64,000 bases of DNA from Acidobacteriota bacterium (GTDB taxonomy: Bacteria; Acidobacteriota; Blastocatellia; UBA7656), in assembly GCA_038040445.1 (NCBI GenBank), contig JBBPIG010000025.1, positions 29,301-93,300 on the forward strand. The letters are read 5' to 3'. How positions within the stretch are numbered: the stretch's first letter is position 1; each line of letters opens with the position of its first letter. The translations under genes and the position numbers were made by a program. Of this stretch, positions 1 to 64,000 are shown piece by piece. Under the pieces are notes generated by a model that was not told the DNA's origin, ran no database searches, and saw nothing but the letters and a program-made list of their open reading frames with translations.

Positions 1-234
1 CGTAGTCCGTGGTCCGTGGTCCGTGGTCCGTGGTCCGTGGTCCGTAGTCCGTAGTCCGTGGTCCGTAGTCCGTAGTCCGTGGTCCGTGGTCCGTGGTCCG
101 TGGTCCGTGGTCCGTAGTCCGTAGTAAGCGGTCAACAGTTGTCTACTGACCACAGACCACTGACCACCGAACTACGGACTACGGACCACGGACCACGGAC
201 TAAGGACTTCCGACCACTGACTACTGACAACTGA
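1..234. repeat. Heptamer array with inverted right arm (tract A, GTCCGTR unit)
   Basis: Positions 1-125 are almost entirely 7-bp units GTCCGTG or GTCCGTA in tandem. After a short spacer, positions 130-234 continue in 7-bp steps with the complementary orientation (TACGGAC, CACGGAC, then diverged CACTGAC and TACTGAC units). The two arms could pair into a long imperfect hairpin. The left end is cut by the window edge. The tract ends 16 bases before the start codon of the next gene. Units in the right arm are more diverged away from the centre of pairing. Confidence 0.9.
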
Positions 235-250
235 CGCTTCATCCCTTAAT

Positions 251-991
251 ATGTCTGCTATGCGACAGAAGACCGCGGCCATCGTCGTCATCGGCAACGA
301 GATTCTGACGGGCAAATCCGAAGACCAGAACGCCAGCTTCCTTATCGGGGAGATGTACAGCCTTGGAGTGGCGCTCCGCCGAATCGTCACCATTCCCGAC
401 GACATCGACGTGATCGCGGCTGCGGTTCGCGAATGCGCCGAACAATTCGATTACGTGTTCACCTCAGGCGGAGTCGGGCCGACTCACGACGACGTGACTA
501 TCGAAGGCGTAGCTCGCGCGTTCGGCAGACCGGTCGTAAGGCATCCGGAGCTGGAGGCAATGCTGCGCGGCTACTTCGGCGACGGCATTGACGCCGCCCG
601 ATTGCGGATGGCCGATACGCCAGATGGCGCCGAGCTGATCCGGCAGGTCGATATGCGGTGGCCGGTGCTTGCGATGAAGAACGTCTATATGCTCCCGGGC
701 GTACCCGAGTTGTTTCGCAAGAAGTTCGAGGCAATGCGCGAGCGCTTCCGTGCGGAGCCGTTTCACAGTCATACCCTCTACACTCGCGAAGACGAATTCG
801 ATATAGCACCTCGTCTTGACGAGGTTGCCGCCACTCACCCTGATGTAGACATCGGTTCGTACCCGACTTTTACTCGCGACGACTATCGGGTGAAGATCAC
901 CATCGAGTCAAAAGATCAGGCTGCGGTCGAACGCGCCCGCGATCAGTTGCTCACGCTGCTGGACCCCGCATCTCTCGCGCGGATCGAGTGA
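251..991 (+). CDS. CinA N-terminal/MoCF-like domain protein
   Basis: A 246-residue protein with the MoCF (molybdopterin-binding) fold as found in the N-terminal half of CinA. The signature GNEILTG lies at residues 15-21 and SGGVGPTHDD at 72-81, the latter being the family's binding loop. It ends where a full CinA would continue into the nicotinamide-nucleotide deamidase domain, so it is the short, single-domain form also seen in archaea and some bacteria. Activity on NMN or ADP-ribose cannot be assigned from this domain alone. A second in-frame ATG lies three codons in (260). No Shine-Dalgarno sequence is visible before either start; heptamer tract A lies directly upstream. GC and codon use match the neighbours. 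Confidence 0.85.
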   Translation: MSAMRQKTAAIVVIGNEILTGKSEDQNASFLIGEMYSLGVALRRIVTIPDDIDVIAAAVRECAEQFDYVFTSGGVGPTHDDVTIEGVARAFGRPVVRHPELEAMLRGYFGDGIDAARLRMADTPDGAELIRQVDMRWPVLAMKNVYMLPGVPELFRKKFEAMRERFRAEPFHSHTLYTREDEFDIAPRLDEVAATHPDVDIGSYPTFTRDDYRVKITIESKDQAAVERARDQLLTLLDPASLARIE

Positions 992-1142
992 CGAAGTGAA
1001 CGTGGCTCCGACGGCACCGCTCAAATAGACAGAGCGGATTTCCATTCTCGCGGTCGGGCGGTGACCGGCAGTTTTGCAAAAGGAATATCAGCGGGCGGTG
1101 ACTGGAAGTTTACAGACGAGTATCTGCGATTTGAGACGACCT

Positions 1143-2687
1143 ATGAAGAAATCGATGACTGCTGCCGGCATAGTGCTCGCGCTGATAGCGTTTTGCACGC
1201 CACCTCAAAGCGCGCGGACGGCAGCGCTACGATTCGAAGTAACAATCGCACCGGGTCTGATCCCATCTCCACAAAACGGACGACTGTTCGTAGTGATGAG
1301 TCCCAAGAGTCAACCCGAACCGAGGCTCACCATAGGCCAGACTGGGCTTGAGGCTTCACCGGTGTTTGCTCGTGACATCAGCAACTTTGCGCCCGGCGCC
1401 GCAGGCTCAATCGATGAAAAGTGCGCCGCCTTTCCCCTGGACAGCCTCGCGCGTTTAGCTGCCGGCGACTACTTCGTGCAAGCGTTGTTCGATTCAAACA
1501 CTGATCTGAAATCGGTGAACGCGCCCGGCAATCTCTACGGCACACCGCGGAAGGTTCATCTCGATCCCGCTCAAGGGGCGACGGTGAAGCTAGAGCTCAC
1601 CGAGAAGGTCGCCCCCGAGCAGTTACCGCCGAACACCGAGTACGTCAAGTTTGTGAAGATTCAATCAACTCTGCTTAGCAAGTTTCACAGGCGGCCAATC
1701 TATCTGCGAGCCGGTGTGATACTTCCGCGTGGCTTCGACAGCGAGCCCGCCAAGCGTTACCCGTTGCGCGTCAACATCGGCGGCTACGGCGCGAGGTTTA
1801 CTCGCGCGCAAAGAATGATGAGAGAGGGTTCGGGCTTTAGAAACACATGGCTCGCCGACGGCACGCCGCGAATGATCTTTCTACATCTGGACGGCGACGG
1901 CCCTTACGGCGATTGTTATCAAGTGAACTCCGACAACAACGGCCCGTACGGCGACGCGATCACTCAAGAGCTGATACCTTACGTCGAGCAGAAGTTCCGC
2001 TGCATCGGTCAGCCCTGGGCGCGCATGTTGGATGGAGGCTCGACGGGCGGCTGGGTCTCGCTCGCGCTCCAGATCTTCTACCCTGATTTTTTCAATGGGA
2101 CGTGGTCGGGGTTTCCGGACGGCGTCGACTTTCGAGCATTTCAGCTCATCAATATCTACGAAGATCAGAATGCATACCTCAACAAGCACGGCTTTGAGCG
2201 GCCAAGCGCGCGCGACTTGAATGGAGATGTGCGCTTTACGATTGCACACGAGTGCCAGATGGAGAACGCGATGGGAGTCGGCGACAGCTACACCATGTCA
2301 GGCGAGCAGTGGGGCGCGTGGAACGCGACGTATGGACCCCGCGGAGTAGATGGCCGCCCTGCCCCGCTGTGGGACTCGAAGACTGGAAAAATCAATCGGG
2401 AGCTTGCAGAGCACTGGAAGAAGTACGACCTCCGAATGGTTCTCGAGCAGAACTGGAAGACGCTTGGACCGAAGCTGCGCGGCAAGCTCACGATCTGGGT
2501 GGGCGAGGCGGACGAATACTTCTTGAACAACGCGGTGCATCTGCTGGACGCGTTTCTTTCCAAGGCCGATCCGCCTTATGAAGGGAAGATCATCTACGGC
2601 CCCGGCAAGGGTCACGGTTGGATGGCCTTCAGCGAACGCGAGATGATGGATCAGATGTCGGCTGCAGTTGAAAAGGCCAGAAAATAG
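1143..2687 (+). CDS. Secreted esterase D-like alpha/beta hydrolase
   Basis: A 514-residue protein read from ATG 1143, which gives a clean Sec signal peptide (basic start MKKSMT, then a hydrophobic run, cleavage near residue 24); upstream in-frame starts add an implausible N-terminus. The C-terminal half resembles the putative esterase family (PF00756). The nucleophile motif is GGSTGGW with Ser300, and a conserved His is in GKGHGW (His491). The first third is a beta-rich domain typical of esterases that carry an N-terminal accessory domain. The substrate is unknown; ferulate or other ester hydrolysis is possible. It lies alone between the MoCF-like gene and an antiporter. Confidence 0.75.
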   Translation: MKKSMTAAGIVLALIAFCTPPQSARTAALRFEVTIAPGLIPSPQNGRLFVVMSPKSQPEPRLTIGQTGLEASPVFARDISNFAPGAAGSIDEKCAAFPLDSLARLAAGDYFVQALFDSNTDLKSVNAPGNLYGTPRKVHLDPAQGATVKLELTEKVAPEQLPPNTEYVKFVKIQSTLLSKFHRRPIYLRAGVILPRGFDSEPAKRYPLRVNIGGYGARFTRAQRMMREGSGFRNTWLADGTPRMIFLHLDGDGPYGDCYQVNSDNNGPYGDAITQELIPYVEQKFRCIGQPWARMLDGGSTGGWVSLALQIFYPDFFNGTWSGFPDGVDFRAFQLINIYEDQNAYLNKHGFERPSARDLNGDVRFTIAHECQMENAMGVGDSYTMSGEQWGAWNATYGPRGVDGRPAPLWDSKTGKINRELAEHWKKYDLRMVLEQNWKTLGPKLRGKLTIWVGEADEYFLNNAVHLLDAFLSKADPPYEGKIIYGPGKGHGWMAFSEREMMDQMSAAVEKARK

Positions 2688-2786
2688 ACCGCGGATGAAG
2701 CTGGTTTGACTGACGATTACGGATCCGATCCGCCTGAATCCGTCGCATCCGCGTTATCGGCATTCAATTCGGAGCGTGAGATCATT

Positions 2787-3887
2787 GTGAAGAAATCCGC
2801 CCTCAATCAATTTCTGCTCGAGCACTGCCTTGATGTGCTGCTGATCTTCATCCCGGTCGCGGCTGTCCTTCACTACTCGCACGCGCCGGAAATATGGTCG
2901 TTTATCGCCTCAGGGCTCGCGATCATCCCACTCGCCGGATGGATGGGCAAGGCGACGGAAAGTCTGGCGGTGAAACTGGGCGCGGGCGTCGGCGGGTTGC
3001 TAAACGCCACGTTTGGGAATGCCGCGGAAATGATCATCGCCGTTCAAGGTCTGCGCGCAGGTATGACCGACGTGGTCAAGGCATCGCTCACGGGCTCTAT
3101 TCTCGGAAACATTCTGTTGGTGCTGGGCTTGAGCATATTGGCCGGCGGGCTCAAACATCGGCATCAGAAATTCAATCGCACCGCGGCTACGATGAGCGCG
3201 ACCCTGATGGCGTTGAGCGCGATCGGGTTGCTGGTGCCGGCTCTCTTTCACTGGGTCACGCTCGGCTCGTCGGGAAGCGCGGAGAGGAACATCAGTCTCG
3301 AGATTTCGGTCGTGTTGTTTGTGACTTATGTTCTGAGCCTGGTCTTCGCCCTTCGCACTCACAAGGACCTGTATCTGGGACCCATCGGCGAGCACAAAGA
3401 GGCGGCGTCGATGCGGCCGAAGACTGCAGGTGTAGTACTACTGGGCGCAACCGCGCTGGTCGCGTGGATGAGCGAGCTGCTTGTGCACGCCGTCGAGCCC
3501 GCGTCAAAGGTCTTAGGACTAACAGAAGTCTTTGTCGGGGTCATCGTAGTAGCGATCATTGGCAACGCCGCCGAGCACAGTTCCGCAATACTCGTGGCGA
3601 TGAAGAATCAGATGGACCTGGCATACCACATCGCCGTCGGGTCGAGCATGCAGATCGCCCTGTTTGTCGCTCCGGCGCTCGTGTTCTTGAGCTATGCGAT
3701 CGGTAGTCCAATGGATTTGCTGTTCACTACATTTGAAGTGATAACAGTGGGGCTCGCGGTCGCGATCGTAAGCCTGGTCGCGGCCGACGGCGAGTCGAAC
3801 TGGATGGAAGGTGTGCTGCTCATCGCCGTTTACCTGATCTTTGGTATTGCGTTTTTCTTCCTACCGGCGTCGCTTCCGGCAATGTAA
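2787..3887 (+). CDS. Calcium/proton antiporter of the CaCA (CAX) family
   Basis: An integral membrane exchanger of about 366 residues with roughly eleven hydrophobic segments. The two inverted alpha-repeats that bind the cation are visible as GNAAEM (residues 77-82) and GNAAEH (259-264). This is the Ca2+/H+ exchanger branch of the CaCA superfamily, which extrudes Ca2+ using the proton gradient. GTG at 2787 is preferred because it follows a GAG-rich sequence and begins just before the first helix; an in-frame TTG at 2706 would add 27 polar residues. It converges on the MFS gene downstream. Confidence 0.85.
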
Positions 3888-3916
3888 CAGAGCGAGACTC
3901 GACTGGGCAGTTGGCG

Positions 3917-5404
3917 TCACTGCTGGGCCGGAAGCATGGGCCGGCTCGCGGGGGCCACCTCGCGTCTCCGAAGGGCCAACAGGCTGAGTGCAGTTATCCC
4001 TCCAAGGATCGCACTCAGGAGCACCAGGCCGTCCACCCCGTTCCAATCGGCGAAGTAACCGCCCGCCGAGGTTCCAAGCAATTGACCAACGCCGAGAAAG
4101 ACCGAGTACAGCCCCATTATCGAGCCGCGATCCGCCGCGTAACTCTCGGTCACATCCGCCAGATAGGTGAGCGCGGCAGGTGTGAACCCGCTTAAGATCA
4201 GGAGCTCAATCAGCAAGGTGCCGAGCAGCGAATAGTAGAACGGGCTGGAGAATGTCTCGAGGTGATTCAGGCCGAAGACCGTCAGCAGCAACGCGAACAG
4301 AGCAAGCGTGCTGATCAGCATGACGCTGGTCTTGCGAAAGCGGCCGAGGACGAAGCTCCAGGCGAGGATGCCTAACGCGAAGAAGCCTGCCAGCGTCGCG
4401 AACCCAACGCCGAACTTCTCCGGGGCCATCGCGCCGGTAAGCAGTTGCCCTTGAAAATGATCTTTGCCGGTCAGCAACCCCACGCTATGGTTAGTCCATA
4501 CGCCTACAATCGAGAAGATCGAAATCCACGCCGGGCTAAACATCCACACCGTAGGCGACTTGAAGACTTCGTAGTAATGCTTCAGCCGTCTGTGCGCAGC
4601 CGCCGCATGGGAAATCACGCTCGGGTCAACAGGGCGGCGTGCTCGTCGCTTCTTATCCCGAAGTCCCCATGCAAAGATCGCCAGACTTGTCGCGAAGATC
4701 AGTCCATTGATGCTGAATGCCGGGCTGATCAGCTTGATTCCAGCAACTGTCCGCTCTTGGCCGAAGAACTTCCACAAATAGCCCCCGATGACCGCGCCTA
4801 AACCGATGCCTCCAACCAGCGTTATCTCGAACAGACCCATTACTCGCGCGCGGAGGTTCGGACGCCCCACGGTTGCTTCCGAAATGTAGCCCAGCGTTGC
4901 AGGCACCGAACTTCCGGTCGAGAGCCCGGCAAGCAATCTAACGAAGACCAGCAGCCACAGCGCTGACGTCATCGCGGTTATCTGAACCGCGATGGCGCCG
5001 AACACCGGGCCGAGGATAATAAAGATCTTCCTGCCGTAGCGATCGCTCATCGCGCCAAATACCAGCGAGCCGAGAAGTTCGGTGATGAAGAACGCAGCAA
5101 TGACATAGCCCCGGGTCGTGTAAGAAATAGGATAGTAGTGGCGGCTGATGTGATCGAGGTAGAATTGAGTCATCTGCCCCATAGTCTGACTTGCGAGCCG
5201 CAAGATAAGACTGCCGACAAGGACGGCTATCAAAGAGCGGAGCAGGGATCGGCCAATTCGGCGCCGGGGCGACTTAGGGACTGGCGGTAGTCCGCCGGTT
5301 AACGAGTCAGAGGGTAGGGCTTGATCCGTTCGTCCAACCTCATCGCCGTCACGAGCTGAGAGATTGGTAGCGTCGGCGCGTGGAAGCTGGTTAGCATCGG
5401 CCAT
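3917..5404 (-). CDS. MFS transporter
   Basis: A 495-residue protein with twelve predicted transmembrane helices after a hydrophilic N-terminal region of about 60 residues. The loop between helices 2 and 3 carries the MFS signature (GAMSDRYGRK), and a long central loop separates two six-helix halves with charged KKRRARR at its start. The substrate cannot be inferred; drug or metabolite export are both possible. It starts 7 bases after the stop codon of the cyclophilin gene, so the two probably share a transcript. Confidence 0.85.
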   Translation of the reverse strand: MADANQLPRADATNLSARDGDEVGRTDQALPSDSLTGGLPPVPKSPRRRIGRSLLRSLIAVLVGSLILRLASQTMGQMTQFYLDHISRHYYPISYTTRGYVIAAFFITELLGSLVFGAMSDRYGRKIFIILGPVFGAIAVQITAMTSALWLLVFVRLLAGLSTGSSVPATLGYISEATVGRPNLRARVMGLFEITLVGGIGLGAVIGGYLWKFFGQERTVAGIKLISPAFSINGLIFATSLAIFAWGLRDKKRRARRPVDPSVISHAAAAHRRLKHYYEVFKSPTVWMFSPAWISIFSIVGVWTNHSVGLLTGKDHFQGQLLTGAMAPEKFGVGFATLAGFFALGILAWSFVLGRFRKTSVMLISTLALFALLLTVFGLNHLETFSSPFYYSLLGTLLIELLILSGFTPAALTYLADVTESYAADRGSIMGLYSVFLGVGQLLGTSAGGYFADWNGVDGLVLLSAILGGITALSLLALRRREVAPASRPMLPAQQ

Positions 5405-5411
5405 TCTCGTC

Positions 5412-6089
5412 TTAGTTTACTGAGACCCTGTTCGTCTTCACCGGAGTCACCGGGCGGCTTCTCTCGCCCCTTGGCGTCATTGTAGTTGGCGCGGTGACTA
5501 TCCGGTCAACTACATCCATACCTTCAGTGACACGACCGAATATCGTATAGTCCGGCGCCAACTGACTCAATGAGCGATCGCCATGCATAATGAAAAACTG
5601 GCTTGACCCGGTTTCCGGCGTGCCCTTGTTCGCCATCGCTACCAGACCCCGACGGTAGCCGCCTTGATAGAGCGGCGAGTTTCGATTGATCTCGTTCGGA
5701 AGCATCGCGCCGGTCGCCGTCTGGCCCCCGGTCCCATCGCCGTTTGGATCGCCACCTTGAATCATGAAGCCGCTGATCACCCGATGAAAAATAGTCCCGT
5801 TGTAGTAACCGCGATCTGCCAGTAGACGAAAGTTCTCCGCTGTCTTCGGGGCTTCGTCCTCGAGCAGCTCGAACTTTATCGTACCGAGGTCGGTTTCGAT
5901 TACGGCCGTTCGATTGGGGTGATTTGCGCTGGCGGGTTTCGGGGCGCCGCTTTCCTTCTCGCTGCAACCTGCCATCAAAATCGCCAACATCGTCACCAAT
6001 GCGGCCGCGCCACTGCGTCTGCGTTCGCCCTTCCCTGCTTCACGATGTTGTGCGCGAGCCGGAGCGCCACTAAAGCTCATATGCTTCAT
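5412..6089 (-). CDS. Lipoprotein cyclophilin-type peptidyl-prolyl isomerase
   Basis: A 225-residue protein. A long basic N-terminus is followed by a hydrophobic stretch and a lipobox (LMAGC), so the mature protein should be lipid-anchored outside the inner membrane. The rest is a cyclophilin domain: FHRVISGFMIQGGD, the GSSQFFI strand and the IFGRVTEGMDVVD end motif are all present, including the catalytic Arg of FHR. It catalyses proline cis-trans isomerisation during folding of envelope proteins. An alternative ATG at 6080 has better spacing to the GGAGG sequence, which lies directly against the ATG at 6089. First gene of a two-gene unit with the MFS gene. Confidence 0.9.
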   Translation of the reverse strand: MKHMSFSGAPARAQHREAGKGERRRSGAAALVTMLAILMAGCSEKESGAPKPASANHPNRTAVIETDLGTIKFELLEDEAPKTAENFRLLADRGYYNGTIFHRVISGFMIQGGDPNGDGTGGQTATGAMLPNEINRNSPLYQGGYRRGLVAMANKGTPETGSSQFFIMHGDRSLSQLAPDYTIFGRVTEGMDVVDRIVTAPTTMTPRGERSRPVTPVKTNRVSVN

Positions 6090-6210
6090 CCCTCCAATGC
6101 AGAAGCGGCGAGCTATTGCGCGCGATGTGAATGCGCGACGCGCTCGCCGCTTGGTTTTCTCAAGTTCATTTGCCGGGTTCGGCTAGTGCAGCGTTCACAG
6201 AGGGACTCGA

Positions 6211-6615
6211 TCACTTTGCCGTCGGATGGTCCTTCTTGTACGTCTCGACGCAATGATCGCAGCAGAAATAAACCTTGCGTCCTTCGAACTCCACTGACTT
6301 GGTTTTGTCGATGGGCTCTTTCGACACAGGACAAACTTCATTGATCGCAATCGCGTCTCGCTCTTCCTTGGACATCTTTGCCACAAAGGACTCGGGGTTC
6401 TTGTTGAACCCGGTGAGGCATCCTTCGCAGCAGACATAAACGTACTGCCCCTTATATTCCGTGCGGTACTTCTCACTCACCGGTCCGCCGCTCACGGGAC
6501 AGATCTTATTAGTCACGTTCTTATTCTCGGTCCCATCGGGCGATGCGCTGGCGGCGACCCCGGCCGCGCTCGCAAGCATCCCCACCAAGAGAATCGCCAA
6601 AGCAATTTTTCGCAT
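6211..6615 (-). CDS. Secreted tandem TRASH/YHS-like metal-binding protein
   Basis: A 134-residue protein from ATG 6615, which follows a clear GAGGAG ribosome-binding site and begins a Sec signal peptide (MRKIALAILL). The mature part contains two copies of one unit: KICPVSGGPV followed by VYVCCEGC, then EVCPVSKEPI followed by VYFCCDHC. Each has one Cys in the CPVS element and a later CC-x-x-C cluster, as in TRASH/YHS treble-clef domains that bind copper, zinc or other soft metals. A role in periplasmic metal sensing or carriage is inferred. An upstream in-frame start (6693) lacks support. Confidence 0.75.
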   Translation of the reverse strand: MRKIALAILLVGMLASAAGVAASASPDGTENKNVTNKICPVSGGPVSEKYRTEYKGQYVYVCCEGCLTGFNKNPESFVAKMSKEERDAIAINEVCPVSKEPIDKTKSVEFEGRKVYFCCDHCVETYKKDHPTAK

Positions 6616-6756
6616 GAGCTTAGTCTCACTCCTCAGTTTATTCGATTGGCCAATAGCCGGGTTGATTATACTGATTGTCGTCGCGGCACGCAAAGCCGGC
6701 TCGCACGCGGCGCGGAGCTCCGGCGTTTAAGCAACGGCTGAAGCTCATCAAGCTAC

Positions 6757-7179
6757 TCAGTGTAAGTAGATTTCAAGCACGCGATTCTGAAGCTGAGGAT
6801 CGTAAATGACCGACACCACGTCCCCCTCGTTCAGCTCGGCAGCGGTTATCGTCTCGTCGTCGTGCGTGTCGTCGGACAGCAGACCCAGCAGGTCCGGCTC
6901 CCCGGATCTTCCGACGCCGGCGCCGACGAGATCGTTCTCGCGCGCAAGCACGGTCACCTCCTGAAATTCCTTCGCTGGTCTTACCGTGATCAACAACATG
7001 CCCTTGCCGGAGGGCGTCATCTTCAAGATCGCACCGCGAACCGCGGCGAGCTGTCTGGGGGGGCCCGCGCGTTGGCTCCGCTCGACTCTATCCGTTGGGT
7101 CGGGCAAGGTGTCGCGCTGGAGTGAAGGCACGACTGTAAGCAAGAGCGACATGCTCCATACCATCGCGAAGGTTTGCAT
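6757..7179 (-). CDS. Hypothetical secreted protein
   Basis: A 140-residue protein with a hydrophobic N-terminus that fits a signal peptide (residues 1-20) and a short beta-rich domain (VRGAILKMTP, GMLLITVRP, GDVVSVIYDP) resembling a small OB-like barrel. No family was recognised. An AAGGAA sequence lies 11 bases before the ATG. It stands between the TRASH-like gene and tRNA-Val. Confidence 0.6.
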   Translation of the reverse strand: MQTFAMVWSMSLLLTVVPSLQRDTLPDPTDRVERSQRAGPPRQLAAVRGAILKMTPSGKGMLLITVRPAKEFQEVTVLARENDLVGAGVGRSGEPDLLGLLSDDTHDDETITAAELNEGDVVSVIYDPQLQNRVLEIYLH

Positions 7180-7335
7180 GTAGTTAGTTTTCCTTAGGTT
7201 GATCTGCTCTGGAAGAAAGCTGGTTCGTGCCGTTGGGGAGAACTAGGAGAACGCCGTTATGCTACTACGGTGCCGTGTCGGGCTTCAAGTCTTTTGGCAG
7301 TTCTATACAGCATAGGGGTGACGGCGAGTGTCGGG

Positions 7336-7364
7336 TTGACGCTCTTTGTTACGCTCTGTTAGGT
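7336..7364 (+). promoter_or_regulatory. Possible promoter of tRNA-Val
   Basis: TTGACG at 7336-7341 is followed after 17 bases by TTAGGT (7359-7364), 17 bases before the tRNA. The -35 element is good; the -10 is poor. Confidence 0.3.
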
Positions 7365-7381
7365 TCAAGCGTCGAATTTCT

Positions 7382-7456
<75 letters not shown>

Positions 7457-7947
7457 TTACTTTTTAGATGGGACAAACTTTGCGGACCTCGACGGGTGGA
7501 ACCGCGCTCAACTGCGCGTCCCTTGCCGAGCGCCGAGGCGCTTTGGTAGTATTTGCGCTTGAGATCAGCATGGCAGAAGTAGTGGGTCGAATCCACCATC
7601 GCTGCCATCGCGAACTTTCAGCTCTCACAAGAGAGACTGAGATCGTTATTTTACGTCAGCTCCGGAAGTCCTGAGGCTTTCGAACAACCCTCTGCTACAG
7701 ACGGTAATGCCGAAGGCGCTGACGTAAGATCCGACCAAAGTGGTAGAAGGTAAACCGACGCTCGACAGATCAAACATTGGCCTTTCGTTGAACGGCGACG
7801 TTTTGCCTTCCGCGTGGACCAACGCGATGTTGCGCAGTGCTTGGAAAGTGTTCGCGCATTCGTGTCAACCCATACTGGCCGTTGGTAAGCCATGCGGCTA
7901 ACGTTTAAGACTGTCAAACCAGCAATACCGGTTTAGGAGGATTCAAT
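7457..7947. other. Gene-free stretch between tRNA-Val and infC
   Basis: About 490 bases without a convincing gene. Open frames on both strands lack ribosome-binding sites and family resemblance. Its end (7935-7940) holds the AGGAGG ribosome-binding site of infC, so it presumably contains the promoter and leader of the infC cluster; no clear -10/-35 pair stands out. Confidence 0.6.
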
Positions 7948-8502
7948 ATCAGCAGCTTTCAGCGAAGAGGATTTAGAGACAGAGGACCCCGTGTCCCATC
8001 GGTCCGCGTCAATGAGCGGATACGGACTGCTGAGGTTCGGGTGATCGATGAGGACGGGGCCCAGATCGGCGTAATGCCGCCGCGACAGGCGCTGGAAATC
8101 GCTCGCGGAAAAGGCCTGGACCTCGTCGAAATTGCGCCGCAAGCTCAACCGCCGGTTTGCCGCATCATCAACTTCGGCAAATACCAATACGAACAAAAGA
8201 AGAAGCAGAAAGAAGCGAAGGCTAAACAGACTTTCATTACCGTAAAAGAGATCAAGTTCAGACCGGGCACTGACGAGCACGACTACGACTTCAAGAAGAA
8301 CAACGCCGTGCGCATTCTTCACGACGGGGACAAGGTCAAGGCCACCGTTCACTTCCGCGGCCGGGAGATTACGCACAAAGAGCTTGGCTTCTCGTTGCTA
8401 CAGCGGCTCGAGCAAGACCTCGCCGAGGCGGGAACAGTAGAAGTAAGGCCCAAGCTCGAAGGAATGAACATGTTTATTATGCTGGCGCCTAAGAAGAAAT
8501 GA
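7948..8502 (+). CDS. infC: Translation initiation factor IF-3, AUC start
   Basis: A 184-residue IF-3. It binds the 30S subunit, prevents premature 50S joining and checks the start codon and initiator tRNA. The N-terminal domain begins with the conserved [16 protein letters not shown], followed by the lysine-rich linker ([14 protein letters not shown]) and the C-terminal domain. The start is ATC at 7948: a strong AGGAGG (7935-7940) lies seven bases upstream, and the frame has a stop at 7906 and no ATG, GTG or TTG before residue 32. AUU/AUC/AUA starts are a known self-regulatory feature of infC, because IF-3 itself discriminates against them. A GTG at 8041 would remove conserved residues. First gene of infC-rpmI-rplT. 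Confidence 0.95.
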
Positions 8503-8517
8503 ATCTCATAGATGTAC

Positions 8518-8576
8518 CGTAGGTTTGTCTAACCTGCGGCGAGACTGCGAAGCAACCGCAGGGTAGGCAACCTACG
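8518..8576 (+). promoter_or_regulatory. Stem-loop between infC and rpmI
   Basis: Outer stem CGTAGGTT (8518-8525) pairs with AACCTACG (8569-8576), and inner stem CCTGCGG (8533-8539) pairs with CCGCAGG (8556-8562). It sits just before the rpmI ribosome-binding site, where L20 autoregulates rpmI-rplT in other bacteria. It could equally be a member of a dispersed repeat family. Confidence 0.5.
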
Positions 8577-8598
8577 ACACATTTTTACAGGAGGAATA

Positions 8599-8802
8599 AT
8601 GCCAAAACTCAAAACCCATAAGGGCGCTGCCAAGCGGTTCCGCCTCACGGCAACCGGCAAGGTCAAGCGGGGACATTCCCACGCACGCCACATCTTGACT
8701 AAGAAGTCTACCAAGCGGAAGCGTCATCTCGACATCGACGGCCTGGTCGCGAAACCTGATGAAAAACCGACCAAGAGAATGCTTCCTTACGGCCGGGACT
8801 AG
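8599..8802 (+). CDS. rpmI: 50S ribosomal protein L35
   Basis: A 67-residue, very basic protein matching L35 throughout: [14 protein letters not shown] at the start and the KRKRHL core motif. It is a structural protein of the large subunit. GGAGG lies six bases before the ATG. It follows infC after a 96-base gap that contains a strong stem-loop, and precedes rplT, the standard order. Confidence 0.96.
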
Positions 8803-8884
8803 AATCGCGATGCCATCCGTGAAACCGGCTCGTGACTTAGTGAAGATGGCGATAATTGGACCAATGTAATCATAGGAGGGACTT

Positions 8885-9262
8885 ATGCCTCGCGCTAAAC
8901 GTGGAAACAAGCGTCTGCAGAAACGAAAAGGTATTTTGAAACTCGCCCGCGGCTATCGCGGCACCAAGAGCAAGCTATATCGTCACGCGAAGGAGCAGGT
9001 CGAACGCTCGTTGAATTTCGCGTTCACGGGACGCAAGCTCAAAAAGCGAGACTTCCGCTCGTTGTGGATCGTCCGCATCGGCGCGGCCGCGCGCTTAAAC
9101 GGACTCAGCTACAGCCAGTTTATGCACGGGCTGAAGCTTGCCGAGATCAAGCTTGATCGCAAGATCCTTGCTGATCTGGCGGTCCACGAACCCGCGGCGT
9201 TCACTGAGATATCCGGCAAGGCGAAGCAAGCCATTGAATCACACCGCGCTACTGCCGCTTGA
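8885..9262 (+). CDS. rplT: 50S ribosomal protein L20
   Basis: A 125-residue L20, needed for early assembly of the 50S subunit and the usual feedback regulator of rpmI-rplT. The N-terminal extension [19 protein letters not shown] and the globular part [25 protein letters not shown] are typical. AGGAGG lies seven bases before the ATG. The length is slightly above the usual 115-120 because of an Ala-rich end. Confidence 0.96.
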
Positions 9263-9282
9263 CATGCCGAACGAGTGAGGAT

Positions 9283-9320
9283 GCGGGCGAGGCAGTAGCG
9301 TTGCTACCTGCCTCGCCCGC
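9283..9320 (+). repeat. Very stable hairpin between rplT and pheS
   Basis: GCGGGCGAGGCAG plus GTAGC on the left pairs with GCTAC plus CTGCCTCGCCCGC on the right, one bulged base and a tiny loop. No run of T follows, so a plain intrinsic terminator is unlikely. It ends 8 bases before the pheS ATG, in the place where a ribosome-binding site would be. Confidence 0.8.
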
Positions 9321-9328
9321 TACCGCGT

Positions 9329-10354
9329 ATGGACGAGAATCTAGCGAAACTTCGTGAGCAGTTCATCGACGACTTGCGAGCTGTTTCAACCGCAGACGAT
9401 TTGAGCGCGCTGCGCGACAAGTATCTTGGCAGAAAGTCCGGACTCATCGCCGCCGAGAAGAAGCGCATCGGATCTCTCTCTTCCGCCGAGCGCGCGGAGT
9501 TCGGCCGCCAGGTGAATGAGATCAGTGCCGAGGTAGAAGCCGAGATCGGTCGCCTGAGCGAACAGTTTGCGGCACAAGCGGAAGCCGGCGCGCTCGAGCG
9601 TGACAGGATCGATATCACGTTGCCAGGCACGCGTCCCAGACAAGGGCACCTTCATCCGATCACACTTGTTCGCCAGAAGATCGAAGACGTCTTCGTCTCG
9701 ATGGGATATTCAGTGGAGGACGGACCCGAGATCGAAACGAGTTTCTATAACTTCGACGCGCTCAACATTCCGCCCGGCCACCCGGCGAGGGACTCGGCGG
9801 ACACGTTCTACGTTTCCGAAGACCTTGCGCTGCGAAGCCAGACTTCTACGGTTCAAATACACACGATGCAGCGGCAGAAACCACCGCTCCGAGTCATCGC
9901 GCCCGGACGAGTGTTCCGCCGCGACACGCCCGACCCGACGCACAATCCCATGTTCTTTCAGGTCGAAGGACTCAACGTGGATCGGCACATCACGCTTGCC
10001 GATCTCAAAGGAACTCTGCAAAAGTTTGTCGAAATGATGTTCGGAGTAAACGTACGGACTCGTTTTCGGCCATCATATTTCCCGTTCACCGAGCCCTCGG
10101 CTGAAGTTGATTTCAGTTGCTACGTATGCGGCGGGACAGGGTGCCGCATTTGCAAGGGCTCGGGCTGGATCGAGCTTGGCGGAAGCGGGATGGTTCACCC
10201 CAACGTGCTCGAGAAAGTCGGCATCGATCCGGAAGAGTTCTCGGGTTTCGCGTTCGGACTCGGCATCGACCGCATGGCCGGATTGATGTATGACATCGAT
10301 GATATCCGGCTGCTCTTCGAGAACGACATCAGGTTCCTCGAACAATTCGCGTGA
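9329..10354 (+). CDS. pheS: Phenylalanyl-tRNA synthetase alpha subunit
   Basis: A 341-residue class II aminoacyl-tRNA synthetase subunit that activates phenylalanine and charges tRNA-Phe as an alpha2beta2 complex with PheT. The N-terminal coiled-coil arm (to about residue 85) binds tRNA. Motif 2 is in [19 protein letters not shown], the [17 protein letters not shown] insertion is typical, and motif 3 is [13 protein letters not shown]. No Shine-Dalgarno sequence is visible; a hairpin lies directly upstream. It is unusual that pheT does not follow at once: a 575-residue gene is placed between them. Confidence 0.96.
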
Positions 10355-10357
10355 ACC

Positions 10358-10476
10358 CTGTTCCGGGTTCAGGGTTCAGGGTTCTGCATTTAGATGTACC
10401 ACCCCAGACCTGCGAGAACCAAGAACCAGGAACCCAGAACTCGAAACCCTGAACCCTGAACCCTGAACCCTGAACT
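10358..10476. repeat. Heptamer array with inverted right arm (tract B, GGTTCAG unit)
   Basis: Just after the pheS stop, whose TGA forms part of a CTGAACC-like unit, come GTTCCGG and GTTCAGG units. After a loop of about 30 bases the complementary units (CTGAACC, GGAACCC and similar) run in 7-bp steps to within six bases of the next start codon. The unit is the same as in tracts C and D. Confidence 0.9.
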
Positions 10477-10482
10477 AAATAG

Positions 10483-12210
10483 ATGCAGGCAAATTCAAAT
10501 CAACCCTTAGATAAGACCGTATTCATCCTCGGCGGCGCCGGTCTTGTCGGCACGCAGATTTGCTATCAAGTTGCCCAAGACCTCAAGCCCGGGAAGATCA
10601 TCATCGCCTCACTGTTTCAAAAAGAGGTTCGCGAGCTTGCTCACGAACTTCGCAAGGAATTCCCCTCGGTTCAGTTCATCGAGCTTTGGGGCAACATCTT
10701 CGTGCGATCCGAGTTCGCACGAGCTGATCGAGATGAGCTTCTAACCAGCGCCGTTCGCCGCCGGGGGTTGTATGACGACTTGTTCGGTCCGCTCGACGGC
10801 GCATACGAAAGATCAATGCTTGCCGCCTCGCTCCGCGAGCACGGCGCCGGCGTGTTGATCGATTGCGTCAACACGGCGTCCGGGATCAGCTATCAAGATG
10901 TATATACGAACTCGATCGAGGTTCGAAAGTCTCTCGACTTCATCGAGGAGCGCATCGAGGACCGCGACTTCAAACAGATCTCAGACAATCGCAAGCAAAT
11001 AGAGCGCACGTTTGAAACGCTGTTGCTGTCGCAATCAATCCCGCAGTTGATCCGTCACACCCAACTGATCTACCGCGCGATGGTGGAGGTGGGGACTCGA
11101 GTCTACGTCAAGGTCGGCACTACCGGCACGGGCGGAATGGGACTCAACATCCCCTACACTCACGGCGAAGACAAGCCCTCCGCGAAGCTGATGTCCAAGA
11201 CCGCGATTGGATTCGCCCACACTGGGTTGATGTTCCTGATGGCGCGCACACCGGGCGGGCCGATCGTCAAGGAGATCAAACCCGGGGCGATGATCGGCTA
11301 CAAGAAGGTCACTTTTCAGTCGCTCAAGCATCATCGTGACAACACACCGATACACGTTTATGCGCCCTGCACTCAGCGCTTCGACGGTGAGCTCGAGCTC
11401 TCACTGCCAAATCAGGAATTCACGAAGCTCGGCGAGCTCGAGATGGTCGGCGTCGACACAGGAGAGAACGGCTTCTTTGCCAGAGGCGAGTTCGAAGCGG
11501 TGACTTCGATCAACCAGATGGAGTTCGTAACTCCCGAAGAGATAGCCAGCAACGTCGTGCTCGAGATCAAAGGCAGCAACACCGGCGTGGACGTGATCGC
11601 GGCCATCGATTCGGCGATAATGGTTCCGAGCTACCGAGCCGGTTATCTGCGCGGCTCGGCGATCGAAGCGATGCGAAGACTCGAACACGAAACCAACTCG
11701 CATTCGATCGCGACCGGCGAGCTCGGTCCGCCTAAGCTCACCAAGCTTCTGTACGAGGTTCACCTGTTGAAGACCAAGTACCGGACGCTTCAAGCAGTCG
11801 TCGAACAGGGCGCGGAAGAAATCTCCGAGGCGCTGTGGCGATACGTCCAGCGCAACCATAATCTGCGAAACACGATCATCTCAATCGGCATCCCGATACT
11901 TCCACCCGAGGGCGATCGCCTGATTCGCGGACCGCGAATCAACGTGCCCGAGTACGCGGGTCAAACGAAGCTGCCGGTTACTGAACCCTCCATCAACGAA
12001 TGGGCCGAACGGGGTTGGCTCGACTTGAGGCCAAGGAACATGCGCCGCTGGCAGGAGCGTTTTAGCCGAATGCTGCGGTCAGCGCAAACGATTCACCGCC
12101 AGGGCTCGGCTGCGATTACAATGGAAGCATACCGGAGCGAGGAGATCAGAATCGGCGAAGTGGTGGGCTGGATTTTCAACAACGAGGAAGAGGGTTATCG
12201 GATCAAATGA
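10483..12210 (+). CDS. Uncharacterised Rossmann-fold protein inserted between pheS and pheT
   Basis: A 575-residue protein. The N-terminus carries a nucleotide-binding motif GGAGLVG (residues 17-23) after a beta strand (TVFILGG), as in SDR or saccharopine-dehydrogenase-like NAD(P) proteins. A second conserved-looking segment reads [19 protein letters not shown] near residue 210, and GYKKVTF near 270. No signal peptide or membrane segment is seen. The family was not recognised; oxidoreductase or NAD-dependent lyase activity would be a guess. No ribosome-binding site is visible after tract B. Its stop overlaps the pheT start by four bases (ATGA), so it is translationally coupled to pheT and expressed with it. 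GC and codon use match the neighbours. Confidence 0.8.
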
Positions 12211-14255
12211 AGATCAGTTACAACTGGCTGGGTGAGCTCGTTACCCTCACCCTCAACGCGAAAGAGCTTGCCGAAAGACTCACCATGGCCGGCCTTGCGG
12301 TCGAAGCCGTCGAGCGGATTCGCGACGATCACATTCTGGATTTCGATCTCACTTCGAATCGCCCCGACGCGCTCTCGCATCTGGGCATCGCTCGCGAAGC
12401 AGCGCTTATCTGCGGCACTTCTCTCGTTCCGCGAGCGGTCACACCAAAGGAAAGCGATGAACCCGTCGAAGCGGCCGCTTCGGTAGAGATTCTCGACCCG
12501 GACCTTTGCCCGCGTTACGCCGCTCGCGTTGTTCGAGGAGTGAGGGTCGCGCCGTCGCCGAAGTGGCTAGTTGATCGCCTCGAATCGATCGGCCAACGCG
12601 CGGTCAACAACATCGCCGACATCACCAACTATGTGATGTTCGAGATGAATCAACCCACTCACGCATTCGATCTGAATCTCTTGCACGGTCATCGCATCAT
12701 CGTCAGACGCCCGCGCGCTGGCGAAGAGATAACCACGCTCGATGGACTCACCCGCGAGCTTTCTCCCGAGATGCTGGTTATCGCCGATGCCGACCGCCCG
12801 GTCGCCATAGCGGGTGTGATGGGAGGGTTCGACACCGAGATCAACGAGCAAACCAGTGACGTGTTGATCGAGAGCGCTTACTTCAACCCGGCGTCTATCC
12901 GTCACACCGCTCGATCGCTGGGGATGGACTCCGAGGCTTCATACAGGTTCGCTCGAGGAGCGGACTACGAAGCGCAGGTTCGCGCCGCCGATCGCGTTGC
13001 TCAAATGATCGCGGAGATCGCGGGCGGACAGTTGCTCAAAGGCGCCATCGATGTCTATCCCGCGCGCATTTCTCGAGATGCTGTTTCCTTGCGTGAATCG
13101 CGCATCGAACGGCTCACCGGGTTGAAGGTCCCAATCGAACAAGCCGCCGGGATTCTGCGCGCGCTCGAATTCGAAGTCGAGCTTCGCGAGGGCGAGAAAC
13201 ACCTGCGCGCCGCCGCGCCGTCCTTTCGCATAGACATCTCGCGCGAAGAAGATCTGGTTGAAGAAGTCGCGCGACACGTCGGGTACGATCTGGTTGACAC
13301 CACGCTGCCAACCTGGAGTGGAACTGGAAGCTACCTCAGCGGAGACAAACAACGCCGCAGCGTCAGGCGCGCGCTAACGGCACTGGGCTTCGACGAAGCT
13401 TACTCGTTCAGCTTCGTAAATGGCGAACGCGATAGATTGTTTCGTCGAGACGATCAACCTGTCGCCACCCTTTCAAACCCCATCGACGTGAATCAATCCG
13501 AAATGCGAGCTTCGCTTGTCACCGGATTGCTCGAGGCGGTGCAGCACAACTTCAATCAAGGGACGCGCGATGTGAAGCTGTTCGAGATCGGCCGCGTGTT
13601 CGGAGCTGCAGGACCGGGCGAGCGGCCCGCTGAACGTGACCTTCTCGGCGTCGCGATGACCGGTTCGGTGTTGCCCGACGACTGGCGTGGCGCGAAGCAA
13701 CTCGAGTATTACGACCTCAAGGGCGCTGTGGAAGTTGTGATGTCCGCGTTGAACATCTCAGGCTTTACAATTGATCGAGCCCGTGTAGAATACCTCCATC
13801 CTGGACAGTCGGCGGTGCTTGCCCGCGACGGAGAAGAGATAGCGCGATTCGGACGGCTGCATCCGCGGGTGGCCTCTCTCTATAAGTTCCGCCAGCCGGT
13901 CTTTATCGGCGAGCTCGAGTTTGAAAAGTTACTCGCGCTTCCAGCGGACCGAGTGCGCTACAGCGCGCTGGCCAGGTATCCGGCCGTGTCGCGCGACGTA
14001 TCGGCGCTGGCGCCCGATACGGTGATGTGGGGCGACATCGAAAAGGCCGTGCGCGACCTCGGGATTCTCGAAATAGTTTCAGTGCGCGTCTTCGATATGT
14101 ACAAGAGCAAAGAGATGCCTGAAGGTTTCCACTCCCTGGCGTTCAGGGTGACCTATCGAGGAAAAGGCCGCACTCTCAAGGATGAAGAAGTAGCTGGAAT
14201 GCACGAGCAAGTGAGGGCGTTACTAGGAGATCGCTTCGGCGCGCAACTAAGATAG
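12207..14255 (+). CDS. pheT: Phenylalanyl-tRNA synthetase beta subunit
   Basis: A 682-residue PheT, somewhat short because it lacks the N-terminal tRNA-binding EMAP-like domain found in the roughly 800-residue form: it begins [12 protein letters not shown] and goes directly to the B1/B5 core ([22 protein letters not shown]). The editing domain (B3/B4) includes the [15 protein letters not shown] segment, and the C-terminal ferredoxin-like anticodon-binding domain is intact (YPAVSRDVS to GDRFGAQLR). It forms the alpha2beta2 enzyme with PheS. The start overlaps the preceding gene by four bases. Confidence 0.95.
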
Positions 14256-14371
14256 CGGTTCAGGGTTCAGGGTTCAAGGTTCAGGGTTAGGCTGCTGCAC
14301 AACGTCTCGCAACCCCGAACCAGAAACCACGAACCAGAGACCCGGAACTCGGAACCCTGAACCCGGAACCG
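14256..14371. repeat. Heptamer array with inverted right arm (tract C, GGTTCAG unit)
   Basis: Directly after the pheT stop come five GGTTCAG-type units, a loop of about 25 bases, then diverged complementary units (CCGAACC, CGGAACC, CTGAACC). It ends 13 bases before the GTG of the next gene. Here, unlike the other tracts, a GGAGG site was kept between the array and the start. Confidence 0.9.
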
Positions 14372-14384
14372 GCACGGAGGTCAG

Positions 14385-14651
14385 GTGAGCGGAATCTACG
14401 GTCTGGAAAAGTTCTCGCACCTCGAAGACAAAATCTATCGCACCATCGAGCAATTCAAGCGCGAGCGGCAGGAACGCGAGGCGCTCGAACGCGAGGTGCT
14501 GAGCCTCCGGCGCGAGATGAGCCGGGTGAGCGATGACAAAGAGCGGCTCGAGCGGCAGGTCGAGCATCTGATCACCGAGCGCGACGCGATAAAGCTCAAG
14601 GTGGAAGGGATGCTGGACGCCATCACCGGGCTGGACGTGGAAGCGGTGTGA
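14385..14651 (+). CDS. Small coiled-coil protein, ZapB-like
   Basis: An 88-residue protein, GTG start with GGAGG five bases upstream. Residues 10-75 form one long heptad-patterned, highly charged coiled coil (IEQFKRERQEREALEREVLSL and onwards). Size, composition and position directly before zapA suggest a division protein of the ZapB type, which bundles at the Z-ring and contacts ZapA; sequence conservation of ZapB is low, so this is inference. Confidence 0.65.
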   Translation: MSGIYGLEKFSHLEDKIYRTIEQFKRERQEREALEREVLSLRREMSRVSDDKERLERQVEHLITERDAIKLKVEGMLDAITGLDVEAV

Positions 14652-14715
14652 GTGCGAAGAAATGAGGGCGCGTCGGCTCGCTGGGTATTGAAGCCTGCGG
14701 CCAACGCGGACGAAT

Positions 14716-15045
14716 ATGGACAACAATCCAAGCCAATCACATAAAGTTGTCATCTACAATCAGACATACACGCTTCGAAGCAGTCACGAGTCCGAGTACA
14801 TTCAGGAACTCGCCGAGCACGTCAATAAACGGATGAACGAAATCGCCCGCGCGACGATGACCGTTGATTCGCTTCGCGTCGCGATACTGGCGGCGATTCA
14901 GGTCGCCGATGAGTTGTTTCAATCGCGGCGAGAGATGAAAGAGACCGAAGAAGAAATAGCCGAACGCAGCGCAAAGTACGCAGAGTTGCTCGATCAGTTT
15001 TTGCGCTCAGCTGAGATTAAACAAGAGCCCGCCGCCTCGAAGTGA
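14716..15045 (+). CDS. zapA: Cell division protein ZapA
   Basis: A 109-residue protein matching ZapA: the N-terminal strand-helix head (KVVIYNQTYTLRSSHESEYIQELAEHVNKRM), the hydrophobic helix LRVAILAAIQVADELF and a C-terminal coiled coil. ZapA tetramers crosslink FtsZ filaments. It lies 64 bases downstream of the coiled-coil gene and ends 13 bases before the convergent purE. No 6S RNA gene, which often follows zapA, fits in this gap. Confidence 0.9.
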   Translation: MDNNPSQSHKVVIYNQTYTLRSSHESEYIQELAEHVNKRMNEIARATMTVDSLRVAILAAIQVADELFQSRREMKETEEEIAERSAKYAELLDQFLRSAEIKQEPAASK

Positions 15046-15058
15046 CTTTCGAACACAT

Positions 15059-15553
15059 TCATCCGTCTTCCCTTGGATCCGGGTTTTCGAGTATCTTCGC
15101 AGCTTGAGCGTCGCGGTAGTCCCGAACGGCGTTTCGAAATTCCGGATGCTTTCCCCCAAGTATCGCCGCTGCGAAGAGCGCCGAATTCACTGCCCCGGCT
15201 CGTCCGATGGCAAGCGTCCCCACCGGAATTCCGGCTGGCATCTGGACCATCGACAGCAGCGAGTCCAACCCCTTCAACGCCTTCGATTCCATTGGAACTC
15301 CAAGCACCGGCAGAAGAGTCTTCGCCGCAGCGACGCCTGCCAGGTGCGCTGCCCCGCCTGCTGCCGCGATGATGACTTCGAGTCCTCGTTTCTCGGCTGA
15401 AGCAACGTACTCGAACAATTGATCCGGAGTGCGATGCGCGGACAGAACCCGCACTTCGAATGGGATGCCGAGAGTTTCTAGAGTCTGCGCAGCGTGGGAC
15501 ATCGTTTCCCAATCAGACTTCGAACCCATGATGATTCCGACTAAAGGTTGCAT
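15059..15553 (-). CDS. purE: N5-carboxyaminoimidazole ribonucleotide mutase
   Basis: A 164-residue PurE, converting N5-CAIR to CAIR in de novo purine synthesis. The active-site motifs [16 protein letters not shown] with its essential His, and [12 protein letters not shown] are all present. ATG 15553 is chosen because GGTGA lies eight bases upstream; a GTG four codons earlier (15565) is possible. No purK is adjacent. A TATAAT box (complement of 15612-15617) stands about 60 bases upstream on this strand. Confidence 0.95.
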
Positions 15554-15674
15554 GATGTTTTTCACCGTCGAGCAGTTCTTGCGAGCTTCACTGACTTATT
15601 TGAAGATTTGGATTATAGCTTGCGAATGCAACGAAGGCGAATCAGTCAGCGATGAAGGCCGGATGCGCTCCGCC

Positions 15675-15703
15675 TTGATAGCCCGTCACCCGCTTCCTAT
15701 AAT
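15675..15703 (+). promoter_or_regulatory. Sigma-70-type promoter of gatCA
   Basis: TTGATA (15675-15680), a 17-base spacer and a perfect TATAAT (15698-15703), 35 bases before the gatC ATG. This is the best-matching promoter in the window. Confidence 0.75.
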
Positions 15704-15738
15704 CGTTGGGTTCATGACTTGCTCCAACAGGAGACTGT

Positions 15739-16041
15739 ATGGCTATCACTAAAACCGATGTCGAGAAAATCGCAGAGCTCGCCAGGCTTGAGCTTACGCC
15801 GGAGGAGACCGACTTGTTTACTGAGCAGCTCAGCTCGATCATCGGCTACGTCGAGAAGCTGAACGAGCTCGATACCACGGATGTGCCGCCAATGTCGCAT
15901 TGTTCTCCAGGGGGCGGCGACACCGAGTACGCGAAGCGCGACGATGAGGTTCGGCCCAGCCTGGGACAACGACTCGCGGTCGAGAATGCCCCTGATGCCG
16001 AAGCAGGATACTTCAAGGTCCCGAGGGTAATTGGCGGATGA
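15739..16041 (+). CDS. gatC: Asp/Glu-tRNA amidotransferase subunit C
   Basis: A 100-residue GatC. It wraps around GatA and stabilises the GatCAB complex that converts misacylated Glu-tRNA-Gln or Asp-tRNA-Asn. The family pattern VEKIAELARLELTPEE at the start and the DEVRPSLG motif are clear. CAGGAG lies six bases before the ATG. gatA follows after about 110 bases; gatB is not in the window. Confidence 0.95.
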   Translation: MAITKTDVEKIAELARLELTPEETDLFTEQLSSIIGYVEKLNELDTTDVPPMSHCSPGGGDTEYAKRDDEVRPSLGQRLAVENAPDAEAGYFKVPRVIGG

Positions 16042-16149
16042 GCATTGGTTTTCCGAGCACCGATTTTGGTCGGGAGGTTTCGGTGAAGCGAAAGCCCGAT
16101 TCAAGTCAGTACTCTGAACACCCAATTGGTTCGACATTGGAGAACATCT

Positions 16150-17616
16150 TTGGAACTCAAAGGCCTATCGATCGGCTCGGTTCATGAACGCATTGCGTCA
16201 GGCGAGGTCAAAGCTGTCGACGTTTGCCGCGCGGCGCTCGACCGCATCGAGCGTCTCTCGGAGCTTAACGCATTCATAACGGTCACTGGCGATGCGGCGA
16301 TAGCTCAGGCTCAACAAATTGATCGCCTGGTCGAGCGAGGCGAGCAGCTTCCGCCGCTTGCCGGAGCCGTGATCGCAATAAAAGACAATATGGTGCTGCG
16401 CGGCGTGCGGACCACCGCCGGCTCGCGGATTCTGTTCAACTACAAGCCGCCTTACACCGCGACTGCTGTCGAGCGCTTGCAGTCAGCGGGCGCAATCATT
16501 GTCGGCAAGACGAACCTGGATGAGTTCGCCATGGGATCGTCGACCGAGAACTCAGCCTATGGAGCGGTCAAGAATCCCTGGGACACTACGCGAGTGCCCG
16601 GCGGGTCGTCTGGTGGATCGGCCGTTGCAGTCGCCGCCGGGATCGCGATGGGCGCGCTGGGTTCCGACACCGGCGGCTCAATTCGTCAGCCCGCGAGCCT
16701 CTCAGGTGTTGTCGGGCTCAAGCCTACCTACGGTCGAGTATCGCGCTACGGCTTGATTGCTTTCGGCTCATCGCTCGACCAGATCGGGCCGTTCGGGAAC
16801 TCTGTCGAAGATGTCGCGCGCATTCTGAACATCATCGCCGGACACGATCCAAACGACTCGACTTCGAGCAACGTCGAAGTCGACGACTATGTTGCGGCAA
16901 TATCGGGCGACGTGCGCGGACTACGCGTGGGCGTGCCAAGCGAGTACTTCGGCGAGGGACTGGACCCCGAAGTGAAAGAGAACATCCAAGCCGCAATCAA
17001 GAAACTTGATGAGCTGGGAGCCGAAATCGTCGACATCAGCCTTCCTCATACTGAATATGCGGTACCGGTCTACTACTTAGTCGCGACCGCCGAAGCCAGC
17101 TCGAACCTGGCTCGCTTTGACGGCGTGCGATATGGCTTCCGCGCGGAAGAGGCGTCGACCTTGAAGGAGATGTACAGCCGCACGCGCGATCAGGGATTCG
17201 GCGCCGAAGTGAAGCGCCGAATAATGCTTGGCACTTATGCGCTGTCGGCAGGTTACTACGATCAATACTACGGCAAAGCGCAAAAGGTGCGTTCGCTCAT
17301 CGAGCGCGATTTCCACAACGCCTTCCAGAAGTGCGACGTGATAGCTACGCCGACCTCACCCACATCTGCGTTCAAGCTGGGCGAGAAGACTGACGATCCG
17401 CTCGAGATGTATCTGTCCGACATCTACACGATTACGGCGAACCTGGCGGGCGTGCCGGCGTTAAGCCTGCCTTGCGGTCTAGCGTCAAACGGCTTGCCGA
17501 TTGGAATACAACTGATCGGTAAGCAGTTCGATGAGGGGCGATTGCTAAGAGCTGCTCGTAACCTGGAGCAGGCTCTGGGACTTGAATTCGTGCCACCTGC
17601 GATTAGGAATATCTGA
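16150..17616 (+). CDS. gatA: Asp/Glu-tRNA amidotransferase subunit A
   Basis: A 488-residue amidase-signature enzyme that releases ammonia from glutamine for the GatCAB transamidation. The Ser-cisSer-Lys triad is visible: Lys78 in AIKDN, Ser153 in GGSSGGSA and nucleophile Ser177 in [12 protein letters not shown] at 16150 is the preferred start because GGAGA lies six bases before it and it gives the usual length; a TTG at 16126 is the alternative. It is followed by an intrinsic terminator. Confidence 0.95.
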
Positions 17617-17642
17617 GCATCGATTCTGTCGAGTAAGCGTGT

Positions 17643-17671
17643 AGGGGCGGCCCTCCGTGGCCGCCCCTTTT
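17643..17671 (+). terminator. Rho-independent terminator after gatA
   Basis: GGGGCGGCC (17644-17652), a six-base loop and GGCCGCCCC (17659-17667), followed by TTTT. A related GGGCCGCC/GGCCGCC sequence at 17700-17724 in the opposite orientation suggests this terminator belongs to a repeat family that spans 17641-17730. Confidence 0.75.
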
Positions 17672-17738
17672 CGCAAAAGGCGTCATTCCGTGATAACGAG
17701 GGCCGCCACAAACGGCCGCCTGTGCCTGGATCAATCGA

Positions 17739-18731
17739 ATGTCAGAGACGGCGAAACAGACGCGGGCTCAGACTGAGGAGACTCAAACGAGCTTCGGCTC
17801 GACCGACTTGCTGTTGCTGTTGATGACCCTCATCTGGGGATCAAACTTCACGGCGATAAAGTACTCGCTCGAGGACTTGCTCCCGCTGAGCTTCAATGCG
17901 CTTCGATTCACCTTGGCTTCAATCGTGATGTTGATCGTCGCGTTCCTGGCGCAAACCGGCTTTAAGCTTGCGCCCGGAGATGGACGGCGGCTGTTTGCTT
18001 TGGGTCTGCTTGGGAACACTTGCTACCAGTCTCTCTTCATAACCGGGATGGCTCATACCGGAGCGGGCAACGCGGCGCTGATCCTGGCTACGACGCCGCT
18101 GTGTACGGCGATACTCGGGCGGATTCGCAAACACGAGTACTTCACCACACGCGGCGTAGCCGGATTGCTCCTGGCCTTCGCCGGGATTGTGATGATCGTA
18201 ATCAGCGGGCGCGGTGAAGTTTCGCTCGGCGAAGCCGTGTTAGGGGACTCCTTACTCCTGGCATCCACGGTGTGCTGGTCTTTGTACACCGTCGGGTCGA
18301 AGCACCTGGTGCACAAGTACGGCTCGATGAAGGCGACCACCATAATGATGACCAGCGGTACGCCCTTCTTGCTCCTTCTATGCACGCCGTCGTTGATCAG
18401 ACAGGACTGGTCGCGAGTTCGTCCGATGGCCTGGGCCGGACTCGTTTACAGCGGGTTGTTTGCTATTGCGCTCGCGTACCTCATCTGGAGTTATGGAGTT
18501 CGAAAGATCGGCTCAACGCGCACTGCGATCTATTCAAACATTACGCCGGTCGTAGCGTTGCTGGTGGCCTGGCTCGCGCTCGGCGAGACGCCGACGTTGG
18601 GACAACTCGCGGGCGCGATAGTGATCTTCGCAGGGATATACCTCGTGCGTCATGGATTGATTGCCGTCGCGCCCGCCGAAGCGATCGAAGAGGAGTTCGA
18701 GGGAGCTTCGCTCGGACCGGGCAAGAACTGA
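17739..18731 (+). CDS. EamA/DMT family permease
   Basis: A 330-residue membrane protein with ten predicted helices in two EamA repeats (about residues 22-160 and 170-303). The start of repeat 1 (LIWGSNFTAIKYSL) is the typical EamA pattern, and repeat 2 ends in AGIYLVRHG. Such permeases export amino acids or other metabolites; the substrate is unknown. The C-terminus is acidic and cytosolic. It lies between two repeat elements (17641-17730 and 18801-18897). Confidence 0.85.
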   Translation: MSETAKQTRAQTEETQTSFGSTDLLLLLMTLIWGSNFTAIKYSLEDLLPLSFNALRFTLASIVMLIVAFLAQTGFKLAPGDGRRLFALGLLGNTCYQSLFITGMAHTGAGNAALILATTPLCTAILGRIRKHEYFTTRGVAGLLLAFAGIVMIVISGRGEVSLGEAVLGDSLLLASTVCWSLYTVGSKHLVHKYGSMKATTIMMTSGTPFLLLLCTPSLIRQDWSRVRPMAWAGLVYSGLFAIALAYLIWSYGVRKIGSTRTAIYSNITPVVALLVAWLALGETPTLGQLAGAIVIFAGIYLVRHGLIAVAPAEAIEEEFEGASLGPGKN

Positions 18732-18800
18732 TCAGCCCAAGGGTCCGGATTGATGGGCGCTACAGATCGGATCACCACCTACCGCCAGACTTTGTGAAAA

Positions 18801-18897
18801 CCCCCAACTTCAGTTGGGGGATCGTTAGGTTCAGCCTACGTTGTGAGTGATGCTTGCCGTAGGTAGAAATGAAACATCCCCCAACTGAAGTTGGGGG
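18801..18897. repeat. REPIN-like element: two inverted 20-bp palindromes
   Basis: CCCCCAACTTCAGTTGGGGG at 18801-18820 is itself a nine-bp hairpin. Its exact reverse complement stands at 18878-18897. Between them CCTACG (18835-18840) pairs with CGTAGG (18858-18863). The whole could fold as one long cruciform or two small hairpins. It lies between the convergent EamA and beta-barrel genes and could also act as a terminator in both directions. Confidence 0.85.
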
Positions 18898-18940
18898 GGT
18901 TCACACGGTCACTGCGTCACTCGGATTGTTCCACGTTCTG

Positions 18941-19429
18941 TCAACGAAACGATAACCCGACACGGAACTGAAAAAAGTGTGGGCTGTCGCTTGAGAACAC
19001 GTGGTCCCGGAATTCGACACGCAATCCCAAGTGGTCCTTCATCCAATACTGCACGCCACCGCCAAAGTTCCCGCCGCTGCTTGTACCGTTCCGAAAAGCC
19101 AGCGAGTACCCTCCGGTCACAAAAGGGACCAACTTCGACGAGCCGTTCGAGAAGTGATATGACACGTCCGGGGATACGATTCCGAAGCCGTCGCCGGCGC
19201 TTCGGAACGGCGCGATGTATCCAACCTCCGCGCCCAATCCGAGCCCCTTATAAACCAACCCTTCGCCCCCGGCGCCGACAGAGAAGAAGGCTGTAGAAGA
19301 CCCGCTGCCTGACGCGCCACCAACACCACCGAATCCGTAGCCCCAGCCTCTAGGCGGATTCGAACCCTGCGCGAGCGCGACTCCCGAAGCCACCATCAAG
19401 AACAAAACTCCTACAATGATCTTTCGCAT
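18941..19429 (-). CDS. Small outer-membrane beta-barrel protein
   Basis: A 162-residue protein from ATG 19429, preceded by GGGAGG and opening with a signal peptide (MRKIIVGVLFLMVASGVALAQ). The mature part is glycine-rich with alternating strands (LGLGAEVGYIAPF, LVPFVTGGYSLAF, LGLRVEFRDHVF) and ends in a C-terminal aromatic beta-signal-like strand (FQFRVGLSFR), which fits an eight-stranded OmpA/OmpX-type barrel. The function is unknown. Confidence 0.75.
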   Translation of the reverse strand: MRKIIVGVLFLMVASGVALAQGSNPPRGWGYGFGGVGGASGSGSSTAFFSVGAGGEGLVYKGLGLGAEVGYIAPFRSAGDGFGIVSPDVSYHFSNGSSKLVPFVTGGYSLAFRNGTSSGGNFGGGVQYWMKDHLGLRVEFRDHVFSSDSPHFFQFRVGLSFR

Positions 19430-19727
19430 GATTGCCTCCCGGTCATTTGATTTGGCGCCATCGTCTCCGACGCGCCCGACTTGTTCATTGCAACACGTAT
19501 TCCACGTCAACGCCAGCTTCGTGGAGTGCATTTCGCGGGTTTTACTCCGTCCGAAAATCTAGCCGCAGTGATCGCGCGTCGCGTGTGGCCAGAATGTTGC
19601 GCCGCTTGGGGTGTAAGAGTTCTCAGCACTCGTCCAGCAGGGACCCAATTTCGTTTTACATCTCTGACCCACCGAATTACAATGACCCCGCTCTTCATTC
19701 GTCAATCTCAGGACAAATACAAAACAG

Positions 19728-21542
19728 ATGGAAGATCACAAGCCACAAACGCTTGTTGAATTACTCAAGGAAGCAGTCGCAGCCGAGCCCGAAAGAGAGG
19801 CGCTCAGATACAAGCAAGATAAAGTGTGGGTCGGCATGACGGCCGAGCGATTGCTCGATCGCGTCCGCAATGTGGCGCTGGGACTCTATGGTCTTGGAAT
19901 TCGCAAAGGCGCCCGGGTCGCGGTACTAGCCGAAAGCGGGCCGCTGTGGACCATCAGCGACTTCGCCGTCCTGTCGAACGGCGCGGTCAACGTTCCGATC
20001 TATCCGACGCAGCCGCCCCATCAGGTCGAATACATCTTGCGCGAGTCCGAACCAAAGCTTCTATTCGCTTCGACCGAGCGCCAGTTGCGAAGGGTCGATT
20101 CTGCGCTTAAGAAATTTCCGGACCTTCGCATTGTCTCGTTTCAAACGATAGCGGACGGCGAGAACTTGATACCGTTCGACTCGGTTGAAGAAGCCGGCGC
20201 CAAGCTCGGCGCAGAACGGCCGGAGATCTTCGACCTGATCGCATCCGACGTACACGCCGGCGATCTGGCTTCGATAATCTACACATCGGGGACGACCGGC
20301 GAGCCGAAGGGCGTGATGCTCACCCATGAAAACATCACCTTCAACGCGCTGGCGTCAGGCGACTTTCTCCGAATCGAGCCCGGCGGAGTGATGCTTTCTT
20401 TTCTTCCGTTGTCGCACATATTCGAGCGCATGGTCTTGTATCTTTGCCTGCACCGAGGAGTGCAGATTAACTACGCGACCGGCATCGAAACGGTGGCGGC
20501 GGATATCCAGGACGTGCGGCCTACGCTGATGTCCACCGTCCCACGATTATTGGAAAAGATTTACGCTCGCATGCAGAAGAACGCGGCTGACGGCGGACGA
20601 CTGAAGAAGAAAATCTTCGAGTGGTCGCTGGGCGTCGCGCGCCGGTGCGCGCAGTTGTCCACGATGGGCAAGGCGCTGCCGCCTCTGCTTCAGCTTCAGA
20701 GGGAAGTCGCCGACGAACTGGTGTTCAAGAAGATTCGTGAAGCAGTCGGCGGACGAATAAGGCGCATGGTCTCGGGAGGCGCGGCGCTTCCGTCCGACAT
20801 AGCGCTGGTGTTCACCGGCGCGGGAATACCGGTGCTTCAAGGATACGGTTTGACTGAGACGTCACCGGTGATCGCGGTCAACTCGCTCGAGCACAACCGC
20901 GTCGGATCGGTGGGACTCCCGCTGCCCGGCCTCGAAACGAAGATTGCAGAAGACGGCGAGATACTCACGCGCGGGCCTCACGTGTTTCAGGGCTATTTCA
21001 ACAAGCACGAAGAGACCGCTACTTCGTTTGAAGAAAACTCCGGCGCAGGAGAGCGCTGGTTCAAGACCGGCGACATCGGTCACTTCGATTCGGATGGCTT
21101 TCTATTCATCACCGATCGCAAGAAGGATTTGATCAAGACTTCGAGCGGCAAATACGTCGCGCCTCAGATGATTGAAGGGATGATCAATCAAAGCGAGTTC
21201 ATCGAACAGGCGGTCATCGTCGGAGACAAACGGAAGTATGTCTCGGCGCTGATCGTACCCGACTTCGAGCGGCTGCGCGCGTGGGCGAAGGAACAAGGAG
21301 TCCCGACTAGCGATAAGCGCGAACTGATCGCCGACCGCCGGGTAGTCGATATGATCAAGGCTGACGTGAATCGACTGACGCGGGAGCTTGCGGATTACGA
21401 AAGGGTGAAACGAATAGGACTGCTCGCTGAGGAGTTCAGCATCGACGGCGGCGAGCTTACGCCGACGCTCAAAGTGAAGCGGCGAGTGGTTGAAGAAAAG
21501 TATGGCGAGTTGATTGAGTCACTGTACTCCGGTGGCGAGTGA
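19728..21542 (+). CDS. AMP-forming long-chain acyl-CoA synthetase
   Basis: A 604-residue ANL-superfamily enzyme that adenylates a fatty acid and transfers it to CoA. The P-loop motif IIYTSGTTGEPKG lies near residues 183-195, the acyl-adenylate motif GYGLTETSP near 370, the hinge DRKKDLIKTSSGKYVAPQ near 463. The overall form (DIGHFDSDGFLFITDRKKD) is that of the bacterial long-chain ligases related to FACL15. No ribosome-binding site is obvious. It stands alone, so its pathway, lipid activation or degradation, is not revealed by neighbours. Confidence 0.9.
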   Translation: MEDHKPQTLVELLKEAVAAEPEREALRYKQDKVWVGMTAERLLDRVRNVALGLYGLGIRKGARVAVLAESGPLWTISDFAVLSNGAVNVPIYPTQPPHQVEYILRESEPKLLFASTERQLRRVDSALKKFPDLRIVSFQTIADGENLIPFDSVEEAGAKLGAERPEIFDLIASDVHAGDLASIIYTSGTTGEPKGVMLTHENITFNALASGDFLRIEPGGVMLSFLPLSHIFERMVLYLCLHRGVQINYATGIETVAADIQDVRPTLMSTVPRLLEKIYARMQKNAADGGRLKKKIFEWSLGVARRCAQLSTMGKALPPLLQLQREVADELVFKKIREAVGGRIRRMVSGGAALPSDIALVFTGAGIPVLQGYGLTETSPVIAVNSLEHNRVGSVGLPLPGLETKIAEDGEILTRGPHVFQGYFNKHEETATSFEENSGAGERWFKTGDIGHFDSDGFLFITDRKKDLIKTSSGKYVAPQMIEGMINQSEFIEQAVIVGDKRKYVSALIVPDFERLRAWAKEQGVPTSDKRELIADRRVVDMIKADVNRLTRELADYERVKRIGLLAEEFSIDGGELTPTLKVKRRVVEEKYGELIESLYSGGE

Positions 21543-21563
21543 GACAGATAGAGGTTTACGACC

Positions 21564-21866
21564 TCAAAACGCGTTCACGCAAGGTCGTCTTCCCGGAGAA
21601 TCCTTCGCGGCTTCGGCCAATGCTTCTACTTCCTTGAGCTGTCGCACTATCTCAGCGTCTAGCTCGGCCTGGTGGTCATAGTAGTAGGTAAGAGCGGCGT
21701 GAATCTGTGCTAAAGAAAGAGTCGGATGCTGAAAATGAATCTCTTCAGGGCTCCATCCATACGCGACCCTGTCGAGAACTACCTCGATGACTTTCGTGTT
21801 GGCGTCGGTGATCCATGCGACGCCGCGATCATCAATCTCAATATGTGTGGTCGCAACGCTCGACAT
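21564..21866 (-). CDS. DUF433 family protein
   Basis: A 100-residue protein from ATG 21866, with GGGGG six bases upstream. The segment VLDRVAYGWSPEEIHFQHPTLSLAQIHAALTYYYDH is the DUF433 winged-helix pattern, found in antitoxin-like proteins. Such proteins often pair with PIN or related toxins, but none is adjacent here. The neighbouring parDE pair is divergent from it. Confidence 0.8.
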   Translation of the reverse strand: MSSVATTHIEIDDRGVAWITDANTKVIEVVLDRVAYGWSPEEIHFQHPTLSLAQIHAALTYYYDHQAELDAEIVRQLKEVEALAEAAKDSPGRRPCVNAF

Positions 21867-21993
21867 CAAATTCCCCCGGTTCCAAGGTGAATCATAATCT
21901 ATCACGGCTTTTCGATCAAAGAGGGCCTGACAGCTTCGCTCTCTCGACGCTGTTCTGTCCAAATAACAAAGGCTAAGTACTGAGCAGCAAGCT

Positions 21994-22021
21994 TTGAGGT
22001 TCGTTTCCCTTCCGATATAGT
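21994..22021 (+). promoter_or_regulatory. Promoter and possible operator of parDE
   Basis: TTGAGG (21994-21999), 16 bases, TATAGT (22016-22021). Immediately after it, GTGAG and CTCAC form an imperfect inverted repeat (22020-22041) just before the antitoxin gene, a plausible autoregulatory site. Confidence 0.5.
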
Positions 22022-22057
22022 GAGTCATATCAACGGCTCACATTTTGACAAAGGTAT

Positions 22058-22336
22058 ATGAGTATGAACGTCTCACTAACCCCTGAACTCGAACAGCTCG
22101 TGAATGATGAAATCAAGAGCGGTGACTACAAGTCTGCAAAAGAAGTCGTGCGTGAAGGCCTGCGGCTCGTGCGACTCCGCAGAGAGAAGCTCGCGGGTCT
22201 GAGACGGGAAATCCAAATCGGGGTCGATGAGATCGAACGTGGTGAATACGTCGAGTACACTTCCGTCGAAGAGTTGTTTGAAGACATTGAAGCCGCAGTC
22301 GCAAAACGCATCCCAAAAAAGCCGAAACCGCGTTAA
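22058..22336 (+). CDS. ParD/CopG-type antitoxin
   Basis: A 92-residue protein with a ribbon-helix-helix N-terminus (NVSLTPELEQLVNDEIKSGDYKSAKEVVREGLRLV) followed by an acidic tail that would wrap the toxin. It represses its own promoter in characterised relatives. A second ATG two codons in is an equal start candidate. Its stop overlaps the toxin ATG (TAATG), the usual coupled arrangement. Confidence 0.85.
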   Translation: MSMNVSLTPELEQLVNDEIKSGDYKSAKEVVREGLRLVRLRREKLAGLRREIQIGVDEIERGEYVEYTSVEELFEDIEAAVAKRIPKKPKPR

Positions 22337-22624
22337 TGAAACGCCTTGTCCTCTCACCCACTGCCCGCTCTGACCTCATGAACATTAGGGTGTACATTGC
22401 TTCTGAGAACAAGCCAGCGGCCAATCGCGTCATTCGCGAGATCAAGGCAAGGTTCAAAACACTACTTAGCTTTCCCGAATCAGGCAGACGGCGCGACGAA
22501 CTGAAGAAGGGACTCCGCAGTTTTCCGGTGATACGTGGTTTTCTACTTCGTCATCAAAGACGGCGTTAAGATTGTCCGTGTACTGCACAGTGCACAAGAT
22601 ATTGAAAGCATATTCAACGAGTAA
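22336..22624 (+). pseudogene. Frameshifted ParE/RelE-type toxin
   Basis: The first 65 codons read as a ParE toxin (LVLSPTARSDLMNIRVYIA, then FPESGRRRDELKKGLRSFPV). After 22530 that frame runs into IRGFLLRHQRRR and a stop at 22569. The next frame continues the family's C-terminus, YVVFYFVIKDGVKIVRVLHSAQDIESIFNE, to a stop at 22622-22624. A net loss of about five bases (the usual Gly-Arg before Tyr) explains it. Either the toxin is inactivated or the read has an assembly error; a programmed shift is unlikely as no slippery site is seen. Confidence 0.85.
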
Positions 22625-22850
22625 ACGCTGCTCCGATTCTGCAAGTCTTAGCTCGGTATAGTGGCGGCGTTATGAAAGCGGTCGTCCGGCGGAGCAGAGC
22701 GTCATGGTGCCAGCGGCTCCATCATCGCGAACGGCTTCGTGAGAATATGCGCCCAGCGCAGCCGGCCCACCTGGCGCGCGAGAATCTGACGCCCACCCCC
22801 CTGCCAAAACTCGCTTTTACCCGGTTCGCACTCCGTGGTAAATTCGCTGC

Positions 22851-24713
22851 ATGGCGCGGATGGTTGTTCGAAGCTGCGCAGTACTAATCGCCCTGGCCCT
22901 CGCAGGTTGTGTTGTGTGCGCCCAGACTCGGTCGTCAGTCATACCCTCCGAACAGAACACACGAAGCGTCGCGCCACGGAACGCGAGAATAATTTCACTG
23001 GTCGAGCAATTGGCCGATCAAGCGCGCGCATCCGATGATCTGACTTTTGCAGTGCGCGCCCAGTCACAAGCGGCGAAACTGCTTTGGCCGCTAGACCCTG
23101 AGCGAGCGCGTGCGATATACAGAAGGGCCTTTCAGTCACTTGCCTCGGGAGCCTCCAAGGAGGCTCCCGAACAGGCCGCGAACGCGAACCCCTATTCCAC
23201 GTTTGAACCCAGTCGGGCGTTGATTCCCACACCAAACCCGCAACTGCGCAGCGAGCTGCTCAATCAGATAGCCGCCTGCGACCCTGAACTTGCCGAAGAG
23301 TTCGCCCGCGATCTAGCCGCTTCAATGGAGAGCTCAAAAACCGGATGTGCTGATTGCAATTCCAATGGCGGCGGCTCGTCCTGGCCCTTCGGCCAGGTTG
23401 CGGCATCTGCCCGCGAAGATGCCGAGCGTTGCGAGTTGCTGATGAGCGCGGCGCTACAGGTGGTCGAGCGCCAGCCGCAGCAAGCGATGGCATTCGCACA
23501 GATGAGCGTCGCATTGGGGATATCTTCGAATCTCGCACGGCTGCTTACGCTCATGCGAACGGTAGACGCGGAGCGCGCGGATTTGCTCTTCGCCAACGCA
23601 GTGGCGAGACTCGAGCAGTCTTCGCGAGTGGATCTCAAAGATATTCACACGCTGGGCTCGTACGTCGTCTCGACGATCAACTCATCAACCAGGCACCCTA
23701 TGGGCAAGGCGTCCATAGTCCGGTTTTTGAACCTCGCTCTTAAACAAGTCGGGCAGATCGGGCAAAACCTGAGTGCGCCGCCGGCAAGCGGCGGGCGAGG
23801 CGATTCGGCGGTGCTGTACTTTATTGAGCGGCAACTCACTGACCTGCTGGCAAGCTATCTGCCTGATCGTCTCGATCAGTTGCAGCGCTACACGAGCGCC
23901 ACGCGGGATGCGGGCACGTACGAGGCGATCGATCCGGAAAAACTCCGAATCAGCTCGCCCGGCGACATCGCTCGGGAAGCGAGCGAAGCTGCCGAAGGCG
24001 CCGAACGCGATTCGCTCTACGCCAGAGCGGCGCTTGCCTGGCTTGCGCAAGGCGAACCGGGAGAGGCGCAAGCCGCGGCGCTGAAGGTCTCGGCTGCCCC
24101 GATGCGCGATCGAGTGCTTATACAGATAGTGCGCCGGCTCGCCTCCGGGAAGCGCATCGAAGAATCGATTGGTCTGACTCGCCGGATAACCGGCCAGACC
24201 TCGCGCGTCGATCTTCTGGTGATGCTGAGCGCTGCGTCGCGGGCTTCAAACGACAACGTGCGAGCGGTTGAGTTGCTCAATGAAGCGGAGTCGTACTCTA
24301 CGAAGCAGCCGCCCTCGATCGAGCGCGCGCGTTCGCTTGTCAAAATTGCCGGCAGCTTTTCCTCCTTCGATGCGTTGCGCAGTTTCGAGGTGCTGCAAAC
24401 TGCAGTCAAGGCGATCGACGAAATCATCAAACAGCAGCAAGCCTTGAAGGATGACCCATCGGCTCACGGAACGCGAGCGACGGTTGCTCAAGTGTTCACT
24501 CTCGACGAGATGTACGGCACGAGTTTTGAAAGAACGCTCATAGAGCTGGGCAAGGCAGACTTCGACCGCGCGCTGTTTCTTGCTCAGCAGCTCACCGGAG
24601 AAGAAGCGCCGGTCATTGCGCAGTTGGCCGTTTGTCGAGGCGGGCTTGTTGAGAACCCGCCATCCGGACAATCAGCAGCCGGCGAGGAGGGCGACTCCGG
24701 CGTAAATCATTGA
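22851..24713 (+). CDS. Hypothetical secreted helical-repeat protein
   Basis: A 620-residue protein of unrecognised family. A signal peptide is likely (hydrophobic residues 6-24, VLIALALAGCVVCAQ; Cys20 could also be a lipidation site). The remainder is rich in short amphipathic helices with Ala and Leu (ADQARASDDLTFAVRAQSQAAKLLW, ALAWLAQGEPGEAQAAALKV), as in TPR- or HEAT-like solenoids. No ribosome-binding site is clear. Its stop lies about 90 bases before the start of the next secreted protein, so they may be co-expressed. Confidence 0.65.
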   Translation: MARMVVRSCAVLIALALAGCVVCAQTRSSVIPSEQNTRSVAPRNARIISLVEQLADQARASDDLTFAVRAQSQAAKLLWPLDPERARAIYRRAFQSLASGASKEAPEQAANANPYSTFEPSRALIPTPNPQLRSELLNQIAACDPELAEEFARDLAASMESSKTGCADCNSNGGGSSWPFGQVAASAREDAERCELLMSAALQVVERQPQQAMAFAQMSVALGISSNLARLLTLMRTVDAERADLLFANAVARLEQSSRVDLKDIHTLGSYVVSTINSSTRHPMGKASIVRFLNLALKQVGQIGQNLSAPPASGGRGDSAVLYFIERQLTDLLASYLPDRLDQLQRYTSATRDAGTYEAIDPEKLRISSPGDIAREASEAAEGAERDSLYARAALAWLAQGEPGEAQAAALKVSAAPMRDRVLIQIVRRLASGKRIEESIGLTRRITGQTSRVDLLVMLSAASRASNDNVRAVELLNEAESYSTKQPPSIERARSLVKIAGSFSSFDALRSFEVLQTAVKAIDEIIKQQQALKDDPSAHGTRATVAQVFTLDEMYGTSFERTLIELGKADFDRALFLAQQLTGEEAPVIAQLAVCRGGLVENPPSGQSAAGEEGDSGVNH

Positions 24714-24805
24714 CGCGTCCCGAAGGTTCGGAATTCAGAGTCGCAGCTTCAGATGGCCGCCGGCCCGAGCGCGCCTCGTTCAACAAAGAAGATGGAGAGG
24801 TGAAG

Positions 24806-26062
24806 ATGAATTTGCTGATGGCTCGTGTTCCTCACTCGCGAGGCGAGATCTCCGCTCTGGAGCATTCCTGGTTTGGCCGGTGCGTTCGCAACCAGCATCA
24901 CTCGAATCGGCGCGGCTTGGTGCGGGCGGCGGCGCTTCTGGCGCTGACCCTGATCGCCTCCGCGCCATCATCGACGGGGCAGTCGCTCTGGCGTTTTCGA
25001 GGACAGCCCGATCAAAGCGTATCCGCCGCCGAATTCTCTCGACTGTTCCGGGATCTATCGGAAGATGGGGGTTACTTTCGGTCGGACAACTTCACATCCA
25101 ACGAGACCTCTTATCTGCACGTGGTGGACAAACTGCGCGCACTTGGCGCGGCCGGCGGCGCCTATATTGGCGTCGGACCTGAGCAGAATTTCACGTATAT
25201 CGCCAAGGTTCGGCCACGGATCGCCTTTATCATCGACATCCGGCGGCAAGCGCTGATTCAGCATCTGATGTTCAAGGCGATTTTCCATCTCGCGCCAACC
25301 CGCGCCCAGTACCTTTCCTTACTGGTGAGCAAGCCGTTGCCAAAAGAGAAGTCTCCGGCGCCGGACGCTTCGGTGAATGAAATACTCGGCTCAATCAGCC
25401 AGGCCGCGGCGGACGATCGCGCGTACGCCGCGAATCTCGCCGCTATTCGCAAAGCGATACGAGAAGACTTTCAGGTCCAGCTTTCTGAGGCGGATCAGAC
25501 GAGCCTCGAGTATGTGTACAAGAGTTTCCGCGACGACGGACTGGATATCGCTTACCGGATGGAGGGCTCGCGCGGCGGCTGGTTTCCGACTCTGAAAGAA
25601 CTCGTCTTGCAGCCAGACCAACACGGAAAGCTCGGCAACTTCCTCGCTAGCAAAGACGACTATGAGTTTGTGCGCGACCTGCACCGCAAAAATCTCATCG
25701 TTCCTGTGGTTGGCGATTTCGGTGGAAAGAAAGCGCTAGCGGCGATTGGAGATTACTTGCGGAACAGCGGCTTCACGGTCACTGCATTCTACACATCGAA
25801 TGTGGAGCAGTACCTGTTTCAGAATAGCGTGTTCACCGCTTTCGCTGAGAACGTGCGGAAGCTTCCAATCAATGATAAGAGCCTCTTCATCCGCGCCGTC
25901 CCCAACACTCGCTTCACACATCCGGCTCAACTGCCCGGGCATCGGACGACGACGTTGTTGCAACAGATGACTGTCTTCTTGAAGGACGTCGGCGAGGGGC
26001 GCTATCAGACCTACGCTGATCTGGTTATGACGCACTACATAGCCGCCGAGAGCCCTCAGTAG
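24806..26062 (+). CDS. Secreted methyltransferase-fold-like protein
   Basis: A 418-residue protein from ATG 24806, which follows GGAGAGGTGAAG. A long basic N-terminus precedes a hydrophobic signal segment (VRAAALLALTLIASAPSSTGQ). The mature part begins FSRLFRDLSEDGGYFRSDNFTSNE and has GGAYIGVGPEQNFTYIAKVRPRIAFIIDIRRQ, resembling the S-adenosylmethionine-binding start of methyltransferases and the LIC_10091-like family of secreted proteins. This resemblance is from memory and unverified. Enzymatic activity outside the cytoplasm would need an unusual cofactor source. Confidence 0.65.
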   Translation: MNLLMARVPHSRGEISALEHSWFGRCVRNQHHSNRRGLVRAAALLALTLIASAPSSTGQSLWRFRGQPDQSVSAAEFSRLFRDLSEDGGYFRSDNFTSNETSYLHVVDKLRALGAAGGAYIGVGPEQNFTYIAKVRPRIAFIIDIRRQALIQHLMFKAIFHLAPTRAQYLSLLVSKPLPKEKSPAPDASVNEILGSISQAAADDRAYAANLAAIRKAIREDFQVQLSEADQTSLEYVYKSFRDDGLDIAYRMEGSRGGWFPTLKELVLQPDQHGKLGNFLASKDDYEFVRDLHRKNLIVPVVGDFGGKKALAAIGDYLRNSGFTVTAFYTSNVEQYLFQNSVFTAFAENVRKLPINDKSLFIRAVPNTRFTHPAQLPGHRTTTLLQQMTVFLKDVGEGRYQTYADLVMTHYIAAESPQ

Positions 26063-26103
26063 CTCAACTGACCTTGGCGGCTCGTCCGTCTGGCTAAATC
26101 GGT

Positions 26104-27906
26104 CTAGCCCGGCCAAATCATCAGGGCGACCGTTGTCACCACGAGCGCGACCAGGACCGTCAGCGGCGTGCCTACCCGCACAAAGTCCATGAATTGATAA
26201 CGTCCTGGCCCGTACACCAACAGGTTTCCGTGATGACCGATCGGAGTAAGAAACGAAGTGACTGCCGCCATCGCCACGGTAACGACATACGGTTCAGGTG
26301 AATGGCCGAGCGCCTGCGCCAGAGCAAACGCTACGGGCGCGAATACGGCGGTCGTGGCGGCATCAGACAGGAACTGCGTTACCACCGCTACAATCGCGAA
26401 GATCGCCAGTAATACCAGGATTGGAGGCCACTGGCCAACGGCCTTTTCTAACCCTGCTGCCAGAAGCGCTGCCGTTCCGCTCTTTTGCATTGCTGCTCCA
26501 AGTGGAATCGCACCTGCAATGAACACGTAGATTCGAGCATCAATTGCCCGGTAGGCTTGACGCGAAGCGATGCAACCAAACAACACCATCGCTGCCGCGC
26601 CGGCAAGGGTTATGATGTCGAGGCTTAGGAAATTGAACGCGGCCAGAGCGATGGTCCCCAGCATGATCGCGGCTGTAAGACCGGCTTTCTTGCGCGCTCG
26701 TGATTCGCCGTGGAACGGAACGATGAGGAGAAAGGCGGGATCGTTGGCAATAGTGGCCAGCGATTGCTCATCGCCTTGAAGCACGAGAACGTCGCCCGGC
26801 TTAAGCTTGACCTGGGCCAATTGCTGCTGCACGAGGCCCTTTCGCCGCCAGAGTCCGATGACGATTGCTCCGTAACGGCGCTTGAAATCTATCTCGCCGA
26901 GAGTGCGCCCTATGAGTTCGGACCTGGGCGCGATCACGGCCTGAACCAACTGGTCGGAAATGTCCTCGAGGTTTGCCTCTGAAGCACCGTCGTCGTCTGC
27001 GTATTTTTCAACCGGGTGCAATTCGATGCCGCTGCCCTGCCGAAAACCAACAATATCTTCGGGCGTTGCGTGGACCAGCAGCACGTCCCCGTCCCTGATC
27101 TGCGGCCGGCCAAACGGCCCGCGAAGTCGCCGCCCCTCTCGCATCCATCCCACCACCGTGAAGCGATAGTGATCATCCTTCTTGATTTCATCCAGGGTCT
27201 TTCCAATGAACGTCGAGTCCGGCAGGATCTTGAGCTCGGTCAAGTAGCTGTCGAGGCGAAACCGGTCGCTCAGATCTTCCACGCCGTGACGCGACGGTAA
27301 CAGGAAGCGGCCGATCAAAACCATAAACAGAATTCCGACGACCGAAATACTCAACCCAATCGGAGCGATCGAGAAGATTCCCAGTCCTGGCCGGCCGCCG
27401 CGTTGAAGCACGTCACTGGCGACGAGAAACGCAGGAGCGCCAATGATAGTTATGGATGTGCCTAACGAGGCTGCAAACGAAAGGGGTATTAGCAGCTTTG
27501 AAGCTGGGATGTCGCGTTCGCGTGACAGACTTAAGGTGACAGGCAGCATCACCGCGGTAGTCGTAACGTGGTGTGTGAAAGCTGACAACAGCGCGACCGA
27601 GGACATCAGCACAACGACTATCCTGCTGTAGCCCTTCCCCGCCAGCTTTCCAATCCTCAGGCCGATTGTTTCCGCCAGACCTGTTAGATGGAAAGCCGCG
27701 CTCATCACGAAGATGCACACGACGACGATGGCCGGCTCGCTGCCGAATCCGGATAGCGCTTCCGAGGGGCTCAATACGCGGGTGACTGCCAGCGAGAGCA
27801 CGATTAGAACAGCGACAAGATCGCTCCGAATGCGCTCCGAAATAAGGAACACGAAAGCTAATGCGAGAATTATTAAGAAGCTGAGCTGTTGCGGGCTCAA
27901 ATGCAT
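26104..27906 (-). CDS. SLC13 (DASS) permease with two RCK_C domains
   Basis: A 600-residue membrane protein. Hydrophobic bundles at about residues 1-200 and 410-600 surround a soluble central region (210-400) with two TrkA-C (RCK_C) domains: DSTFIGKTLDEIKK with DGDVLLVHATPEDI, then RSELIGRTLGEIDF with GDVLVLQGDEQSL. The SNT-like signatures (VTTTAVMLPV, SDAATTAVFAPVA) mark the DASS transporter family for sulphate, phosphate or dicarboxylates. The RCK_C domains suggest gating by a bound ligand. Substrate unknown. Confidence 0.85.
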   Translation of the reverse strand: MHLSPQQLSFLIILALAFVFLISERIRSDLVAVLIVLSLAVTRVLSPSEALSGFGSEPAIVVVCIFVMSAAFHLTGLAETIGLRIGKLAGKGYSRIVVVLMSSVALLSAFTHHVTTTAVMLPVTLSLSRERDIPASKLLIPLSFAASLGTSITIIGAPAFLVASDVLQRGGRPGLGIFSIAPIGLSISVVGILFMVLIGRFLLPSRHGVEDLSDRFRLDSYLTELKILPDSTFIGKTLDEIKKDDHYRFTVVGWMREGRRLRGPFGRPQIRDGDVLLVHATPEDIVGFRQGSGIELHPVEKYADDDGASEANLEDISDQLVQAVIAPRSELIGRTLGEIDFKRRYGAIVIGLWRRKGLVQQQLAQVKLKPGDVLVLQGDEQSLATIANDPAFLLIVPFHGESRARKKAGLTAAIMLGTIALAAFNFLSLDIITLAGAAAMVLFGCIASRQAYRAIDARIYVFIAGAIPLGAAMQKSGTAALLAAGLEKAVGQWPPILVLLAIFAIVAVVTQFLSDAATTAVFAPVAFALAQALGHSPEPYVVTVAMAAVTSFLTPIGHHGNLLVYGPGRYQFMDFVRVGTPLTVLVALVVTTVALMIWPG

Positions 27907-28251
27907 TGATAGATCTCAGGGTTTCTTCAACTCAGCCTTCTGACGAGACGCATCTTTTACCAGCGCCTCGATGTTCTGTTCCTCCACCCCCGCCAGCGCT
28001 TCATTCTTCGAGCGGTGGTGCCGGGACGATCAGGTGGGTGCTCCAAACTCATCGAGAAACCTCGCCGAGAAAGTCTGAAAGATTGCGCCTGGGCTGTCGG
28101 CCGATTCGAGCAGCGCGAACAGACTATATCCGGATCGATAACCACGCAACCATCCCGTCAAACCTTGTGCGATCAAGTTGTAGGAGCGAAAACAATCGCG
28201 GGCGACGTGTTGAGCGGCGTCGGTTTCAGCGTTGTTCGAACGGCTCCATTA
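27907..28251. other. Gene-free stretch upstream of the SLC13 gene
   Basis: About 345 bases between the permease start and a small minus-strand gene. Open frames on both strands overlap one another and lack ribosome-binding sites. It should hold the permease promoter; none was recognised. Confidence 0.5.
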
Positions 28252-28374
28252 CTAACAATGCACATACCCGAGCAGCCAAAAGACGATTATGAAAATGATG
28301 ATCGTGGAAAAGATTCCGCCACCAAGCTTCCAGGAAATGAGCCCGGCCAGGCATCCGCGTGCAGGCCCTTCCAT
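28252..28374 (-). CDS. Small membrane protein, 40 residues
   Basis: A short gene with a strong TAAGGAG nine bases before ATG 28374. The protein starts MEGPARGCLAGLISWKLGGG and continues into one hydrophobic helix (IFSTIIIFIIVFWLLGYV), ending in His-Cys. The basic short N-terminus and Trp/Tyr at the ends of the helix fit a single-span inner-membrane protein. Family not identified. The ribosome-binding site, the clean helix and lack of any overlapping gene are the evidence that it is real. Confidence 0.7.
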   Translation of the reverse strand: MEGPARGCLAGLISWKLGGGIFSTIIIFIIVFWLLGYVHC

Positions 28375-28421
28375 AGTAGATCGCTCCTTATCAGTTATGG
28401 TTGGAGATGAACGTTCAGAGT

Positions 28422-28586
28422 TCAAACTTTCGCTTGCGAAGTGAGGTTAGCAAGCTTCCACTGCTCCGTATCTTTCGGGCTGGAGCCGAGCTCTTTCAAA
28501 AGCTGCTTCACGACGTGGTGTTCCTCAAAAGCTTTGAACGGACCGCGGATCATCTCCGCGGCCGTATGCCCGCGTTTCTCTTCAGC
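28422..28586 (-). pseudogene. Remnant of a hemerythrin-like gene
   Basis: Immediately after the stop of the BON gene and in the same frame, about 54 codons read AEEKRGHTAAEMIRGPF then KAFEEHHVVKQLLKELGSSP and end at 28422. The part FEEHHVVKQLLKEL resembles the HHE helix of hemerythrin-domain proteins, where the histidines bind iron, but only a fragment remains and the frame stops after about two helices. Reading it as a decayed gene is inference; a short real peptide starting at the internal ATG is possible. Confidence 0.45.
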
Positions 28587-29186
28587 CTATTCAGAAGACT
28601 GAACGGATATGTTGTTCGTAACGCTTCGGACGCCCTTGACCGTCCTGGCGATTGTTTCGGCTCGCGTCTTGAGTTCTTCGTTCGGTACGCGACCGCTGAG
28701 CACAGCAGTCCCTCCGTTGACCTTCACATCAATCGATTGTGATCGCAGATCCTGGTCGTCCAGAAACTTAGAGGTTATGTCTACCTCAACCTCGGTGCTC
28801 GTGGGCGCCGTTGCACTGGGCGCCTGCGAAGGAGCGGGGACAGGAACCACCACTGGCGCTGGCGCTGGCTGGGACTGGGGCATAACTATGACTGGCTGCT
28901 GCGGTGACGGCTGAGAAGGCTGCTGCGGCTGCTGCTGTTGAGCCGCTGCGGTCCTTGCTCTTTCCTGGGCCAGTTGGTCTTCACTATCCCTCTGCTGACT
29001 GTTTAGGATCAGCATTGTTATTACGACCGCGGCTGCGATGGCGGCCAGGACTAGAGCTGCGATCGCCCCGCCCGACATGCCTCGCGATTCGCTAACTACT
29101 GAATCGTATTGAGTCTCGACAACCGGTCGAGCACGTTTGATTGGTACATCTTCAACTACTGTTCGCGTTTCTCGATATTCGCTCAT
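28587..29186 (-). CDS. Membrane-anchored BON-domain protein
   Basis: A 199-residue protein from ATG 29186, with GGGGG upstream. A cytosolic N-terminus of about 37 residues is followed by one helix (GAIAALVLAAIAAAVVITMLIL), a Gln/Pro-rich linker (about 75-125) and a C-terminal BON domain (VEVDITSKFLDDQ to RTVKGVRSVTNNISV). BON domains bind phospholipid or other envelope components and occur in osmotic-stress proteins such as OsmY. Upstream in-frame start at 29435 is not supported. It leads a region of small and broken stress-type genes. Confidence 0.8.
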   Translation of the reverse strand: MSEYRETRTVVEDVPIKRARPVVETQYDSVVSESRGMSGGAIAALVLAAIAAAVVITMLILNSQQRDSEDQLAQERARTAAAQQQQPQQPSQPSPQQPVIVMPQSQPAPAPVVVPVPAPSQAPSATAPTSTEVEVDITSKFLDDQDLRSQSIDVKVNGGTAVLSGRVPNEELKTRAETIARTVKGVRSVTNNISVQSSE

Positions 29187-29588
29187 TGTATCCCCCTGAG
29201 TTCGTTTATTTCGCCGGCCCTCTGAGCCTGCGATTGAAACCTGCCAACCGAGACTGTGTTGGAATGCATCACCCATGCCTCTGACCATCGTATCGAAACC
29301 ATCCGCTACAATGCATAAACAGTCTCGATAGACTGTCAGGGCAACATACGTGCCGCTATGTCGACAGCCCCAGCGGAAAGCTGATTGAGCACACACTGAG
29401 GGGGAGAAGATCCAAGAGGGTGAAGACGAGAGCAAAGCTGACTTTGTATAGGAGCGACCGGCGCCAGGTAGGAATATGACTAACCACAGAGACTCCGAAA
29501 CCAGGCGGATATTCCGAGACTTGCAACCTTTGCAATGACCAACGCGACAAGCGTCGTAGTGCGACGAGAAACGTCCTCGACGGTACTC
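29187..29588. other. Gene-free stretch downstream of the Cys-rich small gene
   Basis: About 400 bases. Open frames exist but none has a ribosome-binding site, family resemblance or the codon pattern of the neighbours. It must include the promoter of the BON gene. Confidence 0.5.
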
Positions 29589-29753
29589 CTATCTGGGCTG
29601 ATAGGACAAAATATCCGGTTTTGTATCGGCGTTCTCCCTTTCTGTTCTGTCCTGGCACTCCTGGCAATATGCCTCATTGGTAGCCGCTGGCTTATTGCAA
29701 GGCCCACCTCGATGATTGTCGTGCTGCGTAGTTGTACAGGTGCATTGTTGCAT
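29589..29753 (-). CDS. Small Cys-rich, zinc-ribbon-like protein
   Basis: A 54-residue protein from ATG 29753, with AGGAGG seven bases upstream. Cysteines and histidines are spaced as in a metal site: MQQCTCTTTQHDNH, then GGPCNKPA and AYCQECQDR. The C-x-C, C and C-x-x-C pattern resembles small metal-binding proteins that are widespread but uncharacterised. The tail is polar. An in-frame TTG at 29828 would add an unlikely N-terminus. Confidence 0.65.
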   Translation of the reverse strand: MQQCTCTTTQHDNHRGGPCNKPAATNEAYCQECQDRTERENADTKPDILSYQPR

Positions 29754-30020
29754 TGTTCTGCCTCCTTCACTCAGCAATCCCGCGAACCGTCGGGACCGGG
29801 GTTTCTTAACCTTGCTCACCGGGAGCAAGGCGCTGGTTTTCTCAACGCTACGCTCCCGTCCAGATTTACAGGAGCAGAATAGCCTTTGCCCAGGAGCGCC
29901 GCAATCTCGGCGACCACTTCTTTCGTCGATTGATCATGCGCGTCGCTTGCCGCTAGAGATGTTGTTGGCCTTCGGCACTTCTTGGTCTTGGTTAGTTGAA
30001 TCAAGACAGAGCAGTCGCCC

Positions 30021-30227
30021 TCAACTGTCTGACCATGTCAGTACCAGTGAGTCTCCGGCATGCTGACAGTCAGTTATGATCAGGTCGGGATGCTCAGCGC
30101 CCGCCATGTAAAGTCCTTCCCGGCCATCGCTAGCAACGACTACGGCGAATCCTTCGATGTTAGGTGCAGGTAGCTTAATTCGCGTGTGTCGAGATTGGTC
30201 ATCAACGACAAGAATCTTGCTCGGCAT
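30021..30227 (-). pseudogene. Truncated response-regulator receiver domain
   Basis: The first 55 codons read as a receiver domain: MPSKILVVDDQ with the acidic pair Asp9-Asp10, then GFAVVVASDGREGL and HPDLIITD with the phospho-acceptor Asp. The sequence then departs from the family (CQHAGDSLVLTWSDS) and stops, so the second half with the conserved Thr/Ser and Lys is missing. The middle of helix 1 is also odd (QSRHTRIKLPAPN). No ribosome-binding site is seen. Interpreted as a decayed gene. Confidence 0.65.
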
Positions 30228-30340
30228 TAGGCGGCTGCCCTCTGATGGATACTCGCAAGCATCAACCCGGATAGAATACCCACGGTCCTAGCCATAGGCA
30301 AACCAATGCGTAATAATCAAAGCAAAAGAAGACAACCGAC

Positions 30341-31870
30341 TCAAGCAATCATCGATTTTAGATAGGCGTTGGGATCGTGATCCATCGCGCCCTCCGGGAG
30401 CCATTCCCACAATGGCCCAAGATCCTTTCGCGCGAGGTCTACATAAAACTGCGGAAGCTCGGTCGTCTCGCGTTCGAAGTAGCGCCGGAACTGCCGGTCA
30501 GTGTCCAGCCGGCGACGCACTTCGCTGTGGTACTTGATTCTTCCAAAACCTTCCGAAGACACCGCGCGCACTACGTTCATCCACCGCGGGATCATGGTCT
30601 TGGTCGCCCGGTAGCGATTGAAGATCGCCCGCCACGAGTATGTATACTTGACCAGATCGATCACCCGCTCGTAGAAGTCAGGCCACGAATAGTTCTTTGG
30701 CTTCACGTTCATCGCTTGATTGTTGTTCAAGAACTGAAACGGAAATGGCAAAACACGATTGGCGCGCTGGTATTCCAAATTCAGCGGCGCAGCTTGTCCA
30801 AACGCTGACAGCAGGGAATAGCCGGGAAACGCGCCCGGCGCCAGGTCCACAAAACGCTTGGTCAGCTCAAACGGTTCTTCTCCTTCGTCCACGTCCAGGC
30901 CCAGTACAAAGTTCGTCTGGATGTAAGGCATGTATCTCAGAATCATGTTGACGTGATCGGAGACCTGCCTGACTTTGTCCATCCCTTTCATTTTCCCGGT
31001 CTTCGATTTATCGCCCAGGTCGTACCAGGACTCTATGCCCGGCAACAGTGCTTTGAATCCATTCTGTTTGAGCCGCTTCAGATGCGGCTCGGACAGAAGC
31101 GACAAGCTGCTTTCGGCGATGAAATCGATGCTGTCTGGCGGCACGGCTTCCTCGATCGCATCCATAATGTCGTTGAACCGAACACCGAAGTTTGGATCGT
31201 GCCAACCGACCAGCGGCCGCTTGAACTGCTGCAGCAGAAATCGCAGGTCTTCCTTGATCACATCGACATTGAGCGGCTGATACGGTATGACCGAGTCGAT
31301 ACAAAAGCTGCACGTATAAGGACAGCCCAGGCTGCCAATCATCGGGACCATCTTTATCAGCGGCGCCTTCTTGAGAGTCGGCTCGATGTACTTCCACCGC
31401 TCGCGCACTCCGGGAAGCGCCGCCGGTTGCTGCTTCGCCGCGACGCGTATTCCAGCGGGCCGGTGCTCCGAGCAGTCTTGCAGAACATCACGGACCGCCG
31501 CTTCGTCGGTGAATCCGAGTACGTAGTCGAAGTACTTCAGTGCGTCTTGCGGGTAGCAGCGGGCGTGGGGGCCGCCCAGCGCGGTGATCGCGCCCCTCGA
31601 ACGGAACACATTGCTGAGCGCGTACGCGAGCTGCGCAGCCTCGGTGAACGCGCCTATGAAGACGAGGTCCACATTGTCGGGTAACTCGTCAACCAGATTC
31701 TCAAACCCTGTGTAGCACACAAGAGTGACGTCGTGACCTTGTTGCTCGCACCATACCGCTATTACCTGGGGCATGATCGCCGCGAAATTGGCATTCATCA
31801 CGCGCGCGAACATTGCGCGAGTAGGTCCTTTGGAGACGAGGTCGATGACTCCGATACGAAGCTTTCTCAT
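30341..31870 (-). CDS. B12-binding-domain radical SAM protein
   Basis: A 509-residue enzyme. Residues 1-165 resemble a cobalamin-binding Rossmann domain (AFTEAAQLAYALSNVFRSRG, LGGPHARCYP), and the radical SAM core follows with the [4Fe-4S] motif GCPYTCSFC (Cys at CxxxCxxC). The C-terminal 150 residues form a helical domain found in this subgroup. Radical SAM enzymes with B12 domains carry out methylations or rearrangements; the substrate here is unknown. It is monocistronic, flanked by gaps on both sides. Confidence 0.85.
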   Translation of the reverse strand: MRKLRIGVIDLVSKGPTRAMFARVMNANFAAIMPQVIAVWCEQQGHDVTLVCYTGFENLVDELPDNVDLVFIGAFTEAAQLAYALSNVFRSRGAITALGGPHARCYPQDALKYFDYVLGFTDEAAVRDVLQDCSEHRPAGIRVAAKQQPAALPGVRERWKYIEPTLKKAPLIKMVPMIGSLGCPYTCSFCIDSVIPYQPLNVDVIKEDLRFLLQQFKRPLVGWHDPNFGVRFNDIMDAIEEAVPPDSIDFIAESSLSLLSEPHLKRLKQNGFKALLPGIESWYDLGDKSKTGKMKGMDKVRQVSDHVNMILRYMPYIQTNFVLGLDVDEGEEPFELTKRFVDLAPGAFPGYSLLSAFGQAAPLNLEYQRANRVLPFPFQFLNNNQAMNVKPKNYSWPDFYERVIDLVKYTYSWRAIFNRYRATKTMIPRWMNVVRAVSSEGFGRIKYHSEVRRRLDTDRQFRRYFERETTELPQFYVDLARKDLGPLWEWLPEGAMDHDPNAYLKSMIA

Positions 31871-32193
31871 AATCGAAAGGGTATCCGCCGAGAAGAGAGG
31901 TGATTGTTGTTGGCCACGCGTGCCTTTGAATACTAAAGCTCAAGTACCGGTTGGCAAGCACCTATTCATTGAGTGCGCCCAATATATTGGATGTCGACTC
32001 ATCTGTCAATGGGCAGGCTGTGTGTCCGGCTTCGCGGATTGTAAGGGATCAGATGCTTATTTGGCGAAGCGGGCCATCGACCACGGGCGATTGTGCTCGA
32101 GGGAGTCGAACCCAATCGGCCTAAATCCGCATCAGCTCACATTGCCGGCTTGCTGAGAGTCAGTCTGTAAGTCTAACGGGAGAGCCCGCCTCT
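31871..32193. other. Gene-free stretch between radical SAM and rseP-like genes
   Basis: About 320 bases. No supported gene. AGCCCGC (32183-32189) pairs with GCGGGCT (32204-32210), a small hairpin that spans the stop codon of the protease gene and may help end its transcript. Confidence 0.5.
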
Positions 32194-33588
32194 CTATCTA
32201 TTCGCGGGCTGCTCTGTCTGCTGCGGCGACGGGCCTCGGCCGGGGATCCGTTTCAAGATGTCGTTGACAATAACGAAACCCATCAACAGCATCAACATAA
32301 CCAGTCCAACCTGCATCATTCGTTCTTTGATGCGCAGGCTTAGCGTTAACCCGAACAGGCCCAGAAGCGCTTCGAGCCCAAGCATGAATATCAGTCCGCC
32401 GTCGAGCACCGGTATGGGCAACAAGTTGAAGACGCCAAGGTTCAGCGAGAGTATTGCCATCAACCGGAAAACCTGTTCCGAACCGGCCTGAGCAGCCTGT
32501 CCAACTATCTGAGCAATCCCGACTGGACCAGTCAGCGTTTCGCTCGCGGAGCGTTTGCCTACAAACACCTGAGCAAGCGCCGTCTTTGTCAATTTGACTA
32601 TCCGAATGTTCTCGTCGATCGAGAACTTGATCGCGGCGACCAGCGACAAGCGCTGATTCACCATCTCGCGGCCGGTTATCGTCTGGGTGAAGCCCAATCG
32701 CAACTCCCCGTCGTTCAGTCGCGGAGTCGCTTGAATATCTACCACACTCCCGTCGTCCCGCCGGACCGTGAGAGTTAGAGGCTTGTCGACGCTATTTCGA
32801 ATCGCGCTGATCACGTCCATAGTCCCGTATTCACTCTGCTCGACGCGCTTCCCGTTGACCGCGATGATGTTGTCACCCGGTTTCAAACCGGCGACCTCCG
32901 CGGGCTCGCCTGGGGCTACATCCCTGACCGTGATTCGCTCGTCATTCGCTTTAAGCCCGGAGTATCCGATCTTCTCCTGATCGAAAGCGCGTGACCCCAC
33001 GTGCAGCGTGATTTGCAGGGTCTCGCCGTCGCGCGCTACGACGAGAGGAAGATCCTGTTCGGGGTTAACCGCGATATGGTCTTCAAGGTCCTGCCACGTT
33101 GGGTTATTGATGCCGTCGATCCTGACGATCAAGTCGCCTGGCCGCAGGCCGGCGCGTTCGGCCGGTAAATTCGGCTCGACGGCTTTGACCAGGGCGGGCT
33201 GGTTCAGATAGGCCGGCACATCGTGGTGAATCATCGCCATCGCCGCAGGTATGGCAAGCGCTGTCAGGATGTTCATCATTGGACCGGCAACAGCAACGCA
33301 CAATCGCTGCCATTTGGGTTTGGACATGAATTCATGGTCCGCGCCGGTCCGCTGCTCATCAAGGTTCTCGCCGGCCATCTTGACGTAGCCACCCAGCGGT
33401 ATGAGGCTGATGCGATAGTCGGTGTCGCCCTTGCGAAATCCCCAGAGTCGCTTGCCAAATCCAACGCTGAATACGTCGACTCGAATTCCGAAAAACTTGG
33501 CGACGATGAAATGCCCGAACTCGTGTATTACAACCATCGCACCGAGCACGAGGATAAAAACTACTATCATCTGCAAAAAACTTGCCAA
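32194..33588 (-). CDS. rseP: RseP-type site-2 zinc metalloprotease
   Basis: A 464-residue intramembrane protease. The zinc motif HEFGH lies in the first helix (residues 23-27), two PDZ domains occupy the periplasmic part (NQPALVKAVEPNLPAERAGLRPGD and ITVRDVAPGEPAEVAGLKPGD), and the second zinc ligand helix reads NLLPIPVLDGG. It performs the second cleavage of membrane proteins such as anti-sigma factors. The start is TTG 33588, chosen for AAGGAG six bases upstream; there is no ATG at this end. Not next to dxr or bamA, its usual partners. Confidence 0.93.
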   Translation of the reverse strand: MASFLQMIVVFILVLGAMVVIHEFGHFIVAKFFGIRVDVFSVGFGKRLWGFRKGDTDYRISLIPLGGYVKMAGENLDEQRTGADHEFMSKPKWQRLCVAVAGPMMNILTALAIPAAMAMIHHDVPAYLNQPALVKAVEPNLPAERAGLRPGDLIVRIDGINNPTWQDLEDHIAVNPEQDLPLVVARDGETLQITLHVGSRAFDQEKIGYSGLKANDERITVRDVAPGEPAEVAGLKPGDNIIAVNGKRVEQSEYGTMDVISAIRNSVDKPLTLTVRRDDGSVVDIQATPRLNDGELRLGFTQTITGREMVNQRLSLVAAIKFSIDENIRIVKLTKTALAQVFVGKRSASETLTGPVGIAQIVGQAAQAGSEQVFRLMAILSLNLGVFNLLPIPVLDGGLIFMLGLEALLGLFGLTLSLRIKERMMQVGLVMLMLLMGFVIVNDILKRIPGRGPSPQQTEQPANR

Positions 33589-33741
33589 GACCGTCTCCTT
33601 CTTTTGGCGTGATCACGCTGCCGCCCGCGCCCGAATGATATTAAATCTGTTGTGCGATCGCCGCGCCGCAACTTCTTTCAAGTCTATCGTAGAGACCGAA
33701 GGGTGTCTACCGTGGGAGAGTTCGCGAACCGCGCACTAAAC

Positions 33742-33770
33742 TTGAGAATAGCCAGTCGATGTAGTAGACT
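33742..33770 (+). promoter_or_regulatory. Sigma-70-type promoter of the zinc-ribbon gene
   Basis: TTGAGA (33742-33747), 17-base spacer, TAGACT (33765-33770), 29 bases before the GTG start at 33800. Confidence 0.55.
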
Positions 33771-33799
33771 CTGCCTTGAACAAAACGTGGAGGAACTCT

Positions 33800-34543
33800 G
33801 TGAGCCCTGAATTGAATCAGCTCATTGAGCTCCAGGAACTCGATCTAGAGATACAGCGTATATCGGACCGCCTTTCGAGAATACCGGAAGAACGGGATAG
33901 GACAGAAAACGAATTCAAACAGCACGCCGCTGAGTTCCTGGACCTGAAGAGCAAGCACGAACGAACCCTCGAAGACCGCAAGCTGCTAGAAGCCGAACTG
34001 GCCACCACCCAACAAAACCACGAGAAGTTTGAGCGCGACAAAACGAAAGTGCAGAACGAGAAGGAGTATACCGCCGTCTTGCGCGAGATTGACACTGCTC
34101 GAAAACACATCAGCGCGCTGGAAACCGAAATCATCAAGCGGATGGAGGAGATTGAAACGTTTGACGCCGAGCTTGCCGTCAAAACACCCGGCGTCGAGCG
34201 ATTGCGCGCCGAGGTTGATCTGAGTCTGGCCGCGTTGCAAAAGGAACAAGAGGAAGCTGACCACGTGTTGGTTGAATTCGGCGAGCGCAGAAAGAAGCTG
34301 GCGGGTCAGATGCCAAGACACCTTTTCTCCACCTACGAGCGGATGTCACGTCTGGGGCGAGGACAGGCCCTGGCTGAGGTTCGCAGCAACGGCATCTGCT
34401 CAGCATGCAGAGTAAGGGTCCGTCCCAAAATATTCAGCGACGTCCGCAAAGGCGATCAGTTGATTATTTGTGAGAACTGCGGCCGGATTCTTTACTACCG
34501 TGACCAGACTTCTCAGTCAGCGGGAGCTGCAACGCCTGACTAA
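33800..34543 (+). CDS. Coiled-coil protein with C4 zinc ribbon (DUF164/CdsZ-like)
   Basis: A 247-residue protein. Residues 1-180 are a long charged coiled coil (LIELQELDLEIQRISDRLSRI onwards); the C-terminus has a zinc ribbon with CSAC and CENC pairs, ending GRILYYRD. This is the DUF164/zf-RING_7 architecture, whose members act near ribosomes or nucleic acids. GTG 33800 is selected because GGAGG lies six bases upstream; a TTG at 33776 lies before that site. Confidence 0.85.
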   Translation: MSPELNQLIELQELDLEIQRISDRLSRIPEERDRTENEFKQHAAEFLDLKSKHERTLEDRKLLEAELATTQQNHEKFERDKTKVQNEKEYTAVLREIDTARKHISALETEIIKRMEEIETFDAELAVKTPGVERLRAEVDLSLAALQKEQEEADHVLVEFGERRKKLAGQMPRHLFSTYERMSRLGRGQALAEVRSNGICSACRVRVRPKIFSDVRKGDQLIICENCGRILYYRDQTSQSAGAATPD

Positions 34544-34679
34544 GCACCTCAGCCTTCGGCGTTGTCTGCATAATTTCGGTCTGCGATACACCACGTACCG
34601 AACTTGTGGCATAGTTTCTAGCGTGATACGCAACCCGTGACCTTTAGCGAATACACAGCAGCGTCTCGATTGAATCCTC

Positions 34680-35564
34680 GTGAGCGGACAGGCACTCGAA
34701 AGACTGTATATCGAAGGGATCGCTGAATCCTGGCTTAAGACGGCCGACGGCCGCGATACCAGCACGCTGGTCTACCGGCCCGCGGTGCTTATCGAGTGCG
34801 CGGTCAACTACCGCAGCCTCCGAGCGGGACTCAATCACTCCGAGGAGCGCAGCTACTCTGCCTGGCTTCCGGAGTCGGATCTCGCCATAGACTGGGATTC
34901 CCCCGCCGGCGAGTTTGATGAGCGATCACAACTTGCTTCGCAACCCGATCCGGCCATAAGCTATCGCCCGGGAAACTACCTGACAACCTGGTCCGACTTC
35001 GAACAGTGCGTTGCCGACTTGACAGGAAAGCTCGTGAGAGCCGAACGCCTTAGTGTTTATTTCAATCCGGTGTTTGGACTCTACTCCGCGCCGGGCGATC
35101 GGCTCGATGATTTTCTTGGCCGCGTCGCCGACGCCGCGCTGGGCCGCATTGAGCCCGAGCTTAAGAGGCTGCGCAACCGGTTCGAGTTGCAGCTCGAGCA
35201 AGTGCGCGAAGCTCAAGCATTGAAAGGCCAGCTTGCGGAGAACCTTAACCTTGAGAGCTTTATTTCAAACAAGCTGCATTTCTTCCAAAGCGAAAACAGA
35301 TTGGCTGGGATGTTCTCAACACTGGCAGGCGCCGTGTTCGGCTCTGCTGAGCCGCGATCTCAAGAGGAACCATACCGGGCCGATGAAGCGGAACTGCGCG
35401 AAGATCTCGAGCGCATCGAGCAAGAAGCCAGCGAAGCTCTACGCGCGCTATACGATGAATATCTGACGCTGGCCAATGAATACGATACCTTCGAAATCGG
35501 ACTCCAGCCCGACAACATACAGGTGATTCGCGAAGTTTTGGTATGGGTGCCGGTCCATGAATAG
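34680..35564 (+). CDS. Hypothetical protein with coiled-coil regions
   Basis: A 294-residue protein, GTG start, family not recognised. Residues 150-200 and 220-265 are charged helices that could form coiled coils (ELKRLRNRFELQLEQVREAQAL; EDLERIEQEASEALRALYDEY), and it ends in a short beta segment (IQVIREVLVWVPVHE). No signal peptide or membrane helix. The stop codon TAG lies inside the first unit of heptamer tract E. Confidence 0.65.
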   Translation: MSGQALERLYIEGIAESWLKTADGRDTSTLVYRPAVLIECAVNYRSLRAGLNHSEERSYSAWLPESDLAIDWDSPAGEFDERSQLASQPDPAISYRPGNYLTTWSDFEQCVADLTGKLVRAERLSVYFNPVFGLYSAPGDRLDDFLGRVADAALGRIEPELKRLRNRFELQLEQVREAQALKGQLAENLNLESFISNKLHFFQSENRLAGMFSTLAGAVFGSAEPRSQEEPYRADEAELREDLERIEQEASEALRALYDEYLTLANEYDTFEIGLQPDNIQVIREVLVWVPVHE

Positions 35565-35672
35565 AGCAAAGAGCAAAGAGCAAAGGGCAAAGGGCAACAA
35601 AGCAAGTGGAGCGGATTTGCTGTCTGCTTGTTGCCCTTTCCGCTTTGCTCTTTGCTCTTCGCCCTTTGCGTT
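35562..35672. repeat. Heptamer array with inverted right arm (tract E, AGAGCAA unit)
   Basis: From the stop codon of the preceding gene: AGAGCAA repeated three times, then AGGGCAA twice, a loop of about 40 bases, then TTGCCCT, TTGCTCT and TTGCTCT units in the complementary orientation. The period and arm design equal tracts A-D although the unit sequence is unrelated. It ends about 20 bases before the NAD kinase start. Confidence 0.9.
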
Positions 35673-35691
35673 TTGTGTGTGACTTATTCTT

Positions 35692-36561
35692 ATGGCCCAG
35701 CAACCACCAGCGCGAATCGGTATCATCACCAAGCCAAACGAACCGCGCGCGGCGGAGCTTGCGGCGCGCATCGCGGAATGGGCGGCTGATCACGAAATCA
35801 ACCTGTTCGTAAACGACCGCGTTAAAGATTTGCTGCCCGGCACCTTCTCCGCTTCGGCAAGAGAGATCGCCGACAACTGCGATGTGCTGATCGTGCTGGG
35901 AGGAGACGGCACGATGATCGCGACAGCACGCCTCGTAGGGGGACGCGGGACACCAGTCCTTGGCATCAACCTCGGGACGCTTGGTTACCTGACGGAGTTC
36001 GCTATCGACGAGGCGATCCCGGCGCTGGAGTTCGTGGTTCGCGGTGAGTACGAGATCGTCCAGCGAATGATGCTCGACTGGCGAGTGCTTCGCGATGGCG
36101 ACCAGGTGGGCGCGGGCACGGCGCTCAATGACGTCGTCGTCAACAAATCAGCGCTGGCCCGGATCATAGACATTGACTGCTGGGTTGGCGCCCACTATGT
36201 CACCGGATACCGGTCGGATGGCCTGATCATCGCGACGCCCACCGGCTCGACCGCCTACAACCTCGCCGCCGGCGGACCGATCATCTTTCCGAGCGCTGAA
36301 GCGATTTCCATCTGTCCGATTTGTCCTCACACCCTCACGAATCGGCCTCTGGTGCTTCCCTTCAACGTCGATATCAAGCTCCAGATGAACACGCGCGAGC
36401 AGGAGGTCATGCTGACCGCCGACGGCCAGACGGGTCTGCCGTTGATGGCCGGCGATAGAGTCGAGATACGACGAAGCGCGAAGACCTTCAACACAGTGTG
36501 CGCGAAAGACCGCGATTACTTCGAGATCCTGCGAAGCAAACTGAAATGGAGCGGCAGGTAG
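35692..36561 (+). CDS. nadK: NAD kinase
   Basis: A 289-residue NAD(+) kinase that makes NADP. The diacylglycerol-kinase-type motif GGDGTMIATAR is at about residue 70, NLGTLGYLTEF follows, and the second conserved motif is TPTGSTAYNLAAGGPI. Length and order are normal. No Shine-Dalgarno sequence lies before the ATG; tract E is directly upstream. Confidence 0.95.
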   Translation: MAQQPPARIGIITKPNEPRAAELAARIAEWAADHEINLFVNDRVKDLLPGTFSASAREIADNCDVLIVLGGDGTMIATARLVGGRGTPVLGINLGTLGYLTEFAIDEAIPALEFVVRGEYEIVQRMMLDWRVLRDGDQVGAGTALNDVVVNKSALARIIDIDCWVGAHYVTGYRSDGLIIATPTGSTAYNLAAGGPIIFPSAEAISICPICPHTLTNRPLVLPFNVDIKLQMNTREQEVMLTADGQTGLPLMAGDRVEIRRSAKTFNTVCAKDRDYFEILRSKLKWSGR

Positions 36562-36631
36562 CGTAATCTTAAACCTGCGCGCTATTGTAAAGCCTGAGTC
36601 TGAGTCCGACGCTACATCATCGAGGTCAACG

Positions 36632-37405
36632 ATGCTCTTACCGATAGGAGACGACAATGAAGGTCGGCGGACAACACCCTATATCGTCTACATAATTATC
36701 GCCATCAACGTCGTGGTGTTCCTTCTCTTTCAAAAGGCGGTGATGTCCCCTGAGGGCGTTCGCTTCACGTACGGTTATTCGGTAGTGCCTTATGAGATAA
36801 CGACCGGCGTCGACCTGAAAGGACCTATCGTATTGCCAGGCGCAGGGTCCGAGCTCGGACCTCGGCTTGGACAACGTCCGGTGGAGATACCGGAGGCGCC
36901 CGGCCCTTCCCCCATCTACTTGACTCTGCTCACGGCGATGTTCATGCACGGCGGCTGGATGCATATCATCGGCAACATGCTTTACCTGTTCATATTCGGA
37001 GACAACATCGAAGACAACTTCGGACACGGGAAGTTTCTGATCTTTTACTTGGTATGCGGATTCGCGGCGTCGTTCTCCCACATCTTCGTTGACCCGAATT
37101 CCCCGATCCCATCGCTGGGAGCGTCGGGCGCGATCGCTGGAGTGCTCGGCGCCTACCTTATCCTGTTCCCCCGCAATCGCGTTCGAACCTTACTGCCACT
37201 GGGATTCCTGTGGACGACGATCGAGCTTCCGGCCGTCGTCGTGCTTGGCTTCTGGATTGTGATTCAGATTTTCAGCCAGTATACGGCTACGTTCAGCCCA
37301 GGCTCTGGGGGAGGAGTCGCCTACATGGCGCACATCGGCGGCTTCGCCACCGGACTCTTGCTTTGCTTCCTGTTCCGCAACCGCAACAACGCTTCCTATC
37401 GGTGA
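36632..37405 (+). CDS. Rhomboid family intramembrane serine protease
   Basis: A 257-residue membrane protein with about six helices. The rhomboid motifs are present: HGGWMHIIGNMLYLFIFG in the second helix, the catalytic Ser in GASGAIAGVLGAYL, and the catalytic His in HIGGFATG. An unusual insert of about 60 residues separates helix 1 from the HGGWMH segment. It cleaves within membrane helices; substrate unknown. Confidence 0.92.
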   Translation: MLLPIGDDNEGRRTTPYIVYIIIAINVVVFLLFQKAVMSPEGVRFTYGYSVVPYEITTGVDLKGPIVLPGAGSELGPRLGQRPVEIPEAPGPSPIYLTLLTAMFMHGGWMHIIGNMLYLFIFGDNIEDNFGHGKFLIFYLVCGFAASFSHIFVDPNSPIPSLGASGAIAGVLGAYLILFPRNRVRTLLPLGFLWTTIELPAVVVLGFWIVIQIFSQYTATFSPGSGGGVAYMAHIGGFATGLLLCFLFRNRNNASYR

Positions 37406-37491
37406 AACCGGTTCGCATTGACCGGAATTGGTCTGCGCTAATATCAGTCTGGAGCCTCTCGCCTTAGTCAGAGGGGTGGAAGGAGCCGCCG

Positions 37492-37902
37492 ATGTCCACA
37501 GAAGTCCTGGAACACTCAGGTCTGGTAATTGAAGAGACTCCGGCGGAGGCGATGAATCTTCCCGAGCTGGACACGTTCGGGTACAAGTACCAAGGCAAAG
37601 AGATAAACATATCGTTCACCTGTCCGGAATTCACGGCGATCTGCCCGTTCTCGGACTTCCCCGATTTCGCAACGATCAAGATCGACTACGTACCCGCTGA
37701 GCTTTGCGTCGAGTTGAAGTCGCTCAAGCTCTACATAAACGCGTTCAGGCCGGTGAAGATATTTCACGAACACGTCGTCAATCGGATCCTCGAAGACTTT
37801 GTGCGTGCCTGCGATCCGGTGGCCGTCGATATCGAAGGCGACTTCCACATCCGAGGCAATATCAAGACTGTCATCCGCGCTTCGTATCGGCGAGAGAAAT
37901 AG
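37492..37902 (+). CDS. queF: NADPH-dependent preQ0 reductase QueF
   Basis: A 136-residue QueF of the short, unimodular type. It reduces the nitrile preQ0 to preQ1 in queuosine synthesis. The nucleophile is Cys51 in [13 protein letters not shown], with the conserved Asp58; the motif ELKSLKLY follows at 74-81 and FHEHVVNRI at about 90-98. The usual TGQPDF is replaced by SDFPDF. AAGGAG lies seven bases before the ATG. The stop codon abuts heptamer tract D. No other queuosine gene is nearby. Confidence 0.94.
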
Positions 37903-38133
37903 TTCGGGGTTCGGGGTTCAGGGTTCAGGGTTCGGGGTCCAGGGTTCGGGGTTCAGGGTTCGGGGTCCAGGGTTCAGGGTTCGGGGTTCGGTTCAGGCTT
38001 AGGTGCCGGACGCTGATTGTTACGGCAAATAGGCAATCTAAGTAATTAACGTTCAACCGGGAACCTCAAACTCCGAACCCTGAACCCCGAACTCTGAACC
38101 CCGAACCCTGAACTCTGAACCCCGAACCCCGAG
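37903..38133. repeat. Heptamer array with inverted right arm (tract D, GGTTCAG/GGTTCGG unit)
   Basis: A left arm of about 13 units alternating GGTTCAG, GGTTCGG and GGTCCAG begins at the queF stop. A loop of about 65 AT-richer bases (37998-38060) follows, then about ten complementary units (CTGAACC, CCGAACC) end 7 bases before the next ATG. It is the longest complete tract in the window. Confidence 0.92.
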
Positions 38134-38140
38134 CATTCCC

Positions 38141-38455
38141 ATGGAGATGGAGAAGACATTCTACGTGGTCACCTTCAAGCCCGCTTATCTGGAGCTTCTG
38201 CGGGAGAAGACCTCTCGCCCCGAGGCTCCGCGCGAAGAAGGTGAGGAGATCGGGACCCACCGAATGATCGTCGCAATCACTCAGGGTGGATTCGGTCAGG
38301 ACGTCGTGGACGACGAACGGCAAGCGAAGGAACGATTTCTCGAGTATCTCTTTTTCTCGAGCGATGTCGATCTGGCGCGAACGGCTGAGGTCTTCGATCA
38401 GTATTTCGAGATGGAGCAGGCCGGCGAGTTTGTCGACCTCGATGAAGAGGTATGA
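38141..38455 (+). CDS. Hypothetical acidic protein
   Basis: A 104-residue, strongly acidic protein (pattern MEMEKTFYVVTFKPAYLELL, ending EFVDLDEEV) of unrecognised family, with mixed alpha/beta character and no signal. ATG at 38141 and a second at 38147 are equal start candidates; neither has a ribosome-binding site, and tract D is directly upstream. It converges on the minus-strand CxxCH gene. Confidence 0.6.
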   Translation: MEMEKTFYVVTFKPAYLELLREKTSRPEAPREEGEEIGTHRMIVAITQGGFGQDVVDDERQAKERFLEYLFFSSDVDLARTAEVFDQYFEMEQAGEFVDLDEEV

Positions 38456-38490
38456 ACGTGCGCTTCGGTTGATAATCAAAGACTGCGGAA

Positions 38491-39642
38491 TCACTCAATC
38501 GGCCGGGTAAAAGGGAAGGGCTCGGAAAGCGTGCCGTCCGGATTCTTTACCTTGAGCGTTACCGGAATGCCTTGCGGTATCTTCTTTCCTGCCTTCTTGC
38601 ACCTGAGCAAGTGCGAAAAGTCCTCGTCGTTCAAAGTTCCTTGGTCTACCTCATCAAGAAAGACGATGGCGCCCATCTGGAAGCTCTCGCCAAACACCAG
38701 CAGTTTCTTTCCGTTGACCGAAGCGCTGAATATCTTGGGCAGCGTAGCTGACCCGTCGCCCGTTATTGTGAACGCGTCGCTGAGGGCCTGAACCGCGTCG
38801 CCCGACTTTTTGCCCACCAGGATTCGAATCACGGCGTGGGTAGTTGGAGTGTTCGGAACCGTCCAATCGTGACTGGTAACCTGCGGATCGGTCGTGAAGG
38901 CAACCAGGTTCGTTATCGGGAATGTCGCCCCGTCATCGGTTGAGTAACGCAGCTCGATGTTGTCGATGTTTGTTGGCCCGGTCGTGGCCCAATTGATCAT
39001 GAAGTGGGAACCGGCCGGCAGCACCAGGCCACCCGGTTGTGATTGCAACGAAACGGTCACTGCGCTGGTCGGGGAATCGGAGGAGAGGTTGCTGGTGTAG
39101 ATATAGTCCTCCTGATTGGTTCCGTCGCCGTTGGCTGCGTTGCCGGCAAACCAAAAGCGAACCGTGCCGATGTCAGTGGAAGGCGCAGTCCACCGAACTT
39201 GCCACGTTCGACTAGCCGCGCCGTTGGGAAAAGTTCCAATCTCGGCATGCTCGATGTATTGCCTTCCTCCGATGCCCGTCTCCAGGTTCACCAGCGTGTC
39301 GGAAGCCAGCGACGCAAGAGTCCCGGCTCTGTTCCCCTTCTGATCGATCGCCGTAAGCTGGAAGCCGAACCTCTTACGTTTGTTCTGTTGCTGTTGGACG
39401 GTCACCATCAGCGTGTATTGTTCTCCCGGGGTGTAGATCGAAGGCACTCCATCTATACGAACGCTGCCTGACCCGACATTTGGATCGTGAAAAGTATCGT
39501 GGCACGCGGTGCAGTTGCCAAGATCACCCGGCGCGTTGGTGTAACCCGCATCCGGGCCGGTGACCTTAGCGTAAGCCACGGCAGTCACAAACAAGATCAC
39601 AACGACTGATTGCAGCTTTCGTGTACCGTACAGCCCAAACAT
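38491..39642 (-). CDS. Secreted CxxCH protein with choice-of-anchor-V/Reeler-like and IPT/TIG-like domains
   Basis: A 383-residue protein with a signal peptide (residues 1-24, hydrophobic VVVILFVTAVAYA). Just after it NCTACHDTFHD carries a single c-type heme attachment motif (CTACH). Then comes a Reeler/choice-of-anchor-V-like beta domain (about 50-185; YTPGEQYTLMVTV, FWFAGNAANGDGTNQEDYIY), a middle beta domain, and a C-terminal IPT/TIG-like domain (PKIFSASVNGKKLLVFGESF). The heme motif is at the mature N-terminus. It lies about 90 bases after a DUF1501 gene on the same strand and could be its electron partner; this is inference. Confidence 0.75.
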   Translation of the reverse strand: MFGLYGTRKLQSVVVILFVTAVAYAKVTGPDAGYTNAPGDLGNCTACHDTFHDPNVGSGSVRIDGVPSIYTPGEQYTLMVTVQQQQNKRKRFGFQLTAIDQKGNRAGTLASLASDTLVNLETGIGGRQYIEHAEIGTFPNGAASRTWQVRWTAPSTDIGTVRFWFAGNAANGDGTNQEDYIYTSNLSSDSPTSAVTVSLQSQPGGLVLPAGSHFMINWATTGPTNIDNIELRYSTDDGATFPITNLVAFTTDPQVTSHDWTVPNTPTTHAVIRILVGKKSGDAVQALSDAFTITGDGSATLPKIFSASVNGKKLLVFGESFQMGAIVFLDEVDQGTLNDEDFSHLLRCKKAGKKIPQGIPVTLKVKNPDGTLSEPFPFTRPIE

Positions 39643-39735
39643 AACCTGTCATCCTTCACATCCCGAGCTTGCCGCTCGCTTGTTGGCCAGATGAGTCGCA
39701 GGACCTGCGCGGCCAAACTCATCCTCCCGACGGCG

Positions 39736-41067
39736 CTAGCCCAGGAACCCCAAGTTGGGATAATTCGCTCCAAGTATCGACTGCGAATCCGCGCCGAGCC
39801 ACTTGTCTAAAATCGTCGAATACATGGAACGGAAATCGACCTTGAACTTCATGTTGCCGGCGTTGTCGAGATCGCTGAGCGAAGGCTGCTCGCCGTAGAG
39901 CCCGCCATGCACCGGATTGCCGATGACAAACAACGGCGTCTGCGTCCCGTGATCGCATCCCTTGGAAGCATTCTCGTTGGGACGCCGGCCGAACTCGGTC
40001 CAGTTCATGATTACAACATTATCGGCGAGGTTGTGGGCCGCCAGATCGTCGTAAAAAGTCTTCACCCCGAGCGAGAAGGCCTTCAACAAGGTTGCGTGCT
40101 GACCTTTTGTCTTATCGGTAAAATTGTCCGCAGTCGTGCCGATCTCCTGCGAGTGATGATCGAAGCCGCCCAATCGCACGTAAAGCAGGTTCGCATCCGG
40201 GATAGTGATGATGAGCTGTGCAACCATCTTGAGCGCCGAAGCGAAACTTACAGCCGTGGCCGAGGGCTGGTTGTTGGTCGGATAGGTAGCCCCCGGCGTG
40301 TAGGTCCCAACGGCCGCCCTTATTTGCGCGGCGCCCTCTTCGGCATCGAACCCGGCTCTGGCGATGGCGTCGATGAAGCTGTTCGGTTGAAAGCTCCGGG
40401 TGCTGGTCGATTTAAAGGTGTTTAGCTGATTGTTCTTGTCTCCGGCAAACCGCGCATCAGTCTGAAATGTGTAGTTGACGAAGGGATCACTTCCACCGGC
40501 CGGCGCAATGTTGGGGATCACGACCTTGTCCGCATGAAGGGTCTTGGGTAGCACGTTCCCGATAGAAACAGCCGACAACCCGGGCTTACCAATCAGCTTC
40601 TGGTCGGCGTACCTTCCGAGCCACCCGCTCCCCGCGCCGGTTAGATTGGCCGTCTGCCAGATGTCCATCGAGAAGAAGTGAGATAGGTTGGGGCTCGGAT
40701 AGCCCGCGCCAAGCACTATGGCTACGCGTCCCGCGTCGTAAAGCGATTTCAGTTCGCCCATCGCGGGATTCAAGCCGAACGGGTCGTTCCCGAGAATGGT
40801 GGACGCGCCGTTCTCGTCTTTGAGTTCCGTGTCTTTGAAACCGATAGTCGGACGAAGAGTCAAATAACGCGAATCGGTGTACGGCACTACCGTGTTGAGG
40901 CCATCGTTGCCACCCTCAAGCTGAATCACGACGAAAACTCTTCGATTCGGATCGGCCGCGGCTTGCTGACCCAGCGCCGCGCCGCCCATCCAAAGCCTGG
41001 GCATGATCAGACTGACGCTTACGGCTCCCGCGCTTCTCTTTATGAATTGTCTTCTGTTGATCGCCAT
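39736..41067 (-). CDS. DUF1501 protein with Tat signal (copy 1)
   Basis: A 443-residue protein. The N-terminus MAINRRQFIKRSAGAVSVSLIMP is a twin-arginine signal, so it is exported folded. The mature part is a sulfatase/alkaline-phosphatase-like fold of the DUF1501 family: VIQLEGGNDGLNTVVPY at the front and the GGFDHHSQEIG and DHGTQTPLFVIG segments later. GAGGAG lies four bases before the ATG. It starts 10 bases after the stop of the DUF1800 gene, the standard DUF1800-DUF1501 pair. Function unknown. Confidence 0.88.
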   Translation of the reverse strand: MAINRRQFIKRSAGAVSVSLIMPRLWMGGAALGQQAAADPNRRVFVVIQLEGGNDGLNTVVPYTDSRYLTLRPTIGFKDTELKDENGASTILGNDPFGLNPAMGELKSLYDAGRVAIVLGAGYPSPNLSHFFSMDIWQTANLTGAGSGWLGRYADQKLIGKPGLSAVSIGNVLPKTLHADKVVIPNIAPAGGSDPFVNYTFQTDARFAGDKNNQLNTFKSTSTRSFQPNSFIDAIARAGFDAEEGAAQIRAAVGTYTPGATYPTNNQPSATAVSFASALKMVAQLIITIPDANLLYVRLGGFDHHSQEIGTTADNFTDKTKGQHATLLKAFSLGVKTFYDDLAAHNLADNVVIMNWTEFGRRPNENASKGCDHGTQTPLFVIGNPVHGGLYGEQPSLSDLDNAGNMKFKVDFRSMYSTILDKWLGADSQSILGANYPNLGFLG

Positions 41068-41077
41068 AGCTCTCCTC

Positions 41078-42478
41078 CTAGTTCAACTGGAACTCCGGCA
41101 AGCACATGATCTGATGAACGAGGCCGCGAATCTTCTTATCGATCGTCGGGTCATCGTTCACGTAAGTCACCGGTTGCCCGTTGTCGCCCGTTTCCAGATA
41201 CGCGCGCAGCGTCCCGAGAGCCTCGCCGACACTCAGCGGCCCAAGCCTCGAGAGGAACCTCTTCACCGTCTTCTTGCTTGACGGCTTTGTGATGGGCCTG
41301 AGCTGATCGTTGGTAATGAACACGCCCGGATTGGTGAAGTTGCGGTTGCTCATGAATGTGTTTGCGAAGTTGAATCGCTCGAGCATGCTTGCGGTGTTGA
41401 CCCAGCCGAGGTTGAAGTCCCATCCGGCCACGTCTGGCGGACCAAACAGATCCTCGCCCATATTGCGCGACAACTGCGCCAGTGTGTTCGACCCTCGCGC
41501 ATTGGTCCCCGGATTGTAAGTTCCGCCGAGCATCCTGACCGCGCCGACAACCAGCTCGACCGGCTGCTTGACCAGGGAGAAGAATGCCCGCTCGCTGAAG
41601 AATTCATCCGACGTCAGGATCGCGCGAACGAGTTCTTTGACCGAATGATTGTTGTTCAAATATACCTTTGAAAAGCGGTCAATCGTACTCTTGTCCGCGG
41701 CGCTGCCGGTCAACGGGTAGACAAAGAAGTTGAATAGTTTCCAGGTCAGATATCGCGCCGTCGCGGGACGCGCGCTGATAATCGTGATCACGTCCTCGCC
41801 GGAGAAGTTCGCCTGCTGACCGTAGATCGTCTTCACGCTGTTGTCGTGCTGGTTAGCCTTGAGTTGAAAAGCAAACGGCGCTCTTCTCACGTAGTCCCAT
41901 CCTGTGAAAGCCTGGGCGACCGCCTTTACATCCTCCTCCGTGTAGTTCTGCTCGCCAGTGACCACGTCGTTGATTCCCATCGTGAACAGTTCCTGGAGTT
42001 CGCGCCCGAAATTCTCATTTGGCCTTCCAAGAACGTTGGTGATGTTGTCCAGCCAGATGAGCATCGCCGCGTCCTGCGAGACTTTCAGCAGCAAATTATC
42101 GAAGCGGTCCAGCGAGAATTGCCGAAGGAGCAGGTTCTGGTTCAACATGAAAAAGTCCTGCACCTTTGAACTCGAAGTGGCGAAGTGGTTATGCCAGAAG
42201 AGAGTCATCTTCTCCTCAAACTGGCGCTTCGTCGCGACCAGCCGCGTGAACCACCAACGCCGAATCTCGCCATTGGTTATGTCGCCTTGAGTCGAGAAGT
42301 CGAAGCTCGCGCTCAACAAGTTTTGGAGCGCCGTGTTGTCGATCTGGTTGAAGTTGATTAGATAATCAACGGCACCCTCGCGCCCGCGTGACGAGAGGTC
42401 ATCGATCTCGTCAGGGCTGCCACCAAAGCCCGCCCTTCTAAGCAAGTGAGCGCCTTCTTCGTAGCTTAGGCTCGCCAT
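41078..42478 (-). CDS. DUF1800 protein (copy 1)
   Basis: A 466-residue protein from ATG 42478 with AGGAGGAG just upstream. It begins at once with the domain motif EEGAHLLRRAGFGGSPDEI; further family features are WWFTRLVATKRQFEEKMTLFWHNHFATS and DVAGWDFNLGWVNTASMLERFNF. There is no signal peptide. It is therefore cytosolic or exported together with its Tat-bearing DUF1501 partner. A GTG or other start at 42532 adds unconserved residues and is not supported. Confidence 0.88.
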   Translation of the reverse strand: MASLSYEEGAHLLRRAGFGGSPDEIDDLSSRGREGAVDYLINFNQIDNTALQNLLSASFDFSTQGDITNGEIRRWWFTRLVATKRQFEEKMTLFWHNHFATSSSKVQDFFMLNQNLLLRQFSLDRFDNLLLKVSQDAAMLIWLDNITNVLGRPNENFGRELQELFTMGINDVVTGEQNYTEEDVKAVAQAFTGWDYVRRAPFAFQLKANQHDNSVKTIYGQQANFSGEDVITIISARPATARYLTWKLFNFFVYPLTGSAADKSTIDRFSKVYLNNNHSVKELVRAILTSDEFFSERAFFSLVKQPVELVVGAVRMLGGTYNPGTNARGSNTLAQLSRNMGEDLFGPPDVAGWDFNLGWVNTASMLERFNFANTFMSNRNFTNPGVFITNDQLRPITKPSSKKTVKRFLSRLGPLSVGEALGTLRAYLETGDNGQPVTYVNDDPTIDKKIRGLVHQIMCLPEFQLN

Positions 42479-42738
42479 AGGTTCTCTCCTCCTTGAGTTG
42501 ACTGGCAGCCGGCCGAGGCCGCCAGCACCCACCGATCATGCACTCTTTTTATGGCAAAAAATCTAAAGCTCAGCTTCCGGAAACCGATCTTGTGAGGAAG
42601 GGGGAACTCGGCCTGCACGGTCACCTGATCTACTTTAGATAGACGGGATCAGAATCAATCCCGTGTGTTCAGACTGTTGGGGGTAGTCAAAAGTCTGAAA
42701 AGTTCCTGTTCTCTACTGTCGCGACGCCGGATCGGCGC

Positions 42739-43254
42739 CTAACGCTTCAGCCGGCTTTCCCACTCCGCCCGCGTTGCAAACGCCTGTGGCGAAATCGCTC
42801 GCTGTACAGCAAGTATCCCGTCGAGATGATCGATCTCGTGTTGAAGCAGCTCGGACAGGTCACCTTCCGCTTCGATTGTCCGTTTCAATCCTTGGTCGTC
42901 CTGATAGTCGACACGAATCCGAGCGGCTCGCGAGACTCGCACCATCAGCTCAGGGAAGCTGAAGCAATCATCCCATAGCTCGATCTGGCTTTCGCTCGCC
43001 CACACGATCTGCGGATTCACAAGGGGGCTCGAAAACCCCGCTGGTTGCATTCGCACAAAGATCACACGCTTGAGCACCCCAATCTGCGGCGCAGCGATTC
43101 CTCTGCCATAGCCGGTAGCCTCGCGGAACGCGCCGAGCGTATCGCTAAGGTCGCGAACCAGGCGTCCGATCTCCGTCGACTGAACATCAGCGACTTCGAC
43201 AGACTTCTGCCAGAGCACCGGATTGCCTAGTTGTAGAATCTGTCTACTGGGCAT
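42739..43254 (-). CDS. def: Peptide deformylase, variant motif II
   Basis: A 171-residue deformylase, which removes the formyl group from nascent proteins. Motif I is GRGIAAPQ (residues 50-57), motif III is HEIDH (139-143) with both zinc histidines, and motif II reads DDCFS (95-99) where the family has EGCLS; the zinc-binding Cys97 is kept. The fold and metal site look intact. It lies between two DUF1800-DUF1501 pairs on the same strand and has no fmt beside it, so it may be a second copy rather than the housekeeping gene. Confidence 0.88.
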   Translation of the reverse strand: MPSRQILQLGNPVLWQKSVEVADVQSTEIGRLVRDLSDTLGAFREATGYGRGIAAPQIGVLKRVIFVRMQPAGFSSPLVNPQIVWASESQIELWDDCFSFPELMVRVSRAARIRVDYQDDQGLKRTIEAEGDLSELLQHEIDHLDGILAVQRAISPQAFATRAEWESRLKR

Positions 43255-43410
43255 GATTGTGACTTCGGATTAATCCGTTTCCCGGCCACTCCTCAGGTTC
43301 TTGTGAAAAATCCCCTCGCTTAACAGAGAGCACATTATACGTGCAAACCAGGGGGCACAACAGAGAGGTTCAGCGCCGGGCTCATCAAGCCAACATCCGC
43401 CGCGGCTCAA

Positions 43411-44706
43411 TTAACCGAGAAAACCGACGTTGGGATACTGGGCGCCGAGCACCGCCTTTGAGTCAGCGCCAAGCCATCTGTCCAGAATAGTCGCGTACAC
43501 CTCCCGGAAGTCTACGTTGAACTTCACGTTTCCGGCGGGGTCTAGTTCAGTCGCGGCCAGCGAAGGCTGGGCGCCATAGAGTCCGCTACGAACCGGATTG
43601 CCCAACACGAATATCGGCGCTGCGGTGCCGTGATCCGTCCCGAACGAAGCGTTCTCATCCGGGCGCCTTCCGAACTCCGACCATTGCATCATCAGCACGT
43701 CATCCGCCAGTCCGTGCTCCGTCAGATCGTCATGAAACAACTTGATCGCCTCCGAGAACCATTTAAGCAGAGTCGCGTGATCCCCAACACCCTTGTTGCC
43801 GCGATCGGCTTGCCTATCGCCAATCTGATCAGAGTGGCTATCAAACCCGCCCATCTGAACATATAGCAGCGATGCTTCGGGGACCGTGGTCATCAACTGA
43901 GCTACCATCTGCAATCCGGCCGCCAGCGGGTTGTTGGCCGGATACGCGATCGACGATTTGTAGTTGCTTATCGACTTCTGAACCTGCTGCGCGCCTCTGA
44001 CGGATTCGAAAGCAGTGTTGTTTATCGCTCCAATAAAGCTTCCGGTTGACAGCGTTCTGCCGGCCGCGAAGTTGAACGTGTTTGTCTGGTTGTTGTAGTC
44101 ACCTGGATAATTTGGATCCGCGATGAAGTTGTAAAGCGAGAAGTTTATGATGTTCGGAACGACGAATCTCTCAGCGCCGAAGCTCTTCGGTAAGTCGAGG
44201 CTTCCTATCGAGGCGGCCGTAAGACTCGGCTGGCCGATCAGCGCAAGGTCCGCGTACTTCCCAAGCCACCCCCTGCTCCCCACACCGTTGGGGTCGGCCG
44301 TGTGCCAAATATCCATAGACAAGAAGTGTGAGAGATTGGGATTGGGATAACCGACGCCAAGCACAATCGCGACACGGCCCTCATCATAGAGCGCCTTGAT
44401 CTCGCCCATCGCGGGATGCAGTCCAAACTCATTTGAGATGATCGTTGATGTTCCGTTGTTGGTCTTGAGTTCCGCGTCTCTGAACGCCAGTGTCGGGCGC
44501 AGGCTGTGGTACCGCGCATCGGTGTAAGGGACAACCGTGTTGAAGCCGTCGTTGCCGCCGGCGAGTTGTATCACCACGAGCTTACGCCTTGGGGTGAAGT
44601 CGATCTGTTCGCCTCGCGCGGCGGACAGCCAGAATTTTGGGATGACGATGCCCACCGTCACCATCCCGGCGCCACGCTTGATGAACTGCCTTCTCGTGAC
44701 CGGCAT
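43411..44706 (-). CDS. DUF1501 protein with Tat signal (copy 2)
   Basis: A 431-residue paralogue of copy 1, from ATG 44706 with GAGGGAG upstream. The signal MPVTRRQFIKRGAGMVTVGIVIP is twin-arginine. The motifs VVIQLAGGNDGFNTVVPY, GGFDSHSDQIG and DHGTAAPIFVLGNPV match copy 1. The pair shares many segments, so a duplication of the whole DUF1800-DUF1501 unit is likely. It starts 11 bases after the stop of DUF1800 copy 2. Confidence 0.88.
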   Translation of the reverse strand: MPVTRRQFIKRGAGMVTVGIVIPKFWLSAARGEQIDFTPRRKLVVIQLAGGNDGFNTVVPYTDARYHSLRPTLAFRDAELKTNNGTSTIISNEFGLHPAMGEIKALYDEGRVAIVLGVGYPNPNLSHFLSMDIWHTADPNGVGSRGWLGKYADLALIGQPSLTAASIGSLDLPKSFGAERFVVPNIINFSLYNFIADPNYPGDYNNQTNTFNFAAGRTLSTGSFIGAINNTAFESVRGAQQVQKSISNYKSSIAYPANNPLAAGLQMVAQLMTTVPEASLLYVQMGGFDSHSDQIGDRQADRGNKGVGDHATLLKWFSEAIKLFHDDLTEHGLADDVLMMQWSEFGRRPDENASFGTDHGTAAPIFVLGNPVRSGLYGAQPSLAATELDPAGNVKFNVDFREVYATILDRWLGADSKAVLGAQYPNVGFLG

Positions 44707-44717
44707 CGGTTCTCCCT

Positions 44718-46175
44718 CTAGTTGAGCTGGAACTCGGAGAGGCACATGATCAGATGGATCAACCCGCGCACCTTCTTATCGATGGTAAGATCGTCGGGCG
44801 CAAAGCCGGCCGAGTTGCCGCCGTCGTCGCTTTCAAGATAGTTTCGGAGCGCAGCCACTATCTCACTCCCGACATCGAGCGGCCCTAAAATTGACAGTAG
44901 CTTCTTTACAGTCTTCTTCGAGTTCTTCTTCGCTAAAGACCTCAATTGCTCTTGTGACAACCACAATCCCGGCGCATTCAGATCGCGCGTCCTGTTGATT
45001 GCCAGCAGATCTGCGTAGGTGAATCGGTTGAGCAGCGTCGACGTGTTGATCCACCCGAGATTGAGCTTCCACCCGGACACGTCGGGCGGGTTGAACAACT
45101 CTTGCCCCAGGAATATCGAGACCGCAGGCAGTATGTTGTTCGAGGCTGCTTCTCGCGCCGATGCCCCGGGATTGTACCTTGCGCCGAGCATGCGGATGGG
45201 GCCAACTATGATCTCGACAGGTGACTTCACCAGAGCGAACCGCGCACGCTGGCTGAAGAACTCATCCGAAGTGAATATGGCACTCACAAGCTCTTTGATC
45301 GAATGGTTGCGGTTCATGTAAACATCTGCGAACTTCTCAATCGTCGCGCGGTCAATAGCTTCGCCCAACGGATAGACAAAGAAATCGAAGAGCTTCTTGA
45401 CGACGTATCGCGCAGTTGCGCGGCGCGCGCAAATCACCCCGATCACATCCGCACCGTCAAGGTTCCCAGTCCGCGCCCATTGTGTGCCACCGTAGATGGT
45501 CTTGGTGGTGTTGTCGTGCTCTGGAGGGTTCACGATGAACTGGTAGCTGAATGGGTTGGGATCATTTCGCGGGTGAAAGAACTTCCATCCGGTGAAGGCT
45601 CGCGCGATCTCTTTTACATCTTGCTCGGTGTAGTTCGGCTCGCCAGTCACCGCGTCGGTGATGCCCATCGTGAAAAGCTCCTGAAGCTCGCGAGCGAAGT
45701 TCTCGTTCGGCTTGCCGCGCACGTTGGTAATTCCGTCGAGCCACAGAAGCATCGCGGGATCCTGTGCAACTCTTAAGAGCAGGCTCTCGAACTGGTCCAG
45801 CGCGTGACTGCGGAGGGTCAGGTTTTGATTGTAGACAAAAAGATCGCCTGTCTTTGACGCTGATGTAGCGAAGTGGTTGTGCCAGAAGAGAGTCATCTTC
45901 TCTTCGAACGGGCGGCGGGTATACGTCATCCGGGTGAACCACCATCGCTGAAGCTCGCCTCGGTTGAACCTCGGAAAGTCGAACGGGTCCGAAAAATCGA
46001 AACTACTCCGCAGCATATCCTCCATTGCGCGATTGTCGATCTGCTCGTAGTTAATCAGGAGGTCGACAGCGCCTTCGCGGCCGCGTGAGGTGATGTCATC
46101 GATTTCGGCAGGGCTCCCGCCGAACCCCATTCGTCTGAGGAGATGAGCGGCCGCATCGTATGTAATACCCGCCAT
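44718..46175 (-). CDS. DUF1800 protein (copy 2)
   Basis: A 485-residue paralogue of copy 1. The start is MAGITYDAAAHLLRRMGFGG and the family segments WWFTRMTYTRRPFEEKMTLFWHNHFATS, VSGWKLNLGWINTSTLLNRF and a C-terminal QLN ending are shared. TAGGAG lies nine bases before the ATG. No signal peptide. First gene of a minus-strand run that continues through DUF1501, deformylase and the second pair. Confidence 0.88.
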   Translation of the reverse strand: MAGITYDAAAHLLRRMGFGGSPAEIDDITSRGREGAVDLLINYEQIDNRAMEDMLRSSFDFSDPFDFPRFNRGELQRWWFTRMTYTRRPFEEKMTLFWHNHFATSASKTGDLFVYNQNLTLRSHALDQFESLLLRVAQDPAMLLWLDGITNVRGKPNENFARELQELFTMGITDAVTGEPNYTEQDVKEIARAFTGWKFFHPRNDPNPFSYQFIVNPPEHDNTTKTIYGGTQWARTGNLDGADVIGVICARRATARYVVKKLFDFFVYPLGEAIDRATIEKFADVYMNRNHSIKELVSAIFTSDEFFSQRARFALVKSPVEIIVGPIRMLGARYNPGASAREAASNNILPAVSIFLGQELFNPPDVSGWKLNLGWINTSTLLNRFTYADLLAINRTRDLNAPGLWLSQEQLRSLAKKNSKKTVKKLLSILGPLDVGSEIVAALRNYLESDDGGNSAGFAPDDLTIDKKVRGLIHLIMCLSEFQLN

Positions 46176-46556
46176 CGGCTTACACTCCTACGAGTCTGCG
46201 CGAAGGCCAACCATAGCTTGCTTCTGCGTTGCTGACGACAACCATTAGTCGCATAAACGCTCGCTCTATATGACAAGAGCTAAGCCGCAACACGTACAAT
46301 TTGTTCGGTTGCCGGCAGGCTCACATTGTAACTGAGGCACGCGTTTCATCAACACAAATCCGGTGCGTTCCAGGCGAGGATACGATTGGATTCGACCGTT
46401 TTCCTTCAAGCCATTATGTTATGGAAATCCTCGATCGAGAGCTCCGGCATCTTGCAGGTTTTCTGTTGTATGGAAAACGCCGGGTGGTGTATTCTATGCA
46501 GTCGTAGTTCGAGTGATGCTGCAGGACCTGGAGCATCGCGAAAGGAGAACCAGCTT
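46176..46556. other. Divergent intergenic region DUF1800 / PilZ
   Basis: About 380 bases between divergent genes; no gene is supported. On the plus strand TTGTAT (46466-46471) and TATTCT (46490-46495), 18 bases apart, are a possible promoter for the PilZ gene. Confidence 0.45.
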
Positions 46557-46874
46557 ATGAGTGCTGTGGGTGCTTGTGCCCCCGCCGGTGACCGGACCGA
46601 GCTTAAGAACTTTCTACGCGCCCGTTGCGAGGTGAATGGAAATGGCCGTGATTGCAGGATTCGCAATCTCACTCCGCATGCGGTCTTCGTCGACAGCTTC
46701 GTTCCCGCCCTTACTGGAACAAGCGTCACGCTGCGATTTCGACTCCCCAACGGCCACCAGGTATGTACGACCGGCGTCGTGAGCGATCACAAATTTCAAG
46801 TCGGCTTCAGCGTCGACTTCATCGAGCTATCCGATCAGGACCGCGATCAGATCAACGGCCTAGTGGCTCGATAA
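46557..46874 (+). CDS. PilZ-like domain protein
   Basis: A 105-residue protein from ATG 46557, with AAGGAG nine bases upstream. It reads as a single PilZ beta-barrel: NFLRARCEVNGNGRDCRIRNLTPHAVFVDS, then GTSVTLRFRLPNG and GVVSDHKFQVGFSVDF. The cyclic-di-GMP-binding residues (RxxxR and D/NxSxxG) are degenerate: the second motif is NLTPHA. It may not bind the nucleotide. Upstream in-frame starts are not supported. Confidence 0.7.
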   Translation: MSAVGACAPAGDRTELKNFLRARCEVNGNGRDCRIRNLTPHAVFVDSFVPALTGTSVTLRFRLPNGHQVCTTGVVSDHKFQVGFSVDFIELSDQDRDQINGLVAR

Positions 46875-46949
46875 TCGCGCGATAATCGGGCGATAATCGG
46901 CCGTCGCGTCTTCAGCCTTAACACTCGCGCCAGGCGCGCTTCCAATTCA

Positions 46950-46977
46950 AAAGGGGTGGCACCGAGGCCACCCCTTT
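46950..46977. terminator. Bidirectional intrinsic terminator
   Basis: A perfect 11-bp stem, AAAGGGGTGGC and GCCACCCCTTT, with a six-base loop. A-run on the left and T-run on the right allow it to end both the PilZ transcript and the convergent TolC-like transcript. Confidence 0.8.
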
Positions 46978-47006
46978 AGCTTCGCAATTTCCTTAAAGTC
47001 AGTAGT

Positions 47007-48860
47007 TCATTTCTTCGCGGCGGAAGCCTGCGTCGGGATTTGAACGTTGTTGCTCACAAGCGTCATGCCCGTGTACCTCTGAAGATCCGCAAGCGCTTTA
47101 TTGTAGTCCGTAAGGGCGCGCACGGTAGTTCCTCGGGCAACTGACAGATCAGTCAGCCGTTGCAACACCACAAAGTTGGTCGAAAGTCCCGCTCGATACC
47201 TCTCCTGTTCTCCGTTGTACTGCGCCTGCGCTGCCAGTTCACCCGCTTTCGCCGCTCCGAGACGCTGTTCCGAGGCAACTACTGCCTGCAACGCGTTGCG
47301 AACGTCGATCTGAACAGTCTCTACAAGCTGCCGCTGGCGCGCATCGAGTTGCCGGGCTTCCGCGAGCGTGCGTCCGAGATTGCCCTCTGCGGCGCGATTC
47401 CGCCACGGGAAACTGAAGTGGATCCCGACCTGGTAAGCCTTGAAGTCCTGACCAAAGAGGTTGCTCAACGCCTGGAAATATCCGCCCTTGAACCGCGGGA
47501 GCACGCGTTCGCCGAGCACCGACGAGGTTGGGGCAGTGGGGTTGAAAGTCCCGAGATTGAGCGTTGTCAGAGCAACGTTCAAGTTGTCGAGAATCCCCTG
47601 GGTCAACGAATCAAATCCTCCGCCTCCTCCGCTTACTATGGTCGAAGGAGTTCCAGCCAATCCAATGCTGCCGTAGTTGCCGATGAAGTCGATCTGGGGC
47701 TTTGTCTGGTCTTTGTAGTACGCGATGTCGATGTTTTTCTGCTCTGTCTGAAGCCTCATCTGATCGAGCTCCGGGCGATTCTTCAACGCCAGCCGGGTTG
47801 CTTCATCGAGATCGAATGTGGAGTGTGTCGACAGTGGCTCATCGGTTGGCTTTATCTCTGCGTACCACATCTTGTCATTGGGGTCCTTAAGGAGCAGCCC
47901 CTTAAGAGTATTCTCGGCGGTCGTAACACCCTGCAGGGCGATGATCACATTACCTTTCGCCGATTCGAGCTGGGCCTCGGTGGAACGAAGCTCGATGGGA
48001 GCCAACGTGCCGGCATCCACCATCTTCCGATTGTTCTCGAGCTGGGTGCGCGCAAGTTCGACTGAATCCCGTGCGATCTTTTCATTGAGAATGGCGTAAA
48101 CGAGGTCCCAGTACGCGCGCTGTACCGAGCTGATAACCTCTATCACCCGCTGTCGGAATTGACTGTCCGACAGGTCGAGCGATTTCTTGGCAATCTGAAT
48201 CGAGCGGCGGTTCGCGTCGATCGCAAAGTTCCGCATCAACGGCTGCGTAAACTGAAGCGTAAGCTGTGGAGTGTACTGAGTCGTGAGCAGCGACGCCGTC
48301 GAGCTGGTGACCGTGCGGCTGTTGTTGAAGTCAGCTTCCCACAAGCCGCCCCCCCGTTGCACGAGTTGGCTGGTCGTGAAGTTATAGTTGAGTGACTTCT
48401 GCGTGAGCGAGGAAGTGTCGCCGCCGCCCCCAAATATTGATACTATCGGCTGCGTCGTGCTGCGATAGTTGATGTCCGAGGTCGAGAGTATGTCGTAGAC
48501 GCCCTTAAGCGAATAGAGGTTTCGTTCCGCTATCTGCACGCCCTGGCGAAACTGCTCGATGTCGAGGTTGTTCTGCAGCGCCTGCGCGATCGCATCTTGA
48601 AGCGCCAGCGAATGTACCTCTCCAGGTTTGATGCCTACTCGCGCGGTGGTGACATCCGGAGAGAGCACGAGCGGTTGAGTGATCGAGTTTTGCGCGGGTG
48701 TACTCTGTTGCTGCGTTGCAGGCTGACTCGGCTGCTGCTGGCGCGCAACTACTCCCTCTTGAGCGAACACCGCAAGCGGCGACGCCGCAAATGAGATTGC
48801 CAGCAAGGCGATTGCTGCCGTGTGGCTCGATTGTTGAAGTTTTCTTAGTAGTGAACTCAT
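47007..48860 (-). CDS. TolC-family outer-membrane efflux protein
   Basis: A 617-residue protein from ATG 48860, preceded by AGGAAGG and opening with a signal peptide (cleavage after SPLAVFA). A Gln-rich segment (residues 40-60) is followed by two OEP repeats: LALQDAIAQALQNNLDIEQF near 90 and a matching helical pair near 330 (DEATRLALKNRPELDQMRLQTEQK). The family's trimeric alpha-barrel/beta-barrel channel exports drugs or proteins. The usual inner-membrane partners are not adjacent. Confidence 0.88.
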   Translation of the reverse strand: MSSLLRKLQQSSHTAAIALLAISFAASPLAVFAQEGVVARQQQPSQPATQQQSTPAQNSITQPLVLSPDVTTARVGIKPGEVHSLALQDAIAQALQNNLDIEQFRQGVQIAERNLYSLKGVYDILSTSDINYRSTTQPIVSIFGGGGDTSSLTQKSLNYNFTTSQLVQRGGGLWEADFNNSRTVTSSTASLLTTQYTPQLTLQFTQPLMRNFAIDANRRSIQIAKKSLDLSDSQFRQRVIEVISSVQRAYWDLVYAILNEKIARDSVELARTQLENNRKMVDAGTLAPIELRSTEAQLESAKGNVIIALQGVTTAENTLKGLLLKDPNDKMWYAEIKPTDEPLSTHSTFDLDEATRLALKNRPELDQMRLQTEQKNIDIAYYKDQTKPQIDFIGNYGSIGLAGTPSTIVSGGGGGFDSLTQGILDNLNVALTTLNLGTFNPTAPTSSVLGERVLPRFKGGYFQALSNLFGQDFKAYQVGIHFSFPWRNRAAEGNLGRTLAEARQLDARQRQLVETVQIDVRNALQAVVASEQRLGAAKAGELAAQAQYNGEQERYRAGLSTNFVVLQRLTDLSVARGTTVRALTDYNKALADLQRYTGMTLVSNNVQIPTQASAAKK

Positions 48861-49381
48861 AACCTTCCTCTCAAAGCAAAGTCCAGACACCTGCTCCCGG
48901 TTCTCTTGGTCGCCGGGCTCAGCAAATTGAATAGCGATGCCGTAGTCTGATTGGTCAAATGTTTGATACGACATCTCTGAAGTTGCCGTTTCAATAAAGT
49001 CTCTACGCTAAAGCCTTCGGCAACAATTCCTTCAAGCGTCCCGCGCCGGCCAAGAGTACGAACTCAAAGTTTACACGCCGCTCGCGGAATTACAAACGCT
49101 GCCAATAGCTTCATCGTTAACATCGCCATCAGTGTCTCTCGATTTCTCGCAGCGGAAATCTCATGAGCCAAATGCCGTGCCATGGGACTTTGAGGGCTTA
49201 AGTCGATGAATGGTTCAGGTTGAAAAAAAGAGAGGCGATCCGACAGCGGACATTGATGCCCATCTGTGGGATCGCCCTATCCCAAAATCGAATACGACCC
49301 AGGTCGCTGGCCGGCTCGCCAGAATCGAGTCAGACCGAAGCGCCTGTTTTCAGCTCAGAGCTTCGCATTACGCTCGATTGT
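48861..49381. other. Gene-free stretch upstream of the TolC-like gene
   Basis: About 520 bases with no supported gene on either strand. It must hold the TolC-family promoter. Short plus-strand frames around 49210-49440 overlap the end of the next gene and lack ribosome-binding sites. Confidence 0.5.
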
Positions 49382-49738
49382 TTACTCGAGCACGATTGCT
49401 TCGTTCTTTCCCTTGAACTCGATTCGCTTCAGTTGAAATGAACCATCGCCGGCGGCAGTGTAAGCCACCGAATTGTCAGCCGCGGGCTGAGCCAACTTGG
49501 TCACTTTGTAGGGGGCCCTCAGCACTTCCTTCTTCCCCTTGAGAAGAACCAGCTCACCATCCTTCCCCTCGACGAACTTGATGGAGTAATCGCCCTTCAC
49601 CAGCGCCTGGCCGCCAAGTTTGCTGTCTCGCGTGATTGTAATTGAGCGGTTGACTTCCTGAGCGAAAGCCGGCGCTGCAACGGTCAGCCCCGTGGCCATC
49701 GCCAACCCAAGGATCAAAGAACTGATTAGTCGCTTCAT
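49382..49738 (-). CDS. Hypothetical small secreted protein
   Basis: A 118-residue protein with a signal peptide (MKRLISSLILGLAMATGLTVAAPAFA). AAGGAG lies seven bases before the ATG. The mature 92 residues are beta-rich (RSITITRDSKLGGQALVKGDYSIKFV, SFQLKRIEFKGKNEAIVLE); the family was not recognised. A TetR-type half-palindrome (49763-49777) stands just upstream, so it may be under the nearby regulator. Confidence 0.7.
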   Translation of the reverse strand: MKRLISSLILGLAMATGLTVAAPAFAQEVNRSITITRDSKLGGQALVKGDYSIKFVEGKDGELVLLKGKKEVLRAPYKVTKLAQPAADNSVAYTAAGDGSFQLKRIEFKGKNEAIVLE

Positions 49739-49762
49739 TTTCTGACTCCTTCCTCGTATGAC

Positions 49763-49777
49763 GTTAACAATGCCAAG
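49763..49777. promoter_or_regulatory. Degenerate copy of the TetR operator-like sequence
   Basis: GTTAACAATGCCAAG matches the perfect palindrome at 50658-50672 in most positions (TTAACA, then TG and AAG). It lies 25 bases upstream of the 118-residue secreted protein gene. Confidence 0.35.
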
Positions 49778-49982
49778 TCAGGCGCCCTACTCCTGGCCGC
49801 CAGTTAGAACTGCGACTGCCGGCAGACCGGGCGGCCTAACGCTTCACCCCAACCCCTAGCTCGTCCGCACCCGGATCGCACCCCACCGAACCGAACCCTC
49901 GGGTTCACTCACCGGCCCACAAAGCTCTGCGCAATCGACAACTCGCCTTTACGACTCTCGCTTCATTAACGACTCTTAGTAC

Positions 49983-49997
49983 GTTAACAGCGTTAAG
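49983..49997. promoter_or_regulatory. Second TetR operator-like sequence
   Basis: GTTAACAGCGTTAAG differs from the palindrome at 50658-50672 at two positions (C to G at the first base, T to C at position 9). It lies between the end of the TetR gene and the small secreted gene. Confidence 0.45.
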
Positions 49998-50015
49998 CAA
50001 AGTTCCACAAACATT

Positions 50016-50627
50016 TCAGGCCCGCGAGCCGTCGATCAAAGTATCAATCATCAAGTCAATCAGCTCGCTCTTTTTTACCCACGGAAAGTCCGGCATCGAG
50101 ATCAATAGCGAAGTGATTCCATGCCCGCCCGCCCAGATCATCTGAGTGACCGCCTCCACATTGGTCTCGTGGAACTTCTTTGCTTTAATGCACGCTTCGA
50201 CTCCCGCTCGCAAGTTTCCGTAAGCCTTCATTCCCATCGACTCTTCTCGCAGATGACGCTTGTCATCGCGAGGATGCTGCGGGTGGTTAATAAACGTCAG
50301 CTTGTAATGATTGGGGTATTTCAGCCCGAAATCCACGTAGGCCCGGCACCCCCGCCGCAGCGCCTCGATCGGCTCATCGCTCTGCCTGGTGATCGCCTCC
50401 ATCCGCTTTGCCAGCTTGGCGAAGGTTTCTTCGCAAATGGCGTAGAGCAGCGAAGCCTTGTCTTCAAAATAGAGGTATATGGTGGTGGGCGAGTATTCGA
50501 TCTTTTCGGCGACACGTCTCATCGACACGTTCTCGTAGCCCTCTTTCACGAACAACTCGCGCGCGGCGTCAAGGATGTCCTGCCGCAACGCCTCCTTCTC
50601 TCGCTCTCTTCTTTGCTTCGTCCCCAT
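50016..50627 (-). CDS. TetR family transcriptional regulator
   Basis: A 203-residue regulator. The N-terminal helix-turn-helix is typical: RQDILDAARELFVKEGYENVSMRRVAEKIEYSPTTIYLYFEDKASLLYAI. The C-terminal ligand domain is diverse and its inducer unknown. The perfect palindrome CTTAACAGTGTTAAG (50658-50672) lies 30 bases upstream, a good candidate for autoregulation. Divergent to the beta-CASP gene, which could share the control. Confidence 0.9.
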   Translation of the reverse strand: MGTKQRREREKEALRQDILDAARELFVKEGYENVSMRRVAEKIEYSPTTIYLYFEDKASLLYAICEETFAKLAKRMEAITRQSDEPIEALRRGCRAYVDFGLKYPNHYKLTFINHPQHPRDDKRHLREESMGMKAYGNLRAGVEACIKAKKFHETNVEAVTQMIWAGGHGITSLLISMPDFPWVKKSELIDLMIDTLIDGSRA

Positions 50628-50657
50628 AGCTGTCAGGATTTTAACAACGTCCCTTCA

Positions 50658-50672
50658 CTTAACAGTGTTAAG
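50658..50672. promoter_or_regulatory. Perfect palindrome, candidate TetR operator
   Basis: CTTAACA-G-TGTTAAG, seven-bp arms around one base, in the divergent promoter region between the TetR gene and the metallo-hydrolase gene. Related sequences occur at 49983-49997 and 49763-49777. Confidence 0.65.
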
Positions 50673-50818
50673 CATACTATGAAACGGGTTTGTGTCAAGA
50701 AGTTTTCTTGCCGTGTTTCTTGCCGGAAGTTTCTCGCCGAATGTTTCTGCTCAACAGGGAGTCGCGACCAAGCTCTCCTTGCTCCGCCTTCGCGTCATTT
50801 GCTAGTGTGAAACGTAAT

Positions 50819-52213
50819 ATGGCGACTCTTCAGTTTCTCGGCGCGACTGGAACTGTGACCGGTTCAAAGTTTCTGATCGACGCCGCCGGTAGCCGGGCTT
50901 TGGTCGACTGCGGTCTTTTTCAAGGGCCCAAAGAACTGAGGCTGCGCAACTGGGAGAGTCTACCGGTCAGTCCTGCATCTATTACCTGGGTGCTGCTAAC
51001 TCATGCGCACATAGACCATTCGGGATATTTGCCCCGGCTGGTGCGTGATGGCTTCACCGGGCCGGTTTATGCCACGACCGCAACGGCTGATCTGCTGAAG
51101 TTACTTTTGCCGGACTCCGCGCGGCTACAAGAAGAAGACGCCGAATACGCAAACCGCAAGGGCTTCTCTAGGCACAGTCCTGCGCTTCCGCTGTACACCG
51201 AGCAGGACGCGAACGCAGGATTAAGACTGATTCAAAGGGTTTCCTACGAACAGGATGTGCGGCTGAACAAGTTCATAGCTGCGCGCTTCGTACCCGCCGG
51301 GCACATACTCGGTTCGAGCTTCATCGAAGTTAATATTACCGAAGCGGGCCGGGCTCCAGTGAAGGTGGTTTTTTCAGGCGATCTAGGGCGCTACGACGAG
51401 CCGATACTGAATGATCCCGCGCCCGAGACTGAAGCAGATTATTTGCTGGTCGAATCTACCTATGGCGACAGACTGCACGATCACATAAATCCGAAGGATC
51501 GATTGGCCGAAATAATCAACACCACCGTCGCGCGCGGCGGGAAGATCATAATACCCGCGTTCGCCGTCGGGCGTACTCAATTGCTTGTCTACTACCTGCG
51601 CGAACTTGAAGATGAAGCTCGTATTCCCGTGCTTCCGGTAGCGGTAGATTCCCCGATGGGCGTGGAAGCCACTCGCCTGTACAGAAAACATCGTGAAGAT
51701 CACGATCTCGACATGCAACGCGTGGAGAACCTTCAAAGAAATCCACTCGCCACGCGCAGCTTCAGCCTTGTGCAAGGGCGTAATGGATCGAAGGCTCTGA
51801 AAGATCAAAAGGGCTCGGCGATAATAATCTCAGCGTCTGGGATGGCAACCGGCGGGCGAGTGCTTCATCATCTGGCGCAGTGGCTGCCCGATCCCGCGAG
51901 CACCGTGGTCTTCGTGGGCTATCAGCCGGCGGGGACGCGCGGCAGACGATTGCAGGACGGCGAGAAGCTGATAAAAATTCACGGCCAGATGGTGCCGGTC
52001 CGCGCTCAGATTGAGAGCGTCAGCAGCCTGTCGGCTCACGCCGATTCGGGAGAGGTGATGAGATGGCTCGGCGGATTCAAGCGCCCCCCGCGTAAGACAT
52101 TCGTCGTCCACGGCGAGGCTGGCTCGGCAAGCGCGCTTCGCGATCGGATCGTCAAGGAATTGGGCTGGGATGCGGTAATCCCAAACTACAAGGGAATCGT
52201 CGAGCTAACTTGA
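50819..52213 (+). CDS. MBL-fold beta-CASP ribonuclease-like protein
   Basis: A 464-residue metallo-beta-lactamase-fold protein of the beta-CASP group from ATG 50819 (earlier in-frame starts run through the TetR operator). Metal motifs: HAHIDHSG near residue 60 and DCGLFQG at about 31-37. The beta-CASP domain contains SPMGVEATRLYRKH and ISASGMATGGRVLHHL, and a C-terminal RMMBL-type segment (SLSAHADSGEVMRWL) with a final VVHGE. It resembles exonucleases acting on RNA; the precise substrate is unknown. Confidence 0.9.
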   Translation: MATLQFLGATGTVTGSKFLIDAAGSRALVDCGLFQGPKELRLRNWESLPVSPASITWVLLTHAHIDHSGYLPRLVRDGFTGPVYATTATADLLKLLLPDSARLQEEDAEYANRKGFSRHSPALPLYTEQDANAGLRLIQRVSYEQDVRLNKFIAARFVPAGHILGSSFIEVNITEAGRAPVKVVFSGDLGRYDEPILNDPAPETEADYLLVESTYGDRLHDHINPKDRLAEIINTTVARGGKIIIPAFAVGRTQLLVYYLRELEDEARIPVLPVAVDSPMGVEATRLYRKHREDHDLDMQRVENLQRNPLATRSFSLVQGRNGSKALKDQKGSAIIISASGMATGGRVLHHLAQWLPDPASTVVFVGYQPAGTRGRRLQDGEKLIKIHGQMVPVRAQIESVSSLSAHADSGEVMRWLGGFKRPPRKTFVVHGEAGSASALRDRIVKELGWDAVIPNYKGIVELT

Positions 52214-52267
52214 TGTTCTCGCGATCGCGTACGCCGGTGTCAAACAGTTTGGCAACGGCACGAGCGG

Positions 52268-53917
52268 CTAAGGCTTCTTCTCGTCCTTCTTCTTGTCGCC
52301 TCCGGTTAGCTTATCCTTAAGCTTTCCAAATATGCCTTTCTTTTTCTCTTCCGGCTTCTTCTCGGGTTCCTTCTTATCGGCTTCCGGCTTCTTCTCAGCG
52401 GGAGGTGAGACCGCGACCTTTTCCGGTTTAGGCGCAGGTTGTGCAACCGGCGGAGGCGGCGGCTGTGCCGGCGGAGCTTCTGTCGCGACGGCAGGCACTC
52501 CCGCGGCGTTCTTCTGAGCTCGAGTATCGCGAGGGCGCCCGCTCGCGGAGCCGGCGGCTGGTTGGCTGTCTGTCGTTCCCGGCGCAGGCAACGGTGCGGT
52601 AATCGGCGTTGTTGCGGTTGGTTGTGCGCTCGGCGAAGGCGCGGCCTGAGGCGCGGGAGGTGGAGTCGGCGTCGAGGCCGCGGGTTCAACTGCGGCTGGT
52701 GCGGGTTGAGGCGTGGGGGGGTTGGCGCCGCCTCCGACTAGCGCGAACGTTAAGGCTACCAGGGCGACGAGTGCGGTCCCGACTCCCGCGTAGTGCTTCC
52801 AATTAAGCTTGCTCAAGAGAGAAGCTTGCGCGGGAGCCCCCTGCGCAACCGCCTGTGGTGGCGCGTAATGCGCCTGCGCGCCCTGCGAGTAGCCTGCCAC
52901 CGCGGGACCCGGTTGCCCGAGGCGTGTCTCTTTGATTTGGCCAGTCGATGGCGGCGTGAGTCCTTGATCGCCTCCAAGCCGGGTCGCTTTTACAACCTCG
53001 CCAGATGGCGGAGTCATTCTCATTGTCTGGTTCGGTTGTGTCACCGGCGCGGCATGACCGCCAGTTCGCACCGACGGGTCATCGAGGCGTCTCGTGACCG
53101 CGCCGGTCGCGGTCCTCTGTATCAACGTCGCGCGAAACTCGCCTGCGCTCTGGTACCTCGCCTCCCGCTTCTTCGCGAGCGCTCGCATGATGCCTTGCTC
53201 GACCGCCAGCGGAATGTGAAACGCAAAGGCTCGGGGGGGAGTGGGCGCGTCCTCGATCTGACAGCGCATCAACTCATACTCGCTTGTGCTGTTGAACGGC
53301 ACGCGCCCCGTAAGCATCTCGTAAAGCAGAATGCCGAGCGAATAGATATCCGAGCGAGCGTCCGTCTCTTCCCCGCGAACTTGCTCCGGCGACATGTACT
53401 CGACCGTGCCGATCAAGTTTCCGGCTTTCGTCATGCGATTCGTGCCCAGCACCCGCGCGATGCCGAAGTCCATTACCTTGATCGAGCCGGTCTCGGTCAG
53501 CATCATGTTCGCCGGCTTGATATCGCGGTGGATTATTCCCATCTTGTGCGCGTGGTCGATTCCCTCGAGCGCCATGCAAAACAATTCGACCGCGTGGTCG
53601 CACTGCATCGCGCCTTGCGCCCTTATTACGTCGTCGAGCGTTCTGCCACGCACGAATTCCATCACCATGAAAAAGTCTTCGCCCTGGCGGAAGAAGCTAT
53701 GTAGCGTGGCTACGTTGGGATGATTCAGCTTCGCCAGGGTCACAGCTTCGGTGCGGAACCGTTCGACCACGTTCGGCTGTCGCGCCAACTCCGGCCGCAG
53801 CATCTTTATGGCGACCTCGCGTTCGAGCATCAGGTCGACGCCTTTGAACACCGCGCCCATTCCGCCTTCCCCGATTTTGTCGATGATCTTATAATTGCCA
53901 ACAACACTGCCTATCAT
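52268..53917 (-). CDS. Membrane Ser/Thr protein kinase 1, Lys-rich tail
   Basis: A 549-residue Hanks-type kinase. The catalytic domain (residues 9-270) has the P-loop GEGGMG (16-21), Lys38 in VAIK, the catalytic HRDIKPAN (Asp132) and DFG (150-152). A Pro/Ala/Ser linker leads to one transmembrane helix (about 377-397), and the outer part is Pro/Ala-rich and ends in a highly basic tail with GIFGKLKDKLTGG. The kinase domain is cytosolic. GAGG lies before the ATG. It is nearly identical in its kinase domain to the neighbouring kinase 2, so a tandem duplication is likely. Confidence 0.92.
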   Translation of the reverse strand: MIGSVVGNYKIIDKIGEGGMGAVFKGVDLMLEREVAIKMLRPELARQPNVVERFRTEAVTLAKLNHPNVATLHSFFRQGEDFFMVMEFVRGRTLDDVIRAQGAMQCDHAVELFCMALEGIDHAHKMGIIHRDIKPANMMLTETGSIKVMDFGIARVLGTNRMTKAGNLIGTVEYMSPEQVRGEETDARSDIYSLGILLYEMLTGRVPFNSTSEYELMRCQIEDAPTPPRAFAFHIPLAVEQGIMRALAKKREARYQSAGEFRATLIQRTATGAVTRRLDDPSVRTGGHAAPVTQPNQTMRMTPPSGEVVKATRLGGDQGLTPPSTGQIKETRLGQPGPAVAGYSQGAQAHYAPPQAVAQGAPAQASLLSKLNWKHYAGVGTALVALVALTFALVGGGANPPTPQPAPAAVEPAASTPTPPPAPQAAPSPSAQPTATTPITAPLPAPGTTDSQPAAGSASGRPRDTRAQKNAAGVPAVATEAPPAQPPPPPVAQPAPKPEKVAVSPPAEKKPEADKKEPEKKPEEKKKGIFGKLKDKLTGGDKKKDEKKP

Positions 53918-54022
53918 TTTTCAAACCTCATGGTATGAGCTTCTAACTCGCCGAACCCGGATTGCTACAAACCTACAGAGAGCCTGCCTGAATTCTCTGG
54001 CTTCTTCCAGAGTTATGAACAG

Positions 54023-55582
54023 CTACGGATTCTTTTTCTTACCGAAAATACCGCCAATTCTTTTTTTGATGGCTCCGCCGACCGCCTGAGCTTTCTCGCC
54101 GACCTTAGCCACTTTGCTCTTATTTGCGTTATCCCTTTCGTTGCGCGTTGCAGTCGTCGTCCCATCACCCTTTGTTCCAGCGGACGATCTGGTTTGGGCA
54201 GGAGTACGAGATTGACCCTGCGTACCTGTCTGGCTGCCGGCGCTACGCGAGCGCGTGGACTTGGTCGCGCCTCCTTGATCATCCGCCTGCACGGGGACGG
54301 ATGTAGCCCCGGGCTGAACAATTGGCTGATTGGGATCCGGCACGACACTTTGCGTAGGCGCGGTTGCCGGGGCAGTTGGCGGCGGTTGACCGGCAGCAGG
54401 AGGCTGGGTCGTTGAGGACTTGTCTCCGCCACCGATCAGCGCGAGTGGCAAGCCCATGAGCGCGACGAGCACAAGCGCCGCTGCGGCGTAATGCTTCCAA
54501 TTAAGCTTGCCGAGCAGCGAAGCGAGCGAGCCGCCCGCTTGCGGCTGAGCCGCGAAATACTGCGGCGATGTCTCCTGGTACCCAGTCGGCAGGCTGACCG
54601 TCGGCGAAAGGCGCGTCTCTTTGAGCTGGCCGCCCAAAGCGACAGGCACGCCCGGGTCGCTCGCCAGCCTGGTTTCTTTTATTACTTGTCCGGAAGACGG
54701 GGCGCTGACGAGCAGTTCGCTTACGCGCGTTACGTAGCTTGCCGGCGACGTATCCACTTTTGTGACCGAGCCGGTCGTCTTCTGTATCAGCATCGTGCGA
54801 AACTCGCTTGCGCTCTGATACCTGGCTTCCGGCTTCTTCGCGAGCGCGCACATGATGGCTTGCTCGACCGCCAGCGGTATGTGGGGCGCAAGAACTCTAG
54901 GCGGCGTGGGCGGGTCTTCGATCTGACAGCGCATCAACTCGTACTCGCTTGTGCTGTTGAACGGCACGCGCCCGGTAAGCATCTCGTAAAGCAGAATGCC
55001 GAGTGAATAAATATCCGAGCGAGCGTCGGTCTCTTCCCCGCGAATTTGCTCGGGCGACATGTACTCGACCGTGCCGATCAAGTGGCCGGCTTTCGTCATG
55101 CGATCCGTGCCCAGCACCCGCGCGATGCCGAAGTCCATCACCTTGATCGAGCCGGTCTCGTCCAGCATCATATTCGCCGGCTTGATATCGCGGTGGACTA
55201 TTCCCATCTTGTGCGCGTGATCGATTCCCTCGAGCGCCATGCAGAACAATTCGACCGCGCGGTCGGCTTGCAGCGCGCCCTGTGCTTTTATCATGTCGCC
55301 GAGCGTCTCGCCGCGCACGAATTCCATCACCATGAAAAAATCTTCGCCCTGGCGAAAGAAGCTATGCAGCGTGGCTACGTTGGTATGATTCAGCTTCGCG
55401 AGCGTTACGGCTTCGGTGCGGAAGCGCTCGACTACGCTGGGTTGCCGCGCCAATTCCGGCCGCAGCATCTTTATGGCGACCTCGCGTTCGAGCATCAGGT
55501 CGACGCCTTTGAACACCGCGCCCATTCCGCCTTCGCCGATCTTGTCGATGATTTTATAATTCCCGACTACACTGCCTATCAT
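54023..55582 (-). CDS. Membrane Ser/Thr protein kinase 2, basic tail
   Basis: A 519-residue paralogue of kinase 1 from ATG 55582 (the longer 55615 frame adds an unconserved 11 residues). All kinase motifs are intact: GEGGMG, VAIK, HRDIKPAN and DFGIARVLG. A helix at about 366-386 spans the membrane. The outer part is Thr/Gln/Ser-rich and ends in a basic GGIFGKKKNP, echoing the GIFGK motif in the tail of kinase 1, although the sequences between are unrelated. First of two tandem kinases downstream of the TPR gene. Confidence 0.92.
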   Translation of the reverse strand: MIGSVVGNYKIIDKIGEGGMGAVFKGVDLMLEREVAIKMLRPELARQPSVVERFRTEAVTLAKLNHTNVATLHSFFRQGEDFFMVMEFVRGETLGDMIKAQGALQADRAVELFCMALEGIDHAHKMGIVHRDIKPANMMLDETGSIKVMDFGIARVLGTDRMTKAGHLIGTVEYMSPEQIRGEETDARSDIYSLGILLYEMLTGRVPFNSTSEYELMRCQIEDPPTPPRVLAPHIPLAVEQAIMCALAKKPEARYQSASEFRTMLIQKTTGSVTKVDTSPASYVTRVSELLVSAPSSGQVIKETRLASDPGVPVALGGQLKETRLSPTVSLPTGYQETSPQYFAAQPQAGGSLASLLGKLNWKHYAAAALVLVALMGLPLALIGGGDKSSTTQPPAAGQPPPTAPATAPTQSVVPDPNQPIVQPGATSVPVQADDQGGATKSTRSRSAGSQTGTQGQSRTPAQTRSSAGTKGDGTTTATRNERDNANKSKVAKVGEKAQAVGGAIKKRIGGIFGKKKNP

Positions 55583-55647
55583 CTTCCCACCCTCGTCTTG
55601 TTCGAGCTTCCACAAGGTCGCGCCCTTCGGCGGAACCAGTCTGCGTC

Positions 55648-56775
55648 CTACTGATAGCTATCGATTAAGCCTATGGTCAAGGTAGCCTCCGACTTTTGCC
55701 TGGTAGCGGGCGCAAAGTTGTAGGTGGTTCCCTTGCCCGCTCCCACTTTCAGATGATACGCGCCGTACTGCGCCCCAACGAAGCCGTTGATCTTCGCCTC
55801 TTTGATGTCACTACGAGTCGCTTCGAAGGTGTGATTGCCGTCATCCGCTCTGAATGTGACGTTCCTCTTCGAGACAAACAACGATCCCTGGCAAAACGTG
55901 TTGAAGAACTTATCGTGATCGTGATAGACGCGAAAAGGCGCGCCGCCGCCGCGTTCGATCGCCGCGCGCATCGAGCGCTCGGCCGCCAGGCTGTCATGAT
56001 TGCCATAGAGCTGAGCAAAGCCGAGAAGCCCATAAGCCTGCGGTTTCGATGAATCAAGATTCACTGCCTGCTGCAGCAAGCGGACCGCCAAGGCTGTGTT
56101 GTTCGCCTGCATCGCGGCGAGCGCTTTGTCGGTCAGATCGTCGTAGTCCGGCCCGGCAGGAACGTTGTGGCGCGCCGGAGCGGATGGGCCGGGCGAAGTG
56201 GGAGCCGTCTCGCTCGCCTTCCCGGTTATTGCTCCGATCAATGCGTTGTCACCGCCAGCCGCCTTGATCTCACGCGCGATCTGAGGAGTGATGCTGAAGC
56301 TCACGCCGCGGGCCTCAACGAACTGTTCGACTCGTGTTGTTGGAACGCCGCTTTGCAACAGCGTGACGATCTCGTTCTTTGCCAGCGGCGGGCCCGCGGG
56401 CACATTCGCCGGCGGCCTTGGCGTCGCCGGTGGGCTGTTGCCGGGCGAGCTGGTTCTGGGCGGAGGGCTGGCCGCGCGATAGTTGGAGCGGATAGCATCG
56501 ACTACCTCGGGACGCGCGCCCGCCCCGCGAAACTCTGACTCAACCCCTGATGTAAGTTGAAAATCAACTCCGCGCTGCTGAATTGCTTGGACGACTTCGG
56601 TGGTGGGCAGAGCATTCAGTTGCACGACTCTTAACAACTTGTCCTTATCGTAAGGCTGCTTGGCCTGCATCGATGCAGCACCCGTCATCATAAGCGCGAA
56701 TAGCATCGAGGCTGCAACGGCGACGATCAGCCGGTCAGCCGGGAAGCAAGCCAGATTCTTAGATTGCGTCGTCAT
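55648..56775 (-). CDS. Secreted TPR protein with duplicated N-terminal module
   Basis: A 375-residue protein with a hydrophobic N-terminal segment (residues 14-36, signal peptide or anchor). The mature part holds two copies of a short module: LLRVVQLNALPTTEVVQAIQQRGVDFQLT and LLQSGVPTTRVEQFVEARGVSFSIT, then a TPR-like region (DKALAAMQANNTALAVRLLQQAVNLD), and a C-terminal beta-rich domain that may be PH- or GRAM-like (FVSKRNVTFRADDGNHTFEATRSDI). GGAG lies six bases before the ATG. It lies inside the kinase block, so it may take part in the same signalling. Confidence 0.7.
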   Translation of the reverse strand: MTTQSKNLACFPADRLIVAVAASMLFALMMTGAASMQAKQPYDKDKLLRVVQLNALPTTEVVQAIQQRGVDFQLTSGVESEFRGAGARPEVVDAIRSNYRAASPPPRTSSPGNSPPATPRPPANVPAGPPLAKNEIVTLLQSGVPTTRVEQFVEARGVSFSITPQIAREIKAAGGDNALIGAITGKASETAPTSPGPSAPARHNVPAGPDYDDLTDKALAAMQANNTALAVRLLQQAVNLDSSKPQAYGLLGFAQLYGNHDSLAAERSMRAAIERGGGAPFRVYHDHDKFFNTFCQGSLFVSKRNVTFRADDGNHTFEATRSDIKEAKINGFVGAQYGAYHLKVGAGKGTTYNFAPATRQKSEATLTIGLIDSYQ

Positions 56776-56824
56776 CGGTATCTCCGTAATTGCAGTTAGA
56801 CCTCATCGCGTCTTCCGGACCACC

Positions 56825-58276
56825 TCACTGGTTAAGAAGCCTTCTGGCCTCGGCAGCCTTGCGCGCCTTCTCTTTGCGAGCAGCGGCTTCGGCGTCGGGC
56901 TCTCTTCGAGCGGTTTTCGCCGCCTTCCCCGCATTCGAATTCTCAACTGGAGTAAAAGCCGCGCCCGACAACCCACCGGTGGTTGGTTTCGGGTCAAGCT
57001 GAGGCGGTGGTTGCATGGGTATCGAAGGTTGACCCGCTCCGGGCGGAGGAGGAGGCGATGGAGTCGCCGACTGAGCAGGCTGCGTCACTGGAGCCGCAGG
57101 GGTCGGGTTAGGCTTTTTTCCAAAAGTGAGAAGAGCGACTGATACTCCAATGATAGCGACGAGCACGGTTGCGACCCCGATTCCGATGAAAAGCTTTGCG
57201 CTGGACTTCGCCGCGGGCGCAGCCATCGGAGCCGCCGGCTGATACATAGCATTTGCCACACCGCCATAGGCGAATGGCGGATTCCCTTCCCCGCCCAGCC
57301 GCGTTGCTTTCATCTGATCGGATTGGAATCCGGCTGAAGCATCGGTGCCGAGCCTGGTCTCTTTGGGCGCCGAGCCAGGACCCGCCGGCGGAGCGACCGG
57401 TGATCCGATAAGTTGCGTGGCCTGTGAACTCGAGGGCGCAACGTTGATCGAGGGGGCGGCCGCTGCGCCGCGAGCGCTCAAAAGAGCGTCACGAAAATCG
57501 GCGGCAGTTTGAAACCGGGCTTCCGGTCTCTTCGCCAGCGCCCGCATTGTCGCTTGCTCAACGGCCGGCGGAATGTGAGCCGCAAACACTCGGGGCGGCT
57601 GAGGCGCGTCGTCGATCTGCATCTTCATCAAGTCGAATTCGCTGTCGGACGAAAACGGCACCCGGCCAGTCAGCATCTCGTAGAGAAGAATCCCGAGCGA
57701 ATAGATATCGGATCGAGCATCGGTCTCCTGCCCGCGGACCTGCTCCGGTGACATGTATTCAATGGTGCCGACGATGTTGCCTTGCTTGGTCATTCGGGCG
57801 GTGCCCAACACGCGAGCTATGCCGAAGTCCATCACCTTGAGCGTGCCGCCCTCGGCCATCATCATGTTCGCAGGCTTGACGTCGCGGTGAATGATTCCCA
57901 TCTTGTGCGCGTGATCGATACCTTCCAGCGCCTGGCACAACAACGCGATCGCTGTATCGCAAGCCATCGCGCCCGATCTTCTTATCAAGCCGTCGAGCGT
58001 CTCGCCGCGCACGAACTCCATCACCATGAAGAAGTCATCGCCCTGGCGAACGAAGCTGTATAGCGTGGCGATGTTTGGATGGTTGAGCTTCGCCAGGGTC
58101 ACGGCTTCCGAACGGAATCGCTCGACTATGTTGGGTTGCTGCGAAAGCTCGGGTCTAAGCATCTTGACCGCGACTTCGCGTTCGAGCATTACGTCGATGC
58201 CGCGAAAGACCGCGCCCATTCCGCCTTCGCCGATCTTATCGGTGATTTTGTAGCTGCCAACAAGATTGCCGATCAT
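56825..58276 (-). CDS. Membrane Ser/Thr protein kinase 3
   Basis: A 483-residue kinase. The catalytic domain has GEGGMG, VAVK, HRDVKPAN and DFGIARVLG. One helix (about 355-378, KLFIGIGVATVLVAIIGVSVALL) spans the membrane, and a Pro-rich outer segment ends in a basic coiled-looking tail (RKEKARKAAEARRLLNQ). Its ATG overlaps the stop of the PP2C gene by four bases (ATGA), so the two are translationally coupled; kinase and phosphatase would be made in fixed ratio. Confidence 0.92.
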   Translation of the reverse strand: MIGNLVGSYKITDKIGEGGMGAVFRGIDVMLEREVAVKMLRPELSQQPNIVERFRSEAVTLAKLNHPNIATLYSFVRQGDDFFMVMEFVRGETLDGLIRRSGAMACDTAIALLCQALEGIDHAHKMGIIHRDVKPANMMMAEGGTLKVMDFGIARVLGTARMTKQGNIVGTIEYMSPEQVRGQETDARSDIYSLGILLYEMLTGRVPFSSDSEFDLMKMQIDDAPQPPRVFAAHIPPAVEQATMRALAKRPEARFQTAADFRDALLSARGAAAAPSINVAPSSSQATQLIGSPVAPPAGPGSAPKETRLGTDASAGFQSDQMKATRLGGEGNPPFAYGGVANAMYQPAAPMAAPAAKSSAKLFIGIGVATVLVAIIGVSVALLTFGKKPNPTPAAPVTQPAQSATPSPPPPPGAGQPSIPMQPPPQLDPKPTTGGLSGAAFTPVENSNAGKAAKTARREPDAEAAARKEKARKAAEARRLLNQ

Positions 58277-59154
58277 AATCGGGCCTCCACCTCTCGAGTC
58301 TGCGGCACGGGTTTAGTTTGCGATTCGCCCTCCGGTAAAAGGCTCACAATTCCAACACTGATATTATCGTGCCCCCCGCGTTCTTTTGCGAGCGCGATCA
58401 GGCTCTGGCAAGCAGAGCGCGGCTCCGCCGCCTCGACCTCGCGTCTGATCTCCTCGTCCTCAACCAGGTCGTATAGACCATCCGAGCATAAGAGAAAACG
58501 ATCGCCTGTCCTCACCGGAAAAGGCTCCTGCCAAGTCGTAACTTCCACCTCCGGGTGACTACCCATCGCGCGAAGAATGACGTTTTTTTCGGGATGATGC
58601 CGCGCCTGCTCGGTCGTTATCAACCCAGCTTTGACCATTTCCATGACAGCCGAATGGTCCTCGGTCATCAAGTAAATCGCTCCCTCGCGCACCAGGTAGA
58701 GCCGGCTGTCGCCAACGTGAGCAGAGATCGCCGTTCCGTTTTGCAGCACGAGCGCCGTGCAGGTCGTGCCCATTCCAGCCCTGCTCTCATCCTTCTCGGC
58801 TGCCTTGTGAATCTCGCGGTTTGCTTCGCGGAAAGCTTTCTTCAATGCCGATAGCGGATCACCCGAGTCTTCGTAGTAGACGCGCGTTATGACCTCCACC
58901 GCGAGGCCGCTTGCTACTTCGCCGGCCGAATGCCCTCCCATTCCGTCTGCCACCAGGATGAGCAGCCCCTTGCTTGCTTGCAACTCCGGATCGTCAGGTT
59001 GAATGTACGTGCCGGAGTCTTCATTCAATTCGCGCACGCAGCCAACGTCGCTCAACATGCTTGCAACGACGTCGAACTTTCCGGGATGAACCAGAGCAAC
59101 GGTCGCTTTGACCTTTTCGTCTTTATTCTTCGACTTCTTGTTCTTTTTGAACAT
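58273..59154 (-). CDS. PP2C-family Ser/Thr protein phosphatase
   Basis: A phosphatase of about 293 residues that reverses the kinases' action. The metal-binding motifs are intact: RELNEDS (first Asp), VADGMGGHSAGEVAS, AHVGDSRLYLVREGA, LCSDGLYDLVEDEEI and GGHDNISVGIV. A lysine-rich start (FKKNKKSKNKDEK) precedes the domain and may bind the membrane. ATG 59154 is used; an upstream TTG (59172) is weaker. Soluble, no transmembrane helix. It overlaps kinase 3 by four bases. Confidence 0.92.
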   Translation of the reverse strand: MFKKNKKSKNKDEKVKATVALVHPGKFDVVASMLSDVGCVRELNEDSGTYIQPDDPELQASKGLLILVADGMGGHSAGEVASGLAVEVITRVYYEDSGDPLSALKKAFREANREIHKAAEKDESRAGMGTTCTALVLQNGTAISAHVGDSRLYLVREGAIYLMTEDHSAVMEMVKAGLITTEQARHHPEKNVILRAMGSHPEVEVTTWQEPFPVRTGDRFLLCSDGLYDLVEDEEIRREVEAAEPRSACQSLIALAKERGGHDNISVGIVSLLPEGESQTKPVPQTREVEARL

Positions 59155-59312
59155 AAGAATGATGGCTCCCAAGTACTGCTCGCAATCAATACAATAGAAT
59201 CGCTTTTAGTTCGAATTGGTCTGCCGGTCTGAGCTTGCAGCTCACGGGAGCGAGAGATGCCTTGCCTCCAAAACATCCTCAGACGAACGCGCGATGAGAT
59301 CGTCGCGACAGA

Positions 59313-60695
59313 TCAATACTTCTTTTCCAGCATGAACGTATACATCTTCTTGTCGCTCGTAGACAGACGCACGGGTTTGTCCTGGTAGCCCTCGCGTTTA
59401 AGCACCAAATCAATGTGCTCTCCAGGGTTTGCCTGGAACTGGTAAGGCGTCGTTCCCACTCGCTCACCGTTCTTGAAAACCTCGGCCCGGCCTTCAGCCG
59501 CATCCACTGTGAACGTTTCCTGCCGCACCTGAACGGTCGGCTGTTTCGGTCCCGCCGAGGGTTGACTGTTGGATTGCTGTGGAGGCTTGTTGGGAGACGC
59601 GATTTCCGGCCCGCCGCTAAACAAGAAGTAGAGTCCAGCGACGACCACCAGTAAGACGACTACGGCAAGGCCGGCCAGCATTGGGACCATGGATTTGGGT
59701 TTTGCGGCAACCGCTCCGCCGCTCGGCTGGTTCGGGTAAGACGATCCGGACTGATAGGCAGCCGGCTGATAGCCCGGCTGATAAGCCGCTGGTGGATAGG
59801 TCGCTTGTTGATACGGTGACGGCGCCGTCGCAGCAGGCGACGTGGTCTGTCGAGTAGATTGTGATGAAACTGCCGCTGCCGCGCGGTTCACATCCTGGAG
59901 AAGCTCGCGCGCCGATTGATATCGGTCCCCGGGATTCGTCCTCAGACATCGGGAGATGATGTGTTGGACCTCGCGAGGCATACTCCCACTTATCTGGGAA
60001 GGAGGCACATAGTTTCCAGTGGTTATTTTCTGGCAGAGCTCGCCGATAGTAGTCGCCTCAAACGGCAGGTGGCTCGTGGCCATTTCATACAGCAACACGC
60101 CAAGCGCCCAGATGTCAGACCGCGAGTCTGAAGTTCCGCCCGTTAGCTGCTCAGGCGATAAATATTGAAGCGTCCCAATGAAGCTGCCTGTGACGGTTAG
60201 CGCCGGGCTTGCGCCGGACTTGGCTATGCCAAAATCAAGAAGCTTCACCTGCCCGTTGGGTGTGATCTTGACGTTGGTGGACTTGATGTCCCGATGGACG
60301 ATGCCCTTGCTGTGAACATAATCTATGGCCTCGACTATCGACTGAAAGTAGCGGATTGCTTCAGCCAGCGGAAGGCAGCCCCACGATCTGATGCAATCGG
60401 TCAACGTCTGCCCTTCTATGTACTCCATTATGATGCAGGGCTGGCCGTCGTATTCCAGAAAGTCGTACAGCGTGGCGATGTTATTGTGTTGAAGCCCCGC
60501 CTGTATGCGAGCCTCATTCAGAAATCGCTCGACGAATTCAGGGCCGGCGGCGGCCTGGCTCAATATCTTGACCGCGACAACTCGTCCTATCTTCGAATGG
60601 ACGCCCTGATACACTTCACCCATGCCGCCTTCGCCCAGTTTTTGTACCAGACGATACTCGCCGATGGTTGAATTTATTAGGGTCGTCCTGCCCAT
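59313..60695 (-). CDS. Membrane Ser/Thr protein kinase 4 with PEGA domain
   Basis: A 460-residue kinase. The catalytic domain carries GEGGMG, VAVK, HRDIKSTNV and DFGIAKSG; the residue after HRDIK is Ser where the paralogues have Pro. A helix at about 340-362 is followed by an outer PEGA-like domain (TFTVDAAEGRAEVFKNGERVGTTPYQF to KREGYQDKPVRL). PEGA domains bind envelope ligands. It starts about 75 bases after the FHA-protease gene ends, and a hairpin (60709-60732) lies between them. Confidence 0.92.
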   Translation of the reverse strand: MGRTTLINSTIGEYRLVQKLGEGGMGEVYQGVHSKIGRVVAVKILSQAAAGPEFVERFLNEARIQAGLQHNNIATLYDFLEYDGQPCIIMEYIEGQTLTDCIRSWGCLPLAEAIRYFQSIVEAIDYVHSKGIVHRDIKSTNVKITPNGQVKLLDFGIAKSGASPALTVTGSFIGTLQYLSPEQLTGGTSDSRSDIWALGVLLYEMATSHLPFEATTIGELCQKITTGNYVPPSQISGSMPREVQHIISRCLRTNPGDRYQSARELLQDVNRAAAAVSSQSTRQTTSPAATAPSPYQQATYPPAAYQPGYQPAAYQSGSSYPNQPSGGAVAAKPKSMVPMLAGLAVVVLLVVVAGLYFLFSGGPEIASPNKPPQQSNSQPSAGPKQPTVQVRQETFTVDAAEGRAEVFKNGERVGTTPYQFQANPGEHIDLVLKREGYQDKPVRLSTSDKKMYTFMLEKKY

Positions 60696-60708
60696 CTCAT
60701 TTCAAGGC

Positions 60709-60732
60709 GGAGCGCCCAAGCTCGGGCACTCC
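60709..60732 (-). terminator. Hairpin between FHA-protease and kinase 4 genes
   Basis: GGAG-C-GCCC pairs with GGGC-A-CTCC around a six-base loop. No clear T-run follows on the minus strand, so it may reduce rather than end transcription into the kinase gene. Confidence 0.4.
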
Positions 60733-60768
60733 GAATTAACAATCGCGCTCCAGTTTGTCTAACGCCGC

Positions 60769-62514
60769 TTACCTCGGCGCGCTTACGCTCATCAGTTCCT
60801 TGCCGTATCGAATTGGAACCGCATAAGTGACCGACGCTCCCCCGGCGCTGCCGCCGGCAAAGAAGATCCCGGTCACCCGGCCGCGATCATCAAAGACCGG
60901 CCCTCCACTATTGCCCGCGCCGGTCGAGTTTATGGTCAACTGATAGGCGTCGCCAAATCCGCTATAGATCACATCCCCCTTGGTGTTATTGGGATCCCCG
61001 CCGCGTATGACCCGACCGATGTTTCCAACGCTTATCGTTGGATCGGGAATGATCTTTAGTTGGGCTTCCCGGTTGAAAACATCCTGGGACCTGATGACTC
61101 CGTAGACCGCCGGCGATACGCCGGGATAACCCAGGACTATCGACGCGTCGCCCGGCTTGATGGTGTCGTAGTTGTCGTTGAGCTCGAGTTTGGGAACAGA
61201 GTCGGGAACATCGATCTTCAGCATCGCGACGTCATGGCGATCTGAAGTGCGGGCGAGCTTGCCAGGAATCCGTAACTCGTTTTTCGGAAATGTAACGTTG
61301 AGATAATCGTTCCTGCCGTCGAATCCACCCTGAAGCGTTTGACCTGCCTGTTTTGTTTCTGAAGGAACCCAGTCACCGGGCGCGGCCACCAGTAGGGGAG
61401 TTCCATCGGGCTTAAGCGAAATTCCTCCGCCGCTGATTACTATGCCAGGCGTCGAGGAAGCCGTGAAGCGGTAGCTGGTCCGCCAGGTCGCCCCGACGTG
61501 ACGGTTCGTCAGTATGAACCCGTCCCCGGTCACCGCGAACCCCGTGCCGCTGAGTTCGCCACCGATGGGCGGGCCTGCCCGGTTGTCGAGCGACAGCAGC
61601 GGCTCGACGTTCTGGCCAACCACTACATAAGCAGCCACCTGGGAACGACCGTCACTCACGATTGAGTGAATGTTGCCTTGCTGGTCTTTCCATTGATTCG
61701 GATAATATTTGTGAAAAACTTGGCCGCCGTTTGAAGTGTAGATCAGCTTCCAGCCGGCTTCGATATAGACAACGGAACCCGTGTAGGCCTTGGCAATATC
61801 GGCCGGAGTCATCGGAGCGTTGGCCGCGGCCGCGCTTAGAGCGTTTTGGGTATCGGTTGCCTGTTGCTTATTCGAAGAGATCTGGTTGTAAAGCAAAAAG
61901 CCCGCAACCAGGACGACGACGATCATAAACGCGGCTCCGCCGATGAACAGAATCTTGCGATTGTCTGTCTTGGTCTGCGCGATCATCCGCTCGACGGTAG
62001 CTTTGCCGACCGTGCCCGAAGCCGGCATCGTCGGTCCCGGGCCCATCGGCATCGACCCCATTGGCTGCATCGGTGAAGATCCCGTACCCATCCGAGTTGG
62101 AGGCGTGGTGACCGGACTCGAGCCATAACTCGCCGTGGTTCCTTCGCCAGGCATTCGGGTCGGACGCATGTCCTGCTGCGGTCGCGGTTCGAGATCAAAC
62201 TGAAACTCCGGTCCTCCCGCACCGAATTGTACCGTGTCGCCAGGCGAGATCCTGACTGTTCCCACGATTCTCTGCCTGTTGACGAACGTGCCGTTGCGGC
62301 TATTAAGATCGGTGACTATGAACTGATTTGGATCAGCCGGATCCTGTACGATTTTGGCATGTTGACGCCCTACCAAATCGTCCCGATTGGGATCGTATCT
62401 GACCGACGCTGAAGGATCGCGTCCGAATATGAGTTCTCTGAAATGGGCCAGGGGGAACTCCTCGACCTGGTTGGCCTTTGAGCCACTCAGATGTCTAAGA
62501 ACGATGCGCTCCAT
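60769..62514 (-). CDS. FHA-domain membrane serine protease (trypsin/HtrA-like)
   Basis: A 581-residue protein. An N-terminal FHA domain (about 25-105) reads phosphothreonine: GRDPSASV, RQHAKIV and LNSRNGTFVN are the conserved blocks. A helix at about 190-212 (LFIGGAAFMIVVVLVAGFLLY) places the C-terminal part outside the cytoplasm. That part is a trypsin-like protease with His in TNRHVGATW, Asp in DVAMLKIDV and Ser in GAGNSGGPV. AAAGGAG lies before the ATG. First gene of the block, and the natural reader for the kinases downstream. Confidence 0.9.
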   Translation of the reverse strand: MERIVLRHLSGSKANQVEEFPLAHFRELIFGRDPSASVRYDPNRDDLVGRQHAKIVQDPADPNQFIVTDLNSRNGTFVNRQRIVGTVRISPGDTVQFGAGGPEFQFDLEPRPQQDMRPTRMPGEGTTASYGSSPVTTPPTRMGTGSSPMQPMGSMPMGPGPTMPASGTVGKATVERMIAQTKTDNRKILFIGGAAFMIVVVLVAGFLLYNQISSNKQQATDTQNALSAAAANAPMTPADIAKAYTGSVVYIEAGWKLIYTSNGGQVFHKYYPNQWKDQQGNIHSIVSDGRSQVAAYVVVGQNVEPLLSLDNRAGPPIGGELSGTGFAVTGDGFILTNRHVGATWRTSYRFTASSTPGIVISGGGISLKPDGTPLLVAAPGDWVPSETKQAGQTLQGGFDGRNDYLNVTFPKNELRIPGKLARTSDRHDVAMLKIDVPDSVPKLELNDNYDTIKPGDASIVLGYPGVSPAVYGVIRSQDVFNREAQLKIIPDPTISVGNIGRVIRGGDPNNTKGDVIYSGFGDAYQLTINSTGAGNSGGPVFDDRGRVTGIFFAGGSAGGASVTYAVPIRYGKELMSVSAPR

Positions 62515-62949
62515 ATAGTAGTCTCCTTTTCCGAAACTGAGATTCAGGGCCGCATTTCAAGGAAGCGGACACCGTCGATTGTGAGAAAACTTGCCTCCCA
62601 ACGCTGAACTAGTGATTCCGCCGGATTTGCCCGGATTAGTCATGTCCGGCGGCAGGCTTCTCGCAACACCGCTCCAACGTGCAGCCGGCATGTCTGGTCA
62701 GACCGGTCGATGTTGCGACCTTGGCATAAAGCATCTTTGCCGGCTCACTGAACATCGCGAGAACCAATTCAAAGGCTCAAGGGGACCCTGCTGTTAGAAA
62801 TAATTTCTGGAAACCCTCTCAAAGGATGCTGCCAAGTTCAGGCGAATTCTATGCCTACCTAAATCTCAAAAGCAAGGGAACAAGATGATGATAAACGCGA
62901 TCTTCACACAAGCGCCAGTGAATGAACGTCGACGTGAGAGATGGAGACT
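62515..62949. other. Gene-free stretch upstream of the FHA-protease gene
   Basis: About 435 bases with no supported gene. It holds the promoter of the signalling block. AGAAAT-A-ATTTCT (62796-62808) is a perfect 13-bp palindrome and a possible regulator site; no other structure was recognised. Confidence 0.5.
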
Positions 62950-63123
62950 TCACCACGGGATGGGAAATAGAATCCATGAAAGCAACAGGCCGATTCCGAG
63001 AAAAGAGCCGAATATCTTCAACCCGTGCAGGACTCGCTGACGGGTTGTGTCGGACTTCGGGTCCACAGCCGCGAGCACGACCGCAGCCATTGCCGCATAA
63101 GTCGACATCATCAAGAAGTGCAT
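62950..63123 (-). CDS. Small membrane protein coupled to the upstream gene, 57 residues
   Basis: A short gene whose ATG (63121-63123) shares its bases with the stop of the preceding gene (TGATG). The protein MHFLMMSTYAAMAAVVLAAVD has one hydrophobic helix, a polar loop (PKSDTTRQRVLHG) and a second helix (LKIFGSFLGIGLLLSWILF) ending IPW. Two-span membrane topology and translational coupling to the DUF6677-like gene are the evidence. Family not recognised. Confidence 0.7.
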   Translation of the reverse strand: MHFLMMSTYAAMAAVVLAAVDPKSDTTRQRVLHGLKIFGSFLGIGLLLSWILFPIPW

Positions 63124-63611
63124 CAGCGCTTCCTCCCTGCCGCGATATCGAACGCGTCGTGGATCACAAGGTAGTTGAGCAGTCCCGCCAAAAACATGAA
63201 CGTGTTGCCGTACTCAAAAGTCGGAGACGCGGCCGCTTGCGGAATAGCCGCCATCCCCAAGCCTAGCGCATACGACGCAACATAGCATAGCCCCGATCCG
63301 ATCTCGGCGAAGAACCACAGCACCGTGATCAAGTCGTAATGAAAAAGCGAAGGAGGATCTGCGACGGTCGGCCAATAGAGATGACCGTTCAAGCTCAACC
63401 CCAGAATGAACGCCCCCACTATCGTGACGAAGAAAAGTACCCCGCGTCCGCGTCTACCAAGAACCAAATGCCCGGCGCCGGGCACAAGCCACGCCGCCAG
63501 AACGGCCACGGTGCGCCGCGCGAGGGGAAAGCGTCTGGGCTCATCGAATGGGATGCTGCGGTCGGTGAAATGTGGCGGGATGTTTTCGGTCAGCGTGTCT
63601 CTCGGTTGCAA
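63123..63611 (-). CDS. DUF6677-like small membrane protein
   Basis: A 162-residue protein. A soluble N-terminus of about 30 residues is followed by WLVPGAGHLVLGRRGRGVLFF, the TM2/DUF6677-like motif (hydrophobic, Gly-rich, then basic), and three or four helices. Function unknown. The start is TTG 63611, supported by AAGGAG six bases upstream. A downstream 57-residue membrane gene overlaps its stop. Confidence 0.7.
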   Translation of the reverse strand: MQPRDTLTENIPPHFTDRSIPFDEPRRFPLARRTVAVLAAWLVPGAGHLVLGRRGRGVLFFVTIVGAFILGLSLNGHLYWPTVADPPSLFHYDLITVLWFFAEIGSGLCYVASYALGLGMAAIPQAAASPTFEYGNTFMFLAGLLNYLVIHDAFDIAAGRKR

Positions 63612-63765
63612 TGCGCGCTCCTTACCTCGATCTAAGCAGTCAATTCTAGGTGGCGGTCCGAGAGGGTGTCAACCAATTGGTATAGCTGGGTAAGCTCTGT
63701 TCATCGAGTGCGCCAAAGTAGAAGGACTGGCCAACAATAATTGATCTGCCCTCCTTTACTCATCG

Positions 63766-64000
63766 TCACTCCCACTCAAATGTTATTTGAGATATGGCAG
63801 TATCCTCCGAATCGCTCTGAGCAAGATAAATCTGTTTGATTTCGATTCTAACCCAACTAGTTCTTACCTCTCCTACTTCGATCTTTTGTTCTTCCATTTG
63901 ATCAGGGAACCGGAATTCCCGCGAATTGCCATCAGAGAAAGAAAAAACGGCGACAGCCAGCCGATTGTTCTTCAGCCAAATCTGTGGAGACTTAAAGTAC
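63766..64000 (-). CDS. C-terminal part of a protein with an NADase-type glycan-binding domain
   Basis: An open frame that enters from beyond the right edge of the window and stops at 63766. Its 77 visible residues include LAVAVFSFSDGNSREFRFPD, VRTSWVRIEIKQIYLAQSDSEDTAISQITFEW and a stop. The pattern (FSDG then phe-rich strand, then VRIEIKxIY and DTAISxI) is that of the discoidin-like NADase-type glycan-binding domain. The rest of the gene, and what it is fused to, is not in the window. Confidence 0.65.
   Translation of the reverse strand, partial: YFKSPQIWLKNNRLAVAVFSFSDGNSREFRFPDQMEEQKIEVGEVRTSWVRIEIKQIYLAQSDSEDTAISQITFEWE

Follow-up and report, generated by a model that had tools for sequence, protein, structure and literature searches.

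Why should the stop codon of one gene and the start codon of the next be separated by a hairpin built of tandem heptamers, and how can unrelated heptamers come to share this architecture within a single stretch of DNA? This is the question raised by tract E in the window, by which we mean the whole 64,000-nucleotide stretch that was analysed, from the genome of a soil bacterium of the Acidobacteriota (Table 1). The original prediction described tract E as an inverted heptamer array with the stop codon inside its first unit, and this architecture is confirmed: the first heptamer takes in two bases of the TAG stop (35562-35564) of the upstream ORF, and the inverted arm ends at about 35675, 16 bp upstream of the nadK ATG. 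The RNA fold of the tract reaches -62.7 kcal/mol, compared with -39.5 +/- 4.0 kcal/mol for dinucleotide shuffles (z = -5.8), and 0 of 200 shuffles folded equally well. Tract E itself has a short loop with no PF05635 ORF or remnant inside, and it is located between protein genes, outside 23S rRNA. Period, arms, loop and placement had further been said to be identical among the tracts; the arms and loops are alike but not identical, the gap between palindrome arms having a median of 38 bp and a 10-90% range of 14-82 bp.

Table 1. Heptamer tracts and flanking genes, in window coordinates
Feature	Position	Strand	Remarks
GTCCGTR-family palindromic heptamer array	1..235		truncated at window edge
GGTTCAG-family palindromic heptamer array	10360..10475		between pheS (9329-10354) and gene at 10483
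GGTTCAG-family palindromic heptamer array	14257..14370		immediately 3' of pheT stop
Upstream gene	34680..35564	+	294 aa, no Pfam match; TAG stop overlaps first heptamer
Tract E, G-rich 5' arm	35563..35605	+	AGAGCAA x3, AGGGCAA x2, then non-periodic inner part CAAAGCAAG
Tract E, unique inner part and loop	35606..35630	+	
Tract E, C-rich 3' arm	35631..35675	+	same units as reverse complement (TTGCCCTTTCCGCTTTGCTCTTTGCTCTTCGCCCTTTGCG)
Downstream gene, NAD kinase (nadK)	35692..36561	+	PF01513, PF20143
GGTTCRG-family palindromic heptamer array	37902..38132		on stop codon of QueF-like gene; sister's orthologous site has one too

The closest NadK, with 86% identity, is that of MAG Chersky_418, which assigns the genome to Blastocatellia. 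To place tract E among its kind, 1.504 Mb of the genome under study (G000; 6.75 Mb in 72 contigs), chosen blind to repeats, plus some targeted stretches, were screened for inverted arrays and the units were classified; an array was counted at a score of at least 14, and an inverted partner was sought within 200 bp. Period 7 yielded 122 arrays, against 0, 0, 1, 6, 4, 1, 3, 6 and 2 arrays for periods 4, 5, 6, 8, 9, 10, 11, 12 and 13, respectively. An inverted partner accompanied 77 of the 122 period-7 arrays and only 1 array of all other periods combined, where about 12% of random unit pairs in this genome would score as partners by chance. Tract E is thus not unique, its unit is present in multiple copies, and a 7-bp period is indeed far commoner than any other, as had been anticipated. 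Period 7 also prevails in G016 (another family; 24 arrays) and in G004 (same family; 18 arrays), each read blind over 400 kb, with periods other than multiples of 7 giving at most 3 arrays; the unit vocabularies of these two genomes differ in part. The arrays are mostly intergenic, only 17 of the 122 having their midpoint in a called gene. The 1.504 Mb contain 54 palindromes, from which the whole genome can be extrapolated to hold perhaps 200 or more. Scaffold gaps (100 N) occur within or beside heptamer arrays at G000:C1:30038-30455 and C4:77571-80255, so that short-read genomes probably represent the longest arrays incompletely. A glycan-biosynthesis-like region (G000:C4:77571-114629) carries unusually many ACGACGG/ACCGNNG arrays, some of them within called genes.

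The palindromes of this genome fall into at least 11 unit clusters (11 at a lenient threshold), and as we read them the units mix fixed and free positions: AAGNGCN for tract E, and GAACNCN, GACNACN and GANGATN elsewhere. AAGNGCN has 40 forward and 20 reverse four-unit matches in G000, in many unrelated spacers, and is found in 4 of 57 other genomes, namely the sister species G001 (same genus) and three from a different family of the class (G008, G016, G053); it was not found in G002-G006, which represent other genera of the family to which G000 belongs. The idea that the unit was generated locally from the end of the adjoining gene was not borne out and is rejected, because AAGNGCN recurs across unrelated spacers and also outside the family of G000. 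Judged by this distribution, the unit of tract E is a recurring word, patchily distributed, that is neither derived from the gene end nor arbitrary at each site. It had also been argued that structure and period are kept and sequence is not; this largely holds at a given site, as orthologous comparisons of tract E and actF/SCO1 show below, but the recurrence of AAGNGCN speaks against units that are free and made locally.

Two further regularities concern orientation and placement. Whichever strand is read, the G-rich arm leads in 61 of 66 informative palindromes of G000, 13 of 15 of G016 and 9 of 9 of G004, or 83 of 90 across the three genomes; the five C-first exceptions in G000 come from a single unit family, AAATGGA, and this family is C-first in G016 too. 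With gene calls from a simple gene caller, the 48 spacer palindromes of G000 lie in 36 tandem, 9 convergent and 3 divergent spacers (8.5-10.5 divergent expected), and in tandem spacers they begin a median of 6 nt downstream of the stop and end 24.5 nt upstream of the next start. In contig C4 of G004, several palindromes are clustered, one of them directly before an apparent rpsS (named by eye).

The most informative arrays are those that enclose a gene. PF05635 denotes a four-helix-bundle protein known as S23 or the 23S rRNA intervening-sequence protein, and G000 has six matches to it, five of them above the cut-off; all five of these genes are flanked on both sides by inverted heptamer arms, as assessed by eye. 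An automatic criterion, combining inverted complementarity of the flanks with a short-period array, was passed by 4 of the 6 matches and by 6 of 812 control genes (p = 1.7e-7), a value that, like the other S23 p-value given here, is descriptive, since the criterion was fixed once the first loci were known; an earlier, stricter count had found both-side arms in 4 of 817 other G000 genes. One of the two misses fell just short of the threshold (inv 15.5), and the other lies below the Pfam cut-off and has period-9 repeats. At L275, a PF05635 gene below the cut-off has a period-9 array (GGACCTATT) upstream and a possible inverted partner downstream. Elsewhere, S23 genes are flanked by arms of AGAAGGC in G001 and GATGAAC in G004. 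The unit of tract E itself, AAGNGCN, flanks an S23 pseudogene in G008 (L154), and the coordinates place it on both sides of an S23 gene in G016 as well (contig C24; arrays at 117131-157 and 117584-610, gene at 117203-117517). The Blastocatellia genomes G003, G011, G014, G018 and G020 gave no S23 match.

The association extends beyond Acidobacteriota. S23 relatives on plasmids come nearly all from filamentous cyanobacteria, a group known for heptanucleotide repeats. At these cyanobacterial loci, 16 of 24 passed, compared with 0 of 63 neighbouring genes (p = 6e-12), where the count includes near-duplicate plasmid loci and the effective n is somewhat lower; the strict test was failed by the other 8 of the 24 and by an Azospirillum locus, which has no arms at the array level. 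One S23 locus with arms was found in Gemmatimonadota, and no S23 relatives were found in phage records and viral contigs. The cyanobacterial arrays have a period of 7, 8 or 9, mostly equal on both sides, and are G-rich upstream and C-rich downstream of the gene; in two Nostoc plasmid stretches of 40 kb each, the only period 7-9 arrays found were those adjoining the S23 gene. Hence S23 genes are specifically bracketed by G-first arms in Acidobacteriota and Cyanobacteriota, and at one locus in Gemmatimonadota. Among cyanobacterial S23 groups, one (L276-L291) has period 7 at 7 of its 8 loci and another (L295-L302) has period 8 or 9 at 10 of 13, and array period seems to track S23 subfamily, on raw locus counts that ignore relatedness. 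At L296, L297 and L302, on cyanobacterial plasmids, S23 genes sit within gene clusters: one separates the two ribonucleotide reductase genes, another lies between cas6 and cas4, and a third has cas10 on one side and a Cmr3-family gene on the other. At L273, an AAAATTG array plus S23 gene occurs twice in succession, one copy truncated and the other full-length, ahead of one 3' arm, which looks like a duplication inside an element.

Comparison with the sister species, at about 80% DNA identity, shows how such sites change. At the tract E site, G001 has kept TAGAGCAAGAGG... and has a strong irregular hairpin (z = -3.8), with the array absent; at the QueF site (37902), both species have a GGTTCAG palindrome; and at the actF/SCO1 site the unit is AAAAGGC in G000 and AGAAGGC in G001. 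Between actC and actD, G000 has an array arm, a complete 129-aa gene (PF05635, E = 1e-25) and an inverted arm, and G001 has a short spacer alone, with neither arms nor gene. Presence and absence of such an arm-S23-arm block is the pattern typical of an inserted element, seen here at one site, where the two spacers are too diverged for the ends of the block to be fixed and a target-site duplication is not definable. Between actD and actE, G001 has GAGGATA arms around a truncated S23 gene remnant (MPRIESFRDLDVYQL...), and the same site in G000 (L032:16029-16124) carries a different hairpin, a period-8 palindrome (CAAAGACG/CAAAGACA). ActD of G000 (L032:15463-16029 = G000:C1:35463-36029) starts with MMRSSILDPRSSVPRLYG, and its N-terminus appears to be the translated 3' arm of a GAGGATA array. 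The sisters thus differ at orthologous sites in three ways, namely by the whole block, by a gene remnant inside kept arms, and by unit sequence. In view of the actC/actD block and of the same arms bracketing S23 genes, the original suggestion of a mechanism that generates arrays, rather than a mobile sequence, is doubtful.

On these grounds we lean, with modest confidence, towards the reading that tract E belongs, as a copy without a gene, to a dispersed family of S23/IVS-like hairpin elements, whose arms turn over by slippage. Such an element would have arms of inverted short-period tandem arrays (period 7 in G000; 7, 8 or 9 in cyanobacteria) that, in its gene-bearing form, enclose an S23 or four-helix-bundle ORF (PF05635), and its plan would be that of the intervening sequence (IVS) of 23S rRNA, moved to the spacers of protein genes. 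The block would spread as a mobile element, in which the S23 protein would play a role. Most gene-less tracts would have lost the S23 ORF or be non-autonomous copies; the gene may have been lost from an element, or else captured by a hairpin. The arms would pair in the transcript and, like those of an IVS, may be cleaved by RNase III, which would make an element tolerable in the gap from one gene's stop codon to the start codon of the following gene. Slippage would extend and rewrite the arms while hairpin, period and polarity stay, and unrelated units would thereby come to occupy one architecture. Several points count against the element reading: most tracts are short-looped with no trace of an S23 gene; about six PF05635 matches in G000 stand against dozens of arrays per 1.5 Mb; the S23 loci named above fall short of the automatic criterion; and, besides the missing target-site duplication, neither excision nor transposition was observed. 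A search of gene-less loops in G000 for S23 remnants gave 2 weak tblastn hits near tracts, where 1 was expected, and the sharing of unit families between S23 arms and gene-less tracts is weakly above chance, a random heptamer matching at 6 of 7 positions in 48% of trials. S23 genes could also merely lodge in hairpins of other origin.

Local mutation on its own, with neither an element nor dedicated machinery, is an unlikely alternative: a short repeat near the stop would slip with a 7-bp bias, and a second arm would be made by template switching or fold-back copying. The strong bias to period 7 and the change of units at orthologous sites would both follow, and heptamer-biased slippage has been proposed earlier, at least as cited in PMC4692102. 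Unit order is also slightly mirrored between the arms (36 of 57 tracts, Wilcoxon p = 0.015). However, this mirroring is weak, and fold-back copying is therefore not the main source of the arms; strong arm-to-arm copying is rejected on the weak signal of unit-order permutations and would be a minor process at best. Local mutation also fits poorly with one degenerate unit recurring across unrelated spacers and genomes of other families, with the association with S23 genes, and with a fixed polarity (G-first 83:7), where fold-back would yield both orders.

The tracts might instead be cis-regulatory RNA hairpins (terminators, protectors of mRNA 3' ends or operon-processing sites) that are selected for structure alone. 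The position of tracts on or near the stops of tandem genes, their scarcity between divergent genes and their strong predicted folding agree with such a role, as do the hairpin kept without an array at the tract E site of the sister, the arrays between ribosomal genes in G004 and the transcription of Xanthomonas heptamer arrays (PMC4692102). Nevertheless, we judge it improbable: the sister can be tract-free at an orthologous spacer (actC/actD), whole genes and truncated pseudogenes are enclosed by the same hairpins, and period 7, the fixed polarity and the S23 association are left unexplained.

REP/BIME-like elements mobilised by RAYT (the Y1 REP transposase) are a very improbable source: dispersed intergenic palindromes and the presence of PF01797 genes in 17 of 19 genomes (7 matches in G000) would suit them, but in the stretches sampled the PF01797 (Y1_Tnp) genes are 5-26 kb away from the closest array and are not bracketed by arrays, on which ground RAYT-driven spread is rejected, and the units vary freely, with no conserved head of the GTAG/CGTC type noticed by eye. 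A reverse transcriptase that carries a short RNA template might also have added the heptamers, in the manner of telomerase or of a retroelement. This would account for tandem heptamers in which some positions are fixed and others free, and for the resemblance of PF05635 proteins to Avd, the partner of the reverse transcriptase in DGRs (PMC10053308), but it is rejected and has next to no likelihood, given that 7 of 19 genomes, the array-rich sister G001 among them, gave no RVT_1 match, and given the inverted pair of arms and the many unit families.

Returning to the S23/IVS-like hairpin element, its nearest counterpart is the 23S rRNA IVS with an S23p/PF05635 ORF (Coxiella, Leptospira; PMC4990558), likewise a hairpin bounded by inverted repeats in which the four-helix-bundle ORF is optional. 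In Coxiella, tandem heptamers of varying number directly precede the S23 ORF of the IVS, and RNase III excises the IVS (PMC4990558). Both the IVS (PMC4990558) and the G000 elements are sporadic, and the IVS is tolerated within a transcript, as the G000 elements would be; unlike the IVS, the G000 elements lie in spacers of protein genes, number dozens per 1.5 Mb, have tandem arrays as both arms and mostly lack an ORF.

Heptamer arrays as such are of a known kind, of which those of G000 are a variant. The GGGANTN arrays of Xanthomonas and GGGGA(C/T)T arrays of Nostoc (Rehm et al. 2015, PMC4692102) likewise have period 7, free positions and an intergenic location near stops, are depleted between divergent genes and often form a convergent G-first inverted pair; the polarity of the convergent GGGAATC pairs of Xanthomonas appears likewise G-first, as we read "convergent" in Rehm et al. 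(PMC4692102). These arrays have one unit type per genome and were read as G-quadruplex formers (PMC4692102), in contrast to the at least 11 unit clusters of G000, many of them without GGG runs; the tract E unit AGAGCAA, like AAAATTG, GATGCGT and others, has no GGG run of the kind that marks a G-quadruplex-capable unit. The S23 association seen here is unmentioned in PMC4692102. In the stem-loops of the Nostoc tRNA-Leu intron P6b (PMC4476775), unrelated heptanucleotide classes (TDNGATT, NNTGAGT) form the same hairpin and replace each other at one site in length steps of 7; these, unlike the tracts described here, are confined to a single intron position and have no gene between the arms (PMC4476775). 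The TAACTGA repeats of Beggiatoaceae (PMC4679880) are likewise dispersed intergenic tandem heptamers of variable number, but they are direct repeats of a single unit with almost no inverted pairs. REP/BIME sequences, too, are dispersed intergenic palindromes; the G000 tracts differ in having tandem-array arms and in that RAYT genes are not bracketed by arrays. The closest solved structure to the S23 protein is XCC0516 of Xanthomonas, a genus with abundant heptamer arrays. XCC0516 goes unmentioned in the main text of Rehm et al. (PMC4692102), and we found no report of a link between arrays and S23 genes in the literature searched, which was mostly open-access and excluded preprints; as far as can be seen, the association is new. 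PF05635 proteins are reported to be homologous to Avd, the reverse transcriptase partner in DGRs (PMC10053308).

A wider proposal can be made only tentatively, and we hold it to be possible rather than probable. S23 or four-helix-bundle (Avd-like) proteins may drive widespread, tiny mobile hairpin elements, in 23S rRNA as well as in the spacers of protein genes, by reading the structure, period and G-first polarity of the arms and not their bases; the long-unexplained heptamer repeats scattered through the genomes of cyanobacteria, Acidobacteriota and perhaps Xanthomonas may be gene-less copies of such elements. Heptamer arrays have been known for decades without a function or driver, and S23/four-helix-bundle proteins have been without a role. 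These two puzzles are joined here by a testable genomic rule, that inverted arrays of 7-9 bp surround S23 genes with the G-rich arm leading, and this rule supplies the arrays with a candidate driver and the S23 protein with a candidate substrate, and offers a reason for the presence of S23 genes inside operons and defence loci.
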